Of a stretch of 64,000 nt of DNA, positions 1 to 64,000 are shown piece by piece (the first letter of the stretch is position 1; the number at the start of each line of letters is the position of its first letter). The DNA is from Gammaproteobacteria bacterium (GTDB taxonomy: Bacteria > Pseudomonadota > Gammaproteobacteria > VBWC01). The notes beneath the pieces were generated by a model. It did not search any database. It had not been told where the DNA came from and saw only the letters and a program-made list of their open reading frames with translations. A program made the translations under genes and the position numbers. The DNA is taken from assembly GCA_006218035.1 (NCBI GenBank), contig VBWC01000004.1, positions 97,537 through 161,536 of the forward strand, written 5' to 3'.

Positions 1-8
1 TTTTTCAT
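1..8 (-). CDS. Possible start of the gene downstream of nadD (rsfS by synteny), cut by window edge
   Basis: On the minus strand an AGAGGT motif is followed two bases later by ATG and a run of A at the window edge. In Pseudomonas and E. coli relatives rsfS (ribosome silencing factor) follows nadD. Only the start codon and about two codons are inside the window, so the identity is an inference from gene order alone. Confidence 0.25.
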
Positions 9-131
9 TACCTCTCATCCTCGGCAACTCGGCAACTGCTCCATGCGTTACTCTCGGTCGCTGCTCCCGGCACGACTCTACCTCGCCCATCCATGGGCTC
101 GTACCTCCTGCCTCCATGCCGTCGTAACCTT

Positions 132-149
132 CTACCCTCCGGGCATAAA
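132..149 (-). repeat. 18-bp repeat, second copy at 1018-1035 in inverted orientation
   Basis: The minus strand reads TTTATGCCCGGAGGGTAG. The plus strand at 1018-1035 reads TTTATACCCGGAGGGTAC, 16 of 18 identical, so inverted copies flank nadD. A further small inverted repeat (CCCTC/GAGGG) lies next to this copy and could act as a weak terminator for nadD. Confidence 0.45.
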
Positions 150-217
150 TCCCTCACGGAGAGGGGACAATATCTTTTCACTGCAATCCGCAGCAGGCCC
201 GTGCAAAGTGAGCGTGG

Positions 218-862
218 TCAAACCGCCGACTGATACAAGCCCTGCTCCAGAATATAGTGGCCCACCCCGTCCGGCAGCAGATAACGCACGCTGCGGCCCG
301 CCGCTACCAGTGCGCGGATGCGGGTTGCCGAAATATCGATCTGCGTCACCGATTGCTCGCACACCAGACCGGCCGGCTGCCCCCGCAACATGGCGAAATC
401 CGTCACGCGACGGTCCGCGAACATCGCCGCCAATTCGCCTTGCAGCGCAGATGGCGCGCCCGGGCGGCGCACGACAATCAGGTGCGCAAGCGCCGGAATC
501 TCGCGCCAACGCCGCCATGTGTCGAATTTTACAAACGCGTCATCGCCGATGATCAGACACAGCGGCGTGTCATCAAGCTCATCACGCAGCGAGGCCAGTG
601 TATCGACCATGTACGACGGCCCCGGGCGCCGCAGCTCGCGCTCGTCGATCACCAGACCGGGCTCGTCACCGACCGCGCGGGTGAGCATCGCCAGCCGTTG
701 CGCGGCACTCGCCCCCGGCGCCACCCGGTGCGGCGGCTCGCGGCACGGGATCAGCCGCATCTCGGCCAGACCAAGCGTTTCGTACAATTCCAGCGCTGTG
801 CGCAGATGTCCGAAATGCGGGGGATCGAATGTGCCGCCAAAGACGCCGACCGGGTTCGTCAT
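218..862 (-). CDS. nadD: Nicotinate-nucleotide adenylyltransferase
   Basis: Transfers AMP from ATP to nicotinate mononucleotide, giving deamido-NAD in the cytoplasmic NAD pathway. The 214-residue protein has the family signature near the N terminus (GVFGGTFDPPHFGHL, with the nucleotidyltransferase HxGH motif) and the C-terminal ISATRIR motif that contacts ATP. Length fits bacterial NadD. ATG at 862 places the signature at residue 6; no clear ribosome site precedes it. It is the last complete gene of the leuS-lptE-holA-proA-nadD run. The gap to proA holds a MITE-like repeat, so it may be transcribed separately. Confidence 0.95.
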   Translation of the reverse strand: MTNPVGVFGGTFDPPHFGHLRTALELYETLGLAEMRLIPCREPPHRVAPGASAAQRLAMLTRAVGDEPGLVIDERELRRPGPSYMVDTLASLRDELDDTPLCLIIGDDAFVKFDTWRRWREIPALAHLIVVRRPGAPSALQGELAAMFADRRVTDFAMLRGQPAGLVCEQSVTQIDISATRIRALVAAGRSVRYLLPDGVGHYILEQGLYQSAV

Positions 863-919
863 GTCATTCGGACAGCACAGTCAAAGTAATCCGAAAAAAC
901 AAGGGGGAAATCTCTCTGG

Positions 920-1047
920 TTCGTCATTCCGGGCCCCTGCTTTCGCAGGGGCAGGCTGCGCGTAGCGGACGAGCCCATGGCGCTTTCGAATCATGGCGTC
1001 GCTCGATTCCCGCGAAGTTTATACCCGGAGGGTACGGGAATGACAAC
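920..1047. repeat. MITE-like palindromic repeat between nadD and proA
   Basis: It begins TTCGTCATTCC and ends with the near-complement GGAATGACAAC, 9 of 11 positions matching. Inside is a hairpin CCCCTGC-tttc-GCAGGGG. The same ends, perfectly conserved, bound the element at 6485-6571. No coding capacity is seen. Confidence 0.55.
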
Positions 1048-1069
1048 AGTACGGTTAATCAAAGCCTTG

Positions 1070-2353
1070 CTAGCGACGTACGTGGCCATCCCCGATCACA
1101 ATGTATTTCAGCGAGGTCAATCCTTCCAGACCCACCGGCCCGCGCGCGTGAAACTTGTCCGTGCTGATGCCGATCTCGGCACCGAGTCCGTATTCGAAAC
1201 CGTCGGCGAAGCGCGTCGATGCGTTCACCATCACCGAGCTCGAATCGACCTCGGCGAGAAAACGCCGCGCCCGCGTAATGTCCTCGGTGACGATCGCGTC
1301 GGTATGGTTCGAGCCATACACGCGAATATGCTCCATCGCCTCATCCAGACCGTCGACCACACGTATCGACAGGATCGGTGCGAGGTACTCGGTATGCCAG
1401 TCCTCCTCGGTCGCGGCGGTAATGCCCTTGAGTATGCCGCACGTCGCCGCGCAACCGCGCAGCTCGACGCCTTCTTTGCTGTACATCCGGCCCAGCTCCG
1501 GCAATACCTGCGCGGCCACGGCACGCGCCACCAACAGCGTTTCCATGGTGTTGCAGGTGCCGTAGCGCTGCGTCTTGGCATTGAACGCGATCGCGATCGC
1601 CTTGTTCAGATCGGCCTTGTCATCGATGTAGACATGGCAGACGCCATGCAGGTGCTTGATCACCGGCACGGTCGCCTCGCGGCTGATGCGTTCGATCAGG
1701 CCCTTGCCGCCACGCGGCACGATCACATCGACAAACCCGCTCAGTGCGACCAGCTCACCGACCGCGGCGCGGTCGGTGGTATCGATCACCTGCACGACAT
1801 CGACCGGCAGGCCGGCCTGTTCGAGACCGCGATGCACGCAGCGCGCAATCGCGCGATTGGACTGGATTGCCTCCGAGCCGCCGCGCAGTATCGTCGCGTT
1901 GCCGGATTTCAGGCACAGACCGGCGGCGTCCGCAGTGACGTTCGGCCGCGACTCATAAATAATGCCGACGACACCGAGCGGCACGCGCATGCGCCCGACC
2001 TGGATGCCGGACGGCCGGTAGTTGAGATCGCGGATCTCGCCGATCGGGTCCGCCAGCTGCGCGATCTGCCGCAAACCGTCCGACATCGCGCGGATGCGAG
2101 CCGGATTCAGTTCCAGCCGATCGACCATGGCGTCGTCGAGACCGTGCGCGCTCGCGGCAGCAAGGTCCTGCTGGTTCGCGACCAGCAGTTCGGCCGCTGC
2201 TGCATCGATCGCCGCGGCAATCGCTTCGAGCGCGGTGTTTTTTTCCGCCGTGGTCGCACGCGCCATCGCGCGCGCGGCCGCGCGCGCGCGACGACCGACA
2301 TCGATCATGTAATCGTGCAGTTTGAAACCGGACCGGTCGGGTGTTGCGCTCAT
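1070..2353 (-). CDS. proA: Gamma-glutamyl phosphate reductase
   Basis: Second step of proline synthesis: NADPH-dependent reduction of gamma-glutamyl phosphate to glutamate-5-semialdehyde. The 427-residue length is typical, the aldehyde dehydrogenase fold runs throughout, and the catalytic cysteine lies in YGTCNTMET about two thirds along. The C terminus ([16 protein letters not shown]) is characteristic. The ATG lies 18 bases beyond the holA stop codon, suggesting co-transcription. Pseudomonas also places proA between holA and nadD; E. coli does not. Confidence 0.96.
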
Positions 2354-2371
2354 GGCTCGATACCCCGCGCG

Positions 2372-3400
2372 CTACGCCAGCGCGGCATGGTGGATAACGG
2401 GTTTACCCGCGATATTGAGCGCCAATTGTAGCAATTCATCCCACGCATTGCCCACGGCCGCGCCCTTGACCACCCGGTCGATCGTCGCTACATCCTGCAA
2501 CAGGCGCCGCCAGCGCGCCATGTCGTGCCGCGCCAGCGCCTGCTTGACCAGCGGCCGGCGTTTTTCCCAGACACCTGCCTTGGCCAGCGACTGGTCCAGC
2601 GCGCCGGCCGACGGCCGGCCGGCGACGCCGGCCAGCAGGCGCAGCTCGCGCGCCAGTGCCCACACGACCAGCACGGCTTCGGTGCCCTCGCCGCGCAGGC
2701 CGTCGAGAATCCGGATGACGCGCAGCGCATCGCCGGCGAGCGCCGCGTCGACCAGCTTGTAGACGTCGTAACGCGCGCTACTCGCCACCGCATCGATCAC
2801 CGTGTCGGCGTCGAGCTTGCCGGTACCATATTGCAGGCGCAGCTTCTCGATCTCCTGCACCGCCGCCAGCAGATTGCCCTCGACCCGCTCCGCCAGCACC
2901 TGTGCCGCCTCCGGCGTCGGTTGCAGGCCCGCCGCCTGCATGCGCCGGCGGATCCATTGCGGCAACTGGCCGGGTTCGATCGGCCAGACCGGCAGGAACA
3001 CGCCGGCGGCGGCGATCGCCTGCACCCATTTCGCGTTGCGACCGCCGCCATCGAGCTTGCCGCAGACGATCAGCAATACGGTGTCCACCGCCGGACGCGC
3101 CACGTAATCCACCAGTGCCGCTGCGCCCTGCTGGCCAGGTTTGCCGGACGGCAGGCGCACCTCGATCAATCGTCGTGCGGAGAACAATGACAGGCTGGCC
3201 GACGCATACGTCAGCGACGCCCAGTCATAGTTGCCGTCGGCACTGATGACGACACGCTCCTGACAACCCGAGGTCCGCGCCGCGGCACGTATCAGATCGG
3301 CGGCCTCCTGCACCAGCAACGGTTCGTCGCCGGCGATGAGGTACACCGGCGCGACACCGCGCTCAAGATGACGTGAAAGTTGTTCAGCCGCCAGTTTCAT
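2372..3400 (-). CDS. holA: DNA polymerase III subunit delta
   Basis: Clamp-loader delta subunit, which opens the beta sliding clamp at the replication fork. The 342-residue protein starts [15 protein letters not shown] and continues with the PVYLIAGDEPLL segment diagnostic of HolA. The helical collar domain at the C terminus is rich in Ala, Arg and Leu. It overlaps the 3' end of lptE by 17 bases, which points to translational coupling. The leuS-lptE-holA order is conserved across gammaproteobacteria and supports the call. Confidence 0.95.
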   Translation of the reverse strand: MKLAAEQLSRHLERGVAPVYLIAGDEPLLVQEAADLIRAAARTSGCQERVVISADGNYDWASLTYASASLSLFSARRLIEVRLPSGKPGQQGAAALVDYVARPAVDTVLLIVCGKLDGGGRNAKWVQAIAAAGVFLPVWPIEPGQLPQWIRRRMQAAGLQPTPEAAQVLAERVEGNLLAAVQEIEKLRLQYGTGKLDADTVIDAVASSARYDVYKLVDAALAGDALRVIRILDGLRGEGTEAVLVVWALARELRLLAGVAGRPSAGALDQSLAKAGVWEKRRPLVKQALARHDMARWRRLLQDVATIDRVVKGAAVGNAWDELLQLALNIAGKPVIHHAALA

Positions 3401-3953
3401 CGCGGGCCTTTTGTCTGAGCTTTTGCAGGCGACGCAGAATCTCGTTGATCACATCGCGGCGCATGTCTCTATATAACAGGCTTTCCTCGGACTGCTTGGC
3501 CAGTACGTCGTTCTGGTCGAACGAGTAATCGCGCAACCGGCTGATGGATTGCTCCGGCAACCGTTCCTTGCCGGCGGCATCGCTGACCCGGAAACTGATC
3601 GCATAGTGCAGCTCGTATTCCTGCACCTTGCCGGTCGAGCCGACCGACAACACCCGCCGCGAGCGGTCCTCCTTGCTGATGGTCAGCACCGCTTCCGCCG
3701 ATTTGGCGTCGGCCGAGAATTCGGTGCCCGTCGAACGCAACGCGCGGCGCAGATCGACAATAAACTCGTTACTGACACCGTCGTTCTGCAGCCAGGTCAC
3801 CGGCATGTCAAGCTCCGCCAGCGCGGCACCGCGCAAGTGAAACCCGCAACCCGCCAACACCAGCACAGCAAGCAATAGCAGGCCAGCCGACACCCGGCGC
3901 GGCCACGACAGCAGCGTGGCCGCGGCCGGATTTCCTGACGCGTTACTGAACAA
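3384..3953 (-). CDS. lptE: LPS assembly lipoprotein LptE
   Basis: Outer-membrane lipoprotein that plugs and stabilises the LptD barrel for lipopolysaccharide delivery. The 189-residue precursor has a basic N terminus, a hydrophobic stretch and a lipobox VLAGC followed by GFHLRG, the typical start of mature LptE. The rest matches a small alpha/beta protein with a charged C-terminal tail. It starts 11 bases inside leuS and overlaps holA downstream, so translation of the three genes is probably coupled. Confidence 0.93.
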
Positions 3954-6414
3954 CGATGTTCACCAGTTTGCCGGGCACGACGATCTTCTTCTTGATCTGC
4001 TTGCCTTCGATAAAGCGCGCGACGTTCGGCGCCGTGATGGCCGTGGATTCGATCTCCGCATGGCTCGCCGATGCCGGCACCGAGATACGGTCCCTGAGTT
4101 TGCCGTTGACCTGCACGACCAGCTCGATCTGGTCACGCACCAGCGCCGCCGGATCGGCCTGCGGCCAGGCGGCATCGAGAATACCGGTGGTATGGCCGGC
4201 CGCACGCCACAGTGCATGCGCAGCATGCGGGATGATCGGCGCCAGCAACCGCAACAGCATGTCGATGCTCTCGGCGAATACCGCTCGCGTATCGCGATCC
4301 GCCTCCTTGACCGACACCTGCGACAGGGTGTTGACCATCTTCATCGCTGCGGCGATGACGGTATTGAACTGATACTTTGTCACGTCACGATTCGCCTGCT
4401 CCAGCAGCGCGTGCAACTCGGCGCGTAACTGACGGGCCGACGGACTGGTCTTGCTCCAGTCGGTGGCCCCGGAGACCGTCGTCCACTCGCGTACCAGCAC
4501 CAGATGCTCGGGCTCCGTGACCAGACGCCACAGCCGCTTCAGAAACCGGAACGCGCCCTCGACCGCATCGTCGTTCCACTCCAGACTCTGTTCCGGGGGT
4601 GCGGCGAACATCGTGAACAGCCGCACGGTGTCGGCGCCGTACTTGTCGATCAGTGCCTGAGGGTCGACGGTATTGCCTTTTGACTTGGACATCTTCGCGC
4701 CGTCCTTCAGCACCATGCCCTGGGTCAGCAAGCGACTGAACGGTTCGGCGCCGGTCACCAGCCCCGCGTCTCTCATCAGCTTGTGAAAGAAGCGCGCGTA
4801 CAGCAGATGCAAAATCGCGTGCTCGATGCCGCCGATGTACTGATCGACCGGCAGCCAGTAGTCGGCACGGTTATCCAGCATCGCCGTGTTGTTATCATGG
4901 CTGCAATAGCGCGCGTAATACCACGACGATTCCATGAAGGTATCGAAGGTATCGGTCTCGCGCTGGGCCGGGCCTTTACATTGCGGACAGTGCGTTTGAT
5001 AAAACTCCGGCATCTTTTTCAACGGCGAACCGGCCGCATCGAGCGTCACATGCTCCGGCAGCACCACCGGCAACTGCTCGTCCGGCACCGCCACCGCGCC
5101 GCACTTCGCGCAGTTGACGATCGGCACCGGCGTGCCCCAGTAGCGCTGCCGCGACACACCCCAGTCGCGCAGACGAAAGTTGACGCGCCGTGTGCCCTTG
5201 CCGGCCGATTCCAGGTGTTGCGCAACGGAATCGAACGCCTGTGCCGAGGTCAGGCCGCTGAACTCGCCGGATTCGATCAGCACACCGGGGTCGACGAACG
5301 CACCCTGCTCGAGATCGACGTCCGATCTGTTTTGCGGTGCGATGACCTGCTTGATCTCCAGACCGTATTTGCTCGCGAATTCCCAGTCGCGCTGATCGTG
5401 CGCCGGCACGGCCATCACGGCGCCGCTGCCATAACCCATCAGTACAAAATTCGCGACCCAGACCGGCACTTCCTCGCCGGTAATCGGATGCACCGCCTTC
5501 AACCCCGTATCGACGCCGCGCTTCTCCATGGTCTCGAGCACGGCCTCGGAGGTGCCGGTCCGCTTGCACTCGGCGATGAAGGCCGCGAGCTCCGGATGAT
5601 TGCGCGCGGCGCGCTCCGCCAGCGGATGCTCGGCCGCGACGGCGACATAGGTTACGCCCATCAGCGTATCGGGGCGCGTCGTGAATACCGTCAACGGCTC
5701 ACCATCAACCGTGAATTGCAGCTCGACGCCTTCGGAGCGGCCGATCCAGTTGCGCTGCATCGTGCGCACCTGCTCAGGCCAGTCGGTGAGCGCATCGATC
5801 TCGGCCAGCAGTTCGTCGGCGTAATCGGTAATCTTCAGGAACCACTGCGAGATCTCCTTGCGTTCGACCGGCGTGTCGCAGCGCCAGCAGCAGCCGTCGA
5901 CCACCTGCTCGTTGGCGAGCACGGTCTGATCGTTCGGGCACCAGTTCACCGGCGCGGTCTTTTTATAGGCCAGTCCCTGCGCAAACAACCGCGTGAACAG
6001 CCATTGCTCCCAGCGGTAATACTCCGGCCGGCAGGTCGCGATCTCGCGGTCCCAGTCGTAACCGAACCCGAGGCGCTTGAGCTGCCCTTTCATGTACGCA
6101 ATATTTTCATAGGTCCAGCGCGCCGGCGGCACGTTGTTCTTGATCGCGGCGTTCTCGGCCGGCAGGCCGAACGCATCCCAGCCCATCGGTTGCAGCACGT
6201 TCTTGCCTTTCATGCGCTGATAACGACTGATGACATCGCCGATGGTGTAGTTGCGCACATGGCCCATGTGCAGACGTCCGCTCGGGTACGGGAACATCGA
6301 CAGGCAATAGAATTTTTCGCGGCCGGCGTCTTCAGTGACGGCGAAACTGCGCTGCTCATCCCACCAGGCCTGGGCCTGCTGCTCGACGTCTTTGGGTTCG
6401 TATCGTTGATCCAT
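3943..6414 (-). CDS. leuS: Leucyl-tRNA synthetase
   Basis: Charges tRNA-Leu. The 823-residue class I enzyme has the HIGH-type motif HMGH near residue 47, a CP1 editing domain with TTRPDTLMG, a CxxC..CxxC zinc-type insert (CAKCG and CPQCKG), and the KMSKSKGN loop near residue 573. The C-terminal anticodon-binding and leucine-specific regions are present, ending in the family tail [13 protein letters not shown]. It is slightly shorter than the E. coli enzyme. ATG at 6414 gives the usual [11 protein letters not shown] start. First gene of the minus-strand operon. Confidence 0.97.
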
Positions 6415-6484
6415 CTTCAGATTTTCTTCAATGTCACTGATCCGGCCCTGCGTGTATCATAAGGTTCGTGGAAGCCCCAATGAA

Positions 6485-6571
6485 TTCGTCATTCCGGGCG
6501 GAGCGAAGCGAAGACCCGGAATCCAGCGGCCGTTAGCGGGACTGGATTCCCGCTTTCGCGGGAATGACGAA
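6485..6571. repeat. MITE-like element with perfect 11-bp terminal inverted repeats
   Basis: Ends are TTCGTCATTCC and GGAATGACGAA, perfectly complementary over 11 bases, 87 bp overall, with internal palindromes (CCGGG..CCCGG and CCCGC-ttt-GCGGG). It lies between the divergent leuS and zinc-ribbon genes. Related copies are at 920-1047 and, more decayed, near 24640-24690. Confidence 0.6.
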
Positions 6572-6702
6572 TCTTGATACATGTCGCGCTCGCAGGCGAT
6601 GCTCAATAATAGGAGCTTCCTGATTTCGATATCCGCAGCCTCCCGCCTGGCGGCGATTATAGCGTGGACGGCAAACAATTGACGGTAAAAACAGGTGAGG
6701 CT

Positions 6703-7245
6703 ATGACCCAAGACAAACATCCCGCGACCGGCGACCGGCTCGTTGCCGCCTATAACCGCATGACGGAGCGGATCCGGGCCATGCTCGACGAGGCCGGCAA
6801 GAAGGCGCTGCCGACGTTACAGCATCGCATCGACGCGGCAAAGGCCAAGGCCGTCGAACTCGGCGAACTGACGCGCGAGGAGGCCGAGAAGATCGGCACC
6901 TATTTAAAGCGCGATATAGAGGATGCCGCCGAATACCTGTCCGGCCCGTCGCAGGAATTCGCCGACTGGCTCAGGTTCGATATCCAGCTGATTGAGGAAC
7001 GGTTGCTGGAGATGTTCCTGACCGTCGCCGACCGGACCAAGCTGGAGCTGATGGAATTCGAGCACGAGGCGCAACGGGCCGACGCCTGGCACACCGGCGA
7101 GATCGCCGGCATCGGCACGTTGCAGTGTTTCGATTGCGGCGAACTGCTCCACTTTCATGCCACCGGCCACATACCGCCGTGCCCGCAATGCCACAGCACC
7201 GCGTTCCGGCGCGTGTCCCACAACGAGCAGGATCAATCTTCCTGA
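6703..7245 (+). CDS. Zinc-ribbon protein of the YbeL/DUF1451 family
   Basis: The body is helical and charged (about residues 10-120). The C terminus carries two cysteine pairs, CFDCGE and CPQCH, forming a zinc ribbon. This pattern is that of DUF1451 proteins such as E. coli YbeL, which also sits next to leuS. Function is unknown. The ATG at 6703 is preferred over the in-frame GTG at 6664 because AGGTGAGG lies just upstream of it; protein length is then 180 residues. It is divergent from leuS. Confidence 0.85.
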   Translation: MTQDKHPATGDRLVAAYNRMTERIRAMLDEAGKKALPTLQHRIDAAKAKAVELGELTREEAEKIGTYLKRDIEDAAEYLSGPSQEFADWLRFDIQLIEERLLEMFLTVADRTKLELMEFEHEAQRADAWHTGEIAGIGTLQCFDCGELLHFHATGHIPPCPQCHSTAFRRVSHNEQDQSS

Positions 7246-7627
7246 GCTGCAAGCGTAGCCCGGATGGAATGAAATGAAATCCGGGGATTGGTGGGCTGGA
7301 TGATGAGCTCCTCGATTCCGCTGCGCTGCATCGAGGCTACAAAATTAATGCGGGTACCGATCAGGCAATCGGCGCGCAGCCGCCACCGATAGGCATAACA
7401 AGAAGACACGAATGTAGCCGGTGACACACCCCCTCACCCGTTTGCCGGCACCGGCCTGGTCCGCTGCTATCCGCCGTCTTATGGCCGGATTCTTCAGTTC
7501 GTGCATGATGTTTGCCACCGGCTATGCCGCGACGGACATGTGTTCGGCGGGCAGCAGCGCATTCAGCTTTAGTGTCGCCTAATGCGCCCTTGTGAGTGAT
7601 CACTATTCTGGCCGTTGTTGGATTGCG
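7246..7627. other. Intergenic region with paired palindromic repeats
   Basis: No gene is seen. At 7255-7341 two imperfect palindromes face each other: one starts GTAGCCCGGAT and ends ATCCGGG, the other (7311-7341) is its inverted relative with arms CCTCGAT/ATCGAGG and end GGCTAC. A third relative, GTAGCCTCGATGGAGCGC, occurs near 52286. This is the layout of paired REP/BIME elements. The rest (7342-7627) shows nothing recognisable. Confidence 0.5.
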
Positions 7628-8821
7628 TCAAACCAATCCAACCGACTTTAGCCGCCGCCGCTGCTCGACGATGTCGTCACGCGATTCCCCCAGCAGCAGC
7701 CCCGCGATACACGGCACCGCACCGGCGGCGCCCATGGCGGCAGGGTCGAAGGTGCCGAACGGAACAAAGCGCCCGGTATCCATCAGATCGCGCGCCGCGC
7801 GCAGCATGTCGCCGAAGCTGCCCGGATAACGCCAGATGCGAAATTCGGCGCACGGCAGTCCGGCGCGTCTGGCCACGGCATCGTGTATCAGCAGCGGTGT
7901 TGTCGATCCGTTGAAACGAAAGTTCAGATCGTAAATATAAAATGAGCCGTCACCGGTCAGCGCGGCATCCATGCCGGCGAAACCGCGATAACCCAGTCGC
8001 GCGGCGTGCTGAACAATCTCCCGGCCGGTCTCGATCAGCTTTTCCGGTGGCGCCACCTCCGGCCCGAGCCGGTTACCGAGATAGCCGCATGTTGCATCGA
8101 TAATCTGTTCGGTGGTGCCGAGATACAACACCACGCCATCGGATGCCACGGCATAATTTACGCAGAAATTTTTCACCATCGGAATATAGTGCTCGATGAC
8201 GAGGCGCTCGTAGCCGCGACGGTTCGCCAGCGCCTGCCCGACGTCGGCGGCGGTTTTGCACAAGGTGACGCCCAGGCCGCCGCCACTGGTCGCATCCGTC
8301 GCGACCTTGATGAGTAACGGCAGCGCATGCTTTTGCAACGCCGCCGCGTCGAGCGATGCCAGATCGCACAGCTCTCGCTCCGGCAGACAGAACGCCGGGA
8401 CCAGCTCGGCGAGATTGCCTTTGTTATTGAGCCACGACAGCAGCGCCGGATCGACCCAGGTCGCCGCCGGGCGCAGCGATGCATCCCGCTGCACATGCTG
8501 GTCGATGACGATCACGCCTTGCCCGGCAAACCGCTGGAGTTGCGCGTAACGATCCGCCTCGTCGCGGTAGGTGACGGGCGTGGCGGTGATAGCGAACCCG
8601 GCATCCCGCAGCAGCTCGAGTCCGTCGTCGGTCGCCGATCCCGCGCTGCACAACACCGGCATGGCCCCGGCGATGACGATCTGGTTGCCGGTCTTGGCGT
8701 CCGCCGATGCCGCATTGCGCGGCACCCAGGCCGCGGAGTTTTCAGGGGCGCGCGAATTGAACGCATGGCCGGGGCCGCACAGATCGAACAGCGTGGTTTT
8801 TGGGATAACAGGCGACTTCAC
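7628..8821 (-). CDS. ATP-grasp domain protein, substrate unknown
   Basis: A 397-residue protein. The N-terminal 150 residues look like a Rossmann-like preATP-grasp region (IVIAGAMPVL, GVIVIDQH). The ATP-grasp fold follows: glycine-rich loop ATSGGGLGVTL, the IEHYIPMVKNF strand, and a metal-binding DLNFRFNGST motif near residue 310. Such enzymes ligate a carboxylate to an amine or thiol through an acyl phosphate. The start is GTG. It is transcribed away from another ATP-grasp gene (8932-10023), 110 bases off. The specific reaction cannot be assigned. Confidence 0.75.
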   Translation of the reverse strand: MKSPVIPKTTLFDLCGPGHAFNSRAPENSAAWVPRNAASADAKTGNQIVIAGAMPVLCSAGSATDDGLELLRDAGFAITATPVTYRDEADRYAQLQRFAGQGVIVIDQHVQRDASLRPAATWVDPALLSWLNNKGNLAELVPAFCLPERELCDLASLDAAALQKHALPLLIKVATDATSGGGLGVTLCKTAADVGQALANRRGYERLVIEHYIPMVKNFCVNYAVASDGVVLYLGTTEQIIDATCGYLGNRLGPEVAPPEKLIETGREIVQHAARLGYRGFAGMDAALTGDGSFYIYDLNFRFNGSTTPLLIHDAVARRAGLPCAEFRIWRYPGSFGDMLRAARDLMDTGRFVPFGTFDPAAMGAAGAVPCIAGLLLGESRDDIVEQRRRLKSVGLV

Positions 8822-8931
8822 AAGGGGGGCCGACCTTCCAATTCTGGTTCATCTTACAATCAACGGCGTATCCGGGCGCACAGTTTACCCCGTGACGGGG
8901 ATACGCCCGCTCACCTATTATCGATACCACC

Positions 8932-10023
8932 ATGAAAAAACTGAGAAGCCTGCTATCCCATATGCGCCGGGCGTCGGCATCGCGCAGTATACCCGGGCAG
9001 ATCATCGACCTGATCCTGCACAAGCTGATGCTCTGCCTGAGTCCGGCGGACTACTACCACTTCGAGTTCTACCGGGGCGGCAAGACCTGGCAACAGAAAA
9101 GCCGTTATGTCGCGCTTGGCGGCTCGATCTATTGGCCGTTCGAGAATAATGCGTTCAGGTACGGCACCGCGCTAACCGACAAATATGTGCAAAAGCACCT
9201 GCTGATCGGGTTCGACCTGCCGACGCCGCGACTGATGGCCACGGTGGGGCCGGGCCGGGACATTCAGGATTACACGCAATGGCGTGACTTTCTAAATACC
9301 GTGCGGCAACCGATCATGCTCAAGCCGGTCAGCAGCGCCGGCGGCGACGGTATCCTTGCGGTATCGAAACACGGCAAGCGGTTCTTCGCCGGCGCGGCGA
9401 GCCAGACACCGGAGCAGCTGTGGGAACACATGCAATCAAAGTCGTACCAGGGATTCCTGATTGAGGAACGGGTCAGCAACACGGGCTTACTGGCGCGCTT
9501 GAATCCAACGAGCCTGAATACCTTTCGCGTGGTGACCATCAAGACCAACGACGGCGTCTGGCACGTGGGGGCGACCGCCGTAAAAATCGGCGCGCCGGGT
9601 GCGGTGACCGATAACAATGCCCAGGGTGGAATACAAATTAATCTCGACGACGCCGGCAAACCACGCCACGCGTTTGATTTTGCCACGCGGCAGTCCATCA
9701 CGCATCATCCCGAGACCGGCATCGATCTGATGAATCTGGAGCTGGAGGGCTATCGCGACGTGATTGACCTGGCGCTGCGCGCATCGCGGTGTTTTGGTTT
9801 TCTGGGCACCGTCGGCTGGGATATCGCCTGGACGGATCAAGGCGCGATGATCGTCGAAGGCAATATTGTCTGGGGTTGCAGCAGCCTGCAACGCGGCGGA
9901 CCGGGCATGATCACCGATACCCTGGCGGCCGGATTGAAGCGGCATCACGTCTTCGGCCGATGGGACAAAAGCCGACTCTATCCCGGCTATTCCCGACGAC
10001 CGTTCTGGTCCCGACGGACATGA
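8932..10023 (+). CDS. Sugar-transfer-associated ATP-grasp protein
   Basis: A 363-residue protein resembling the ATPgrasp_ST family, found with exopolysaccharide and glycosyltransferase loci. Features seen: an N-terminal basic helical region, MLKPVSSAGGDGILAV as the ATP-binding loop, LIEERVSNTG, LNTFRVVTIK, and near the end TVGWDIAWTDQGAMIVEGN, which carries the acidic and Asn metal ligands. No signal peptide is apparent. It is divergent from the ATP-grasp gene at 7628-8821, so the two may share a promoter region. The substrate is unknown; the family name rests on motif resemblance. Confidence 0.72.
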   Translation: MKKLRSLLSHMRRASASRSIPGQIIDLILHKLMLCLSPADYYHFEFYRGGKTWQQKSRYVALGGSIYWPFENNAFRYGTALTDKYVQKHLLIGFDLPTPRLMATVGPGRDIQDYTQWRDFLNTVRQPIMLKPVSSAGGDGILAVSKHGKRFFAGAASQTPEQLWEHMQSKSYQGFLIEERVSNTGLLARLNPTSLNTFRVVTIKTNDGVWHVGATAVKIGAPGAVTDNNAQGGIQINLDDAGKPRHAFDFATRQSITHHPETGIDLMNLELEGYRDVIDLALRASRCFGFLGTVGWDIAWTDQGAMIVEGNIVWGCSSLQRGGPGMITDTLAAGLKRHHVFGRWDKSRLYPGYSRRPFWSRRT

Positions 10024-10087
10024 ACGGGATGGCGACATGCGGAGCAAGACGCTGCGGTTATTGCGCCGCCTGATGCTGTTTTTCGCG

Positions 10088-10114
10088 GCGCATTGCGGCT
10101 ATCGCCCAATGCGC
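10088..10114. terminator. Hairpin 3' of the ATP-grasp gene
   Basis: GCGCATTG and CAATGCGC form a perfect 8-bp stem with an 11-base loop, 65 bases after the stop codon at 10023. No T run follows, so it may be a repeat or mRNA-end structure and not a classic terminator. Confidence 0.35.
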
Positions 10115-10173
10115 GACAACGCCGATGAAGAAATAACATCCGCCCGGCATTAACCTGCATCAATAGATTCATC

Positions 10174-10270
10174 GATGGGTTGCGCTACGCTCCACCCATC
10201 CTACGAGCTACGAGCTGTCGCGACCGGCGCCTGCACGATCGATGCGGTTCGCTACGCTCACCGCATCCTG
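10174..10270. repeat. REP-like palindrome doublet
   Basis: Two palindromes in tandem: GATGGGT..ACCCATC (10174-10200) and GATGCGGT..ACCGCATC (10241-10267), each with a centre containing GCTACGCT. Related doublets lie at 50489-50558 and 56609-56678. They occupy the gap between a plus-strand gene and the 3' end of lnt. Confidence 0.6.
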
Positions 10271-10288
10271 CCGTGATCGGCCGATGGC

Positions 10289-11791
10289 CTATAGCCGTCG
10301 CAACCGCCACGCGATCAGCAGTAACGCCATCGACAAAATCACCACCGGCACATTACCGGCGCTGATATACGGCGTCGTACCCCGCTGCGGCTGGACCGTA
10401 CCGCTCAGTACATAGGTCTCGAATTGCGGCGCGGTGTCGACGAGCTTGCCTTTCCGGTCGATGATCGCGGTGACACCGGTGTTGGTGGCACGCAGCATCG
10501 GCCGGGCGGTTTCCGCGGAGCGCATACGCGCGATCTGCAGGTGCTGGTACGGACCTATCGAGCGGCCGAACCAGCCGTCGTTGCTGACGTTGACGAGCAG
10601 GCCCGCCTCGGGCAACGTTTCGATGACCTCTTCGCCGAACGCATCTTCAAAACAGATCGAGATGCCGATCTTGTGGCCTGCCGCCTCAAGCAGCGGCTGA
10701 CCACTGTGGCCGGCGCTGAAGTCGGACATCGGCACGTCCATGAACGCGACCAGCCCGCCGAGCAGGTACTTGAACGGCAGGGACTCGGTGAACGGCACCA
10801 GATGGCGCTTGTGATAAAAGCCTTTGGTGCTGCCGGCGCTGATCATGCTGTTGTAGTAATGCCCGCTGGCCAGGTCCATATACAACACGCCTGCCAGCAG
10901 GTCAGTGCCCTCGGCGCGCAGTTCCTCGCTGAACTCGTCGAACATGAACTCGAGTTCGTCGTAAAACGCGGGCATGGCCGATTCCGGCCAGATCACTAGA
11001 TCGGCGCCCCACTGCTGGCGCGTCAGATCGCGATACATATCGATCGTCGGCTGGCGCTGGTCAGGATGCCATTTGACGTCCTGCGAGATGTTCCCCTGGA
11101 TCATCGCGATCTTGAGCGGCACGCCGTCCGGCGCGGTCCATTCGATCTGACTCAACATAAAACCGGCGAGCCAGACAACGGCGAGCGACGCGAGCCAGCC
11201 ACTCCTGGCCATCCAGCCACGGTCGGTCAACAGCAACACCAGCAGCCCGGCACTTAATGCGACCATCAACGACACGCCATAGACACCGGCCACCGGCGCG
11301 TAGCCGACAAGCGGGCTGTCGATCTGGCTGTAACCGAGATTCAGCCACGGGAATCCGGTCAGGAACCAGCCGCGCACCCATTCGGCGAGCACCCAGCCGG
11401 CCGGTAGTACCAGCAGCAGACGCGCGGCGCGCACCCGCAGCCCGTCAATAAAGCGGTTACACCAATAACCGTACAAGGCCGGGAACAGCGCGAGAAACGC
11501 CACCAGCAGCGCGGTCAGAAACAGCGCGAGCGCCAGCGGGACATGGCCGTAGTGGTGGACGCTGATAAATATCCAGGTAATGCCAGTACCGAACATGCCC
11601 AGACCAAACAACCAGCCGCGCCAGAACGCCCGGCCGCGTGACACCTCCAGCCACAACGCGAACAGCACGGCGGGCGCTACGACGGCGACCGGAAAATAGT
11701 TGAACGGCGCAAAGGCCAGCGGCAAAGCCGCGCCGGCGGCGGCTGCCGCAACATCACCCGGCCAGCCGGTCCGCAGGATTCGTGGAAACAT
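10289..11791 (-). CDS. lnt: Apolipoprotein N-acyltransferase
   Basis: Adds the third acyl chain to the N-terminal cysteine of lipoproteins in the inner membrane, needed before Lol transport. The 500-residue protein has about six N-terminal membrane segments, then a periplasmic nitrilase-like domain. Catalytic residues are visible: Glu in WPESAMP, Lys in YHKRHLVPF and Cys in ISICFED. A last hydrophobic segment closes the protein. It is the end of the miaB-ybeZ-ybeY-corC-lnt run. The start region lacks a strong ribosome site, so the exact ATG is less certain. Confidence 0.95.
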   Translation of the reverse strand: MFPRILRTGWPGDVAAAAAGAALPLAFAPFNYFPVAVVAPAVLFALWLEVSRGRAFWRGWLFGLGMFGTGITWIFISVHHYGHVPLALALFLTALLVAFLALFPALYGYWCNRFIDGLRVRAARLLLVLPAGWVLAEWVRGWFLTGFPWLNLGYSQIDSPLVGYAPVAGVYGVSLMVALSAGLLVLLLTDRGWMARSGWLASLAVVWLAGFMLSQIEWTAPDGVPLKIAMIQGNISQDVKWHPDQRQPTIDMYRDLTRQQWGADLVIWPESAMPAFYDELEFMFDEFSEELRAEGTDLLAGVLYMDLASGHYYNSMISAGSTKGFYHKRHLVPFTESLPFKYLLGGLVAFMDVPMSDFSAGHSGQPLLEAAGHKIGISICFEDAFGEEVIETLPEAGLLVNVSNDGWFGRSIGPYQHLQIARMRSAETARPMLRATNTGVTAIIDRKGKLVDTAPQFETYVLSGTVQPQRGTTPYISAGNVPVVILSMALLLIAWRLRRL

Positions 11792-11831
11792 AGGGAAAGG
11801 GTAAGCGAGCGCGGGCGCGACTTAAAGTCGC

Positions 11832-12728
11832 TTACGTCTTCGGGTTGCCGTCCTGACCATTGCCGTCGGCAGCAACATCACCGGTGCCGTCGTGCAGCGA
11901 CACTTGCAGCAGGTGGATGCGACGACTGTTGGCATGTAACACCTTGAACTCGAACGGCTCAAGCACCATGGTTTCACCGCGCTTGGGCAAATGACCGAAC
12001 CGGTTCATGACCAGGCCGCCGATGGTATCGAACTCTTCTTCGCTGAATTTGGTATGGAAGTACTCGTTGAAATCCTCGATCGTCGTCAGCGCCTTGACGG
12101 TATAGTGCCGGTCATTGTGCTTTTTGATGTGCACGTCGTCTTCGATATCGTGCTCGTCGATGATCTCGCCGACGATCTGCTCGAGCACGTCCTCAATGGT
12201 CACCAGACCCGCCACGCCGCCGTACTCATCGACGACGATGGCGATATGGTTGCGGCTGGCACGAAACTCTTTCAACAACACATTCAGGCGCTTGCTCTCC
12301 GGGATAAACACCGCCGGGCGCAACAGGTCGCGCACGTTGAAACTGGCCTCGGTGCCTTGCTGAAAGTAGGGCAACAGGTCCTTGGCGAGCAGAATACCCG
12401 CGATGTCATCGCGGGTATCGCCGATGACCGGGAAACGCGAATGGGCGGACTTGGTGATCACCGGCAGCAGGTCGCGTAATGAGGCATCGCGCTCGACGAT
12501 GACCATCTGCGCGCGCGGAATCATGATATCGCGTACCTGCATCTCGGCCACCTGCAGCACGCCTTCGATCATCAGCAGCGCATCGCCGTCGATCAGGTCG
12601 CGGCTTTGCGCATCACGCAAGAACTGGATCAGTTGTTCCTGATCTTTGGGTTCGCCCATCAGCACCTGGCTGAGGCGGTCGAACCACGAACGGGTAGGGG
12701 TCGCGGTACTAGGTCGGGGTTCGTTCAT
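11832..12728 (-). CDS. corC: CorC/YbeX family CBS-domain protein
   Basis: Cytoplasmic protein of the HlyC/CorC family, linked in E. coli to magnesium/cobalt efflux and ribosome homeostasis. Two CBS domains follow the N-terminal leader (MIPRAQMVIVERDASLRDLL, then ESKRLNVLLKEFRASRNHIAIVVDEYGGVAGLVTIED). A C-terminal transporter-associated domain contains IGGLVMNRFGHLPKRGE. ATG at 12728 (MNEPRPSTA, 298 residues) is preferred over an upstream TTG because it matches the usual N terminus. It sits between ybeY and lnt as in E. coli. Confidence 0.92.
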   Translation of the reverse strand: MNEPRPSTATPTRSWFDRLSQVLMGEPKDQEQLIQFLRDAQSRDLIDGDALLMIEGVLQVAEMQVRDIMIPRAQMVIVERDASLRDLLPVITKSAHSRFPVIGDTRDDIAGILLAKDLLPYFQQGTEASFNVRDLLRPAVFIPESKRLNVLLKEFRASRNHIAIVVDEYGGVAGLVTIEDVLEQIVGEIIDEHDIEDDVHIKKHNDRHYTVKALTTIEDFNEYFHTKFSEEEFDTIGGLVMNRFGHLPKRGETMVLEPFEFKVLHANSRRIHLLQVSLHDGTGDVAADGNGQDGNPKT

Positions 12729-12805
12729 AAAGGGCAGCGAAACGTGAAGAAAACGATAGTGCAATACATGGATCTTTCAAACCTGCGTGATATTAATGCT
12801 TGATT

Positions 12806-13294
12806 CTATAGCCTGTTCGCCCGGCTTTCACCAGATTCTTCATACGGGCTGGCCCAGCCTAACGCCTTAAGTATAGATATTTCAATGGCTTCCATCTCTT
12901 CTGCTGCCACGGGATCGACATGGTCGTAACCGACTAAATGCAACGCGCCGTGGACAACGAGGTGGGTCCAGTGCGCCTGCGCGGTCTTCCCCTGACTGGC
13001 CGCTTCGACCATCACCAAGGGCGCGCACACCACGATGTCACCCAGCAACGGCGGATCAAGCAGGCCCGGCTGATCCATCGGAAATGACAGCACATTGGTC
13101 GGACCGTCCTTGTGGCGATAGGTCTGGTTAAGCGCGGCGGACTCGTCGCGATCGACGATCCTGACCGTCAGCTGACCGCTGTCGCACCGTCCGTGCAGTG
13201 CCGCGCGTATCCATTGCCGGATCTCGCGGGCCGCAGGCAGCCACAGCTCGCCGGTCGGTTTGACGGCCTTCTGAATCGCTACCTGGATGGTCAC
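12806..13294 (-). CDS. ybeY: Endoribonuclease YbeY, rRNA maturation factor
   Basis: Metal-dependent RNase in 16S rRNA 3'-end maturation and ribosome quality control. The 162-residue protein carries the zinc signature HLVVHGALHLVGYDH (H-x3-H-x5-H type) near residue 120, and the NVLSFP motif upstream. It starts with GTG, which overlaps the TGA stop of the PhoH-like gene in a GTGA junction, so translation is coupled. The gap to corC is short, in keeping with an operon. Confidence 0.95.
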   Translation of the reverse strand: MTIQVAIQKAVKPTGELWLPAAREIRQWIRAALHGRCDSGQLTVRIVDRDESAALNQTYRHKDGPTNVLSFPMDQPGLLDPPLLGDIVVCAPLVMVEAASQGKTAQAHWTHLVVHGALHLVGYDHVDPVAAEEMEAIEISILKALGWASPYEESGESRANRL

Positions 13295-14331
13295 TCGTTC
13301 CCGGAATAGCCGCGTTTGTCGGGCGACGATTCGAACGCCTCGTACGCGGTTACTATCCGTTGTACCAGCGGGTGCCGGACGACGTCTTTCGCCTGGAAGA
13401 ACGTGAAGCTGATACCGTCGACGTCTTTTAGCACTTCGATCGCATGGCGCAGGCCGGAGCGCTTCTCGCGCGGCAGGTCGGTCTGGGTCACGTCGCCGGT
13501 CACTACCACCGTCGAACCGAAGCCGATGCGCGTTAGAAACATCTTCATCTGCTCGATCGTCGTGTTCTGCGCCTCGTCGAGAATAATGAACGCCTCATTG
13601 AGTGTGCGCCCGCGCATATAGGCCAGCGGCGCAATCTCGATGACGTTACGCTCGACCAGCTTGGCGACGCGCTCGAACCCCAGCATCTCGTGCAGCGCGT
13701 CATAGAGCGGGCGCAGATATGGATCGATCTTCTGCGCGAAGTCGCCAGGCAGAAAGCCGAGCCGCTCGCCGGCTTCCACCGCCGGCCGCACCAGCAACAG
13801 GCGGCGCACCTGCTCGCGCTCCAGCGCCTCGACCGCGCACGCCACGGCAAGATAGGTCTTGCCGGTGCCCGCCGGGCCGACGCCGAAGCTGATGTCGTGC
13901 GAACCGACGTTTTTCAGGTAGCGCGCCTGGTTAGGGCCCAGCGCCTTGATCTGGCCGCGACGTCCCATGACACCCAGGTCATCGTTCTTTACCGGAGACT
14001 CGGTCAACACCGGCTCGGGGCCGAAGCCGGCCTCTTTCAACAACAGATGAATCCTCGACGGCGTCAGCGCGGCGCGCGCGGTCTCGCCGTAAAGGTTACG
14101 CAGCGTCTCTTCGGCAGCAAGCACCGGAGCCGCATCGCCAATCACCCGGAATACGTTGTCGCGGTTGTTGATCTCAACACCGAGGCGGCGTTCGAGCATG
14201 CGCAGGTTTTCATCGAACTGACCGCAGAGATTCGCGAGTCGCTTGTTATCGGCGGGCTCCAGTATGACGTCACTGGATTTGAGATGGGTATTCAAAAGTT
14301 TCTTGCGTAATGATTTGACTGATGTGGACAT
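13291..14331 (-). CDS. ybeZ: PhoH-like ATPase (YbeZ)
   Basis: Cytoplasmic P-loop ATPase that works with YbeY in RNA metabolism. The 346-residue protein has an N-terminal KH-like region (residues 30-90), Walker A GPAGTGKTYLA and Walker B FIILDEAQN, followed by a sensor segment VVTGDVTQTDLP. Its length matches the family. It starts 13 bases after the miaB stop and overlaps ybeY by four bases. The biochemical role of this family is only partly known. Confidence 0.93.
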   Translation of the reverse strand: MSTSVKSLRKKLLNTHLKSSDVILEPADNKRLANLCGQFDENLRMLERRLGVEINNRDNVFRVIGDAAPVLAAEETLRNLYGETARAALTPSRIHLLLKEAGFGPEPVLTESPVKNDDLGVMGRRGQIKALGPNQARYLKNVGSHDISFGVGPAGTGKTYLAVACAVEALEREQVRRLLLVRPAVEAGERLGFLPGDFAQKIDPYLRPLYDALHEMLGFERVAKLVERNVIEIAPLAYMRGRTLNEAFIILDEAQNTTIEQMKMFLTRIGFGSTVVVTGDVTQTDLPREKRSGLRHAIEVLKDVDGISFTFFQAKDVVRHPLVQRIVTAYEAFESSPDKRGYSGNE

Positions 14332-14344
14332 TCAGATAGCACTT

Positions 14345-15700
14345 CTACCAGTTGGCAACATGACGTTCTCCCGGTTGTTCGACAAGTTCTCCACGCAACG
14401 AGCGCGGCAGCGCTTCGGTAATTCGTATATCAACAAACCGTCCGACCCACCGTTGATCACCCGCGAAATTGACCGAGCGGTTATTTTCCAACTTGCCGGT
14501 CAACACGGCATTGTCCCTGCGCGACGGGCCTGCCACCAGAATACGCTGTACCGTGCCGACCAGGCGCCGGTTCTTTTTAAACGCCATATCTTCGATACGG
14601 CTCTGCAGCACAGCGAGGCGTTCCTGCTTGACCGCGAGCGGCACGTCGTCCGGCAGATTCGCGGCCGGGGTGCCGGGCCGCTGGCTGTACATGAAGCTGT
14701 AGGAGTCGTCGAATCCGACCGCGTCGATCAGGTCCATCGTGGCCTGAAAATCGGCGGCGGTCTCACCGGGAAAGCCGACGATGAAATCGGAGGAAAGGCT
14801 GATATCGGGCCGCGCCTCGCGCAGCCGGCGTATCGTGGAACGGTACTCCAGTGCGGTATGGCCACGCTTCATCAGGGCCAGTATCCGGTCCGAACCGCTC
14901 TGCACCGGCAGGTGCAGGTGTCCCACCAGCTGGGGTACGTCTTTATGGACCTTGATCAGGTTCTCTGTCATCTCCACCGGATGCGATGTCGTATAACGAA
15001 TCCTGTCGATACCCTCTATATCGGCCACAAACTCAATCAATAGAGCCAGATCCGCCTCGCCGCCGTCCGCCATGTCGCCGCGGTAGGCATTGACGTTCTG
15101 GCCGAGCAGCGTCACCTCGCGCACGCCCTGGGCCGCCAGTTGGCGGATTTCACCGATCACGTCATCGAACGGCCGACTGAACTCCTCGCCACGGGTATAG
15201 GGCACGACACAGAACGTACAGTACTTGCTGCACCCTTCCATGACCGACACATACGCGGTCGGCCCATCGGCACGCGGCGCCGGCAGGCTGTCGAACTTTT
15301 CGATTTCGGGGAACGAGATATCGACGACCGTGCGCCGCTCACGTGCCAGCCGGTCGAGCATCGCCGGCAGCCGGTGCAAGGTCTGCGGACCGAATACCAG
15401 ATCGACGTAGGGCGCGCGCCGATGGATCGCATCACCTTCCTGGCTGGCGACGCAACCGCCCACGCCGATGATCAAATCCGGGCGCGCCAGCTTCCATTCG
15501 CGCCAGCGACCGAGCTGCGAGAAAACCTTTTCCTGGGCCTTTTCCCGCACTGAACAGGTATTGAGGAGGAGAACGTCGGCGTCTTCAGGGGTGCTGGTTA
15601 ACTCGAGCCGGTGTGAGTTCGCGAGCAGGTCAGCCATGCGCGACGAATCGTACTCGTTCATCTGACAGCCGAATGTCTTGATAAATAACTTGCGTCCCAT
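14345..15700 (-). CDS. miaB: tRNA-2-methylthio-N6-dimethylallyladenosine synthase
   Basis: Radical-SAM methylthiotransferase acting on i6A37 of tRNAs. The 451-residue protein has three N-terminal cysteines for the auxiliary iron-sulfur cluster ([28 protein letters not shown]), the radical-SAM motif CSKYCTFC, and a C-terminal TRAM domain (GTVQRILV onward). ATG at 15700 is chosen because AAGGAG lies seven bases upstream and the protein then begins [11 protein letters not shown] as in homologues; the frame stays open further upstream but is not conserved. First gene of the miaB-lnt run. Confidence 0.97.
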
Positions 15701-15866
15701 ACGCTCCTTAACAGAAACCCGATCGGGCGAGCGAATCGCGATGGGACTATTGTCCGTGATCCGGCGCCGGCAACGCAAGTCAACTGGACAATTCCAGCGG
15801 CTCCGGAGCCGCCAAAAAGATTCCGGAGTTACCCGCGGTGCGGCAAGGCTTCGGCCGTTTTTTTGT

Positions 15867-15897
15867 CCCGGAAAAATCCATGGAGGGTTTTTCCGGG
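15867..15897 (-). terminator. Hairpin at the 3' end of the ammonium transporter gene
   Basis: CCCGGAAAAA and TTTTTCCGGG form a perfect 10-bp inverted repeat with an 11-base loop, starting seven bases beyond the amt stop codon. On the minus strand no T run follows the stem, so a role in mRNA end protection or Rho-dependent ending is as likely as intrinsic termination. Confidence 0.5.
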
Positions 15898-15903
15898 TTC
15901 TCG

Positions 15904-17100
15904 TCACTTATCGTAGCCGGCCTCCGAGGAAATCTTGTGGATCGCCAGATCGGCACCTTCGAATTCCTGCTCCCGGGTCAACCGGATACCGACCACGGCC
16001 TTGAACATGCCATAGACGACGAATCCGCCAATCAGCGCGATGCCAACCCCCATTGCGGTACCCGCCAGTTGCGACATGAAACTGACGCCGCCGACGCCGC
16101 CGAAGGCATGGAGTCCAAAGATGCCCGCCGCGATACCGCCCCAGGCGCCGCACAGGCCGTGCAGCGGCCATACGCCGAGCACGTCATCGATCTTCCAGCG
16201 GTTCTGGGTAAGCATAAAGGTCACGACGAACAACCCGCCGGCCACAGCGCCGGTGACCAACGCGCCGATCGGATGCATCACGTCGGACCCCGCACAGATC
16301 GCGACCAGCCCGGCCAGCGGCCCGTTGTGGACGAAACCCGGGTCGTTTCTGCCGGCTGCCAGCGCCGCCAGCACGCCACCGACCATCGCCATCAGTGAAT
16401 TCAGAGCAACGAGGCCGCTGACCGCGTCGATCTTCTGCGCCGACATCACGTTAAATCCGAACCAACCCACCGTTAGTATCCATGCACCCAGCGCGAGAAA
16501 CGGAATGCTCGACGGCGGATGCGCGAACACCTCGCCATTCTTGCCATAGCGCCCATGGCGCGCGCCCAACAGGATCACCGCCGCCAACGCCAGCCAGCCG
16601 CCCATCGCGTGCACCACCACCGACCCGGCGAAATCATGGAACGCCGCGCCGAATCGCATCTTCAGCCATTCCTGAATACCGAAATTACCGTTCCAGGCAA
16701 TGCCTTCAAAAAACGGATAGATAAACCCAACCAGCACCGCTGAAGCCGCCAGCTGCGGATAGAATTTCGCCCGCTCCGCGATACCGCCCGAAATAATCGC
16801 CGGAATCGCCGCAGCAAAGGTCAGCAGGAAAAAGAACTTGACCAGCTCGTAACCGTTTTTCTCCACCAGGGTTTCGGCGCCTTGCATGAAACCCATGCCG
16901 TAGGCGACGCCATAGCCTATAAAGAAGTACGCGATGGTCGAGATCGAAAAATCACAGATAATCTTGACCAGCGCATTCACCTGGTTCTTCTTGCGCACCG
17001 TACCGACCTCGAGAAACGCGAAGCCGGAGTGCATCGCGAGCACCATGATCGCGCCAAGCAAGATAAATAATACATCGCTGCCGCTTCGAAAGGCTTCCAT
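15904..17100 (-). CDS. amt: Ammonium transporter (Amt family)
   Basis: Inner-membrane channel for ammonium. The 398-residue protein has about eleven hydrophobic segments and no long N-terminal leader. The twin-histidine pore pair is visible in VVVHAMGG (first His) and [11 protein letters not shown] (second His), and the Amt signature [14 protein letters not shown] is near the N terminus. GGGGGAG precedes the ATG at good distance. No glnB/glnK gene is adjacent. The upstream gap (17101-17286) is AT-rich with TATATAAA on the minus strand, a likely promoter, but no sigma-54 site is evident. Confidence 0.94.
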
Positions 17101-17286
17101 AAAACTCCCCCCTGTTACCCGAGTACCCGCTGTGGCGCGCCTATTGCCAGAAGCAAACCCTGTTAGTGCGTAATTTATATAATCAATCGGTTATTCGCTA
17201 ATGAAATGCGTTTTACGGCGAGAAACACCTTAAATTGCCGCAAATCAGGCGTAGTTTTTACTTTTATAGTATGCGCTGTGGCGCGG

Positions 17287-19980
17287 CTAGCCCTGCGGGC
17301 GGCCGGACCGCAGCCGGAAACCCATGGCGAACAGGCCAGCCAGCGTGACAACCATCAGCCAGCCCGGGGCGAATACGCCGCCACCCCCGCCCCCGGCGGA
17401 TACCACCCGGGTAGTGATACTGGCGAGGTTGTTCGTTAACACCGGATCCGATTCACTGGCGCTGGCGATGAGCGCGGCCCGTGTATAGGACGCGGCGCCT
17501 GCCGGCACGTAGGTGAGCAACACCGATGCCGATGCATTGCCGGCCAGCACGCCCAGTTCACAAACAACAACCCGCTGCACCAGGGTACAGGTACCCTGCG
17601 ATGGCACGGCGGAATTGACCGTTAACGACAGCGGTTCGTCGAACGAAACCGGGTAGGTATCCACCAGCATGATTTCGTCAGCCGTGTTGGGACCTCGGTT
17701 GGTCACGGTCACGGTCGAGGTATACGGTTGGCCGGCGATCACCGACGACGTCGCGTTATCGGTCTTGGTCACGGCCAGATCGGCGCTCTGGGTCGGGGCG
17801 ATGCGCACGACAAACGCATCGCTGGTGCCGCGCAGCGACGCCTGAATAGCGGTAACGGACGGAAACTTCAGCAGGTCGCTGCCGGCGTAGGTGTCGGCGA
17901 TCTGGCTGTCGGGCGCCGGTGTCGCGTCAGAGCGCAGCGTCTGGCCAACGACATGCGCGACGTTCGCCGCGTCCAGCGCGATACCAAACGCAGTGTCCGA
18001 TCCCGGCCCGCCGAGAAACGTGGAATACACCAGCGCGCCGCTGCTGGAAAGATTGACGACAAACGCATCCGAATCGCCCAGCAGATATCCCTGCATGACG
18101 TTCTTCAACGGAAAACCGGGCGAGACCGTTTGCCCGGCAACAAATGCATTGCCGCTCGCGTCCACCGCGATCGCGTTACCGATATCAATGCCCGCGCCAC
18201 CGAGAAACGTCGAATACGACAATGCCGTGCCGGTCGCGTTGAGTTTGGTGACGAACGCATCCCGCGTGATCCCGCTGGTGGCATGCGTCGCCTGTGCCGG
18301 GTTCAATGTCGGGAAATCCAGCGATATGGTGGCACCGGTGACATACGCGTTGCCCGAACCATCGACGGTGATTGCGTAACTGCGATCGAAGTTGATCCCC
18401 CCCAGGTAGGTCGAATACACCAGACTGCTGCCAGCACTGCCGAGCTTCGTCACAAAGGCATCACCGGCGCCGGCGGGAAATTCCTGGTAAGCACCGGCCG
18501 TCTTGGGAAAATCTCCTGAAAACGTCGCGCCGGTGACATAGGCATTGCCCGAGCCGTCCACTGCAACACCCGTGACGCTGTCATCGCCGGCGCCACCGAG
18601 AAACGTCGAATAGGTCAGCACACCGGTGCTGGAGAATTTCGATACGAAGCCGTCTTTCGCCCCGCCGATTGCACCCTGAAAAGGCGACGCGGTCGGAAAA
18701 CCACCCGACGCCGTCTCGCCGCCGACGTAAGCGTTACCGGTACCATCCACGGCGATCGCCGCGCCGCTGTCGGCACTGCTACCGCCATGATACGTGGAAA
18801 ACACCAGCGCATTGCCCGCCGTGTTCAGCTTCGCAACGAATGCGTCCGACAGACCGCCGTCACAGCCGCTGCCGCTGCCGCACACACCGTCGCGCGGGCT
18901 CGCCAGCGGAAAATTAGACGACGTGGTATCGCCGGTCACAAACGCATTACCGGCGCTGTCGATCGCGATGCCGTTACCGACATCGTCGCCGCTGCCGCCG
19001 AGATAGGTCGCGTACACGCGGCTACCGCCCGGGTTGAGCTTCAGCACAAACACGTCCTTGTTACCCGCATGCAACGCCTGCGTGGTGCCGGTCGACGTCG
19101 GAAAATCGATCGAGTCGGTCTCACCCGTTATATAGATACCGGTTGCATTCACCGCAATACCACGGCCGACGTCGACGCCGCTGCCGCCGTACACTGTCGC
19201 GTAACTGATCACCGGATCGATGATCAGCGGGTAGGCGACGTCATAGGAAGCGATGTCGAAACCGACCTGGTTGCGCGCCTTGAGGACAAATCGCCCGTCG
19301 ACCGAGACGCGCGCGCCGGCGATATTCTGATAGACCACCGGCGCGTGCTGTACCAGCGTGCGCCCGGCACTGCGCAACACCAGATTGCCGCGCTCATCAA
19401 TCGCCACTGTCGCACCGTCGAACTGCAAGCGAATAGCATCGGTGCGTGCGCCAGGATTCACGACGAAGTCGTATTCCGCCGCATTACCCTCGCCGTGAAA
19501 AACCAGATTAATGCCGGGATAAAGCGCGCGATACACCACCGTATCGAACACCGGCACGCCGGTGTGCCAGGCGTCCGGGTGACTACCGGTCAAATAATTC
19601 CGTTTCTCCGGCTGGAGTCCACGGCCCTCGACCGGCGGCGCCGGATCGGCGCCGACAAACCGCAATCTGACCGATGCGCTCTGATTCGTTGCCGGGTCGG
19701 CATCACCGGCCAACGACCAGACCACTTCATCGCGCGCCAGGAACAAGGTGTAACCGCGGCCGCGCGCCAGATACCGGACCTGCGCCGACACCTGCCCGTC
19801 ATTGCGCTCGAAACGCAGCGGAAACCCGTCGGCAACAGCCTGCGATACGAGGGCATTCGATGCAGCGGATACGGGCCCCGGCGCACCGCTGGCATGCGCC
19901 GCCGGCATCGGCAGAAACGCCACGAGCACGGCCCAAAAAACGTTGCGTTTTGTGCTTGAAACTCTTCGATAATTCGGCAT
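17287..19980 (-). CDS. Secreted SBBP-repeat beta-propeller protein with C-terminal anchor
   Basis: An 897-residue surface protein. After a signal peptide (residues 1-35) comes a beta-rich domain starting with FERNDGQVSAQVRYLARG. Seven SBBP repeats follow at a pitch of about 60 residues, each with the pattern Y(S/A)T(F/Y)LGG..D....IAVD..GNA.V.G.T...FP. Then a DUF11-like domain (DLAVTKTDN...SSVIAGQPYTSTVTVTN) leads to a glycine-rich linker, one hydrophobic segment and a basic tail (FRLRSGR), like a GlyGly-CTERM sorting signal. ATG at 19980 is chosen since it gives the better signal peptide. Ligand unknown; a cell-surface role is inferred. Confidence 0.75.
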   Translation of the reverse strand: MPNYRRVSSTKRNVFWAVLVAFLPMPAAHASGAPGPVSAASNALVSQAVADGFPLRFERNDGQVSAQVRYLARGRGYTLFLARDEVVWSLAGDADPATNQSASVRLRFVGADPAPPVEGRGLQPEKRNYLTGSHPDAWHTGVPVFDTVVYRALYPGINLVFHGEGNAAEYDFVVNPGARTDAIRLQFDGATVAIDERGNLVLRSAGRTLVQHAPVVYQNIAGARVSVDGRFVLKARNQVGFDIASYDVAYPLIIDPVISYATVYGGSGVDVGRGIAVNATGIYITGETDSIDFPTSTGTTQALHAGNKDVFVLKLNPGGSRVYATYLGGSGDDVGNGIAIDSAGNAFVTGDTTSSNFPLASPRDGVCGSGSGCDGGLSDAFVAKLNTAGNALVFSTYHGGSSADSGAAIAVDGTGNAYVGGETASGGFPTASPFQGAIGGAKDGFVSKFSSTGVLTYSTFLGGAGDDSVTGVAVDGSGNAYVTGATFSGDFPKTAGAYQEFPAGAGDAFVTKLGSAGSSLVYSTYLGGINFDRSYAITVDGSGNAYVTGATISLDFPTLNPAQATHATSGITRDAFVTKLNATGTALSYSTFLGGAGIDIGNAIAVDASGNAFVAGQTVSPGFPLKNVMQGYLLGDSDAFVVNLSSSGALVYSTFLGGPGSDTAFGIALDAANVAHVVGQTLRSDATPAPDSQIADTYAGSDLLKFPSVTAIQASLRGTSDAFVVRIAPTQSADLAVTKTDNATSSVIAGQPYTSTVTVTNRGPNTADEIMLVDTYPVSFDEPLSLTVNSAVPSQGTCTLVQRVVVCELGVLAGNASASVLLTYVPAGAASYTRAALIASASESDPVLTNNLASITTRVVSAGGGGGGVFAPGWLMVVTLAGLFAMGFRLRSGRPQG

Positions 19981-20216
19981 TCGTTGAGCATAGCACGAGA
20001 CCACGCCGAGGTCTTTTGCGGCGCTGCCAACCGGCGCGGATCAACGGAACCGTCCACCCGCCGGCGCGACGCTAAAGGCGCGGCAAATTCCAGCCGCTAT
20101 TCTAACCATGGGCCGGAGTTAACAATACCGGCGCCGGGGATCCCCCCCCTGGGTCAGGATTCGGGCGTAGTGCCAGCGAAATTCCTGTGGCTTAACAATC
20201 ATATTAGGAGTTCGCC

Positions 20217-22793
20217 ATGCGTCGCCGGATCCACATGTTACCGCTCGCGCTGCTGGCCCTGACGCTCGGCGGATGCGGGGGATCGAGCACACCTGCAACG
20301 ACGCCGGTAACGGCGGCCACCTACACCGTCGGCGGAACCGTATCGGGCCTCGCCGGCACCGGCCTCGTACTGCGTAACAACGGCAGCGATGCCCTGGGCG
20401 TCAGCGCCAGCGGCGCGTTCACCTTCGCAACCGCGCTCACCGACGGCAGCGGCTACAGCGTCACCATCGCGACGCAACCGGGTTCGCCGACCCAGACGTG
20501 CACCTCGACAAATAACAGCGGCACACTCGCTGGCGCGAACGTCACCGACGTGGCGATTACCTGTACCACGAATTCCTACACCATCGGCGGCACCGTGTCC
20601 GGGCTCACCGGCAGCGGCCTCGTACTGCGCAACAACGGCGGCAACGATCTCGCGATCAGCGGCGACGGCGCGTTCACCTTCGCGACTGCGCTCACCAGCG
20701 GCAGCAGCTACAGCGTCACCATCGCGACGCAACCGGGTTCACCGTCCCAGACGTGTATCCCGACAAATAACAGCGGCACACTTGCTGGTGCGAACGTCAC
20801 CAATGTGGCGATTACCTGTACCACGAGTTCCTACACCATCGGCGGCGCCGTGTCCGGGCTGACCGGCAGCGGCCTCGTGTTGCGCAACAACGGCGGCAAC
20901 GATCTTGCGATCAGCGGCGACGGCGCGTTTACCTTTACTACTGCGCTCACCGACAGCAGCAGCTACAGCGTCACCATCGCGACGCAACCGGGTTCGCCGG
21001 CCCAGACGTGTACCCCGACAAATAACAGCGGCACACTCGCTGGTGCGAACGTCACCAATGTGGCGATCACGTGCACCGGCGGCGGCGCCCCGCCGGCAAC
21101 GACGCTGAATCTCGGCGTCGGCATCAAAACGTTCAATTTTTCCTGGGCGGCGTCCGCTGGCGCGACCCATTACAAACTCTATGAGGACCCCGACGGCGTC
21201 TCCGGGTTCAGCCAGGTCGGTGCCAATATTGCCGGTACCAGCACCAGTGTCGACATTGCCGTTCACCGGCACAACTGGGTCAACGCTGTCTACATGCTTG
21301 ACGCCTGCGTCAACGCCAGTTGCACCGCCTCGAACCAGGTGACGACCACCAGCGCCATGCTCACTGCCATCGGCTATTTCAAGGCATCGAATACCGGCGA
21401 CAGCGACGAGTTCGGCGCGGTACTGGCGGTAAGCGCCGATGGCGCCACCCTCGCAATCGGCACCTCCCGGGAAGACAGCAACGCCACCGGCATCGGCGGC
21501 GACCAGACCGATAATTCCGCCATCGACGCCGGCGCGGTGTATGTCTTCACGCGCAGCGGCACCACCTGGACGCAACAGGCCTACATCAAGGCATCCAACG
21601 CCGAAGCCAATGACTGGTTCGGTTTCGCGGTCGCCCTGAGCGATGACGGCAACACGCTGGCAGTCGGCGCCTACCAGGAAGACAGCAACGCCGCCGGCAT
21701 CGGCGGCAACCAGGCCGATAATTCCGCCGGCGAATCCGGCGCGGTGTATGTCTTCACGCGCAGCGGTACGACCTGGACGCAACAGGCCTACATCAAGGCC
21801 TCCAATGCGGGGGATCTTGATACCTTCGGCTACGCCGTTGCCCTCAACGACAACGGCAACACCCTCGCGGTGGGCGCCATTAACGAAGCCAGTAATGCGA
21901 CCGGCATCAATGGCACCGAGGCGGATAACTCCGCTGCCAGCGCGGGTGCGGTGTACGTCTTCACGCGCAGCGGTACGACCTGGACGCAACAGGCCTACAT
22001 CAAGGCATCCAACGCCGAGGCGTTCGATACCTTCGGCTATGCCGTTGCCCTCGGCGACGACGGCAATACGCTCGCGGTGGACGCCAATAACGAAGCCAGC
22101 AATACCACCGGCATAAACGGCACCGGGGCGGATAACTCCGCCGCCAGCGCGGGTGCGGTGTACATCTTCACGCGCAGTGGCACTACCTGGACACAACAGG
22201 CGTACATCAAGGCATCCAACACCGAGGCGTTCGATACCTTTGGCACCGCTATCGCGTTAAATGGCGACGGCAATACCCTCGCTGCCGGGGCATTCAATGA
22301 AGACAGCAATAGCACCGGCATCAACGGCAACCAGGCGGACAATTCGGCGAGCCGGGCCGGAGCGGTGTATGTCTTCACGCGCAGTGGCACTACCTGGACG
22401 CAACAGGCCTACATCAAGGCGTCCAACGCCGAGGCCAGCGACCGGTTCGGCGTGGCGCTGACGTTAAACAACAACGGCAATACGCTCGCTGTCGGCGCGA
22501 CGGACGAAGACAGCAATGCCACAGGTATTGGTGGCGATCAGACCGCCAACTCGATTGGCGGGGCCGGTGCCGCGTATGTCTTCACCCGCAGCGGCACCAC
22601 GTGGTCGCAGGACAAATACATCAAGGCCCCGAATACCGGCGCCAACGACCGATTTGGTCAGGCGCTGACGCTGAACAGCGACGGCGCCACGCTGGCGATC
22701 AGTGCAACACGAGAGGACAGCGGCGCCGCCGGCATCGGTGGCACCCAGACCGACGAATCGGTATTGAACTCCGGCGCCGTCTATCTCTACTAA
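20217..22793 (+). CDS. Outer-membrane lipoprotein with FG-GAP-type propeller repeats
   Basis: An 858-residue lipoprotein: the signal peptide ends in LTLGGC (lipobox). Three 85-residue modules follow (YT(V/I)GG.VSGL.G.GLVLRNNG ... QTC...NNSGT..GANVT.VAITC), then a fibronectin-like stretch (TTLNLGVGIKTFNFSWAASAGATHYKLYEDP). Seven 69-residue FG-GAP/integrin-alpha-like repeats come last (YIKASN....D.FG.A.AL..DGNTLAVGA..EDSN...GI.G...DNS...GAVYVFTRSG). TAGGAG precedes the ATG. The gene is divergent from the SBBP propeller gene. Function unknown; adhesion or surface binding is plausible. Confidence 0.75.
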   Translation: MRRRIHMLPLALLALTLGGCGGSSTPATTPVTAATYTVGGTVSGLAGTGLVLRNNGSDALGVSASGAFTFATALTDGSGYSVTIATQPGSPTQTCTSTNNSGTLAGANVTDVAITCTTNSYTIGGTVSGLTGSGLVLRNNGGNDLAISGDGAFTFATALTSGSSYSVTIATQPGSPSQTCIPTNNSGTLAGANVTNVAITCTTSSYTIGGAVSGLTGSGLVLRNNGGNDLAISGDGAFTFTTALTDSSSYSVTIATQPGSPAQTCTPTNNSGTLAGANVTNVAITCTGGGAPPATTLNLGVGIKTFNFSWAASAGATHYKLYEDPDGVSGFSQVGANIAGTSTSVDIAVHRHNWVNAVYMLDACVNASCTASNQVTTTSAMLTAIGYFKASNTGDSDEFGAVLAVSADGATLAIGTSREDSNATGIGGDQTDNSAIDAGAVYVFTRSGTTWTQQAYIKASNAEANDWFGFAVALSDDGNTLAVGAYQEDSNAAGIGGNQADNSAGESGAVYVFTRSGTTWTQQAYIKASNAGDLDTFGYAVALNDNGNTLAVGAINEASNATGINGTEADNSAASAGAVYVFTRSGTTWTQQAYIKASNAEAFDTFGYAVALGDDGNTLAVDANNEASNTTGINGTGADNSAASAGAVYIFTRSGTTWTQQAYIKASNTEAFDTFGTAIALNGDGNTLAAGAFNEDSNSTGINGNQADNSASRAGAVYVFTRSGTTWTQQAYIKASNAEASDRFGVALTLNNNGNTLAVGATDEDSNATGIGGDQTANSIGGAGAAYVFTRSGTTWSQDKYIKAPNTGANDRFGQALTLNSDGATLAISATREDSGAAGIGGTQTDESVLNSGAVYLY
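20322..21082 (+). repeat. Three tandem 255-bp units within the lipoprotein gene
   Basis: Units begin at 20322, 20577 and 20832 with the codons for YT(V/I)GG. The spacing is exactly 255 bp with no indels, and long runs are identical at the nucleotide level, for example around ACAAATAACAGCGGCACAC in each unit. This indicates amplification with little later divergence. Confidence 0.85.
21381..22793 (+). repeat. Seven tandem 207-bp units within the lipoprotein gene
   Basis: The AAGGC(A/C)(T/C)C start of each unit falls at 21381, 21588, 21795, 22002, 22209, 22416 and 22623, always 207 bp apart. The seventh unit is shortened at the stop codon because it lacks the linker. No indel breaks the period. 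Confidence 0.85.
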
Positions 22794-22847
22794 CGCCTGC
22801 GGGACATCGCAAATGCCAGTAAGAAGGCGGATGCCACACTCAATGCG

Positions 22848-23336
22848 TCAGCGAAGATAAGCCGTTAACACGGCCCGGATTGACGAGAACGCGAAGGCGC
22901 TCAACGCTATTTCGGATTTCTTCAGCCACACCACATCCACGACGTCATCGGCCGGTACGATCGCGGGCCGTTCGGGCAGGACCATCGTGAAAATCAGATC
23001 CAGCGTCCGGTACTCCACGGATCGGTATGGATAGACATTCGGGTATGAACCAAAGTAAACCGGATTGACGCATTCCATGCCCAGTTCTTCGGCCAGCTCG
23101 CGCCGCAAAGCCTGCTCGGCCGACTCGTGGTAATCGACAAAACCGCCGGGCAGGTCCAGCCGGCCCGCCTCCGGTTCACGGGCCCGCACGCAGGCGAGTA
23201 TCGCGCCATTCACTTCGATAATCGCCGCAACCGCCGCCGCAACGTTCAGAAACAACGTAAAGCCGCAGGCACTGCAGACATGGGATTTCGTTTGCAGAAG
23301 AAAAACAGGTTGAGCACAACGTGGACAGTATTTCAT
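22848..23336 (-). CDS. Nudix hydrolase with N-terminal zinc ribbon
   Basis: A 162-residue protein. The N terminus carries CPRC...CSACGF, a zinc ribbon as in NADH pyrophosphatase-type Nudix enzymes. The Nudix box follows as GGFVDYHESAEQALRRELAE ending in ELGM, with the REx2EE core catalytic residues. Likely hydrolyses a nucleoside diphosphate linked to another group; the substrate is unknown. It starts 24 bases from the encoded CCA end of tRNA-Met, on the same strand and downstream of it. It converges with the lipoprotein gene. Confidence 0.85.
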   Translation of the reverse strand: MKYCPRCAQPVFLLQTKSHVCSACGFTLFLNVAAAVAAIIEVNGAILACVRAREPEAGRLDLPGGFVDYHESAEQALRRELAEELGMECVNPVYFGSYPNVYPYRSVEYRTLDLIFTMVLPERPAIVPADDVVDVVWLKKSEIALSAFAFSSIRAVLTAYLR

Positions 23337-23368
23337 GGCCGCATGATCCGACGTGTGCCATTCAAGAA

Positions 23369-23445
23369 TGGTGGCTACGGGTGGACTCGAACCACCGACC
23401 TCAGCATTATGAGTGCCGCGCTCTAACCAGCTGAGCTACGTAGCC
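23369..23445 (-). tRNA. tRNA-Met (CAU), elongator
   Basis: The acceptor stem GGCTACG/CGTAGCC, D arm GCTC..GAGC, anticodon loop CTCATAA and T arm with GGTTCGAGTCC fold as a cloverleaf of 77 nt, with CCA encoded. The sequence closely follows the E. coli elongator tRNA-Met, and the acceptor end is fully paired, unlike an initiator. Confidence 0.95.
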
Positions 23446-23497
23446 CAAAAAAATACGTGATCCGGCTGCCCTGATTGGACCTGATCGCAGACAGGCC

Positions 23498-24589
23498 TTA
23501 GACGTTGAAGCGGAAATGCATGACATCGCCGTCGTGGACGAGGTATTCCTTGCCCTCCAGCCGCCATTTGCCGGCTTCCTTCGCGCCCGGCTCGCCGCCG
23601 TTGGTAATGAAATCGTCGTAACCAATAACCTCGGCGCGGATAAAGCCCTTTTCGAAATCGGTGTGGATCTCGCCGGCGGCCTGCGGCGCCGTCCCGCCGA
23701 CCCTGACGGTCCAGGCGTGCACCTCTTTTTCGCCGGCCGTGAAAAACGTCTGCAGACCGAGCAGTTGATAGCCGGCGCGGATGACCCGGTTCAAGCCGGG
23801 CTCGGCCAGTCCGAGGTCGGACAGGAACTCGGCCTTTTCATCGTCGGGCAGATCGGCCAGTTCGGCCTCGATGGCCGCGCAGACCGGTACGACAACGGCG
23901 TTCTCCGCCGTGGCAAGCCGCTGGACAACATCGAGAAACGGATTGTTCGTGAAGCCGTCCTCGGCGACGTTGGCGATATACATCGTCGGCTTGGCGGTCA
24001 GCAGTTGCAGCGACTTCAAATATTTCTGCTGCTCGTCGGTAAACGACAGGGCATGCACCATGCGACCGGCATCGAGTTGCACGCGCACGGCGTCCAGCAC
24101 GTCCTGCTGCATCTTCGCCTCTTTGTCGCCGCTGCGCGCGGCCTTGCCGGCGCGGTGCAGCGCCTTCTCGACGGTATCCATGTCCGCCAGCGCCAGCTCG
24201 GTGTTGATCACCTCGATATCGCCGGCCGGGTCGACTTTACCCGAGACATGCACGATGTCGTCATTCTCAAAGCAGCGTACGACATGCGCGATCGCGTCCG
24301 TCTCACGGATATTGGCGAGAAACTTGTTGCCGAGACCTTCGCCCTTCGACGCGCCGGCTACCAGTCCGGCGATGTCGACGAACTCGATGGTCGTCGGCAG
24401 CACGCGCTGCGGCTTGACGATAACCGCCAGCGCATCCAGCCGCGGGTCCGGCACCGCCACGACGCCGATATTCGGCTCGATAGTGCAGAACGGATAGTTC
24501 GCCGCGGCGATACCGGCGCGGGTCAGCGCGTTGAATAGCGTGGACTTGCCGACGTTCGGCAGGCCGACGATGCCACATTTAATGCCCAT
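23498..24589 (-). CDS. ychF: Redox-regulated ATPase YchF (Obg family)
   Basis: Cytoplasmic P-loop protein that binds ATP in preference to GTP and associates with ribosomes; linked to oxidative stress. The 363-residue protein begins [20 protein letters not shown] (G1 loop), has the FVDIAGLV switch segment, a coiled-coil insert (about residues 130-200) and a C-terminal TGS domain ([14 protein letters not shown]). The full length and sequence are typical. It follows pth as in Pseudomonas. Confidence 0.97.
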
Positions 24590-24706
24590 ACAATGATCCC
24601 GCTAAACGCCCACATGTTCATGTTGAAGAGTGCCCCGTCACTCCAGCCCAGGGTCTCCGACCCCTCGATGCGCGGGAATGACAACCGTAAATGCGACCTG
24701 CAACAA

Positions 24707-25285
24707 TCACTCCGTATGCAAGCGGTGCATCGCCTTTTGTAACTCACCGCCAAACAACAGCGGCATAACCGGCAGCGCCGCCGTGATCGCGTCATCGATG
24801 CCTTGCCGGTCGTCGCGTGACGGCGGACCAAGCACATAGTCCGTGACCAGATCGGCGCTGCCCGGATGGCCGATACCGATGCGCAGCCGGACGAACTCGT
24901 TGCCGCCGAGGTGGTCGATGATGTCGCGCAGGCCGTTGTGCCCGCCGTGGCCGCCACCCCGTTTCAGCCGCGCAGTGCCCGGCGGCAGATCGAGTTCGTC
25001 GTGCGCGACCAGGATATTTTCAACGGGGATCTTGTAGAACCGGGCGATGGCGCCAACCGCCTCGCCACTGCAGTTCATAAAGCCCGTCGGCCTGGCGAGC
25101 CAGACGTCGTGACCGGCGAGATGCGTCTTGCAGACATCGGCGCGAAATTTCGCCTCGGCCCGCAGTTCCGCCCTGACGTCCGCGGCCAGCCTGTCGAGCA
25201 GCCAGAACCCGGCGTTGTGGCGAGTACCCAGATAGCGCGCGCCCGGGTTCCCGAGACCGACGACAAGTTCAATGCGCGATGACAA
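24707..25285 (-). CDS. pth: Peptidyl-tRNA hydrolase
   Basis: Recycles tRNAs from drop-off peptidyl-tRNAs. The 192-residue protein has GLGNPG near residue 10, the catalytic histidine in TRHNAGF and the aspartate in VAHDELDLPPG. The start codon appears to be TTG, since no ATG or GTG lies in frame near the conserved N terminus (RIELVVGLGNPG). It lies between rplY and ychF in the conserved order rplY-pth-ychF. A pair of hairpins separates it from rplY. Confidence 0.95.
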   Translation of the reverse strand: MSSRIELVVGLGNPGARYLGTRHNAGFWLLDRLAADVRAELRAEAKFRADVCKTHLAGHDVWLARPTGFMNCSGEAVGAIARFYKIPVENILVAHDELDLPPGTARLKRGGGHGGHNGLRDIIDHLGGNEFVRLRIGIGHPGSADLVTDYVLGPPSRDDRQGIDDAITAALPVMPLLFGGELQKAMHRLHTE

Positions 25286-25348
25286 TGCCGGTGATCCGTT
25301 AGCAAGCTGATGTTAAACAGCCGGCGTGCGGTGCATTCATGCGCCGCC

Positions 25349-25461
25349 ATTTTTCAAACAGATTTCCAGCTGTTTGAAAAATGAAGCAACGCACCATTTT
25401 ATTCACAGCGCCGCACTTGTTGCGTTGCGTGTTGAAAAAGGCCACGGATGGACTTTTTCAA
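25349..25461. repeat. Two strong hairpins between rplY and pth
   Basis: First hairpin (25349-25382): arms ATTTTTCAAACAG/CTGTTTGAAAAAT, a perfect 13-bp stem. Second (25432-25461): TTGAAAAAG/CTTTTTCAA, a 9-bp stem. On the minus strand the second is met first after the rplY stop and could attenuate read-through into pth. The arrangement resembles a dispersed repeat found between genes of related bacteria (recollection, not checked). Confidence 0.55.
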
Positions 25462-25501
25462 TACCCTAACCAGCCTGACCGCAACACCGGCAGGAACGGG
25501 A

Positions 25502-26185
25502 CTAATCCGCGTCCCCGCCCTTCTTCTCCGCCTCGCCACCCGCGGCTGCAGGCGCGCCCGCGACCGCCTCGGCAACCGGCGCCGCTTCCGTCTCGACGAC
25601 GGCGCGCGGAATGTAAACCGTGACAACCGGCTGGTCGTGCTCCCCGTCCTCGTGCGCGAGCGCCGGGATTTCCACACCGGCCGGCAGTTTCAGCCCCGAC
25701 AGATGAATAACATCGCCGATACCCAGCGCCGACACGTCGACCTCGATGTATTCCGGCAGATTGGCCGGCAAACAGGCGATTTCCACATCGCTCATCAAAT
25801 GGGACACCAGACCGCCGCCGATCTTGACGCCGGGCGCTATGTCCTCGTTGATGAAATGCAACGGCACGTGCATATGCAGCTTTTCGGTCGCGCTGACACG
25901 CTGGAAGTCCAGGTGCTGAATGCGCGGCTTGCTGGCGTGGCGCTGCACATCGCGCAGCACGGCCTTCTCGGTCTCGCCACCGATCCTGATATCCAGAATG
26001 TGTGAGAAGAATGCCTCGTGCCGCAGCTGGTTCATCACCTTGTGATGGTCAAACACCACGTTGACCGGCGGCTTGCCGGCGCCATACATGATTGCCGGAA
26101 CCTTGTCTGCACGACGCAAGCGGCGGCTCGCTCCTTTCCCCACGTCGTTGCGGATCTCTCCGACCAGTTCAAAATTATTCGCCAT
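25502..26185 (-). CDS. rplY: 50S ribosomal protein L25 (CTC/TL5 long form)
   Basis: Binds 5S rRNA in the large subunit. The protein starts MANNFELVGEIRNDVGKGASRRLRR, giving 227 residues with the L25 domain (1-95), the TL5 beta domain (about 100-190) and a long acidic, Ala-rich tail. The ATG at 26185 is preferred to ATG 26191 because GGGAG is eight bases upstream of it. E. coli has the short form; Pseudomonas and this organism have the long one. It follows prs in the conserved order. Confidence 0.95.
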   Translation of the reverse strand: MANNFELVGEIRNDVGKGASRRLRRADKVPAIMYGAGKPPVNVVFDHHKVMNQLRHEAFFSHILDIRIGGETEKAVLRDVQRHASKPRIQHLDFQRVSATEKLHMHVPLHFINEDIAPGVKIGGGLVSHLMSDVEIACLPANLPEYIEVDVSALGIGDVIHLSGLKLPAGVEIPALAHEDGEHDQPVVTVYIPRAVVETEAAPVAEAVAGAPAAAGGEAEKKGGDAD

Positions 26186-26316
26186 TACCATTACTCCCGA
26201 TTTAAATACGCCACGCTGCGTGGCAACTAATGGAACACATCCGCGACCAGACATGCCCTCGATAACGCGCGGTGATAACAGCCAGACTAATGCCTGTCAT
26301 CACCGCGCAAATTCGT

Positions 26317-27270
26317 TCAGTCCATGAACAGCGAGCTGACCGACTCCTCTTCATGGATGCGGCGCATCGTCTCCGCCAGCATCTCGGCGACGCTCAACTG
26401 CCGGATGCGCTTGCAGGCCTTGGCCTGCGGCCGCAACGGGATCGTGTCCGTCACCACCAGCTCATCGAGCACCGATGCCTCGATATTTTTCACCGCCGGT
26501 CCGGACAGCACCGGGTGCGTGCAATACGCGACCACCCTGGCGGCGCCCTCGGCCTTCAGCGCCCGGGCGGCTTCGCACAGCGTACCCGCCGTGTCGACCA
26601 TATCGTCGACCAGCACGCAGGTGCGCCCCTCGACCTCGCCGATGATGTTCATCACGCGGGCCTCGTTCGGCTGTGGCCGGCGCTTGTTGATAATCGCCAG
26701 GTCCGCGTCATCGAGCCGTTTCGCCAGCGCCCGCGCCCGGACGACGCCGCCGACGTCGGGCGAGACGATAATCACCCGCGGATATTTCTGCCGCCATACC
26801 TCGCCGAGCAATATCGGTGACGCGTAGACATTGTCCACCGGCGCCGAGAAAAAGCCCTGGATCTGGTCGGCATGCAGATCCACGGTCAGAATACGGTTGG
26901 CGCCAACGTTGACGATCATGTCGGCAACCACCTTGGCCGTGATCGGCACGCGCGCCGAATGCGGCCGCCGGTCCTGACGCGAATAACCGAAATACGGTAT
27001 CACTGTCGTGATACGACGCGCTGACGAGCGGCGCACCGCGTCGATCATCGCCATCAGTTCCATCAGGTTCTCGCTGGTCGGCGCGCAGGTCGGCTGGATG
27101 ATAAACACATCCTTGCCGCGCACGTTCTCCATGATCTCGACCATGACCTCGCCGTCGCTGAAACGACCGACGATGGCCCTGCCCAACGGCACGCGCAGAC
27201 GCTGGGTGATATCTTCAGCCAGCTGGGCATTAGCGTTACCGGTGAATACCACCATGGCGCTGTCAGACAC
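26317..27270 (-). CDS. prs: Ribose-phosphate pyrophosphokinase
   Basis: Makes PRPP from ribose 5-phosphate and ATP for nucleotide, His and NAD synthesis. The 317-residue protein shows the flexible loop region GYSRQDRR, the PRPP signature [11 protein letters not shown], and the phosphate-binding [11 protein letters not shown]. The start is GTG at 27270 ([14 protein letters not shown]), because AGAGGAG lies six bases upstream. It is transcribed toward rplY; tRNA-Gln lies upstream in the same direction. Confidence 0.96.
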
Positions 27271-27294
27271 TCGTTGCTCCTCTACGCGGCGCAC

Positions 27295-27731
27295 GCACCT
27301 TGGCTCCGGATCTCGCTGCTAACCAGTTCGACAGGTCAACGGCCTGAAAAAATCATCTGTTCCCTGTTTGCATACGGACGGGACGCCGCGATTGCCACCT
27401 ACATCCCCGTCGCTACATCCTGCGGGCCAGCGCTGCTATGCAGCGCCGTGCAAATTTGCACCCGGCAAATTCGTCTTACCTGGCAACTCGTCACACTGCT
27501 TAATTTGCCGGCAACTTGCCACGTGTTACCCGCCAGCCACAACATCAGCTGGGGTGCCGGAATTTCTCCGCACACCTTGGCTCCGCCCTGCGGGCCAGCG
27601 CCGCTACGCGTCGCTGTTCGAATTCGTTCCCGGCGAATTCGTCGAACCTTCCAGGTTCTCATCCGGGCACTCCGGTAATACTCAACTTCTGCGGGCCACC
27701 CGGTTACTCGCCGGTATCAGCCCTGCAATAG
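27295..27731. other. Non-coding gap upstream of prs with a 62-bp direct repeat
   Basis: No gene is seen. Two direct copies of a 62-bp sequence lie at 27419-27480 and 27587-27648, both starting CCTGCGGGCCAGCGC and both containing AATTCGTC near the end, with the same length and partial identity. The prs promoter should lie in this gap, but no clear box was found. Confidence 0.5.
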
Positions 27732-27806
27732 TGGCTGGGGTGCCAGGATTCGAACCTGGGAATGCGGGGATCAAAACCCCGTGCCTTACCGCTTGGCGAC
27801 ACCCCA
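27732..27806 (-). tRNA. tRNA-Gln (UUG)
   Basis: A 75-nt cloverleaf with acceptor TGGGGTG/CACCCCA, anticodon stem CGGGG/CCCCG around the loop TTTTGAT (anticodon TTG), T arm with GGTTCGAATCC, and encoded CCA. Located between ispE and prs, as in Pseudomonas. Confidence 0.95.
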
Positions 27807-27828
27807 ATGCGTAACCGGCGCAGCACGG

Positions 27829-28716
27829 TCAGCCTGCTTCACCTTCGATCATCGCGTGCAGCGGCGACCGGTTTCTGCCCCTGGCGACGAAGCCGCTCCA
27901 GTCCGGCGGCAGCTGCCGGCGCACCTGCTCGGCCGCCTCCCGGTCGTCAAACATCGCGAACACACAGGCGCCGCTGCCACTCATACGCGCCGGACCAAAT
28001 CCGGCCAACCAGTCGAGCGCCGCTGCTACCTCGGGGTAACGCTTGCGAACCACCGATTCCAGGACGTTTTCGCCCTGGCCCGAAAGAAAGTCGTGTATTG
28101 TGATGGCCGGGCAATTCCTTGTCAATTCAGGCGCATTAAACACCTCGGCGGTCGCGACCTGACACGGCGGCACAACAACCAGATACCACGGCTCGGGCAA
28201 TATGATCGGGGAAAATTGTTCCCCGACCCCTTCGGCCCACGCCGCGGCGCCGTGAATGAATACCGGCACATCGGCACCCAGTCGCAATCCCAGCGCCATT
28301 AACTCCGGTTTGCCGAGGCCCAGTCCCCAGAGATGGTTCAGCGCCACCAGCGTCGTCGCGGCATCCGAGCTGCCGCCACCCAGACCGCCGCCGATCGGGA
28401 TACTCTTATTAATATGGATGTCGACGCCGTACCGGACCCCCGCGGCCTGCTGTAACAACCTCGCCGCGCGCACCGTCAGGTCGCTCGCCGCCGCCACACC
28501 CCTTGGTCCCGTCGGACGACGCACCTCGGCGTCAGCACGCTGATCGAACTTCAGTGCGTCACAATATTCCAGAAACTGAAACACCGTCTGCAGGGTGTGA
28601 TACCCATCGTCGCGCCGGCCGGTCACGTGCAGAAACAGATTGATCTTCGCCGGCGCCGGCCATCGGCTCGCGCCGCCGTCGCGTCGCGTTACATCAGCCT
28701 GGCCCATGCCGCTCAC
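27829..28716 (-). CDS. ispE: 4-diphosphocytidyl-2-C-methyl-D-erythritol kinase
   Basis: GHMP-type kinase of the non-mevalonate isoprenoid pathway. The 295-residue protein has WPAPAKINLFLHVTGRR near the N terminus, the ATP-binding PIGGGLGGGSSDAA, and the C-terminal MSGSGACVFA. It overlaps the 3' end of lolB by 23 bases. A start a few codons further in is possible, since the first 18 residues are not conserved in sequence type. Confidence 0.96.
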   Translation of the reverse strand: MSGMGQADVTRRDGGASRWPAPAKINLFLHVTGRRDDGYHTLQTVFQFLEYCDALKFDQRADAEVRRPTGPRGVAAASDLTVRAARLLQQAAGVRYGVDIHINKSIPIGGGLGGGSSDAATTLVALNHLWGLGLGKPELMALGLRLGADVPVFIHGAAAWAEGVGEQFSPIILPEPWYLVVVPPCQVATAEVFNAPELTRNCPAITIHDFLSGQGENVLESVVRKRYPEVAAALDWLAGFGPARMSGSGACVFAMFDDREAAEQVRRQLPPDWSGFVARGRNRSPLHAMIEGEAG

Positions 28717-29404
28717 CCGGGTCCGCCGCGATCGCGTGCCATGTGTCGATCACGAACCGCAACCGGACTTCGTCTCGCGTCAGGGTCACCTTGGCGGGCA
28801 GCGGGATGCCGTCCACCGGCCTGTACCGGTGGAACTCCGCCCGCCAGCCCGACTGCGAAAGCGTGACCAGCAGGCCGTTATTGTCCAGCTCGGTGTCGGC
28901 GGCGACGTCCGGGGCCGGCATGCCAAGAATCCAGTAGCGCAGCGCGGAGACCGGGACGGTCCAGCCCAGCTCATGCGCCAGCAGCGTCTCCGCATCGGCC
29001 GCCGCGGCGATCGGACGGTCCGGTAATTCTATCGTGACGACGCCGCTCGCCGCGCGCACGGCCGCGACACCCTGGCCAAACGGGCCGCTGAACTCTATTG
29101 CGTAACCGTCATCGCCTTCCTGAACCCAGTGGATGCTCGCACTCCAGCCATCGTCGGCGGTGCGTACCGCGACGCGTCCGGTTAACTGCCAGCGGGCAAG
29201 TTGGGCAAGTGTGTCGCGGTGTTTCTCCCAGCGCTGCTGGATGGTGGCGTCATCCGCGCGTGGCGGTGCCGACGATGCGCAGCCGCCGATATGCAATGCG
29301 ACGACGATCGCGCCAATCGCCAGCGGAGCGCCATTGAAACGCACAGCCCTCGATGCGACGTCGCCCGTGCGCCGGAAAATAGCAGGCAAAACCATGCGAA
29401 ACAC
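28694..29404 (-). CDS. lolB: Outer-membrane lipoprotein receptor LolB
   Basis: Accepts lipoproteins from LolA and inserts them in the outer membrane. The 236-residue precursor has a longish N-terminal leader and a weak lipobox HIGGC before ASSAPPRADD. The mature part matches LolB: WQLTGRVAVRTADDGWSASIHWVQEGDDGYAIEFSGP is present in segments, with the hydrophobic loop region. The order TPR-lolB-ispE is conserved in Pseudomonas. The signal peptide is unusually long from this ATG, so a downstream start may be used. Confidence 0.9.
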   Translation of the reverse strand: MFRMVLPAIFRRTGDVASRAVRFNGAPLAIGAIVVALHIGGCASSAPPRADDATIQQRWEKHRDTLAQLARWQLTGRVAVRTADDGWSASIHWVQEGDDGYAIEFSGPFGQGVAAVRAASGVVTIELPDRPIAAAADAETLLAHELGWTVPVSALRYWILGMPAPDVAADTELDNNGLLVTLSQSGWRAEFHRYRPVDGIPLPAKVTLTRDEVRLRFVIDTWHAIAADPGERHGPG

Positions 29405-29450
29405 AAACTCCGAGTAGTGCTGCGAGACCGGGGGCCGGTAGCGTGCCAGA

Positions 29451-31184
29451 TTACTTGTCGAAGCGCCGGATGGTCTCGATCAGCAGCTTGTCCTTCGGGG
29501 AGACATCCAGCGCCCGTTTCCAGACGTCGCGCGCCGCCTGCTGGTTACCGGTGACCCAGAGCACTTCGCCGAGATGCGCCGCGATCTCCGAGTCCGGACT
29601 GGCGTCCAGCGCGCGCCGCAGATTGGTGATGGCCTCTTCGTGCCGGCCGAGCCGGTACAGCACCCATCCATAGCTGTCGAGGATGTAGTAATCGCCGGGT
29701 CTGATCTCCAGCGCGCGCGCAATGTAATTCAACGCGTCCTGATAACGGGTGGTGCGATCCGCCAGCACGTAGCCGAGCGCATTCAGCGCCGACGCGTTGT
29801 CGGGCTCTTGTTTCAGCACCTGCAACAGATCCTTCTCAACCATATCGAGTCTGTCGACCTTGTCGGCGGCCATCGCGCGCGCGAACAACAGGTCCGGGTT
29901 GGCCGGCATGCTTTCCAGCGCTGCGTTATAGACCTCGATCTCTTCATTGTAGCTGCCGCTTTCATGCAGCAGACTGCCTTCGGTCAGGTAAACGCGCAGC
30001 CGGTCTGCCGGACTGGTAGTCGTAATATTTTGCAAGCGGCTGCGGGCACCGTCGAGGTCGCCCTTTTTCGCGAGCGCAAAGGCAATGCCGAGCTGCGCCT
30101 CAAGATAGTACTGGCCGTTCTCGATGACATCGAACCAGGAAATTGCGCTGTCGTACTGCTCACGCAACGTCGCGACGCGTCCGAGGTAATAACTGGTTTC
30201 CAGCACCTGGATGCCTTCACGATTCAGCTTCAGCAGATTCTCCTCGGCCTCGTCGAGACGATCGAACTGAAACGACAGTACCGCGTAGGTAAACAGGATA
30301 TCCGGGTTATCCGGCGCCTTGCGGATCAGGATATCGTACTGCCGGTAAGCCTCCTCGAAACGCTGCTTGCCCACCAGCGCACGCGCGTACGTCAAACGCA
30401 CGTTCAGATCGTCGGGATACCGTTTCAGCGCGTCCTGCAGATAGGCCAGCAGTCCGGTGATATCGCCTTTCATCTGCAGAATTCTGGCGCGCAGCAAAAT
30501 CGCGCGCGATGAATCGGGTTGTATGCCGAGCAAGCGGTCGACGGTCCGCTCCGCTACCTCCAGCTGACCGGCATTGACCGCGAGAAAACTGTACGCGTAC
30601 AGTGCCGACGGATCGTCCTGCCGGCCTTCGATCAGGCGTTGCATCAACTCAAGCGTCATCTGTTTGTTGCGCTCGCGGGCAAGCAGCGAGGCGACCATCA
30701 TGTAGCCTTTGTCCGGACGCGACTCGCCCAGCGCCAGTAGCGCCTGCAGTTGCTCGAACGCGGCGTCATATTGCTGCTGCCGGACATAAATACTCGCCAG
30801 AAACTCGTGCGCCTGGATTTCGCCCGGGTCCAGCTCAAGCCACAGCACACCGGCAACGCGTGCCGATTCGTCGTCACCGGCCAGCGCCGCCGCGCGCGTG
30901 GCCAGCTCGGCCAGGCGGCGATCGCGCGTCTGCTTCGCGAGTTGCAGATAGAAATCGGCGGCGACCTGAAACTGGCCGCGCTGCACGGCGATATCCGCCG
31001 CCGTCATCTGATAAACGATGTCCGACGACAGCGCTACCGGCGGCAGCGGCGCCTGCTGGGGCCGCGCAAAATGACTGGCATCCGGCGCAATCATGGGTTT
31101 CCGGGGTCCGGTCGCACACGCGCCCAGCAGACCCGTCAATACGACCAGTGACAATATGCGGCTCAACAACGGCTCTATTCTCAT
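29451..31184 (-). CDS. Tetratricopeptide-repeat lipoprotein
   Basis: A lipoprotein with a signal peptide ending in LTGLLGAC (lipobox) and at least ten TPR-like helical pairs across residues 60-560, for example PDNASALNALGYVLADRTTRYQDALNYI in segments. The ATG at 31184 is chosen because the lipoprotein signal starts there; the upstream open frame is not conserved in type. The gene lies between hemA and lolB as in Pseudomonas (PA4667 position). Role unknown; a periplasmic scaffold at the outer membrane is likely. Confidence 0.85.
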   Translation of the reverse strand: MRIEPLLSRILSLVVLTGLLGACATGPRKPMIAPDASHFARPQQAPLPPVALSSDIVYQMTAADIAVQRGQFQVAADFYLQLAKQTRDRRLAELATRAAALAGDDESARVAGVLWLELDPGEIQAHEFLASIYVRQQQYDAAFEQLQALLALGESRPDKGYMMVASLLARERNKQMTLELMQRLIEGRQDDPSALYAYSFLAVNAGQLEVAERTVDRLLGIQPDSSRAILLRARILQMKGDITGLLAYLQDALKRYPDDLNVRLTYARALVGKQRFEEAYRQYDILIRKAPDNPDILFTYAVLSFQFDRLDEAEENLLKLNREGIQVLETSYYLGRVATLREQYDSAISWFDVIENGQYYLEAQLGIAFALAKKGDLDGARSRLQNITTTSPADRLRVYLTEGSLLHESGSYNEEIEVYNAALESMPANPDLLFARAMAADKVDRLDMVEKDLLQVLKQEPDNASALNALGYVLADRTTRYQDALNYIARALEIRPGDYYILDSYGWVLYRLGRHEEAITNLRRALDASPDSEIAAHLGEVLWVTGNQQAARDVWKRALDVSPKDKLLIETIRRFDK

Positions 31185-31609
31185 GACTTGATCATTACCT
31201 TTCCGGCCATCACCGAGGGGCCGGTTCGGCGCCACCGGCAACGCCTGATGCGCGGCAACGACAGTTGGCTTTTCAGCCGGCTGAATAAAACGAAATTTCC
31301 TAAATAACAGTAGCCTACCGCCTGCGGTAAATGCAAGTTGCTGGCCAGTCTCGATGCAAAGAAAGCTGGCCCGGTCGCTTCGCGACACATTACCGTGTCC
31401 GCTCTGTCGTCTCGTTATGGTAAACCTTTATAGCGGCCGACGCGCCACAATCCCCGCGTGCCACAGCCCGTTCGTCATCGCCGGCCGCAGACGAGGCGCT
31501 GCGTCTGCGACGCAAACTCCTCTTTTTTCGCAATTATTCGCTATACTTGGCAGGTTTCGATAGTCGATACTTCGTGCTGCCACCATCGCTGCGGTTCTTT
31601 AGCTAATTG
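31185..31609. promoter_or_regulatory. Divergent intergenic region between the TPR lipoprotein and hemA
   Basis: No gene is seen in 425 bases. A TATACT hexamer at 31542-31547 is a plausible -10 for hemA, but no good -35 was found at 16-18 bases. The T-rich stretch TCTTTTTTCG precedes it. Nothing else is recognised. Confidence 0.3.
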
Positions 31610-32872
31610 ATGCCTTTATTTGCAGTCGGGATCAACCATAAAACGGCGCCGGTCGACATCCGCGAGAAGGTCGCGTTTGAACCGTCGCGTGTTCCGGAGG
31701 CGTTGCTGGACCTCCGGGCGCAGACCCGTGTCAGCGAAGCCGCGATTCTGTCGACCTGCAACCGCACCGAGGTGGTTTGCTGTGCCGACCAGAGCAGCGG
31801 CGACACCATCATTGACTGGTTCCGCCACTATCACGGTTTGCAGCCGGAAGACGTCAATCCCTACGTCTACGTTCATCCGGAGCAGTTCGCTGTCCAGCAT
31901 TTGATGCGCGTCGCGAGCGGGCTCGATTCGCTGGTACTCGGCGAACCGCAGATTCTCGGGCAGCTCAAGGACGCCTACACCACGGCAAAAAAGGCCGGCA
32001 CCGTCGGCATCATGCTTAATCGTCTGTTCCAGCATACGTTTTCGGTGGCCAAACAGGTGCGCACGGATACGGCGATAGGCGCCAGCCCGGTATCCGTCGC
32101 GTTCGCGGCGGTCAATCTTGCCAAACAGATTTTCGGCGATTTTCCGTCGCAGTCGGCGCTGATGATAGGCGCCGGTGAAACCATCGAACTCGCCGCGCGG
32201 CATCTGCACGAAAACGGTATCGGTCGGTTGATCATCGCCAACCGTACCGTGGAACGCGCCCATGCGCTGGCCGCCGAGTTCAATGGTGTCGCGATCACGC
32301 TGGCCGAGATACCTGACCACCTGGCCGAGGTCGATATCGTGATTTCCTCTACCGCAAGCACCTTGCCGATCCTCGGCAAGGGCGCCGTCGAAAGCGCCCT
32401 CAAGGCGCGCCGGCACAAGCCCATGCTGATGGTGGACATCGCCGTGCCGCGCGATATCGAACCGGAGGTCGCCGATCTCGAGGACGTGTACCTGTACACA
32501 GTGGACGATCTGCGCGAAATCATCGACGAGAACATCCGCTCCCGGCAGGAGGCGGCGCAACAGGCCGAGGAGATCATCGACACGCAGGTCGCGCATTTCA
32601 TGACGTGGCTGCAATCGCTCGGCGCCGTCGCGACGATCCAGTCCTACCGCCACTGGGCCGAACGTACGCGGGACGTCGAGGTCGGCAAGGCGCTGCGTGC
32701 GCTCGCCCGGGGCGAAGCGCCGGACGCGGTACTCAACGAATTCGCGCGTCTCATTACCAACAAACTGACCCACGTTCCGACAACGCGCCTGCGGCACTCC
32801 GCCGCCGCTGGCCAGGAAGACCTGCTGAAGATCGCCCATCATCTGTTCGATATCAACGACCCCGAAAACTAG
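31610..32872 (+). CDS. hemA: Glutamyl-tRNA reductase
   Basis: First step of C5-pathway heme synthesis: NADPH reduction of Glu-tRNA to glutamate-1-semialdehyde. The 420-residue protein has the catalytic Cys50 in ILSTCNRTEV, the GLDSLVLGEPQILGQ segment and an NADP-binding domain with IGAGETIELAARHL. The C-terminal dimerisation helix is intact. ATG at 31610 is preferred to the TTG one codon upstream. prfA follows six bases after the stop, as in many gammaproteobacteria. Confidence 0.97.
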   Translation: MPLFAVGINHKTAPVDIREKVAFEPSRVPEALLDLRAQTRVSEAAILSTCNRTEVVCCADQSSGDTIIDWFRHYHGLQPEDVNPYVYVHPEQFAVQHLMRVASGLDSLVLGEPQILGQLKDAYTTAKKAGTVGIMLNRLFQHTFSVAKQVRTDTAIGASPVSVAFAAVNLAKQIFGDFPSQSALMIGAGETIELAARHLHENGIGRLIIANRTVERAHALAAEFNGVAITLAEIPDHLAEVDIVISSTASTLPILGKGAVESALKARRHKPMLMVDIAVPRDIEPEVADLEDVYLYTVDDLREIIDENIRSRQEAAQQAEEIIDTQVAHFMTWLQSLGAVATIQSYRHWAERTRDVEVGKALRALARGEAPDAVLNEFARLITNKLTHVPTTRLRHSAAAGQEDLLKIAHHLFDINDPEN

Positions 32873-32878
32873 ACAGCC

Positions 32879-33961
32879 GTGAAAGCGTCCATACAGAGCA
32901 GGCTGGACCAGCTCACCGAGCGGCTGGAGGAATTGAGCGCCTTGCTCGCTGACCCTGGAACAATCCAGAACCAGAACTCGTTCCGCTCGCTGTCGCAGGA
33001 ATACGCGCAACTCGACCCTGTCGTCAGTATCTACCGGCGCTACCGCTCGATTATCAGCGACATCGACAGTGCCAATGAAATGCTGGCCGACGGCGACACC
33101 GGTGTGCGCAACATGGCCGAAGAGGAATTGAAGACACTGCGTCAGCGCGCGGCCGAACTTGAGCAGGAGTTGCAGAAACAATTATTGCCGAGCGATCCAC
33201 ATGACAGCAGCAACATCTTTCTGGAAATCCGCGCCGGTACCGGCGGCGACGAGGCCGCGCTGTTTGCGGGGGACCTGTTCCGTATGTATTCACGCTACGC
33301 GGAACGCCGCGGCTGGCAGGTCGAGACGCTCAGCGACAGTCCCGGCGAGCACGGCGGCTATAAGGAAATCATCCTGCGTGTCATCGGCCAGGGCGCCTAC
33401 TCGCGCCTGAAATTTGAATCCGGCGGCCACCGCGTGCAACGGGTGCCGCAAACCGAGGCGCAGGGCCGCATCCATACCTCCGCCTGCACCATCGCGGTGA
33501 TGCCGGAGGTCAGTGAAATCGACAAGGTCGACATCAACCCGGCGGACCTGCGCATCGACACCTATCGTTCCTCCGGCGCCGGCGGCCAGCATGTCAACAA
33601 AACGGACTCGGCAATCCGCATCACGCACCTGCCCAGCGGCATCGTCGTCGAGTGCCAGGAAGAGCGCTCGCAGCACAAGAACCGCGCGAAGGCGATGTCG
33701 CTGTTAAGCGCGAAACTGCTCGCCGCGCAGCGCAACGCGCAGATTGCCGAGCAGGCGGCCACACGCAAGATGCTGGTCGGCAGCGGTGACCGGTCCGAGC
33801 GCATACGCACCTACAATTTCCCGCAGGGCCGCTGCACCGACCATCGCATCAATCTGACCCTCTACAAACTCGATTCCGTCATGTCCGGAAATCTCGACGA
33901 CGTCATCGCCCCGCTGATCAACGAGCATCAGGCCGAACTGCTGGCCGAACTGGGCGTATAG
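32879..33961 (+). CDS. prfA: Peptide chain release factor 1
   Basis: Recognises UAA and UAG stop codons. The 360-residue protein starts at GTG ([12 protein letters not shown]). GGQ is at residues 235-237 within [20 protein letters not shown]. The PxT anticodon-like motif falls within domain 2. Its intact state bears on the amber codons seen elsewhere in the window: RF1 should read them as stops. PrmC, the methylase of the GGQ glutamine, is the next gene with no gap. Confidence 0.97.
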
Positions 33962-34828
33962 ATGATGGTGCCACTGACGGCCGGAAACCTGCAGACCGTC
34001 AGCGCCGCGCTGGCACAGGCGGCCGCGCGAATCACCGTCAGCGCTACGCCGCGACTGGACGCGGAACTGTTGCTTGCCGCGGCGCTCGGCATATCGCGCA
34101 CGCAGTTGCGCACCTGGCCGGACCGGCAGGTCAGTTCGGCCGCCGCCGCCGGGTTCGACGCAATGATCACGCGCCGCGCCGCCGGCGAACCGGTCGCCTA
34201 TCTGCTGGGCCAGCAGGAATTCTGGTCATTGCCGCTGCGCGTAACGAACGCGACGCTGGTGCCGCGTCCGGAAACCGAATTGCTGGTAGAACAGGCGCTC
34301 GCCAGAATGCCGCGGGATGTCACGGTGACGGCGGCGGATATTGGTACCGGTTCGGGCGCGATTGCCCTGGCGCTGGCGCATGAACGGCCGCACTGCCAGG
34401 TCGTCGCGACGGACTGTTCGCGGGCCGCACTCGACGTGGCAACGGAGAACGCGGCGCGACTGGGTGTCGGCAACATCCGTTTTGTCGAAGGCTCGTGGTT
34501 CGAACCGCTGGCCGGAGGGCGCTTTGCAGTCATCGTATCGAATCCGCCGTATGTCGCACCGGACGACCCGCATCTGCAACAGGACGGGCTGCGTTTCGAG
34601 CCACCCACCGCGCTGATCGCCGCGGACAACGGACTCGCCGGCCTGCGCGCGATCATCACGACGGCGCCCCGGCATCTCGAACCCGGCGGCTGGCTGCTGC
34701 TGGAGCACGGCTACCGGCAGGGCGATGCTGTCAGGTCGCTGCTGGCGGGCCGCGGCTACCGCGGCATCGAGACCGTCAACGATGGCGCCGGCAGCGAGCG
34801 CGTTACCATGGCGCTATTCGATTTATGA
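33962..34828 (+). CDS. prmC: Release factor glutamine methyltransferase PrmC
   Basis: Methylates the GGQ glutamine of release factors using SAM. The 288-residue protein has the N-terminal helical domain, the SAM loop IGTGSGAIALALA and the catalytic NPPY at about residue 194 (VIVSNPPYVAPDDPHL). ATG ATG directly follows the prfA stop codon. Its own stop overlaps the start of the JAMM gene (ATGA), so the two are probably co-translated. Confidence 0.96.
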   Translation: MMVPLTAGNLQTVSAALAQAAARITVSATPRLDAELLLAAALGISRTQLRTWPDRQVSSAAAAGFDAMITRRAAGEPVAYLLGQQEFWSLPLRVTNATLVPRPETELLVEQALARMPRDVTVTAADIGTGSGAIALALAHERPHCQVVATDCSRAALDVATENAARLGVGNIRFVEGSWFEPLAGGRFAVIVSNPPYVAPDDPHLQQDGLRFEPPTALIAADNGLAGLRAIITTAPRHLEPGGWLLLEHGYRQGDAVRSLLAGRGYRGIETVNDGAGSERVTMALFDL

Positions 34829-35262
34829 CTACCGACTCGACACCACGCTCAAGAACGACGGCTGTCAGGCTACCGCGCGCCCTCGTTAATCAGTTGCTTA
34901 ATCACGCGCAGCTGGCGGGGAATGCCGAGGTATGCGGACTGATCGGCAGCAGCGGCGGTATTCCGGAGCGTTGTTACCCGGTCGCCAATATCGCCGCCGA
35001 ACCGGCCACCCGCTACGACATGGATCCGCGCGGCCAGATCGATGCGCTGCGCGCCATGCGTGAACACGGCGAGGAATTGTTCGCAATCTACCATTCGCAT
35101 CCGACGTCACCGGCGGTGCCGTCGGCTATCGATCGCGACGCCGCGAATTATCCCGATACGCTTTATCTGATCGTATCGCTCGTCACGAAAGGCGTGCTGG
35201 ACTTGCGTGGGTACTACATCAGAGACAACAGCGTACTGGCGGCAGAACTTGAAATCGGTTGA
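34825..35262 (+). CDS. JAMM/MPN metalloprotease-like protein
   Basis: A 145-residue single-domain protein with the full JAMM zinc motif: Glu in AEVCGLIG and HSHPTSPAVPSAID (HSH-x7-S-x2-D). Such bacterial proteins resemble Mec+/CysM-type JAMM peptidases that trim sulfur-carrier proteins at a C-terminal Gly-Gly, or isopeptidases. The ATG overlaps the prmC stop. No sulfur-carrier or ThiF-like gene is adjacent, so the substrate is not evident. Confidence 0.85.
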   Translation: MTTDSTPRSRTTAVRLPRALVNQLLNHAQLAGNAEVCGLIGSSGGIPERCYPVANIAAEPATRYDMDPRGQIDALRAMREHGEELFAIYHSHPTSPAVPSAIDRDAANYPDTLYLIVSLVTKGVLDLRGYYIRDNSVLAAELEIG

Positions 35263-35277
35263 CGCCGTTGCGCCCGA

Positions 35278-36714
35278 TCAGCCCGACAGCTTCTTTTTGA
35301 GGATATCGTTGACCTGGCCGGGATTCGCCTTGCCCTGCGTCGCCTTCATTACCTGGCCGACGAAAAAGCCGAACAGCTTGTCCTTGCCCGATCGATAGGC
35401 GGCCAGCTGTTCCGGGTTCTGCTGCATCACCTCATCAATAACCTGTTCGATCGCCGCGGTATCGGTCACCTGGGTGAGGCCTTTTGCCGCGATCACCGCA
35501 TCGGCATCGCCCTCGCCGTTCCACATCGCCTCGAACACCTGCTTGGCGAGCTTGCCGGAAATCGTGTTGTCGGCGATACGCCGGATCATCCCCCCCAGCA
35601 TCGCCGCGGTGACCGGGCTCTGCGTGACATCGAGCCCGTACTTGTTCAGCGCCCCCAGCAACTCGCCGGTGACCCAGTTGGCGGACAGCTTGGCGTCACC
35701 GCCGGAGGTTTTTTCGGTCGCCTCGAAGAAATCGGCCAGTTCGCGGCTCGCGGTCAGCACGCCTGCCTCGTAGGGCGTCAGGCCATACTCGTAGACAAAC
35801 CGGCCGCGCTTCTCGTCGGGCAACTCCGGTAACGTCTGGCGCACCTGCTCGATAAATTCCTCGCTGATCTCGACCGGCAGCAGATCGGGATCGGGGAAAT
35901 AGCGGTAATCGTTCGCCTGTTCCTTGCTGCGCATCGGGCGCGTCTCGTCGGCCGCGGAGTCGTACAGCCGGGTTTCCTGGATAACCGTGCCGCCACCTTC
36001 AATCAGCGCGATCTGCCGTTCGATCTCGTGATTGATCGCACGCTCGATATAGCGGAACGAATTGAGATTCTTGATCTCGGCGCGCGTGCCGAACGTCGCC
36101 TGCCCCCGCGGGCGCACCGAGACGTTCGCGTCGCAACGGAACGAACCTTCCTGCATGTTGCCGTCGGATATTTCGAGGTAACGTACCAGCGTGTGGATCT
36201 TCTTCATGTAAGCGGCGGCCTCGGCGGCGGAGCGCATGTCCGGCTCGGAGACGATCTCCAGCAGCGGCGTGCCGGCGCGGTTCAGATCGATGCCGGTCAG
36301 ACCGTGAAAGTCCTCATGCAGCGACTTGCCGGCGTCCTCTTCCAGATGCGCGCGCGTGATGCCTATCGTCTTGCTCTCGTTGTCACCGAGCTGCACCTCG
36401 AGCGTGCCATGCTCGACGACCGGCAGTTCGTACTGGCTGATCTGGTAGCCCTTGGGCAGATCGGGATAGAAGTAGTTTTTGCGCGCAAACACCGAACGGC
36501 GCGCGACATTCGCGTTGACCGCCAGACCGAACTTCACGGCCATGCGCACGGCCGCCTCGTTCAGCACCGGCAGTACGCCGGGGAAGGCGAGATCGACCGC
36601 GCAGGCCTGCGTGTTCGGCGGCGCGCCATACGCAGTCGCCGCGCCGGAAAAGATCTTGCTCTGCGTGGCCAGCTGGACGTGTATTTCCAGCCCGATGACG
36701 GTTTCCCATTCCAT
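35278..36714 (-). CDS. gatB: Aspartyl/glutamyl-tRNA amidotransferase subunit B
   Basis: tRNA-binding subunit and kinase of GatCAB, which converts misacylated Glu-tRNA-Gln or Asp-tRNA-Asn to the correct amide. The protein starts [15 protein letters not shown] (478 residues) with the cradle domain, then a helical YqeY-like tail ([13 protein letters not shown]). ATG at 36714 matches homologues; the upstream TTG start is not conserved. The gene begins 13 bases after the gatA stop. Confidence 0.96.
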
Positions 36715-36727
36715 GATGACTACGGCC

Positions 36728-38185
36728 TCACTCGCCAAATTCCGCGGGCGCGCGCGTATGCCAGTCGGTGACCTGCTGGTACCGATGGGCGATGTTCAGC
36801 AGGCGCGCCTCGTCAAAATAATTGCCGATGATCTGCAGACCGACCGGCCGGCTGGCGCAAAAGCCAGCCGGTATCGACATGCCGGGCAGGCCGGCCAGAT
36901 TCACCGCGATCGTGTAGATATCGGACAGGTACATCGTCACCGGATCGTCGGTCTTTTCGCCGATGTTGAAGGCCACCGTCGGCGATGCCGGCCCCATGAT
37001 CACATCGACCTTCCTGAAGGCGTCGCTGAAATCCTGGCTCATCAAGCGCCGGATCTTCTGTGCCTTGAGGTAATAGGCATCGTAATAGCCGGCCGACAGC
37101 ACGTAGGTGCCGATCATGATGCGGCGCTTGACCTCGGCGCCAAACCCCTCGCCGCGCGAGCGTTTGTAAAGATCCTCGAGATCCCGTGGCTTGTCACAGC
37201 GATGGCCGAAACGCACGCCGTCAAAACGCGACAGATTCGACGAGCATTCGGCCGGCGCGATCACATAGTAAACCGGCACGGCCAGCGCGCTGTTCGGCAG
37301 ACTGATGTCCACCACCTCGGCGCCGAGCTTGCGGTATTCCCGTAGCGCGGCATCAATAACACCGGCGACACCACTATCGAGTCCGTCACCGAAGTATTCG
37401 CGTGGCAGACCGATTTTCAGACCCTGTAACGGTTCGGCCAGTGTCTTCGTATAATCCGGCACCGGCCGGTCGACGCTGGTGGAATCGCGCGGATCGTATC
37501 CGGCCATGACGCCGAGCATGACGGCGGCATCTTCGGCGCTGCGCGTCATCACGCCGCCCTGGTCAAGACTCGACGCAAACGCAATCATGCCGTAACGCGA
37601 AACACGGCCGTAGGTCGGCTTGATGCCGGTGATACCGCACAACGCGGCGGGCTGGCGTATCGAGCCGCCGGTATCGGTGCCGGTCGCGCCTGGCGCGAAC
37701 CGCGCCGCCACCGCCGCCGCCGAACCGCCGGACGACCCGCCCGGCACCGCGGCAAGATCCCACGGATTGCGCACCGGTCCGTAGAAACTGGTTTCGTTCG
37801 ACGAACCCATTGCGAATTCGTCCATATTGGTCTTGCCGAGCAGTACCGCACCGGCGGCGTTGAATTTCTCCACCGTGGTGGCGTCGTAGGGCGCGATAAA
37901 ATTGTCCAGCATGCGCGAACCGCAACTGGTGCGGATGCCGGCGGTACAGAAAATATCCTTCTGTGCTACCGGGATGCCGGTCAACGGGCCGGCGCTCCCT
38001 TTGGCAAGCCGCTGATCCGCGGCGCGCGCCTGCGCAAGCGCCCGCTCATCGGTGACGGTAACAAAGCTGTTAAGACGCCCGTCCAGTCGCCGGATGCGCG
38101 CTAGCAGATGCCGCGTCAACTCGACGCTGGAAAACTTTCCGGCGCGCAGCGCCTGCGACAGCTCGACAATACTCTTGTTATGCAT
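36728..38185 (-). CDS. gatA: Aspartyl/glutamyl-tRNA amidotransferase subunit A
   Basis: Amidase subunit that releases ammonia from glutamine for GatB. The 485-residue protein has the amidase-signature triad: Lys76 in VAQKDIF, cis-Ser151 in GGSSGGS and nucleophile Ser175 in DTGGSIRQP. The length is typical. It lies second in gatC-gatA-gatB. Confidence 0.97.
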
Positions 38186-38249
38186 GCTCGATTCCGGGCA
38201 ATATCGGCGGGCGCTCGTTCGGGATCACCCGGCCGACCGTCCATGCCGG

Positions 38250-38537
38250 TTATTCAATCACTTTGGGGACCAGATACAGGTGCGCCTCGACCGCCGGCGC
38301 AATGGACTGGAACCGGTCACGTTCATCGGTCTCTGTCACCCGGTCGGCGCGCAGCCGCTGCACGGCATCAAGCGGATGCGCCAGCGGCTTGATGTCGTCG
38401 GTGTCGACACGGTTCATCTGTTCAACCAACCCGAGAATATTCGAGAGATCGCGCGCGTATTGCGGGACCGCGTCACGGTCAATCGCCAGCCGGGCCAGAT
38501 GGGCGATTTTTTCCACGTCCGAACGCTCAAGACTCAT
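38250..38537 (-). CDS. gatC: Aspartyl/glutamyl-tRNA amidotransferase subunit C
   Basis: Small helical subunit that wraps GatA. The 95-residue protein begins [20 protein letters not shown] and ends with [28 protein letters not shown], the standard GatC pattern. GGAG lies eight bases before the ATG. It is first in the gatCAB operon and divergent from mreB, 129 bases away. Confidence 0.95.
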
Positions 38538-39716
<1,179 letters not shown>

Positions 39717-39792
39717 CGACCGCCAGCCAGACCGGCACGCGCGCGCCGGCCTCGATCAACCGGCGACGAACAGACTGTTCAAGAGGTGAGTT

Positions 39793-40725
39793 ATCAATCC
39801 TCTCTTTATTCAGGGTCCCTCCATCACCGCGCGCCTGATTCTCGCGTTGCTGGCCGCCACCTCGCTGATCATCCTCGACTACCGGCAGAATCACCTCGAA
39901 AGCGTCCGTGACGCACTGTCGGTGGTCGCGTATCCATTACAGCTTATCGTCAATCTGCCGCGCACCGTCGGTACCTGGGTGGATGAAAGCCTGACGACAC
40001 GCCAGACCCTGCAGGCGGACAATACCGGCCTGCGCGCGCAGAACCTGCTGCTCAATGTGCGGCTGCAGAAACTGGCGACACTGGAAAGCGAGAACATGCG
40101 GCTGCGCGAGTTGCTGGATTCTTCGTTCAAGATTAACGAACGCGTGCTCATCGCCGAGTTACTCGCCGTAGACCTGGACCCGTTCACCCGCCGGATCGTC
40201 ATCAACAAGGGCAGCCGTAACGGTGTCATCGAAGGCCAGACCGTGGTCGACGCCCACGGCGTCATCGGTCAGACGATACACGTCGGACCGTTGTCGAGTA
40301 TCGCGATGCTGATCACCGATCCGAGCCACGCACTGCCGATCCAGATCAATCGCAACGGCCTGCGCGCGGTACTCGTCGGTACCGGCGAGACCGACCGGCT
40401 GGAGCTGATGCATGTACCGAATACCGCGGACATCAAGGTGGGCGACCTGCTGGTCACCTCCGGGCTGGGCGGCCGGTTTCCGCCCGGTTACCCGGTGGCG
40501 CGCGTGACCGCGTTCCTGCCGGATCCACGTGAGCGGTTCGCCCAGGTTGCCGCGGAACCCATGGCCAGCATCGAGCAAAGCCGCGAGGTGTTGCTGGTCT
40601 GGTCGTCTGCCGAGACCGCGGCCGGCGACGCGCCCTGCGCACCGGACGATACGTCGTGCAACACCGCGCCGGAAGGCAGCGCGACGCCGCCCGCCGGCAC
40701 GACGCCGACGCCGGGCAGTCCGTAA
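39793..40725 (+). CDS. mreC: Rod-shape determining protein MreC (start codon unusual)
   Basis: Periplasmic scaffold of the elongasome, anchored by one N-terminal membrane helix, with a coiled coil (LRAQNLLLNVRLQKLATLESENMRL in segments) and beta domains. The conserved N terminus (NPLFIQGPSITARLILALL) is encoded from 39796, but no ATG, GTG or TTG lies in frame upstream of it: TGA is at 39787, then GTT, ATC. AGAGG sits six bases before ATC at 39793, so an ATC start is proposed. The next TTG (39847) would remove half of the membrane helix. From ATC the protein has 310 residues and a Pro/Thr-rich tail. Confidence 0.85.
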   Translation: MNPLFIQGPSITARLILALLAATSLIILDYRQNHLESVRDALSVVAYPLQLIVNLPRTVGTWVDESLTTRQTLQADNTGLRAQNLLLNVRLQKLATLESENMRLRELLDSSFKINERVLIAELLAVDLDPFTRRIVINKGSRNGVIEGQTVVDAHGVIGQTIHVGPLSSIAMLITDPSHALPIQINRNGLRAVLVGTGETDRLELMHVPNTADIKVGDLLVTSGLGGRFPPGYPVARVTAFLPDPRERFAQVAAEPMASIEQSREVLLVWSSAETAAGDAPCAPDDTSCNTAPEGSATPPAGTTPTPGSP

Positions 40726-41210
40726 TGCTGGTGCGGCGTAACGGCGGCTGGATAATCGTGCTGAGCTTTGTCGTCGCACTGCTGGTCACGATCGTGCCGT
40801 TGCCGGGCTGGGCCGGTTACCTGTGGCCGGAGTGGGTTGCGATCGTGCTTGTCTACTGGTGTATCGCGCTGCCCCACCGCGTCGGGGTCTTCGTCGGCTT
40901 CGGTGCCGGCCTGATGCTCGATGTGCTGGTCGGCACCGTGCTGGGTCAGCACGCCATGGGACTGTCGGTGGTTGCCTTTCTGTCGCAGAAGCTGCACCGC
41001 CGCATCCGCAATTTCCCGCTGTGGCAACAGGCGCTGACCGTGCTGTTGTTGATCGCGTTCCACAAACTGCTGATGGCCTGGGTGAACGGCTTTACCGGAC
41101 AACCGATGCACGGCGCGTTGTATTGGATATCACCGCTCGTTAGTATGCTGATCTGGCCGACGATGTTTTTGTTGTTGCGCGGCGTACGGCGGCGGTTTCG
41201 CGTGACCTAG
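40725..41210 (+). CDS. mreD: Rod-shape determining protein MreD
   Basis: Integral membrane partner of MreC. The 161-residue protein has five or six hydrophobic segments and the family motif GFGAGLMLDVLVGTVLGQHA. The ATG shares its A with the mreC TAA stop (TAATG), indicating coupled translation. mrdA follows after 86 bases. Confidence 0.93.
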   Translation: MLVRRNGGWIIVLSFVVALLVTIVPLPGWAGYLWPEWVAIVLVYWCIALPHRVGVFVGFGAGLMLDVLVGTVLGQHAMGLSVVAFLSQKLHRRIRNFPLWQQALTVLLLIAFHKLLMAWVNGFTGQPMHGALYWISPLVSMLIWPTMFLLLRGVRRRFRVT

Positions 41211-41296
41211 CACGACGTGCCGACGCAAACCTACCCCCGGCAGCATATCCCGGTCGCGACGCGACCCGCCGACCCTGAACTGACACAGGCCCCCTG

Positions 41297-43147
41297 ATGC
41301 GAGAACGGATCACCATCAAGGACTACCTGCGTGAATCGCACCTGTTCAACAACCGCGTGGTTGTCGCCGGCGTGGTCATCGTCGTGCTGTCACTGATCGT
41401 CGTCGCGCGCCTGATCTATCTGCAGGTCGTCGGCCATGAGTATTACACCACCCTGTCGAACAAGAACCGCGTCGACATCGTGCCGATTCCACCGACACGC
41501 GGCCTGATCTATGATCGCCGCGGCACACTGCTGGCGCAGAACCTGCCATCGTTCAGTCTTGAAATCACCCCGGAGCGCGTTGCGGACCTGGAGGCAACCC
41601 TGCAGGCGCTCGCTAAACTGATCCGGATCACCGACAACGATCTCGAGCGCTTCCGCAACCGGTTTGCAATAAAGCGGCGTTTCGAGGCGATCCCGCTGCG
41701 GCTGCGCCTCAATGACGAGGAGGTCGCACGCTTCTCGGTCAACCGTCACCGCTTTCCCGGTGTCGAGATAGCGGCACGTCTGATGCGCGATTACCCGCTC
41801 GGCGCGCTCGGCGTTCATGCCATCGGCTATATCGGCCGGATCGACGAAGATGAACTCCAGCGCCTGGATCTTGCTAATTACAGCGGTACCAGCCATATCG
41901 GCAAGACCGGTGTCGAGAAGCAATATGAAGGCGTACTGCACGGCACCGTCGGCCATCAGGCCGTCGAAACGAACGCGCAAGGTCGCGTGATACGCGTGCT
42001 CGAGCGCACGCTGCCGACGCCGGGCGGCAATCTGTATCTGACGATAGACGCGGATCTGCAACGCATTGCGGAGGCCGCGCTGGGTGATAATCGCGGTGCG
42101 GTCATCGCCATCGTACCGAAGACCGGGGAGATCGTCGCATTTGCCAGCCTGCCGGGATTCGATCCGAATCCGTTCGTCAATGGCATCGAGCAAAAGGACT
42201 ACGACAAACTCGCCCAGTCACCCGACCACCCGCTCTTCAACCGCATCGTACGCGGCCAGTATCCGCCAGGCTCGACGATCAAACCGTTCATCGGCCTCGC
42301 CGGACTGGAATACAACGTGATCAACGCACGCAATCAGACCTTCTGTCCGGGCTGGTACGCGCTGGAGGGGGACGACAGAAGATACCGCGACTGGCGGCGC
42401 GAAGGTCACGGCATAACAACGCTGAGCAAGGCGATTTACCAATCCTGTGACGTGTATTTTTACGATTTGGCGCATACTCTCGGCATCGACAGAATGTACG
42501 AGTTCATGAGCCGTTTCGGTTTCGGCCGGAGCACCGGCATTGATATCGCCGGTGAAGTTGCCGGCCTGATGCCGTCGCGGGACTGGAAGCGCGCCACCCA
42601 TCGCCTGCCCTGGTTTCCTGGCGAAACCATCATTACCGGCATCGGACAGGGCTTTATGCTGGCAACGCCCTTGCAACTGGCACACATGACCGCCACGCTT
42701 GCCAACCGGGGTGCATCGGTCCGTCCGCGCCTCGCCTATGCGATACAGAGTCTCGGCAGCGAGCAACCGGCTATTGTTGAGCCGGTACGCGAGGAGCCGC
42801 TGCCAATCGTCAAGGCCGCGAACTGGGAGACCATCATCGACGCCATGCAGGAAGCCGCCCATAATCCGCGCGGTACGGCCTACGGCATCGGCAAAAACGC
42901 GCCGTACCGGATTGCCGGCAAAACCGGCACCGCGCAGGTCTTCGGTCTGAAGGAAGACGAGAAATACGTCAAGGAAGAGGTGGCCCTGCGGCTACGCGAT
43001 CACGCGATGTTTATCGCGTTCGCGCCCGCCGGCGATCCGCAGATCGCGATCGCGGTGATCGTCGAGAACGGCGGCAGCGGCGGGTTGGCCGCGGCCCCGG
43101 TGGCACGGGCGGTTATGGACAAATTCCTGCAACCGGGTGCGACGTAA
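41297..43147 (+). CDS. mrdA: Penicillin-binding protein 2, elongation transpeptidase
   Basis: Cross-links peptidoglycan during lateral growth. The 616-residue protein has an N-terminal membrane anchor (residues 22-45), a pedestal domain and a transpeptidase domain with the nucleophile Ser326 in PPGSTIKPF, SCD in QSCDVYFY and KTG in AGKTGTAQV near residue 542. Its TAA stop overlaps the rodA ATG by one base. Confidence 0.97.
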   Translation: MRERITIKDYLRESHLFNNRVVVAGVVIVVLSLIVVARLIYLQVVGHEYYTTLSNKNRVDIVPIPPTRGLIYDRRGTLLAQNLPSFSLEITPERVADLEATLQALAKLIRITDNDLERFRNRFAIKRRFEAIPLRLRLNDEEVARFSVNRHRFPGVEIAARLMRDYPLGALGVHAIGYIGRIDEDELQRLDLANYSGTSHIGKTGVEKQYEGVLHGTVGHQAVETNAQGRVIRVLERTLPTPGGNLYLTIDADLQRIAEAALGDNRGAVIAIVPKTGEIVAFASLPGFDPNPFVNGIEQKDYDKLAQSPDHPLFNRIVRGQYPPGSTIKPFIGLAGLEYNVINARNQTFCPGWYALEGDDRRYRDWRREGHGITTLSKAIYQSCDVYFYDLAHTLGIDRMYEFMSRFGFGRSTGIDIAGEVAGLMPSRDWKRATHRLPWFPGETIITGIGQGFMLATPLQLAHMTATLANRGASVRPRLAYAIQSLGSEQPAIVEPVREEPLPIVKAANWETIIDAMQEAAHNPRGTAYGIGKNAPYRIAGKTGTAQVFGLKEDEKYVKEEVALRLRDHAMFIAFAPAGDPQIAIAVIVENGGSGGLAAAPVARAVMDKFLQPGAT

Positions 43148-44280
43148 TGGAAACCGATCCCCGCTATCATTCAGGCTGGTCCGAATCACGTCACTACCGC
43201 ACGCTGGTCCGGCGTCTGCATATCGACGTACCGTTATTCATCGGCTTGCTGCTGCTGTCGCTGACGGGACTGGTAATACTCTACAGCGCGGGCGGACAGG
43301 ACAGCGACGTGATCATCAAACAGGGCAGCCGGCTGACGATTGCCTGCGTGCTGATGCTCGTCGTCGCGCAGATCAACCCGCGCCACTACGCCAGCTGGGC
43401 GCCGTGGTTCGCCGGTGCCGGGCTGCTGTTGCTGGCAACCGTGCTGGTCGTCGGCGATATCGGCAAGGGTGCGCAGCGCTGGCTGGACCTCGGCTTCATG
43501 CGCTTTCAGCCGTCGGAGATGATGAAGCTCGCGCTGCCGATGACGGTCGCCTGGTATCTCGCCGATCGCCCGCTGCCGCCATCGGCACGGCATTTGTTTA
43601 TCGCGTGCGCCCTGGTGATCATTCCGGTACTGCTGATCGCGCGGCAACCGGACCTGGGCACCGCCATCCTGGTCGCCGCGTCAGGCGCTTTCGTTTTGCT
43701 GCTGGCCGGCATTTCCTGGCGGCTGATCACCGCGCTGGGCGTGCTGATCGGAGCGAGTATTCCGGTGATCTGGTATCTGATGCACGACTATCAGCGCAAC
43801 CGCGTGTGGATGCTGCTCGATCCCGAATCCGATCCGCTCGGCGCCGGTTACCATATCATTCAGTCGAAGATCGCGATCGGCTCGGGCGGTATCTTCGGCA
43901 AGGGCTGGCTGAACGGCACGCAGGCGCACCTCGAGTTCCTGCCGGAGCGATCGACGGATTTTATTTTCGCCGTGTTTGCCGAGGAATTCGGTCTGTTCGG
44001 CATCCTGTTGCTGCTGACGCTCTATCTTTTTATCGTGCTGCGCGGCCTGCTGATCGCCACGCAGGCGCAGGATACCTTCACGCGCCTGCTGAGCGGCAGC
44101 CTGGTGCTGACGTTTTCGGTCTACGTTTTCGTCAATATCGGCATGGTCGTCGGCCTGCTGCCGGTGGTCGGCATTCCGCTGCCGCTGATCAGTTTTGGCG
44201 GCACGGCAATGGTGACCCATCTGGTCGCTTTCGGTATCCTGATGTCCATTCATACGCACAGAAAACTGTTGCCAACCTGA
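43147..44280 (+). CDS. mrdB: Peptidoglycan polymerase RodA
   Basis: SEDS-family glycosyltransferase that works with PBP2. The 377-residue protein has about ten membrane segments and the family signatures RWLDLGFMRFQPSE, NRVWMLLDPESDPLGAGYH and ISFGGTAM. The start overlaps the mrdA stop. mltB begins 17 bases after its stop, so mrdA-mrdB-mltB likely form one unit. Confidence 0.97.
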   Translation: METDPRYHSGWSESRHYRTLVRRLHIDVPLFIGLLLLSLTGLVILYSAGGQDSDVIIKQGSRLTIACVLMLVVAQINPRHYASWAPWFAGAGLLLLATVLVVGDIGKGAQRWLDLGFMRFQPSEMMKLALPMTVAWYLADRPLPPSARHLFIACALVIIPVLLIARQPDLGTAILVAASGAFVLLLAGISWRLITALGVLIGASIPVIWYLMHDYQRNRVWMLLDPESDPLGAGYHIIQSKIAIGSGGIFGKGWLNGTQAHLEFLPERSTDFIFAVFAEEFGLFGILLLLTLYLFIVLRGLLIATQAQDTFTRLLSGSLVLTFSVYVFVNIGMVVGLLPVVGIPLPLISFGGTAMVTHLVAFGILMSIHTHRKLLPT

Positions 44281-44296
44281 TCGAAGGCGCCTGACC

Positions 44297-45307
44297 ATGA
44301 GCCACATCCGAAAGTTTATCCCGATACTGGCGATTTCCGTCATGTCCTGCGCGGGCGCGGTCACCGCCGACGGATTCACGAACCGTACGGATATCCAGAC
44401 ATTTATTGACGAGCTGGTGACGCGGCACGGCTTCGAACGCCAGTCACTCAAAACACTGTTCGACAATACCGAGCGACGCCAGGACATCATCGATGCGATC
44501 TCCCGGCCGGCCGAGGCCAAACCGTGGCATCAATACCGCCCGATTTTTCTCAATACGCAACGCATCAGCGGCGGTGTTGAATTCTGGAACCAGCATGCGG
44601 CGCTGCTGGACAAGGCCGAGCAGGTATACGGGGTGCCGCCGGAAATCGTCACGGCGATTATCGGCGTCGAGACACGTTACGGCGCCAGCACCGGACGCTA
44701 CCGCGTGATGGACTCGCTGGCAACGCTGGCATTCGACTATCCGCCCAGGGCCGCGTTTTTCCGCGGGGAACTCGAGCAGTTCCTGCTGTTGGCCAGGGAG
44801 GAAGCCGCCGATCCACTGTCGATCAAGGGCTCCTACGCGGGCGCGATGGGGCAAGGGCAGTTTATCTCCAGCAGCTACCGGCATTACGCGGTCGATTTCG
44901 ACGGCGACGGCAAGCGTGACCTGTGGAACAGCACCGCCGATGCCATCGGCAGCGTCGCGAACTATTTTCACGTGCATGGCTGGAAACCGGGCGAACCGGT
45001 TGCCAGCCGCGCGCGGGTGCAGGGCAACGCCTACAAGGAACTCGTTGCGCAAGACCTCAAGCCACACACCTCGCTGGCACAACTTCAGACCCAGGGAGTC
45101 ACCGCCAGCGACACCCTGCCTCCCGATGCGCTCGCGGCACTGATCGAACTGGAGACCGAAAACGGGGTCGAGCACTGGCTCGGTCTCGACAATTTTTACG
45201 TGATCACGCGCTATAACCGCAGCCGGCTATACGCGATGGCCGTCTATCAACTGAGTCAAGAAATTCGCAGCCAGCGTCCTGGCGCGTTGAATGCCCGGTC
45301 AAAGTAA
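44297..45307 (+). CDS. mltB: Lytic murein transglycosylase B
   Basis: Cleaves peptidoglycan glycan strands, forming 1,6-anhydroMurNAc. The 336-residue protein has a signal peptide (MSHIRKFIPILAISVMSCAGAVTA) and the catalytic Glu125 in IIGVETRYGASTGRY. The AGAMGQGQFISSSYRHYAVD and DGDGKRDLWNSTADAIGSVANYF segments are typical of MltB. The leader cysteine is followed by AGA, so lipidation is possible but not clear. Order rodA-mltB-rlpA matches Pseudomonas. Confidence 0.94.
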   Translation: MSHIRKFIPILAISVMSCAGAVTADGFTNRTDIQTFIDELVTRHGFERQSLKTLFDNTERRQDIIDAISRPAEAKPWHQYRPIFLNTQRISGGVEFWNQHAALLDKAEQVYGVPPEIVTAIIGVETRYGASTGRYRVMDSLATLAFDYPPRAAFFRGELEQFLLLAREEAADPLSIKGSYAGAMGQGQFISSSYRHYAVDFDGDGKRDLWNSTADAIGSVANYFHVHGWKPGEPVASRARVQGNAYKELVAQDLKPHTSLAQLQTQGVTASDTLPPDALAALIELETENGVEHWLGLDNFYVITRYNRSRLYAMAVYQLSQEIRSQRPGALNARSK

Positions 45308-45340
45308 TCCCCCCGGGCCAGGCCAGTCGCACGCGCTGTC

Positions 45341-46168
45341 ATGACGACCATCCGTTCACCGATCAGCCGCCGGTTCAGCCAGATCAGCCGGATAGTATTG
45401 CCTGCCGGCCTGCTGTTGCTGAGCGCCTGCGCCACCCCGGTCTTTGAAAAACAGGACGGGGCCCCGGCCCGGCCGACCGATGTCAACGCGATCCCCGACG
45501 CGGTACCGCGCGTCGAACCGCGCAGCAAATACGGCAACCCGCCGACCTACGAGGTCTTCGGCCAGCGTTACCACGTCATGGAGGTCAGCGACGGGTTTGT
45601 CGAGCAGGGCATCGCCTCGTGGTATGGCACCAAGTTCCACAACCAGCGCACGTCGAGCGGCGAAACCTACGACATGTATGCGATGACGGCCGCGCACAAA
45701 AACCTGCCGCTGCCGACCTACGCCCGGGTAACCAATCTCGAGAACGGCCGCTCGGTGATCGTCAAGGTCAACGATCGCGGGCCGTTCGCCAAGAACCGCG
45801 TTATCGATCTGTCATTCACCGCGGCGACCAGGCTTGGCATTATCGCCAAGGGCACCGGTTTCGTCGAAATACGCGCCCTCGACCCGCGCCATCCGCAAAC
45901 ACCGCTGCCGGCTGGCCAGGCGCCTGGCCAGCACGCCAACGTCTATCTGCAGGTCGGCTCCTACACCACGCGCGACAAGGCGGAGCGGATGCTGGATCGC
46001 GTCAACCGCGCGTTGCCGGTCGGCGCGCACATCGCCGAAGGCGTCGCGACGCAGCGCACCTATTACCGTGTCCGGATCGGCCCGATCTCCAGCGTGGCGG
46101 AAGCCGACAAGATTGCCGCGATACTGACCGAATCCGGCATCGAGGCCCCGCGCGTCGTCGCCGATTGA
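45341..46168 (+). CDS. rlpA: Septal/rare lipoprotein A (RlpA)
   Basis: Lytic transglycosylase acting on naked glycan in Pseudomonas. The 275-residue lipoprotein has a lipobox LLLSAC, a double-psi beta-barrel domain (GIASWYGTKFHNQRTSSGE and VKVNDRGPFAKNRVIDLS), and a C-terminal SPOR domain (YLQVGSYTTRDKAERML onward) that binds denuded peptidoglycan. It sits between mltB and dacA as expected. Confidence 0.94.
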   Translation: MTTIRSPISRRFSQISRIVLPAGLLLLSACATPVFEKQDGAPARPTDVNAIPDAVPRVEPRSKYGNPPTYEVFGQRYHVMEVSDGFVEQGIASWYGTKFHNQRTSSGETYDMYAMTAAHKNLPLPTYARVTNLENGRSVIVKVNDRGPFAKNRVIDLSFTAATRLGIIAKGTGFVEIRALDPRHPQTPLPAGQAPGQHANVYLQVGSYTTRDKAERMLDRVNRALPVGAHIAEGVATQRTYYRVRIGPISSVAEADKIAAILTESGIEAPRVVAD

Positions 46169-46282
46169 TCGTCGCCGGGCGGTTACATTTGCGGCGGAAT
46201 CAACGGTAAAATAGCCGTGCCGACGCACGCAGCGGCCATCCCGCCGGGGTTTCTGTTCTCACTGCGACCAAGAAGGAAAGTC

Positions 46283-47464
46283 ATGGAGTCATTCCGCACC
46301 TATCATCATTCCGCCGTCCTGCGCCGGCTGCGCCGCCCGGCCAGCCTGATTGCCTTGCTGGCCGTGTTCGCCTGCAATGCACTTGCCGCACCGCGCCCGG
46401 TACCGACGCCGCCGGGCAGCGAGGCGCGGGCGTTTCTGCTACTGGATTTCCTCAGCGGCCAGACGATTGCCGAGAAAAACGCCGACGACCGCGTGGAGCC
46501 GGCAAGCCTGACCAAGCTGATGACGGCCTATATCGTCTTTGACGAGCTGCGCCTGGGCAACATCAAGCTGCAGGACAATGTGCTGATCAGCGAGAAGGCC
46601 TGGCGCATGGAAGGGTCGCGCATGTTCGTCGAGGTCAATAATCGCGTGTCGGTCGAGGACCTGCTGCAGGGCATGATCATTCAATCGGGTAACGACGCAA
46701 CCGTAGCGCTCGCCGAGCACATCGCCGGCAGTGAAGACGCGTTCGTCAACATGATGAACCTTCACGCCGCCCGGCTCGGGATGACGGCGAGCCTGTTCGC
46801 GAACAGTTCGGGCATGCCTGACGCCAATCACTATACGACCGCGCGCGACCTTGGCCTGTTAACACGGGCGTTGATACGGAATTTTCCTGAACACTACAAG
46901 TGGTATTCGGTGCAGAGTTTCACCTTCAATGGGATTACGCAGCACAACCGCAACAAACTGCTGGCGCGCGACCAGTCCGTCGACGGCGTCAAGACCGGCT
47001 ATACCGAATCGGCCGGTTACTGCCTGATCACGTCGGCACAACGTGACAACATGCGCCTGATCTCCGTCGTGCTCGGCACCTCCAGCGAGAACGCGCGTGC
47101 CGAGGAAAGCCAGAAAATGCTCAATTACGGCTTCCGGTTCTTCGAGACCCACAAGCTCTATGACAGCGGCAAGGAACTGGCGAGAACCCGCATCTACAAG
47201 GGCGCCGAAGAGGAAGTGCCGCTGGGTCTGAGCGACGATCTCTACGTCACGGTGTCGCAGGGCCGTTACAAGGATATTCAGGCATCGCTGAGCATCAACA
47301 GTCTGATTATGGCGCCTGCGGCAAAGGGGCAGCCACTTGGCCTGGTCAACGTGACCCTGGACGGCGACAATATCGCGCAGCGGCCATTGCTGGCGCTGCA
47401 GGAGATCGCCGAAGGCGGCTGGTGGCAACGGTTGACCGATGCAACGCTGTTATTGTTCCAGTAA
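46283..47464 (+). CDS. dacA: D-alanyl-D-alanine carboxypeptidase (PBP5/6 type)
   Basis: Trims the terminal D-Ala of peptidoglycan pentapeptides in the periplasm. The 393-residue precursor has a signal peptide ending near ALAAP, the active-site SLTK (Ser75, Lys78), SGN in IQSGNDATVALA and KTG in VDGVKTGYTES. It ends in an amphipathic membrane-binding helix (EGGWWQRLTDATLLLF). ATG at 46283 is chosen because GAAGGAAAG precedes it. Pseudomonas calls the gene at this place dacC. Confidence 0.95.
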   Translation: MESFRTYHHSAVLRRLRRPASLIALLAVFACNALAAPRPVPTPPGSEARAFLLLDFLSGQTIAEKNADDRVEPASLTKLMTAYIVFDELRLGNIKLQDNVLISEKAWRMEGSRMFVEVNNRVSVEDLLQGMIIQSGNDATVALAEHIAGSEDAFVNMMNLHAARLGMTASLFANSSGMPDANHYTTARDLGLLTRALIRNFPEHYKWYSVQSFTFNGITQHNRNKLLARDQSVDGVKTGYTESAGYCLITSAQRDNMRLISVVLGTSSENARAEESQKMLNYGFRFFETHKLYDSGKELARTRIYKGAEEEVPLGLSDDLYVTVSQGRYKDIQASLSINSLIMAPAAKGQPLGLVNVTLDGDNIAQRPLLALQEIAEGGWWQRLTDATLLLFQ

Positions 47465-47523
47465 CAGCGGCGCCAGGCCCACGATAACCCGCCCGCTTAA
47501 TCATTGGCATAGAATCCCCGACG

Positions 47524-48375
47524 ATGAACATACCGACCTCGACCTGCTATCTTAACGGCGAATTCCTGCCGCTCGCCGACGCGCGTATCCCGGTCATGGA
47601 TCGCGGCTTTATCTTCGGCGACGGCGTCTATGAAGTCATACCGGTATACAACGGCCGGGCCTTCCGCCTGGCGCAGCATCTCGACCGCCTTGGCAACAGC
47701 CTGGCGGCGATACGCATCGATAATCCGCTCGCCGCACGGCAATGGCAAAAAATCATCGGCGAGATAGTCGATCAGAACGGCAACGGCGATCAATCGGTAT
47801 ACGTCCAGATCACGCGCGGTGTTGCGCCGCGCGATCACGCGTTCCCCAACCCGACTGTGCCGACGGTGTTTGTCACCAGCAGCCCGCTGAAGAAGCCGAC
47901 CGCGGACATGCTGGCCGGAGTCGCCGCACTGACGCTGGAGGATATCCGCTGGCAGTACTGCCACATCAAGGCGATTACGTTGCTGGCCAATATCCTGTTG
48001 CGCCAGCAGGCGATCGACGCCGGATGTATCGAGGCGATCCTGACCAAGAATGGTCTGGTCACCGAAGGCGCGGCCAGTAACGTGTTTGTGGTGACCGGGG
48101 AAACACTGGTCACCCCGCCCAAGGGTCCGCACCTGCTGCCCGGGATCACACGCGATGTGATACTGGATCTGGCGCGTGCTAACGGCATTCGTTGCGCGGA
48201 GCGCGACATCGGCCGTGACGAACTGGTCGCGGCCGACGAGATCTGGCTGACCAGCTCGACACGCGAGATACTGCCGGTCACCGTCCTCGACGGCCGGCCG
48301 GTCGGCAACGGCCGGCCGGGGCCGCTGTGGACGCGGGTGCTGGCCTTGTACCAGCAATTCAAACAGACGCTGTGA
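47524..48375 (+). CDS. dat: D-amino-acid aminotransferase
   Basis: PLP-dependent class IV transaminase that interconverts D-Ala and D-Glu type amino acids for cell-wall synthesis. The 283-residue protein has PVMDRGFIFGDGVYEV, the PLP lysine (Lys149) in CHIKAITLLANIL and the cofactor glutamate in LVTEGAASNVFVV. The D-type assignment over branched-chain transaminase rests on length, these motifs and the dacA neighbour. The gene starts 59 bases after dacA. Confidence 0.88.
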   Translation: MNIPTSTCYLNGEFLPLADARIPVMDRGFIFGDGVYEVIPVYNGRAFRLAQHLDRLGNSLAAIRIDNPLAARQWQKIIGEIVDQNGNGDQSVYVQITRGVAPRDHAFPNPTVPTVFVTSSPLKKPTADMLAGVAALTLEDIRWQYCHIKAITLLANILLRQQAIDAGCIEAILTKNGLVTEGAASNVFVVTGETLVTPPKGPHLLPGITRDVILDLARANGIRCAERDIGRDELVAADEIWLTSSTREILPVTVLDGRPVGNGRPGPLWTRVLALYQQFKQTL

Positions 48376-48475
48376 TGCGCCGTTCCGGGCATCCGCCACC
48401 CGGTAGCCCGTCATCCCCGCGCGGCGCTTGCGCTATAATCGGCTGCCGTAATCACCGCTGCCATGATCCGTCCTG

Positions 48476-48733
48476 ATGATCTCTCTGTTCGAATTTCCGT
48501 GTCAGTTTCCACTCAAGGTGATGGGCAAGGCCGCCGCGGATTTCGATGCCTATGTCGTCGAGATCGTGCGACGCCACGTGCCCGGCCTGACCGAAGGCGC
48601 GGTGCGCTCACAGTTGAGTCGCAACGGTAACTACGTGTCGATCACCGTCACCTTCGAGGCAAGCAGTCAGGAACAACTGGATGCGTTGTACCGCGAGCTG
48701 ACCGGCTCCGACCGTACCTTGATGGTGCTTTGA
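48476..48733 (+). CDS. ybeD: YbeD-like DUF493 protein
   Basis: An 85-residue ACT-like small protein (MISLFEFPCQFPLKVMGKAAADF...TLMVL) of the DUF493 family, nearly always encoded between a dacA-type gene and lipB. A regulatory role for lipoate ligation or small molecules has been suggested but is not established. Its TGA stop overlaps the lipB ATG (TGATG... junction), indicating coupling. Confidence 0.92.
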   Translation: MISLFEFPCQFPLKVMGKAAADFDAYVVEIVRRHVPGLTEGAVRSQLSRNGNYVSITVTFEASSQEQLDALYRELTGSDRTLMVL

Positions 48734-49455
48734 TGATGAGCAGCGCGCGCACCTGCGAAGCTGTTACCGAGCTGGTCGTCCGTCCGCTGCTGCGCGCCGA
48801 CTACGCGCCGGTATGGCGCGCGATGCAGGCGTTTACCGACCAGCGAACACCCGCCGCGCCGGACGAGTTGTGGCTGATCGAGCATCCGCCGGTCTATACG
48901 TTGGGACGTTCCGCTAAAATGGAACACCTGTTACGCCCGACGGATATCCCGGTGATCGCGAGCGATCGCGGCGGCCAGATCACCTATCACGGGCCGGGGC
49001 AGCTCGTCGCCTATCTGCTGTGCGACCTGTCACGGCTGGGCCTGGGTGTACGTCCTTTCGTCCACCTGATCGAGAACGTCGTCATCGACGTACTGGCCGG
49101 CTACGGCATCACGGGCAGCGCGCGCCGCGACGCGCCCGGTGTTTACGTCAACGCGCAGAAGATCGCCGCACTCGGGCTGCGCGTCCGGCGCGGTTGTAGT
49201 TATCATGGCCTCAGCCTCAACGTCGCGATGGATCTGGCGCCGTTCGAGGCGATCAACCCGTGCGGTTATCCGGGATTGGGCGTGACCCAGATATCCGCGC
49301 TGGGCGGACCCGGCGACCTCGCCGTCGTGGCCGATGCGCTGGTCCGGCAGTTCAAGACGCGCGCCGGCTATGCGACGGTGCGCTATACTGCGCCGCTGAC
49401 ACTTGATGACCCGGCCCCGAATTCACCGATGCACCCGCAGGCTACCCATGGCTGA
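48733..49455 (+). CDS. lipB: Octanoyl-[ACP]:protein N-octanoyltransferase
   Basis: Transfers octanoate from ACP to lipoyl domains. The 240-residue protein has [18 protein letters not shown], the catalytic Lys in AQKIAALG and the Cys in [13 protein letters not shown]. Two ATGs (48733 and 48736) are equally placed; the first overlaps the ybeD stop. The last eight bases overlap lipA. Confidence 0.96.
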
Positions 49456-50437
49456 CGTTGAGCAAAAACCCGACCCGGCGAACCCGCCGGAACTCATTGC
49501 CACCACCAGCGGCGGCAAGCGCGGCGCGGACAAGACGGCGCGGCTGCGTATCAAGATCGAACCGACCGTCACGCCGCTGCGCAAGCCGGCATGGATACGC
49601 GCACGCTCGCCCAACACACCGGCCGTGTTGCAACTGAAAGCGATATTGCGCGAAAACCGGCTGCACACCGTCTGCGAAGAGGCCGCCTGCCCCAATCTCG
49701 GCGAGTGCTTCGGCCAGGGCACCGCGACCTTCATGATCATGGGCGATATCTGCACGCGCCGCTGCCCGTTCTGCGACGTGGCCCACGGCCGGCCCAAGCC
49801 ACTGGATGCGCAGGAGCCGGTCAATCTCGCCAATACCGTCAAGGCCATGGGTCTGCGTTACGTGGTCGTGACGTCGGTGGATCGCGATGACCTGCGCGAT
49901 GGCGGCGCCGATCATTTTGTCGCGTGCATCGCCGCGATACGCGCGGCCACGCCAACAACAAGGATCGAGGTCCTCGTACCCGATTTCCGCGGCCGCATGG
50001 ATATCGCACTGGAGCGCCTCGGCGCCGCGTTACCGGACGTCTTCAATCACAATCTGGAAACCGTGCCGCGTTTGTACAAACTGGCGCGGCCGGGCGCCGA
50101 TTATCAATGGTCGCTGGATTTATTGCGCCACTTCGGCAAGTCCCATCCAGGCGTGCCGACCAAGTCCGGGCTGATGCTCGGCCTCGGCGAGACCAATGAC
50201 GAGATCAAGCCCGTGCTGCAGGACCTGCGCGCGCACGGCGTCACGATGCTGACCCTCGGCCAGTATTTGCAACCGAGTAAGCATCATCTGCCGGTGATGC
50301 GCTTCGTACCGCCGGAAGAATTCGCCGAACTCGGCGCGTACGCCGAGTCACTCGGCTTCACCCGCGTCGCCAGCGGCCCGATGGTGCGCTCGTCGTACCA
50401 TGCTGACCTCCAGGCCGCGGGTGAGAAGGTGTCGTAA
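49448..50437 (+). CDS. lipA: Lipoyl synthase
   Basis: Radical-SAM enzyme that inserts two sulfurs into protein-bound octanoate. The 329-residue protein (start [10 protein letters not shown]) has the auxiliary cluster [12 protein letters not shown], the radical-SAM motif CTRRCPFC and the C-terminal RSSYHAD motif. Two extra open codon stretches upstream are not conserved. It is the last gene of ybeD-lipB-lipA and of the core block. Confidence 0.97.
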
Positions 50438-51026
50438 CGCGGCCTACGCCCGCGCAGTTTCAAGTTGCACGTTGCAGGTGACAAGCACGTAGGATGCGGT
50501 GAACGCCGTGAACCGCATCGGTCGCGAACGATGCGGTTCGCTCCTCACGGCATCCGACGGAACTCAGCGCAAACTCGGCTTACCGACAACTCAAAACCTC
50601 AATTGATGCCGTCCGGGCGACACCTGGCCCGATCCATTGGCACCGTGAGGCGACTGCGTGATAGATTACATTTTGGTGTATTTCCCCGCGCCGCATAATC
50701 GTGCGAAGTCAGCAAAAGACAAGTCGTCGCTCCGATAACGGCGCGCTTAACTGATTGAGCTGCTATTGTTTTCCGATGCCGTGCTATCTTCAGGCTGGCG
50801 CTGGCTGGCAGCGATTCTGTAATGTAGGCGTTGCGTGAAATACCCCAAAGTGGGGTGTTATAACGGCAATTATATACTTGACAAAGCGGCGACACAGTTA
50901 TGCAGAGTTACGCAAAATTGCTCAAACATGCGCAGAATGGGACAAATTGTCTTGTGGTAAACAGAAAGTTTTAGTAAGTTCTGCTTACGCGGTCTGCTAT
51001 CTAATATCAGATAGCTTGATGGAAAG
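50438..51026. other. Non-coding gap marking the start of the accessory region
   Basis: No gene is seen. Contents: a REP-like doublet (50489-50558), a small hairpin ACCCC-aaagt-GGGGT near 50843, a TTGACA hexamer near 50878 without a good -10, and GCTATCT..AGATAGC near 50996. Base composition drops from GC-rich to locally AT-rich from about 50750 on. An open frame running into the tRNA-like sequence is not coding in style. Confidence 0.5.
50489..50558. repeat. REP-like palindrome doublet after lipA
   Basis: Two adjacent palindromes, GTAGGATGCGGT..AACCGCATC and GATGCGGTTCGC..ACGGCATCC, joined by GGTCGCGAAC. They belong to the same family as the doublets at 10174-10270 and 56609-56678. Confidence 0.6.
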
Positions 51027-51099
51027 AGCGGGTGACGAGAATCGAACTCGCGTCGGCACATTTGGGCAAACGGCTGCTCTGCCATTGAGCTACACCCGC
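51027..51099 (-). tRNA. Degenerate tRNA-Gly-like sequence (pseudo-tRNA)
   Basis: A 73-nt stretch with intact acceptor stem (GCGGGTG/CACCCGC), D arm (GCTC..GAGC) and T arm (GCGAG-TTCGATT-CTCGT) resembling bacterial tRNA-Gly. The anticodon arm fails: 23 bases lie between D and T arms, five-pair stems around TTGCCCA do not form, and a pyrimidine would sit at position 37. No CCA follows, unlike the other two tRNAs here. A minus-strand terminator lies directly upstream. Probably non-functional or repurposed. Confidence 0.5.
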
Positions 51100-51106
51100 G
51101 TAAACG

Positions 51107-51129
51107 AAAAAACCCCGCGCTCAGGGGTT
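51107..51129 (-). terminator. Terminator directly 5' of the tRNA-like sequence
   Basis: On the minus strand AACCCC-tgagcgc-GGGGTT is followed by a T run. It would stop minus-strand transcription just before the tRNA-like sequence, so that sequence has no visible promoter of its own. Confidence 0.55.
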
Positions 51130-51219
51130 GGACGCCTGAGCAACTGAGATTCGGGACGGTGACAGTAGAGTTTTGGACGTTCTACTGGTTGGCCCACTTA
51201 CCGAACCTAAGTTGGGGTT

Positions 51220-51258
51220 GTCGTGAGAGCCCCGCATAGCGCGGGGCTTTTTCACGAC
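51220..51258 (+). terminator. Strong hairpin terminator, plus strand
   Basis: AGCCCCGC-atagc-GCGGGGCT forms a perfect 8-bp GC stem followed by TTTTT, nested in an outer GTCGTGA/TCACGAC pair. No gene is recognised upstream on the plus strand between 51130 and 51219, so it may end a small RNA. Confidence 0.65.
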
Positions 51259-51283
51259 AAATCGAAACGTACCATACATTTAT

Positions 51284-51436
51284 ATGGCTTGGGTAGCCCC
51301 GCACGACATGGCGAAATCCGGGCAGAAATCAGTCAAAGATCAGGAATTTGAGGCAGCGGTGAAAGCATTGCTTTCTACTCCGCCGCAACCGAAGAAGCGG
51401 AAGTCCAAGAAGCAGTCGAAGGGCGGTAAGAAGTAA
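51284..51436 (+). CDS. Small lysine-rich protein, unknown
   Basis: A 50-codon open frame; a second ATG at 51308 would give 42 residues. The middle (DQEFEAAVKALLSTPPQP) could form a helix ending in a proline turn and the last 15 residues are mostly Lys, Arg, Ser and Gly, as in a nucleic-acid binding tail. No ribosome site is evident. It lies between a strong terminator and the palindrome-rich element. I do not recognise the family with certainty. Confidence 0.45.
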   Translation: MAWVAPHDMAKSGQKSVKDQEFEAAVKALLSTPPQPKKRKSKKQSKGGKK

Positions 51437-51441
51437 AGAAG

Positions 51442-51717
51442 TGGCGGTCACCGTCCAGTTACCTAGTTAGTACGCGAATACTACCTAGGTAATGACCGAT
51501 AGTGAGCACGAACGTGCTCAGTATGGCCAAAGCGAACACGGGTATAGGACCGTACATGTACGGTCTTATCCCGTTTGGTCACCATAAACATAATGATGAT
51601 CCTCCCTTGGGTGGACGGTGGAAGCCGTCCAGCACCGATGCATACTGCATGCACCGTGCCCGTTACAGTGCCCTATAGGCACACATCAGTGACCCAAAAA
51701 AGGAGCGGTGACCGCCA
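51442..51717. mobile_element. 276-bp palindrome-rich element with 12-bp terminal inverted repeats
   Basis: Ends TGGCGGTCACCG and CGGTGACCGCCA are perfectly complementary. Inside are successive hairpins: arms TTACCTAGTTAGTA/TACTACCTAGGTAA (one mismatch, 51459-51492); TGAGCACG/CGTGCTCA (51503-51520); the 18-bp palindrome GACCGTACATGTACGGTC (51548-51565) nested in GGCCAAA/TTTGGTC; GGACGG/CCGTCC; GTGCC/GGCAC. GGTNACC occurs at 51446, 51577 and 51707, about 130 bp apart. No coding frame. It could be a MITE, a structured RNA or a recombination site. Confidence 0.6.
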
Positions 51718-51756
51718 AGGTAATAATAGTCCTGAATCTCAAGGACTTGCAACTCA

Positions 51757-51911
51757 CTATTTGCCGTCCAGCCAGAGCAAGAACTCGACCGCCTTTAGTA
51801 GCCGTTTGAAGTCCTCCAGTTCCTGAGCGGAACTGGCATCCTGACCCTTAACGAGTTTGCCCGTAGGTCAGGCGCTTGCCTTCAATACCCTTCAAGGCTG
51901 CTTCCGCGCGT
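51757..51911 (-). pseudogene. 3' fragment of an unknown gene, frameshifted and cut at a repeat
   Basis: The minus strand encodes RAEAALKGIEGKRLTYG, then after a one-base shift in a GGG run KLVKGQDASSAQELEDF and on to LLWLDGK before a TAG stop. The two frames join smoothly if one G is removed. The 5' part is missing: the fragment begins right at the palindromic element 51912-51934. Not recognised. Confidence 0.5.
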
Positions 51912-51934
51912 TTTAAGGGGTCAGAGCCCTTAAA
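51912..51934. repeat. GTCAGAG-centred palindromic element, copy a
   Basis: Arms TTTAAGGG and CCCTTAAA flank the centre GTCAGAG. An identical 23-bp copy is at 52720-52742. Related shorter forms lie at 54692-54709, 55988-56003 and, inverted, near 58769-58784. A gene fragment ends exactly at its edge. Confidence 0.7.
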
Positions 51935-52027
51935 CTAAGGCGGTCTACGGAGGAATGCCCGGGATGCGGGGTACAATACGTCACCGGCCCGAATTGCGCC
52001 CGATACGCACCTTCTCAGGAGTGTGAT

Positions 52028-52231
52028 ATGTCAAGCGTAAATGAGAAAATGACCACGGTAATCTAGCCCCAGCCGGAAGATACGAGTTATGAGGAAATCA
52101 TGGGGGAACTCGCCTTCGAGCGCATGATCGACCGCGGCCTGGAGGACTCCCGCGCCGGGCGCGTGATCTCGAACGAAGACATGGAACGTCGGATTCGCAC
52201 CAAGCTCCATTCTGCCGACACCAGAAGGTAG
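52028..52231 (+). pseudogene. Antitoxin-like gene with in-frame amber codon
   Basis: The frame reads MSSVNEKMTTVI, then TAG at 52064-52066, then PQPEDTSYEEIMGELAFERM..GLEDSRAGRVISNEDMERRI to a final TAG. The second part resembles small type II antitoxins related to the one at 52463. An internal ATG at 52100 has GAGG six bases upstream, so a 43-residue product could still be made. No intact toxin gene follows. Start upstream: ATG after GGAGTGTGAT. Confidence 0.5.
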
Positions 52232-52268
52232 TTATTCGATGGCCTGCGACCGATCGGGAACGACGCCA

Positions 52269-52310
52269 ACACGCTATGTTAGCGTGTAGCCTCGATGGAG
52301 CGCGGCGTAG
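52269..52310. repeat. Hairpin and GTAGCC-type repeat
   Basis: ACACGCTA-tgt-TAGCGTGT is a perfect 8-bp stem (52269-52287). It runs into GTAGCCTCGATGGAGCGC, a relative of the palindromic repeats at 7255-7341. The surrounding 52232-52462 shows no gene. Confidence 0.45.
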
Positions 52311-52462
52311 TCTTGGATGGCGGAGATTCAACCACCGCAAGCCCCGGATTTAATTTCATCCCACCCGGGTCGCGCGTCTGGCGCAGTGGTTCGTCGATCC
52401 TGTATGGTTGGCGTATCAGAAACTGTCGGTAGTTACATGTTTTATCAATGAGGTGATGTGCC

Positions 52463-52651
52463 ATGAGCACGGCGAAGGAAGAGGTAAAAGCGCTTCTCGA
52501 TAAACTCCCGGATGACTGCTCAATCGAGGACGTTCAGTATCATCTCTACGTTGTGGAGAAAATCCACCGAGGAATCGAACGTGCCGCCGCCGAGGGCGCA
52601 CTAGCGCAGGACGAGGTGGAGAGGAAGCTCGGCAAATGGACGTCGAAGTAG
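52463..52651 (+). CDS. Type II antitoxin-like protein
   Basis: A 62-residue protein (MSTAKEEVKALLDKLPDDCSIEDVQYHLYVVEKI...) with the pattern of small antitoxins paired with ParE/RelE toxins: a helical N-terminal half, the SIEDVQYHLYV motif and a charged C terminus. GAGGTGATGTGCC lies before the ATG. It overlaps the toxin fragment at 52636 by 16 bases, the usual antitoxin-toxin arrangement. Its toxin is broken, so it may be an orphan now. Confidence 0.7.
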   Translation: MSTAKEEVKALLDKLPDDCSIEDVQYHLYVVEKIHRGIERAAAEGALAQDEVERKLGKWTSK

Positions 52652-52719
52652 CGTGGTCACCCGAGGCGACAGAAGACCTTGAGGCTATCGCGGACTATAT
52701 TGCACGGGATTCCGCAAGT
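52636..52719 (+). pseudogene. Truncated ParE/RelE-family toxin
   Basis: The first 28 codons (MDVEVAWSPEATEDLEAIADYIARDSAS) match the start of ParE toxins, which normally have 90-100 residues. The gene is then replaced by the palindromic element at 52720 and the frame turns into unrelated sequence. The remaining catalytic and binding residues of ParE are missing, so it is inactive. Confidence 0.7.
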
Positions 52720-52742
52720 TTTAAGGGGTCAGAGCCCTTAAA
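52720..52742. repeat. GTCAGAG-centred palindromic element, copy b
   Basis: Identical over 23 bp to the copy at 51912. It cuts the toxin gene on its left, and on its right a gene fragment starts directly with FQTEWVAQI codons. Element edges thus coincide with two gene breaks. Confidence 0.7.
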
Positions 52743-53131
52743 TTCCAGACGGAGTGGGTTGCACAAATTGCGGCGGCTCCAGAGCAAGGTTTCAATGAAG
52801 AACGGAACATTGAAGGTTCAAAGGTTACCGTTTCGGTCATCGAACAACGGCCATCCGGGAAAAAATCGCCGGGTTCGTGGTCAACAAGAATTCGTCGGCC
52901 GACATCGGCTTGAACGCTCGCCTGATTCTCGAGGATCGTATTCGCTCGAAGGCTGACATTTGTGGCGGGTTGTCTACACCCATTTGGCTCGCTGTGCTAA
53001 ACGACTATTGGCTAGCGGACGCTGACACATACGCACTTGCTGGCCGCCAACTCAGTCTGAGCCACTGTTTCGAGCGCATCTTTTTGGTTTCAGACCAGGG
53101 TGCCGTCAATGAACTGGCTATTGGCACATAA
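52743..53131 (+). pseudogene. Unknown gene fragment, 5' truncated and frameshifted
   Basis: One frame reads FQTEWVAQIAAAPEQGFNEE..VTVSVIEQRPSG; near 52845-52875 the coding pattern moves to another frame, IAGFVVNKNSSADIGLNARL and on to [13 protein letters not shown] with TAA at 53129. Together they look like the C-terminal 125 residues of one protein. The last part alone could start from GTG 52877. The stop codon lies inside an attC-like site. Family not recognised. Confidence 0.4.
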
Positions 53132-53188
53132 CCACCCATTGCAGGCGACGCGCAGGAAGCCGCGCGCGCGTGAATGGGAACGTTAGCC
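53125..53188 (+). other. attC-like recombination site
   Basis: Left end CACATAAC contains the TAA stop of the preceding frame; right end is GTTAGCC. Between them CCCATT pairs with AATGGG, then CA with TG and GCG with CGC, leaving single unpaired G bases on the left arm as in the extrahelical bases of attC sites. Total 64 bp, in the size range of integron attC. The core RYYYAAC/GTTRRRY consensus is met imperfectly. Confidence 0.5.
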
Positions 53189-53229
53189 GCATCGCTCAGG
53201 TCGAACCGAGGTTACAAAGGAGATTTAGC

Positions 53230-54684
53230 ATGACAAAGGACGACCCAAAACCCACAACGACAGATGCCGGGATCCCGGTTGCCAGCGACGAACACTCGCT
53301 TACCGTCGGGCCCGATGGACCCATTCTGCTGCAGGACCACTACCTCATCGAGCAGATGGCCAACTTCAACCGGGAGCGGATTCCCGAGCGCCAGCCCCAC
53401 GCGAAAGGCTTCGGGGCCTTCGGGCACTTCGAGGTGACCAAGGATGTCAGCGTCTACACCAAGGCCGCGGTGTTCCAGCCAGGTACGAAGACGGACACGT
53501 TGATCCGGTTCTCCACGGTGGCCGGCGAACGCGGCAGCCCCGACACCTGGCGTGACCCACGCGGCTTCGCGCTCAAGTTCTACACCACCGAGGGCAACTA
53601 CGACATGGTGGGGAACAATACTCCGGTGTTCTTCATCCGTGACCCCATGAAGTTCCAGCACTTCATCCGCTCGCAGAAACGTCGTGCGGATAACGGCCTC
53701 CGCGACCACGACATGCAGTGGGACTTCTGGACTCTGTCGCCCGAGTCGGCCCACCAGGTTACCTTGCTGATGGGTGACCGCGGCATCCCGAAGACCTGGC
53801 GCCACATGAACGGCTACTCGAGCCACACCTACATGTGGGTCAACGCGGCAGGAGAGCGATTCTGGGTGAAGTACCACTTCAAGACCGACAAGGGCAACGA
53901 CTTCCTCACGCAGGAGGAGGCCGACCGACTGGCGGGTACGGATGGCGACTACCATCGGCGCGACCTGTTCGATGCCATCAAGCGGGGTGAATACCCCAGC
54001 TGGACGCTGAGAATGCAGATCATGCCTTTCGAGGCGGCCAAGACCTACCGCTTCAACCCCTTCGACCTGACCAAGGTGTGGCCGCACGCCGACTACCCGC
54101 TGCACGAGGTCGGCCGCCTGACGCTAAACCGCAACCCGACTGACTACCATACCGAGATCGAGCAGGCAGCGTTCGAACCGAACAACCTCGTGCCGGGGAT
54201 CGGTGTCAGCCCGGACAAGATGTTGCTGGGGCGGCTTTTCGCCTACGCCGACGCCCACCGTCACCGCCTGGGGGTCAACTACAAGCAGATCCCGGTCAAC
54301 GCTCCTCATTGCCCGGTGCACAGTTACAGCAAGGACGGGCCGATGCGGGTCCAAAACGTGTCGGACCCCGTATACGCACCGAACTCGAAGGGCGGCCCGA
54401 AGGCGGACGGCGAACGCTATCCGGAGGTGGCCACCTGGGCAGCCGACGGCGAGTTCATCCGCGCCGCCTACACGTTGCACAAAGACGACGACGACTTCGG
54501 CCAGGCCGGCGCCCTGGTGCGCAAAGTCATGGACGATGCGGCGCGCAACCGACTGGTGGCCAACGTCGTCGGGCACCTCAAGGCCGGCGTTTCCGAGCCC
54601 GTGCTGCAGCGCGCGTTCGCATACTGGCGCAACATCGACAAGGAGATCGGCGACCGCATCGCCAGGGGCGTCACCGGCGGCTAG
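53230..54684 (+). CDS. katA: Monofunctional heme catalase (clade 3 type)
   Basis: Breaks down hydrogen peroxide. The 484-residue protein has the catalytic His57 in [12 protein letters not shown], Asn130 in [12 protein letters not shown] and the proximal heme ligand Tyr339 in [14 protein letters not shown]. Size and motifs suit small-subunit, NADPH-binding catalases. No signal peptide. AAAGGAGA lies before ATG 53230, 41 bases after an attC-like site. The TAG stop lies within a second attC-like site, as in an integron cassette. The gene symbol is by family. Confidence 0.92.
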
Positions 54685-54778
54685 TGCCATTGGGGTCGGA
54701 GCCCTTAAATCTGGCAGCATCGGACAAGTCCGTCCAGCCGACGCCAAAAATCGGCGTGGCTGACGAATGGCGTTAGCT
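54679..54778 (+). other. attC-like recombination site after catalase
   Basis: Starts GGCTAGT (holding the catalase stop) and ends GTTAGCT. GCCATT (54686) pairs with AATGGC (54766), GTC with GAC and AGCC with GGCT, with unpaired bases on the left arm. The centre has further hairpins CGGAC-aa-GTCCG and ACGCC..GGCGT. 100 bp. The GGGGTCGGAGCCCTTAAA motif forms its left arm. The left core is degenerate (AGT in place of AAC). Confidence 0.5.
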
Positions 54779-54893
54779 CACCTAGGCCCCCTGAGGCACC
54801 CCCGCTATTCACCCCATTTAGTTGCAGCGATTTCTCCGCCACACAAACGTCGTCAGATTGGACATAAATAAGTGTTTAAGCGGGGGGTGCAAC

Positions 54894-54928
54894 TCGAGAA
54901 TGGGTGTAAATGGGTGTAGTATTGGTTC
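54894..54928 (+). promoter_or_regulatory. Putative fic promoter with direct repeats, leaderless
   Basis: ATGGGTGTA occurs twice, ten bases apart, just upstream of TAGTAT (54917-54922), a fair -10. TCGAGA at 17 bases upstream is a weak -35. The -10 ends six bases before the fic ATG and no ribosome site exists, so the mRNA probably begins at or next to the start codon. The repeats would be well placed as an operator. Confidence 0.45.
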
Positions 54929-55978
54929 ATGCTGCGAACCGACACCCTCCAGATCACTCCGGAGATTCTGGGCCTCATCGCCAGGATCGACGAGTTCAAA
55001 GGGGCTTGGCGCGCGTTGGGCACGCTTGCGCCCGATCGTCTGTCAGCCCTGCGGCGGGTCGCCACCATCGAGAGTATCGGTTCTTCTACCCGCATCGAGG
55101 GCAGCAAGCTGTCCGACCGGGAGGTAGAGCGCTTACTGTCGAACCTGGAGATCAAGTCCTTCGCCACCCGCGACGAGCAGGAGGTGGCCGGCTACGCCGA
55201 GCTGATGGATATGGTGTTTTCGTCGTGGCAGGACATTCCGTTCACCGAGAACCACATCAAGCAGTTGCACCAGATCCTTCTGAAATATAGCGAGAAGGAC
55301 ACCCGGCATCGTGGCCACTACAAGACCCACTCGAACAGCGTCGCCGCCTTCGACGAGCATGGCGCGCCGATCGGCATTGTGTTTCAGACCGCCACACCAT
55401 TCGACACACCTCGCCTGATGACGGAGCTGGTGGCGTGGGCGAACCAGGAGCGGCAAACGGCCCGGCTGCATCCGCTGTTGATCATCGCTCTGTGCATCGT
55501 GGTGTTTCTGGAAATTCATCCCTTCCAGGACGGCAGCGGGCGGTTGAGCCGCGTGCTGACAACGCTCCTGCTCTTGCAGGCCGGATATGCCTATGTGCCG
55601 TACAGTTCGTTGGAAAGCGTGGTGGAGCAGAACAAGGAAGCCTACTACGTGGCCTTGCGCCAGACGCAAGGTACGATCCGCACGGAGTCACCGAACTGGC
55701 AACCGTGGCTGATGTTCTTCCTCCGCTCCCTGGCCGAGCAAGTCGCGCGCCTTACGAAGAAGGTTGAGCGCGAGAAGATCGTGCTCGCGGCTATGCCGGA
55801 GCTGTCATTGCAGATTGTCGAGTTCGCCCGCGAGCATGGTCGCATTACCATCGGCGAGGCCATCAAACTGACCAGCGCCAGCCGCAATACGCTCAAGCAG
55901 CACTTCCGGGCGCTGGTCGAACGCGGCACCCTGAATCAACACGGCAGTGGCCGCGGGGTCTGGTACGACCTGCGTTGA
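54929..55978 (+). CDS. Fic-domain AMPylase-type protein
   Basis: The 349-residue protein has an N-terminal inhibitory helix motif SSTRIEG (Ser53..Glu57-Gly58), the Fic core HPFQDGSGR from His197 (usual HPFx(D/E)GN(G/K)R, here Ser for Asn) and a C-terminal winged-helix segment (ITIGEAIKLTSASRNTLKQHF). It belongs to the self-inhibited class with the inhibitory motif in the N-terminal half. Such proteins transfer AMP to target hydroxyls. The wHTH could bind its own promoter repeats. No separate antitoxin is adjacent. Confidence 0.88.
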   Translation: MLRTDTLQITPEILGLIARIDEFKGAWRALGTLAPDRLSALRRVATIESIGSSTRIEGSKLSDREVERLLSNLEIKSFATRDEQEVAGYAELMDMVFSSWQDIPFTENHIKQLHQILLKYSEKDTRHRGHYKTHSNSVAAFDEHGAPIGIVFQTATPFDTPRLMTELVAWANQERQTARLHPLLIIALCIVVFLEIHPFQDGSGRLSRVLTTLLLLQAGYAYVPYSSLESVVEQNKEAYYVALRQTQGTIRTESPNWQPWLMFFLRSLAEQVARLTKKVEREKIVLAAMPELSLQIVEFAREHGRITIGEAIKLTSASRNTLKQHFRALVERGTLNQHGSGRGVWYDLR

Positions 55979-56016
55979 CTGCCATTCGGTCAGAGCCCTT
56001 AAATTGGACGTTACCA
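55973..56016 (+). repeat. GTCAGAG element after fic, degenerate attC-like
   Basis: Right after the fic TGA stop comes TGCCATT-CGGTCAGAGCCC-TTAAAT, nearly the same as after catalase (TGCCATT-GGGGTCGGAGCCC-TTAAAT). It ends in GTTACC. The pairing right half seen after catalase is missing, so this is at most a shortened site. Confidence 0.45.
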
Positions 56017-56030
56017 CCGGAGATGATTGC

Positions 56031-56603
56031 ATGGATCGCAAACACCTGAATTACTGCTTCATCGGAATGCTTGCTGTCGCGCTGGCGGCGTGTGATTCTC
56101 CCGAAACTCCGACTGAGCAAACAACGGAGGCCGTCATGCCAATCACGATCATGGCCATTCCACCGTCCATCAAGATGGAACACGAGGAAATTCACGCGGC
56201 GCTGATTGAGGCAACCCATGCACCCGGAGAAGTGGGCGTCGCAGCGCGCGAGCTTGCGGAGGTGTTGCACCCGCACTTCGTGCGCGAGGAAGAGATTGCT
56301 TTGCCGCCGCTCGGATTGCTCGCGCCACTTGCGTCGAGCGCGCCGGTGTCGGACGCGGTACGGTCCGAGGCGCTCGCGATGACCGATGCGCTCCGGGTGG
56401 AATTGCCGAAGATGCTGGAGGAACATGGCCGTATCCGTGCCGCGGTGGAAAAACTTCATGCGGCGGCCCGTGCGGAACAGGCGGTTCGGCAGGAGCAGCT
56501 TGCCGATCAGCTGGCGCTGCATGCGCAAACGGAGGAAGAGGTTTTGTATCCGGCCGCAATCCTTGTCGGAGATATTCTGCGCGCGCGGGTGCAACGCCCG
56601 TAG
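56031..56603 (+). CDS. Hemerythrin-domain (HHE) lipoprotein
   Basis: A 190-residue lipoprotein: signal peptide with lipobox VALAAC, then a four-helix HHE domain. Putative iron ligands: HEEIHAAL, LHPHFVREEEI, MLEEHGRI and LALHAQTEEEVLYPAAI. HHE proteins bind a di-iron site and sense or carry oxygen, or respond to nitric oxide; export to the envelope is less common. GGAG lies nine bases before ATG. It follows the GTCAGAG element directly and is the last gene of the cassette-like run. Confidence 0.82.
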   Translation: MDRKHLNYCFIGMLAVALAACDSPETPTEQTTEAVMPITIMAIPPSIKMEHEEIHAALIEATHAPGEVGVAARELAEVLHPHFVREEEIALPPLGLLAPLASSAPVSDAVRSEALAMTDALRVELPKMLEEHGRIRAAVEKLHAAARAEQAVRQEQLADQLALHAQTEEEVLYPAAILVGDILRARVQRP

Positions 56604-56608
56604 TCCCG

Positions 56609-56678
56609 CAGGATGCGGCGGGAAACGAACCGCATCGATCGCGAACGATGCGGTTCACGTTGTTCACCGCATCCTGCA
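56609..56678. repeat. REP-like palindrome doublet after the hemerythrin gene
   Basis: AGGATGCGGCGGGAAACG..ACCGCATCG and GATGCGGTTCACG..CACCGCATCCTG are inverted to each other around ATCGCGAAC. Same family as 10174-10270 and 50489-50558. Confidence 0.6.
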
Positions 56679-56846
56679 ACGCTCTCAACGTGGAACCATC
56701 GAATAAATTGGGGGAAGAGCCTGAGGTTTCCCCACATACCCGCGTGACAATTCAGCAAGTTACGGGATAATCGCCGATTAAAAACCGAGCGTGCATGGCG
56801 AGCTTTTTAATTCCTTCCGGTTCCGCCACCTCGAAGGAGATTCACG

Positions 56847-56919
56847 ATGCAAGCGATCACAGTATTGCAGAAGTGCTTGTCGGCTGTCTTCAGCCAAATG
56901 CACGCATCGCGCCGCGACG
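56847..56919 (+). pseudogene. N-terminal remnant of a transposase-like gene
   Basis: AAGGAGATTCACG precedes ATG. The frame encodes MQAITVLQKCLSAVFSQMHASRRDV, which in style recalls the N terminus of IS4-type transposases, then loses pattern at 56920, the 3' end of the LysR gene. Identification is from memory of such sequences and is weak. Confidence 0.3.
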
Positions 56920-57777
56920 TCAGATCAGGCCCGGATCGCGGTCGAGCCTGGCGTGCCACATCAGATAAACGGGCGTGGGATCGATAGCAACGGGTGAGTC
57001 CGTCACCCACAGTTCGGAATGGAACGGGCTACTATCTGCCAGCCTCCGGGGAACCATGGCGATCAGATCACTGTGGGTTAACAACCCGGGCACTGCCGCG
57101 AAATGATTCACGGTCACCGCCACCCGCCGTCGCAGCCCCTCTCGCTGCAATGCCCTGTCCACATGACCCCGGGCTTCGCCGGACCGGGACACGAGCAAGT
57201 GGCGGGCAGCCAGAAAATCCGGCATGGAAACCGGTTTGCCCGCCAGCGGATGATCCTTGCGCATGACGAGTTTGAAGTGGCCTTCAAAAAGAAAACTTGA
57301 ACGCAGGCTGCGATCAGGCTGCCCCCGCGGCCCCAGGGCCAGATCAATACTGGCATCACGCAGCTGATTCACCGCGCCGGCCTGCGTAAACGGCACGGCA
57401 TACAAGTCCACCATCGGTGCAAGGCGGGCTACCTTGCTCATAAGCGGTAACCAGTACATATCCACGGACAGGTCCGTCAGCGCGACGCGAAACTTGCGCC
57501 GCGACTCGGCGGGCTCGAATACGCTGGACTCAACCGCCGCGGACAACCGGTGCATGGGGTCATGAACCTGCTCCCACAGACTGAGGGCAAAGGCAGTGGG
57601 TTCGATCTGGCGACCTTTTTTGACAAACAACGGGTCCTGCCAGAAGTCGCGCATGCGGGCGATGGCGTTGGACACCGCGGGCTGGGTCATTCCCAACCGA
57701 TCCGCCGCCCGGGTGACCGACACCTCGGTCATGATGGCGTCGAATACATATAAAAGCGTCAGTTCCTGGCTTTTCAT
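56920..57777 (-). CDS. LysR-type transcriptional regulator, 3' end possibly clipped
   Basis: The 285-residue protein has an N-terminal winged helix (MKSQELTLLYVFDAIMTEVSVTRAADRLGMTQPAVSNAI) and a type 2 periplasmic-binding domain for an effector. Relatives usually go on past the WHARLDRDPG motif with a WLR-type tail; here the frame stops three residues after it (LI stop), at the junction with the transposase-like remnant. It is divergent from a DUF2798-DUF2938 pair and likely regulates it through the palindrome at 57803. Confidence 0.88.
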   Translation of the reverse strand: MKSQELTLLYVFDAIMTEVSVTRAADRLGMTQPAVSNAIARMRDFWQDPLFVKKGRQIEPTAFALSLWEQVHDPMHRLSAAVESSVFEPAESRRKFRVALTDLSVDMYWLPLMSKVARLAPMVDLYAVPFTQAGAVNQLRDASIDLALGPRGQPDRSLRSSFLFEGHFKLVMRKDHPLAGKPVSMPDFLAARHLLVSRSGEARGHVDRALQREGLRRRVAVTVNHFAAVPGLLTHSDLIAMVPRRLADSSPFHSELWVTDSPVAIDPTPVYLMWHARLDRDPGLI

Positions 57778-57802
57778 GCCCGCTGTTTTCCCGCCGAGTT
57801 AC

Positions 57803-57817
57803 ATCATTACTAATGAT
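57803..57817. promoter_or_regulatory. Putative LysR operator
   Basis: ATCATTA-c-TAATGAT is a perfect 15-bp palindrome fitting the T-N11-A LysR box. It lies 26-40 bases before the LysR start and just upstream of the promoter for the divergent genes. Confidence 0.55.
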
Positions 57818-57839
57818 GATAGATATACAAAATATCAAA

Positions 57840-57868
57840 TTGATTTATGTATTGTCAAAACGCATATT
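57840..57868 (+). promoter_or_regulatory. Putative promoter of the DUF2798-DUF2938 pair
   Basis: TTGATT and CATATT are 17 bases apart in an AT-rich stretch, with the LysR palindrome 22 bases upstream of the -35. Confidence 0.4.
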
Positions 57869-57934
57869 TGAGCCCGGAAACATCTTTGAAAGAAAAACCG
57901 CCTGACACAGGCGTTTCGCAAGGAGGAACGGAAA

Positions 57935-58162
57935 GTGGTCCCGCAACAATACAGTGCTTATGTGTTTTCGTTTTTTATGTCATTGCTGATGTCGAGCATC
58001 ATGTCGCTCGTTATTTCGATTTTTAACGTCGGGCTGATCGACGGAATCGTTAGTGTCTGGCTGAAAGCCTGGACGCTTGCATTTGTTATAGCGTTCCCGA
58101 CGATCGTTGCCATTACGCCGCTGGTTCGCAAGTCGGTAGCGATCTGTTGTCGAAAAGAGTGA
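57935..58162 (+). CDS. DUF2798 small membrane protein
   Basis: A 75-residue protein with two hydrophobic segments (YAYVFSFFMSLLMSSIMSL region and WTLAFVIAFPTIVAITPLV), typical of DUF2798. It starts at GTG with AGGAGG eight bases upstream. Function unknown. Often found with LysR regulators and DUF2938 genes. Confidence 0.8.
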   Translation: MVPQQYSAYVFSFFMSLLMSSIMSLVISIFNVGLIDGIVSVWLKAWTLAFVIAFPTIVAITPLVRKSVAICCRKE

Positions 58163-58243
58163 ACCCCGGAAAATCAGCGGGCACACACCAGGACGCGCCT
58201 CTTTTTGCGGCGCCGGGCACAAATACATATACAGGGTTAATTT

Positions 58244-58753
58244 ATGAGTACTGAAAATATTTACATCTACGGTGCAATTCTTGTCGGACTGGGGGCAACC
58301 CTGTTTATGGATCTGTGGGCGCTGATCTTGCGACGCGCGTTCAATATCGCTTTGCCCAACTATTGTTTTGTCGGGCGCTGGCTACGCCATATGCCAACGG
58401 GCACGTTCAAACACACCAGCATTGCCGCCGCCCCGAAAAAGACAGCGGAATGTACGACAGGCTGGATCGCGCACTATCTTATTGGCGCGGCGTATGCACT
58501 TATACTGATCATCCCGGCCGCCAGCGGCTGGCTTGCACGTCCGACTCTGTTGCCGGCCTTGCTGGTGGGTATCGGTACGGTGCTCATCCCGTATTTCGTT
58601 ATGCAGCCGTGCTTTGGGCTTGGCATCGCCGCAGCCAAAACCCCGAACCCGGCTCAGGCCAGACTGCGAAGCCTGATGTCCCATACCGCGTATGGCGTCG
58701 GGCTCTATGTGTCGGCCTATCCATTGGGTTACGTGGTACGCGCGCATGTCTGA
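58244..58753 (+). CDS. DUF2938 membrane protein
   Basis: A 169-residue protein with about four hydrophobic segments and the family motifs ATLFMDLWALILRR, NYCFVGRWLRHMP.G.F and PCFGLGIAAAKTPNP. Function unknown. It lies 81 bases after the DUF2798 gene and is likely co-transcribed under LysR control. Confidence 0.82.
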   Translation: MSTENIYIYGAILVGLGATLFMDLWALILRRAFNIALPNYCFVGRWLRHMPTGTFKHTSIAAAPKKTAECTTGWIAHYLIGAAYALILIIPAASGWLARPTLLPALLVGIGTVLIPYFVMQPCFGLGIAAAKTPNPAQARLRSLMSHTAYGVGLYVSAYPLGYVVRAHV

Positions 58754-58766
58754 AAGTGGGGCAGGT

Positions 58767-58784
58767 TCACTCCGACCCCATTTT
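58767..58784 (-). repeat. GGTCGGAG element, inverted copy e
   Basis: The minus strand reads AAAATGGGGTCGGAGTGAA, sharing GGGGTCGGAG with the site after catalase but not the CCCTTAAA arm. It lies 14 bases after the DUF2938 stop codon and just before the glycosyltransferase cluster. Confidence 0.5.
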
Positions 58785-58795
58785 ATCCCACACCG

Positions 58796-60280
58796 CTACA
58801 CACCACCCGCCAGCCGCGCGGCGACGGCCGCGAACACCGGCGACCAGTCACCCAGCGTGCTCTGCCGAAACAGCTGCAGCGACGGATACCACGGACTGTC
58901 CGCGCGGTCGCGCAGCCAGCGCCACTCCGAATTGAGCGGCAACATCACCCAGACCGGCACGCCCAGCGCGCCGGCGACATGCACGGTGGTGTTGTTCACC
59001 GAGATCACCCGATCGAGCGCCGCCACCTGTGCGGCAAAATCGTCGAGATCGTGCAACGGATCGGCATCGTCCCAGGTATGGACCGCCATATTGCCCTGTG
59101 TGCAGACCGCCGCGATTTCCGCGCGGCTGTCACCGTACTGAAGATCGATAAAGTCCACGCCCGGCGTCGTCAGCACCTCACGCCATTGTTCCAGCCGCGT
59201 GGAGCGCTTGGTGCGAAAATAACGCCGATGTCCACCACGCCAGGAGATACCGACCTTGAGGCCATTGCCAACCTGGCGGTAACGCTCCCGCTAGAACGCC
59301 ACACGTTGCGGGTCGGCCTTGAGAAAACCGCGATGATCGGGAAACGCAGCCAACTCCGGCCGGAACAGGCCGGGCAGCGTACCCATCGGCACGAACATAT
59401 CGACCGGCCGGGCTAACGCGTCCAGCGGTGCGGCGGCAGGCAGAAAACTCGCCTGCTCAAATGACCGTGCGAACAACGGTAGCAGACGCGCCTCGCACTC
59501 GACGACACAGTGGCCGGCACGAGCGATCAGATCCGGCAGGCACGAGATAAACAGGATCTGGTCACCGACGCCCTGCTCGGCGCAGACGAACACGGTTTTG
59601 CCGGCTAGCGGTTCGCCGTTCCAGCGCGGCGCCGGCAACTGCCGGACCGCGCGTTCGCCGACTGCGAAGCCCCACTCGTACTCGCGCCAGCCATCGGCGA
59701 GGCGGCCACCGGTCAGCAACGTCAGCGCGCGATCCCAGCGCGCCGCGACAAAGCCGGGGTCGCGGGCAATCACCTCGTCGAATCCGGACAGCGCCGTCCG
59801 CCAGTCGCCGCGCCGTTCGTTGAGCTTGGCGATGTTATAGACCGTGCGCAGGTAGTCTGGATTCAGTCGCAGCGCCTCATGATAAGACGCCAGCGCCTCG
59901 TCATAGCGGCGCAGCTCCGACAAGGCATTGCCAAGGTTGTTATGCGCATCCACCCAGTCCGGTCGCAGCGCCGCCGCGCGCCGATACGACGCTATCGCCG
60001 GCTCGAACTTCTCCAGCAGTTCCTGCGCACGGCCAAGATTGAACCAGGTTTCCGCGTGATCGTCACGCCGTCGTGCGGCCTGTGCGCCGCAACGTTCGGC
60101 CTCGACATAATTCCCCAACCGGCCGTTGATCATGCCGAGCATGAACCAGGGGTCGGCATCGTTTTTATCGCGCTTGCAGGCACGCCCATAAAATGTCTTC
60201 GCCTCGGCCAGCTGACCGGCGCGGTAGCAGGCATGGGCGCGTTCTTTATTCGCCTGCACCCGTTGTCGGTTGTCCTTCAT
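58796..60280 (-). pseudogene. TPR-glycosyltransferase-like gene with in-frame amber codon
   Basis: Codons 1-329 give TPR units (for example WFNLGRAQELLEKFEPAIASY) and the start of a GT-B-like domain (EQGVGDQILFISCLPDLIARAG). TAG at 59291-59293 follows DPQRVAF. Reading on in the same frame gives RERYRQVGNGLKVGISWRGG, then the complete C-terminal domain with SVNNTTVHVAGALGVPVW to 58796. The paralogue next door has DYWRQRFNSLGDGLKVGISW at this place, so TGG (Trp) probably became TAG. Without suppression the product lacks its C-terminal domain. Confidence 0.8.
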
Positions 60281-60289
60281 AACGTGATA

Positions 60290-62302
60290 TCAGCGCTGCG
60301 CCAGCGCGCGCAGCGCGGCGGCCACGCGGGCAAACACGCTGACCCAGTCGTCACGCTCCGGTTGACGGTACAGCCGCATCGACGGATACCACGGGCTGTC
60401 GTCGCGCTCCAGCAGCCAGCGCCATTCCGCGGCAAACGGCAGCAGCGTCCATATGGGTACGCCGAGCGCGCCGGCCATGTGCACGGTCGCGTTATCGACC
60501 GAGATAACCAGATCAAGCGCGGCGAGCTGCGCGGCGAAATCGTCCTGGTCCTTGATCGGATCGGACTCCTCGAAGTGATGAATCGCTACGCCCTGATCCT
60601 TGCGCGCCGCCGCCAGCGCGTCGCGGCAGTCACCGTATTGCACATTGATGAACTGGACACCCGGCGTCGCCAGGATTTCCTGCCACTGGGGCAGCGTGGT
60701 CGAGCGCAACCGCGCGGCCCGTGCCCTGGCGCCGCCGCGCCACGAAATGCCGACCTTCAGGCCATCGCCCAGCGAGTTGAAGCGTTGGCGCCAGTAGTCG
60801 CGGCGTTGCGCGTCGGCGACGAGATAGGCCGGGCGCTGCGGAAACCCGGCGACGCTGCGGCGGAAATAACGCGGCAGGCTACCAATAGGCACATAGACAT
60901 CCAGCGGCGGCAGCCACGACATCCACTGCCGATCGCCGGCGCGGAAACGGCTGACGACGGTCGCCGCCGGAAAGGATCGCCCGAACAAGGTAACGAGGCG
61001 CGGTTCGCATTCGATCACACACCCGGCCGCACGCTCCATGGCCTCCGGCAGACAGGAGGCGAACATGATCTGGTCGCCGATGCCCTGTTCCGCACAGACC
61101 AGCAACGAGTGATCGGCGATAGTCTCATTGTGCCAGCGTTGCAGCGACGCATCCTGCACCGAGCGCTCGCCATTGTGGAAACCCCATTCGTACTCGATCC
61201 AGCCTTTCTCGAACTCGCCTGTTGCCAGCAGTGCCAGCGCCCGATCCCAGTGCGCGACCTTCAGTTCAGGATCGGCGGCCAGCGCCATATTGAAACTCTT
61301 CAACGCCTCACCCGGCCGGCCCAGTTCGCGATGCATCAATCCCTCGTTGAACCACGCGATCGCATAGTCCGGCTTGAGTTGCACGGCCCGCGTAAACCGC
61401 GCCAGTGCTTCATCGAAACAGTCCTGCTTGAACAGTACGTTGCCCAGCGAGTTGTGCGCCAGCGCCGAGTCCGGCTCCAGCCGCAGCGCATCCTGATAAC
61501 ATTGCCGGGCCGCATCCAGCTCGCCATGCAGCTCAAGGGCCCGGCCGAGATTACGATAGCCTTCGACGTAGTGCGGCTGGTTGGCCAGCACCTGACGATA
61601 GTTCGCGATAGCCTCGTCCAGACGCCGCTGCTCGGTGAAAACGCCGGCGAGATTGCTGCGCGCCTCGACATGATCGGGCCGTAACCGCAGCGCCTGCTCG
61701 AAGTGACTCAACGCCTTCTCCGTATCGCCCTGGCGCTGCAGCATCACGCCGAGACTGTTATGGGCCTCGGCAAACTCCGGCCGCAGCGTCAGCGTCTTGC
61801 GGTAGGCAGCGGCCGCCTCGTCCGGCATGCCGAGCTTTTCATTGACCTTGCCCAGATTGAACCAGGCATCGGCGTAGTTCGCCTGCAGCGCGACGGCCTT
61901 GAGAAAACAGGCCTTCGCCTCGTCCAGTTTTGCCGCGGAGAAATACACCGCACCGAGATTGCTATGCACCTCGGCCGCGGCCGGCTGGAGCCGGATGGCG
62001 TGCGCGAATACCTGCATCGCCTCGTCGAGCCGGCCGAGGAAGCGCAGCGCGTTGCCGAGATTGGCACAGGCCTCGAAGTAATCGGGCCGTATCGCCAGCG
62101 CCTGCTGCGAACATCGCGCGGATTCGTCAAACAGGCCGAGTATGCCGTTGACGACGCCTTGCATGAACCACGCCTCGGCATCGCGCGGATCGATCATGCA
62201 GATATCGTTATAGAGCGCCTTGGCCTCAAGCAGGCGCTTCTTCTGCAACAGTTCGAGCGCCTGCCGCTTTTTCCCCTGGGTCTTGATGTTCTTGTGCTTC
62301 AT
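60290..62302 (-). CDS. TPR protein with C-terminal glycosyltransferase-like domain
   Basis: A 670-residue protein. About eleven TPR units span residues 10-385 (for example PDHVEARSNLAGVFTEQRRLDEAIANY). A glycosyltransferase family 9-like domain follows: CAEQGIGDQIMFASCLPEA, GLKVGISWRGG, ISVDNATVHMAGALGVPIW and a DSPWYPSMRLYRQ tail. Such proteins are found at flagellin or surface glycosylation loci. It is the paralogue of the interrupted gene nine bases downstream. No signal peptide, so it acts in the cytoplasm. Exact sugar and acceptor unknown. Confidence 0.8.
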   Translation of the reverse strand: MKHKNIKTQGKKRQALELLQKKRLLEAKALYNDICMIDPRDAEAWFMQGVVNGILGLFDESARCSQQALAIRPDYFEACANLGNALRFLGRLDEAMQVFAHAIRLQPAAAEVHSNLGAVYFSAAKLDEAKACFLKAVALQANYADAWFNLGKVNEKLGMPDEAAAAYRKTLTLRPEFAEAHNSLGVMLQRQGDTEKALSHFEQALRLRPDHVEARSNLAGVFTEQRRLDEAIANYRQVLANQPHYVEGYRNLGRALELHGELDAARQCYQDALRLEPDSALAHNSLGNVLFKQDCFDEALARFTRAVQLKPDYAIAWFNEGLMHRELGRPGEALKSFNMALAADPELKVAHWDRALALLATGEFEKGWIEYEWGFHNGERSVQDASLQRWHNETIADHSLLVCAEQGIGDQIMFASCLPEAMERAAGCVIECEPRLVTLFGRSFPAATVVSRFRAGDRQWMSWLPPLDVYVPIGSLPRYFRRSVAGFPQRPAYLVADAQRRDYWRQRFNSLGDGLKVGISWRGGARARAARLRSTTLPQWQEILATPGVQFINVQYGDCRDALAAARKDQGVAIHHFEESDPIKDQDDFAAQLAALDLVISVDNATVHMAGALGVPIWTLLPFAAEWRWLLERDDSPWYPSMRLYRQPERDDWVSVFARVAAALRALAQR

Positions 62303-62479
62303 GGATCAGCAGTATCCCCGGCACTCGCCCGCGGTCTGTTTATTATCCAGGACCTGACGGCCTGCTCACCTGTCTTTTGCCTCACCGATCGCTGTCGAGG
62401 GCAGGCACCCGCGTGAACCCGGAAATTGGCTCAGTCTGCCGGACGCCGACCCGTGGGCCTGCACGCCAGAATAACCGAT

Positions 62480-64000
62480 TCAATCGGATGCTTCTTGAGC
62501 TTCACACCATCGTTGCCACATCTGCCGATAAGCGGCGTGCAGTTCCTGATGAAACCGCCGCGGATCGCACAGCGGTGATGCCTGCATCCGCTCGCGCAAC
62601 TCGCTCCGCCACTTCGCCAACCGTGCTGTCTCGCCCGCCAGGCGCCGCACGACATCGCGATACGCCGTGGCGTCAGCGGCGATCAGTTCGGGCAGGCCGA
62701 TCTGATTCAGGATACTGACGCCAACCCGGCCGGCATGCATCGTTCCGGCCAGCACCACCACCGGCACGCCCATCCATAACGCCTCGCAGGTTGTCGTCGT
62801 GCCGTTGTAGGGAAACGTGTCGAGCGCGATATCAATGCGCCGATACAGCGCCAGATGATCGGCGCGGGCGGGCAAGCGACCCAGCAGTTCAACACGCGCC
62901 GGTGCTATGCCGTAGTGCGCGAACCGTTCGTGACACAACGCGCGCGTGCCGGCATCGGCGAGCGAGTTGTTTTTAAGAACCAGGCGGGCATCGGGCAGTT
63001 CGGTCAGCAGCGTCGACCACAACGCAATGGCTGCCTCGGTGAGTTTTGCCTGGTTGTTGAACGAACCGAACGTTATGCATCCGTTGGCGTGATACGGCGA
63101 CGGCGCCGGTGGCGGCGCGTCTTCCGGCGGTGCGTAACACAGAAAACCGCCCGGCAGCCGCAGCAGCGATTCGGTATGGCATTCATCACTCGCTCCCGGC
63201 GGATCGGCCCAGCGATCGGTGATGCGGTAATCCATCGCCGCCAGCCCGGTGGTGTTGGGATAACCCAGATAGGACACCTGCACCGGCGCCAGCCGGCGCG
63301 CCAGCAGTGGCAACCGGTTATTCGCGGTATGCCCGGCCAGATCGACCAGAATATCGATCTCGTCCTGAGCCACCAGCGCGGCAAGCTGCTCGTCGCTGAT
63401 GCCGGCCACCATGCGCCAGTGATCCGCCAGGTGTTTGAGCTGCCCGGTGACGGCGTCCGCGGCGGCGACATCGGCGTAGCCGACGATCTCATCGGCCGAC
63501 CCGCCGTGGCGCGCAAACAATGCCTGCGCAAAACTCGCCACCGGATGATCGCGGAAATCGGGCGACAGGTAACCGATCTTCAGCCGGCGCTGCGTATCCT
63601 GCCGCCGGGCGCGACCTGTCGCGCGGCCTGCGGCGGGATATCGCCTGCCCCACGCGAGGTGCTGCGCGTAGATTTCGGCGGCGGTCACGGCCGGATCATA
63701 ATTCAGCGCCATCAGCAAACCGCTGTGCGCGGCCGGGAAGTCGGGATTACCGGCCAGCGCCTGTCGAAAACACTGCTGCGCCCCGGCGAGGTTGCCCTGA
63801 TATTGCAACGCACTGGCAAGATTGTTCCACGCGAGCGCGTAATCCGGCTGGTGTTTCAGCGCAACGCGGTAATGGTCGATGGCCTCGCCGAGCTGACCGT
63901 GCAGCTGCAATACATTGCCAAGATTATTATGTGCGCTCGCATAGTTCGGCCGCCGCCGGACGGCCTCTTGATAGGCGGCGATCGCCTCCGCACTCCGGCC
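62480..64000 (-). CDS. SPINDLY/OGT-like protein O-GlcNAc transferase (5' end beyond window)
   Basis: The frame is open through the window end, encoding TPR units (YASAHNNLGNVLQLHGQLGEAI) followed by a GT41 catalytic region: KIGYLSPDFRDHPVASFAQ, DILVDLAGHTANNRLPLLARR, APVQVSYLGYPNTTGL, FGSFNNQAKLTEAAIALW and LDTFPYNGTTTTCEALWMGVP. This matches bacterial O-GlcNAc-transferase-like enzymes that glycosylate Ser/Thr of proteins. A TTG at 63910 is not the true start; the gene continues upstream past position 64000. First known member of the three-gene cluster. Confidence 0.85.
   Translation of the reverse strand, partial: GRSAEAIAAYQEAVRRRPNYASAHNNLGNVLQLHGQLGEAIDHYRVALKHQPDYALAWNNLASALQYQGNLAGAQQCFRQALAGNPDFPAAHSGLLMALNYDPAVTAAEIYAQHLAWGRRYPAAGRATGRARRQDTQRRLKIGYLSPDFRDHPVASFAQALFARHGGSADEIVGYADVAAADAVTGQLKHLADHWRMVAGISDEQLAALVAQDEIDILVDLAGHTANNRLPLLARRLAPVQVSYLGYPNTTGLAAMDYRITDRWADPPGASDECHTESLLRLPGGFLCYAPPEDAPPPAPSPYHANGCITFGSFNNQAKLTEAAIALWSTLLTELPDARLVLKNNSLADAGTRALCHERFAHYGIAPARVELLGRLPARADHLALYRRIDIALDTFPYNGTTTTCEALWMGVPVVVLAGTMHAGRVGVSILNQIGLPELIAADATAYRDVVRRLAGETARLAKWRSELRERMQASPLCDPRRFHQELHAAYRQMWQRWCEAQEASD

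Follow-up and report, generated by a model that had tools for sequence, protein, structure and literature searches.

The element and the DNA around it

The window (the whole 64,000-nucleotide stretch of DNA that was analysed) contains at 51442-51717 a 276-bp element, which a preliminary description had presented as a series of hairpins enclosed by perfect 12-bp terminal inverted repeats. The arms at 51442-51453 and 51706-51717 are indeed perfect inverted repeats, the 18-bp palindrome GACCGTACATGTACGGTC is present close to the centre, and we counted more than the five inner hairpins given as a minimum. The fold is far beyond chance on both strands. The plus strand reaches an MFE of -129.4 kcal/mol (z = -8.9) and the minus strand -137.6 kcal/mol (z = -8.45), and 0 of 200 dinucleotide shuffles was equally stable on each strand. 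The BLAST copy-number check proposed earlier found a single copy in the 3.0-Mb genome, and BLASTN against 184 relatives returned no further copies. Searches of the window element and five relatives with the Rfam 15 covariance models gave no match up to E = 5.

In the only sister species compared, about 1.2 kb of different sequence stands in place of the segment from 50434 (the end of lipA) to 60274, about 9.8 kb, and we regard the element as accessory DNA because the stretch that carries it is absent there. The right flank of this segment is a TPR-glycosyltransferase-like gene. A tRNA-Gly(GCC) with a modest score of 47.5 bits lies within the segment on the minus strand (51026-51099), and the corresponding position of the sister genome has none. 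Positions 50488-50560 and 56607-56680 carry a palindromic, REP-like repeat about 70 bp long, of which the sister genome G001 has many copies. A ParE gene near the element appears to be interrupted after residue 27, and a short repeat like TTTAAGGGGTCAGAGCCCTTAAA is found near this broken gene, at about 51913-51940 and 52700-52730. A small lysine-rich ORF (51284-51436, 42-50 aa), convergent with the microprotein gene described below, ends 6 bp before the left arm; it was considered as a partner of that gene and rejected, and searches of 273 other genomes and of phages, plasmids and viral contigs found nothing related to it.

The minus-strand microprotein gene and its relatives

The element had been called non-coding, with no open frame, but its minus strand carries a 36-codon ORF behind a Shine-Dalgarno (SD) site (Table 1). 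The motif GGTNACC does recur at about 130-bp spacing, as had been noted. The spacing is coincidental: one copy falls on each strand of the closing helix, and the third, in the middle, lies within codons 3-5 of the minus-strand gene (ATG GTG ACC).

Table 1. Features of the putative transcription unit in window coordinates
Feature	Position	Strand	Basis
-35 box TTGCAA of the inferred promoter	51747..51752	-	best sigma70-like site of the locus
-10 box TATTAT, 18-nt spacer	51723..51728	-	sequence; promoter peak in relatives
Transcription start, inferred	about 51717, first base of right arm	-	promoter position
Closing helix, 5' strand (right terminal repeat, TGGCGGTCACCG)	51706..51717	-	pairing; recurrent in relatives
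Anti-SD strand, CTCCUUUUUUGGGU	51692..51705	-	pairs with 51600-51612
Structured leader (hairpins), anti-SD strand to SD	51613..51691	-	fold
Shine-Dalgarno site GGGAGG, 9 nt before ATG	51601..51606	-	sequence; fold probabilities
ORF, 36 codons plus stop, MFMVTKRDKTVHVRSYTRVRFGHTEHVRAHYRSLPR	51481..51591	-	ORF, SD, PHROG 21154, profile search, predicted beta-hairpin
3' untranslated stretch, stop codon to closing helix	51454..51480	-	sequence
Closing helix, 3' strand (left terminal repeat)	51442..51453	-	pairing; relatives

The window copy served as the sole basis of a first covariance model, which weakly matched a sequence in Methylohalomonas lacus. The two are homologous over the length of the match, whose middle, without the conserved ends, scores 25 compared to a shuffled mean of -52 (sd 11). 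The resulting two-sequence covariance model recovered more relatives, one of which has the compensated outer stem TGGCGCTCGTCGC / GCGACGAGCGCCA; the stem-conservation check proposed in the preliminary description thus yielded homologues in which the outer stem is kept through compensatory change. A degenerate pattern taken from the ungapped core of six copies matched at least 120 viral contigs, with about one expected by our own estimate. Read on the opposite strand, this core is the protein motif V.V..Y.R.R.G..E.V..H.R..P, and the ORFs that carry it have mostly 27-46 codons, nearly all begin with ATG behind an SD-like site, and stop soon after the motif. We had considered that the covariance-model relatives define a new non-coding RNA family, and abandoned this reading because the conserved core turned out to be a minus-strand coding motif. 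The nucleotide pattern itself fixes some motif codons, so the viral set is biased by it and its ten invariant columns are partly imposed. Independently of the pattern, the family is supported by the copies in the window and in M. lacus, by the match to PHROG 21154 and by the relatives that protein or profile searches recovered.

Other searches were less productive. Exact scans of viral contigs for the arm pair and palindrome gave only two chance matches in coding DNA (L057, L058), end-pattern scans of viral and genome contigs found no true relative except that of M. lacus, and BLASTN searches of phages and plasmids were negative. We discarded loci L127 (an RTX-like repeat), L126, L128 and L130-L132, which we took for chance matches or coding sequence.

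By length alone, the window ORF is one among many small ORFs, and we call it a gene because of conservation and selection. Its product matches PHROG 21154 with E = 2.4e-13 (residues 3-35 on profile positions 11-45 of 47), as do seven tested relatives, and a profile search of the window genome returned the ORF with E = 1.9e-15. Pfam and PADLOC had no model for the peptide, and NCBIfam had none above the cut-off. Across 41 close pairs of relatives, which overlap and so are not independent, pN is 0.072 and pS is 0.416 (pN/pS 0.17), and at the sequence level these pairs show purifying selection. Given this pattern of conservation, it is nearly certain that the minus-strand microprotein gene is real. 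AlphaFold2 predicts a beta-hairpin formed by residues 9-20 and 23-32, with pLDDT of about 90 there. The peptide is basic and soluble, with a sequence rich in R, K and H; the hydrophobic membrane character that is the usual trait of type I toxins is absent from it. Hok, for example, is a membrane peptide.

Relatives recovered by protein or profile search reside in phages, plasmids and chromosomes. Lambdoid immunity regions and transposons also carry relatives. About 2% of sampled Gammaproteobacteria have a copy (8/369, E <= 0.001), though one of these eight (G062) is doubtful and sits within a 500-aa frame. Among complete E. coli genomes, 232 of 5,426 carry a relative, many of them O157:H7, and no annotated feature underlies any of the 12 matches listed. 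Matches in 89 plasmids were obtained with tblastn, and nearly all of the matches listed are unannotated.

In lambdoid phages, relatives lie between cI and N. Elsewhere, the neighbours are AAA_13 ATPases (PADLOC PDC-S06), NYN proteins, HigB, DUF1778-GNAT and Xre-ImmA pairs, and one relative is near a RES toxin pair within a transposon that we assigned to the TniABQ type by sequence reading. Judged by gene content, these are the neighbours of accessory and defence cargo. At four loci (L163, L181, L186 and L135), an Xre regulator and an ImmA/IrrE-like protein adjoin the microprotein gene, and Pfam identified the peptidase domain in two of the three ImmA/IrrE-like neighbours tested; this recurrent pairing may be functional. 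At three others (L138, L165 and L259), a convergent AAA-type ATPase gene follows 17-38 nt after the microprotein gene, and the one such neighbour tested is an AAA_13 protein with a PADLOC PDC-S06 match. The M. lacus copy (L065/L066, G140:C1) is part of an integrative element that is flanked by a TPR gene and lolB and also carries genes for a tyrosine integrase, a DnaB helicase and a DUF5681 protein, a PDC-S42 gene and three methylase/type IIG genes.

Probable transcription unit and predicted mRNA fold

In 28 relatives that have a closing helix, the mean promoter score, calculated with a crude matrix, peaks where the -10 box starts 13 nt before the helix (5.0, compared to a mean of 2.0, sd 0.8). 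This position leads us to expect that the mRNA begins with the right arm. The 3' arm of the closing helix is located 28-39 nt past the stop codon. A scan for antisense promoters gave no clear site beyond peaks caused by start and stop codons.

In the modelled minus-strand RNA, the terminal repeats look like a helix that closes the 5' and 3' ends of the message, while a second helix looks to bury the SD site. Most pairs of the closing helix have a pairing probability of about 1.0. The anti-SD helix comprises 13 contiguous pairs, three of which are G-U, and for this reason it is complete in the minus-strand RNA only. The mean unpaired probability of AAGGGAGG, which spans the SD site, is 0.011 in the intact window RNA and 0.46 without the 5' strand, and removal of the 3' strand alone is predicted not to open the site. 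The modelled fold of the window gene is thus likely to be repressive.

In the comparison of relatives, only Watson-Crick pairs count towards the helix scores and each score is the best value within a window, for which reason we used swapped-partner controls. Closing-helix scores of at least 10 were found at 24% of 67 loci compared to 0.8% with swapped partners, and scores of at least 9 at 37% compared to 1.5%; among protein-selected loci, 2 of 11 reached a score of 9. The stems of different relatives have no common sequence (for example GGGTCCTCACCGGA, TTACCACTGAGGCAC and TAGTCACACTACC), and the lambdoid copy in phage Oslo has an apparent ordinary terminator at its 3' end instead of a closing helix. 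These sequence comparisons show a closing helix in many family members but not in all. Whole mRNAs have a mean z of -4.5, compared to -1.06 for upstream controls (p = 5e-13). Masking of the SD site across the family is modest: deletion of the first 60 nt raised the unpaired probability of the site from 0.33 to 0.43 over 71 loci (p = 0.0007), and complementarity to a locus's own SD reached a score of at least 8 at six loci, compared to 0.8 expected from swapped partners.

Interpretation and relation to known systems

Coding, family membership, the structured mRNA, the recurrence of the closing helix and the position of the promoter were all established computationally. On balance, we judge it probable that the element as a whole serves as transcription unit for a PHROG 21154 microprotein, and that this product is a phage effector whose translation is conditional and whose mRNA resembles those of type I toxins. 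Transcription of the minus strand would start at the right arm, as the promoter position suggests, and produce an mRNA of about 276 nt. Its 5' end would pair with the strand 3' of the ORF, which accounts for the terminal inverted repeats, and a U-rich upstream strand would pair over the SD site. With its ends paired and its SD covered, the intact mRNA is expected to be stable yet hardly translated. Disturbance of the fold, whether by end trimming, another RNA or infection, would presumably switch the gene on, and the peptide, which phages, plasmids and transposons carry, would then act as a conditional effector. The design of the mRNA and the neighbourhoods of the relatives suggest this role, most likely that of a type I-like toxin or of an immunity/anti-host peptide. 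Its toxicity is something that we infer only.

The same gene could instead encode a phage regulatory peptide, for example an accessory of the immunity region or of lysogeny, with a structured leader to tune its translation. The copies between cI and N, or beside cI-like or Xre/ImmA regulators, fit such a role, as does a basic, non-hydrophobic peptide with no PADLOC model. We nevertheless think it somewhat unlikely, given that other copies are far from phage regulators (in the RES-pair transposon, beside toxin-antitoxin genes and beside AAA_13 neighbours) and that fully closed mRNA ends are unusual in ordinary leaders. It is quite unlikely that the window copy is a decaying relic retained through recent acquisition alone. 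The gene is present once, among broken genes such as the ParE fragment, in a stretch that the sister species lacks, but it retains an intact ORF, SD site, promoter, closing helix and anti-SD helix, and so perfect a closing helix would quickly decay.

Two further readings would leave the gene aside. The A-rich unpaired bases of the plus-strand fold at first suggested that the plus strand encodes an independent non-coding RNA, and this fold's z of -8.9 and the relatives found by two-sequence covariance models are in keeping with this reading. However, the part conserved among relatives is the minus-strand coding frame, the minus strand folds better and with more G-U pairs (11 compared to 4), the promoter faces the minus strand, and Rfam has no match, which makes such an RNA highly improbable. 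The earlier suggestion of a structured RNA is thus correct as to structure, but the RNA is an mRNA on the minus strand rather than a non-coding one. Retron, intron, attC and OMEGA-RNA, judged by anatomy and neighbours, were rejected with no matching gene and no Rfam match. Perfect terminal repeats and absence from the sister genome would also suit a MITE, as had been proposed, or another small mobile element with transposase sites at its ends. Yet the genome holds one copy, the flanks (AAGAAG / AGGTAA) lack a target-site duplication, the arms of relatives are unrelated in sequence, and what the sister lacks is a segment of about 9.8 kb rather than 276 bp; we consider this reading extremely improbable. 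A recombination site or origin, also raised before, finds no support, given the lack of common arm sequence among relatives and the translated, selected ORF inside the element. A striking terminal inverted repeat can therefore be both ends of one mRNA and not a mobile element.

We return to the microprotein transcription unit as the favoured explanation. The gene is conserved and has been missed by annotation in well-studied genomes, E. coli included. If the closed fold does silence the peptide, then the family would represent soluble peptides without membrane character whose control resembles that of type I toxins, and a role in lysogeny or phage defence would be directly testable. More tentatively, and as a possibility rather than a probability, PHROG 21154 could form a large class, for the most part unannotated, of soluble beta-hairpin peptides that act as toxins or anti-phage effectors and travel on phages, plasmids and transposons; their hok- or AapA-like closed mRNA fold would persist while the stem sequences turn over completely.

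The window peptide belongs to PHROG 21154, a family with no assigned function that covers the protein alone. Neither an mRNA with closed ends and a masked SD nor the occurrence on plasmids and transposons is part of its description. By prediction, the window gene has the small ORF and the SD masked within a structured mRNA that characterize type I toxin-antitoxin systems, and this analogy makes it likely that its translation is controlled like that of a type I toxin mRNA. We do not claim membership of these systems, because toxicity is putative and no antitoxin was found. The full-length aapA3 mRNA of Helicobacter pylori has a long-distance interaction between its 5' and 3' ends, sequesters its SD and is translationally inert until 3' trimming (PMC6733600). 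The window gene resembles it in its tiny ORF and in its predicted paired mRNA ends and buried SD. In contrast, the sequences are unrelated, no antisense antitoxin was found here, and the window SD is masked by an upstream strand, such that 3' trimming alone is predicted not to open it. The hok/Sok mRNA also folds into an inert form with its SD sequestered (PMC6733600). It shares with the window gene a small ORF on a plasmid or phage and an SD hidden, here by prediction, in a folded mRNA, but the window peptide is basic with a predicted beta-hairpin. Most type I toxins are hydrophobic, and SymE and RalR are exceptions that are not membrane peptides (PMC7667032). Although SymE and RalR differ from the window peptide in being nuclease-like proteins, they are type I toxins that, like this non-hydrophobic peptide, have no membrane-peptide character.
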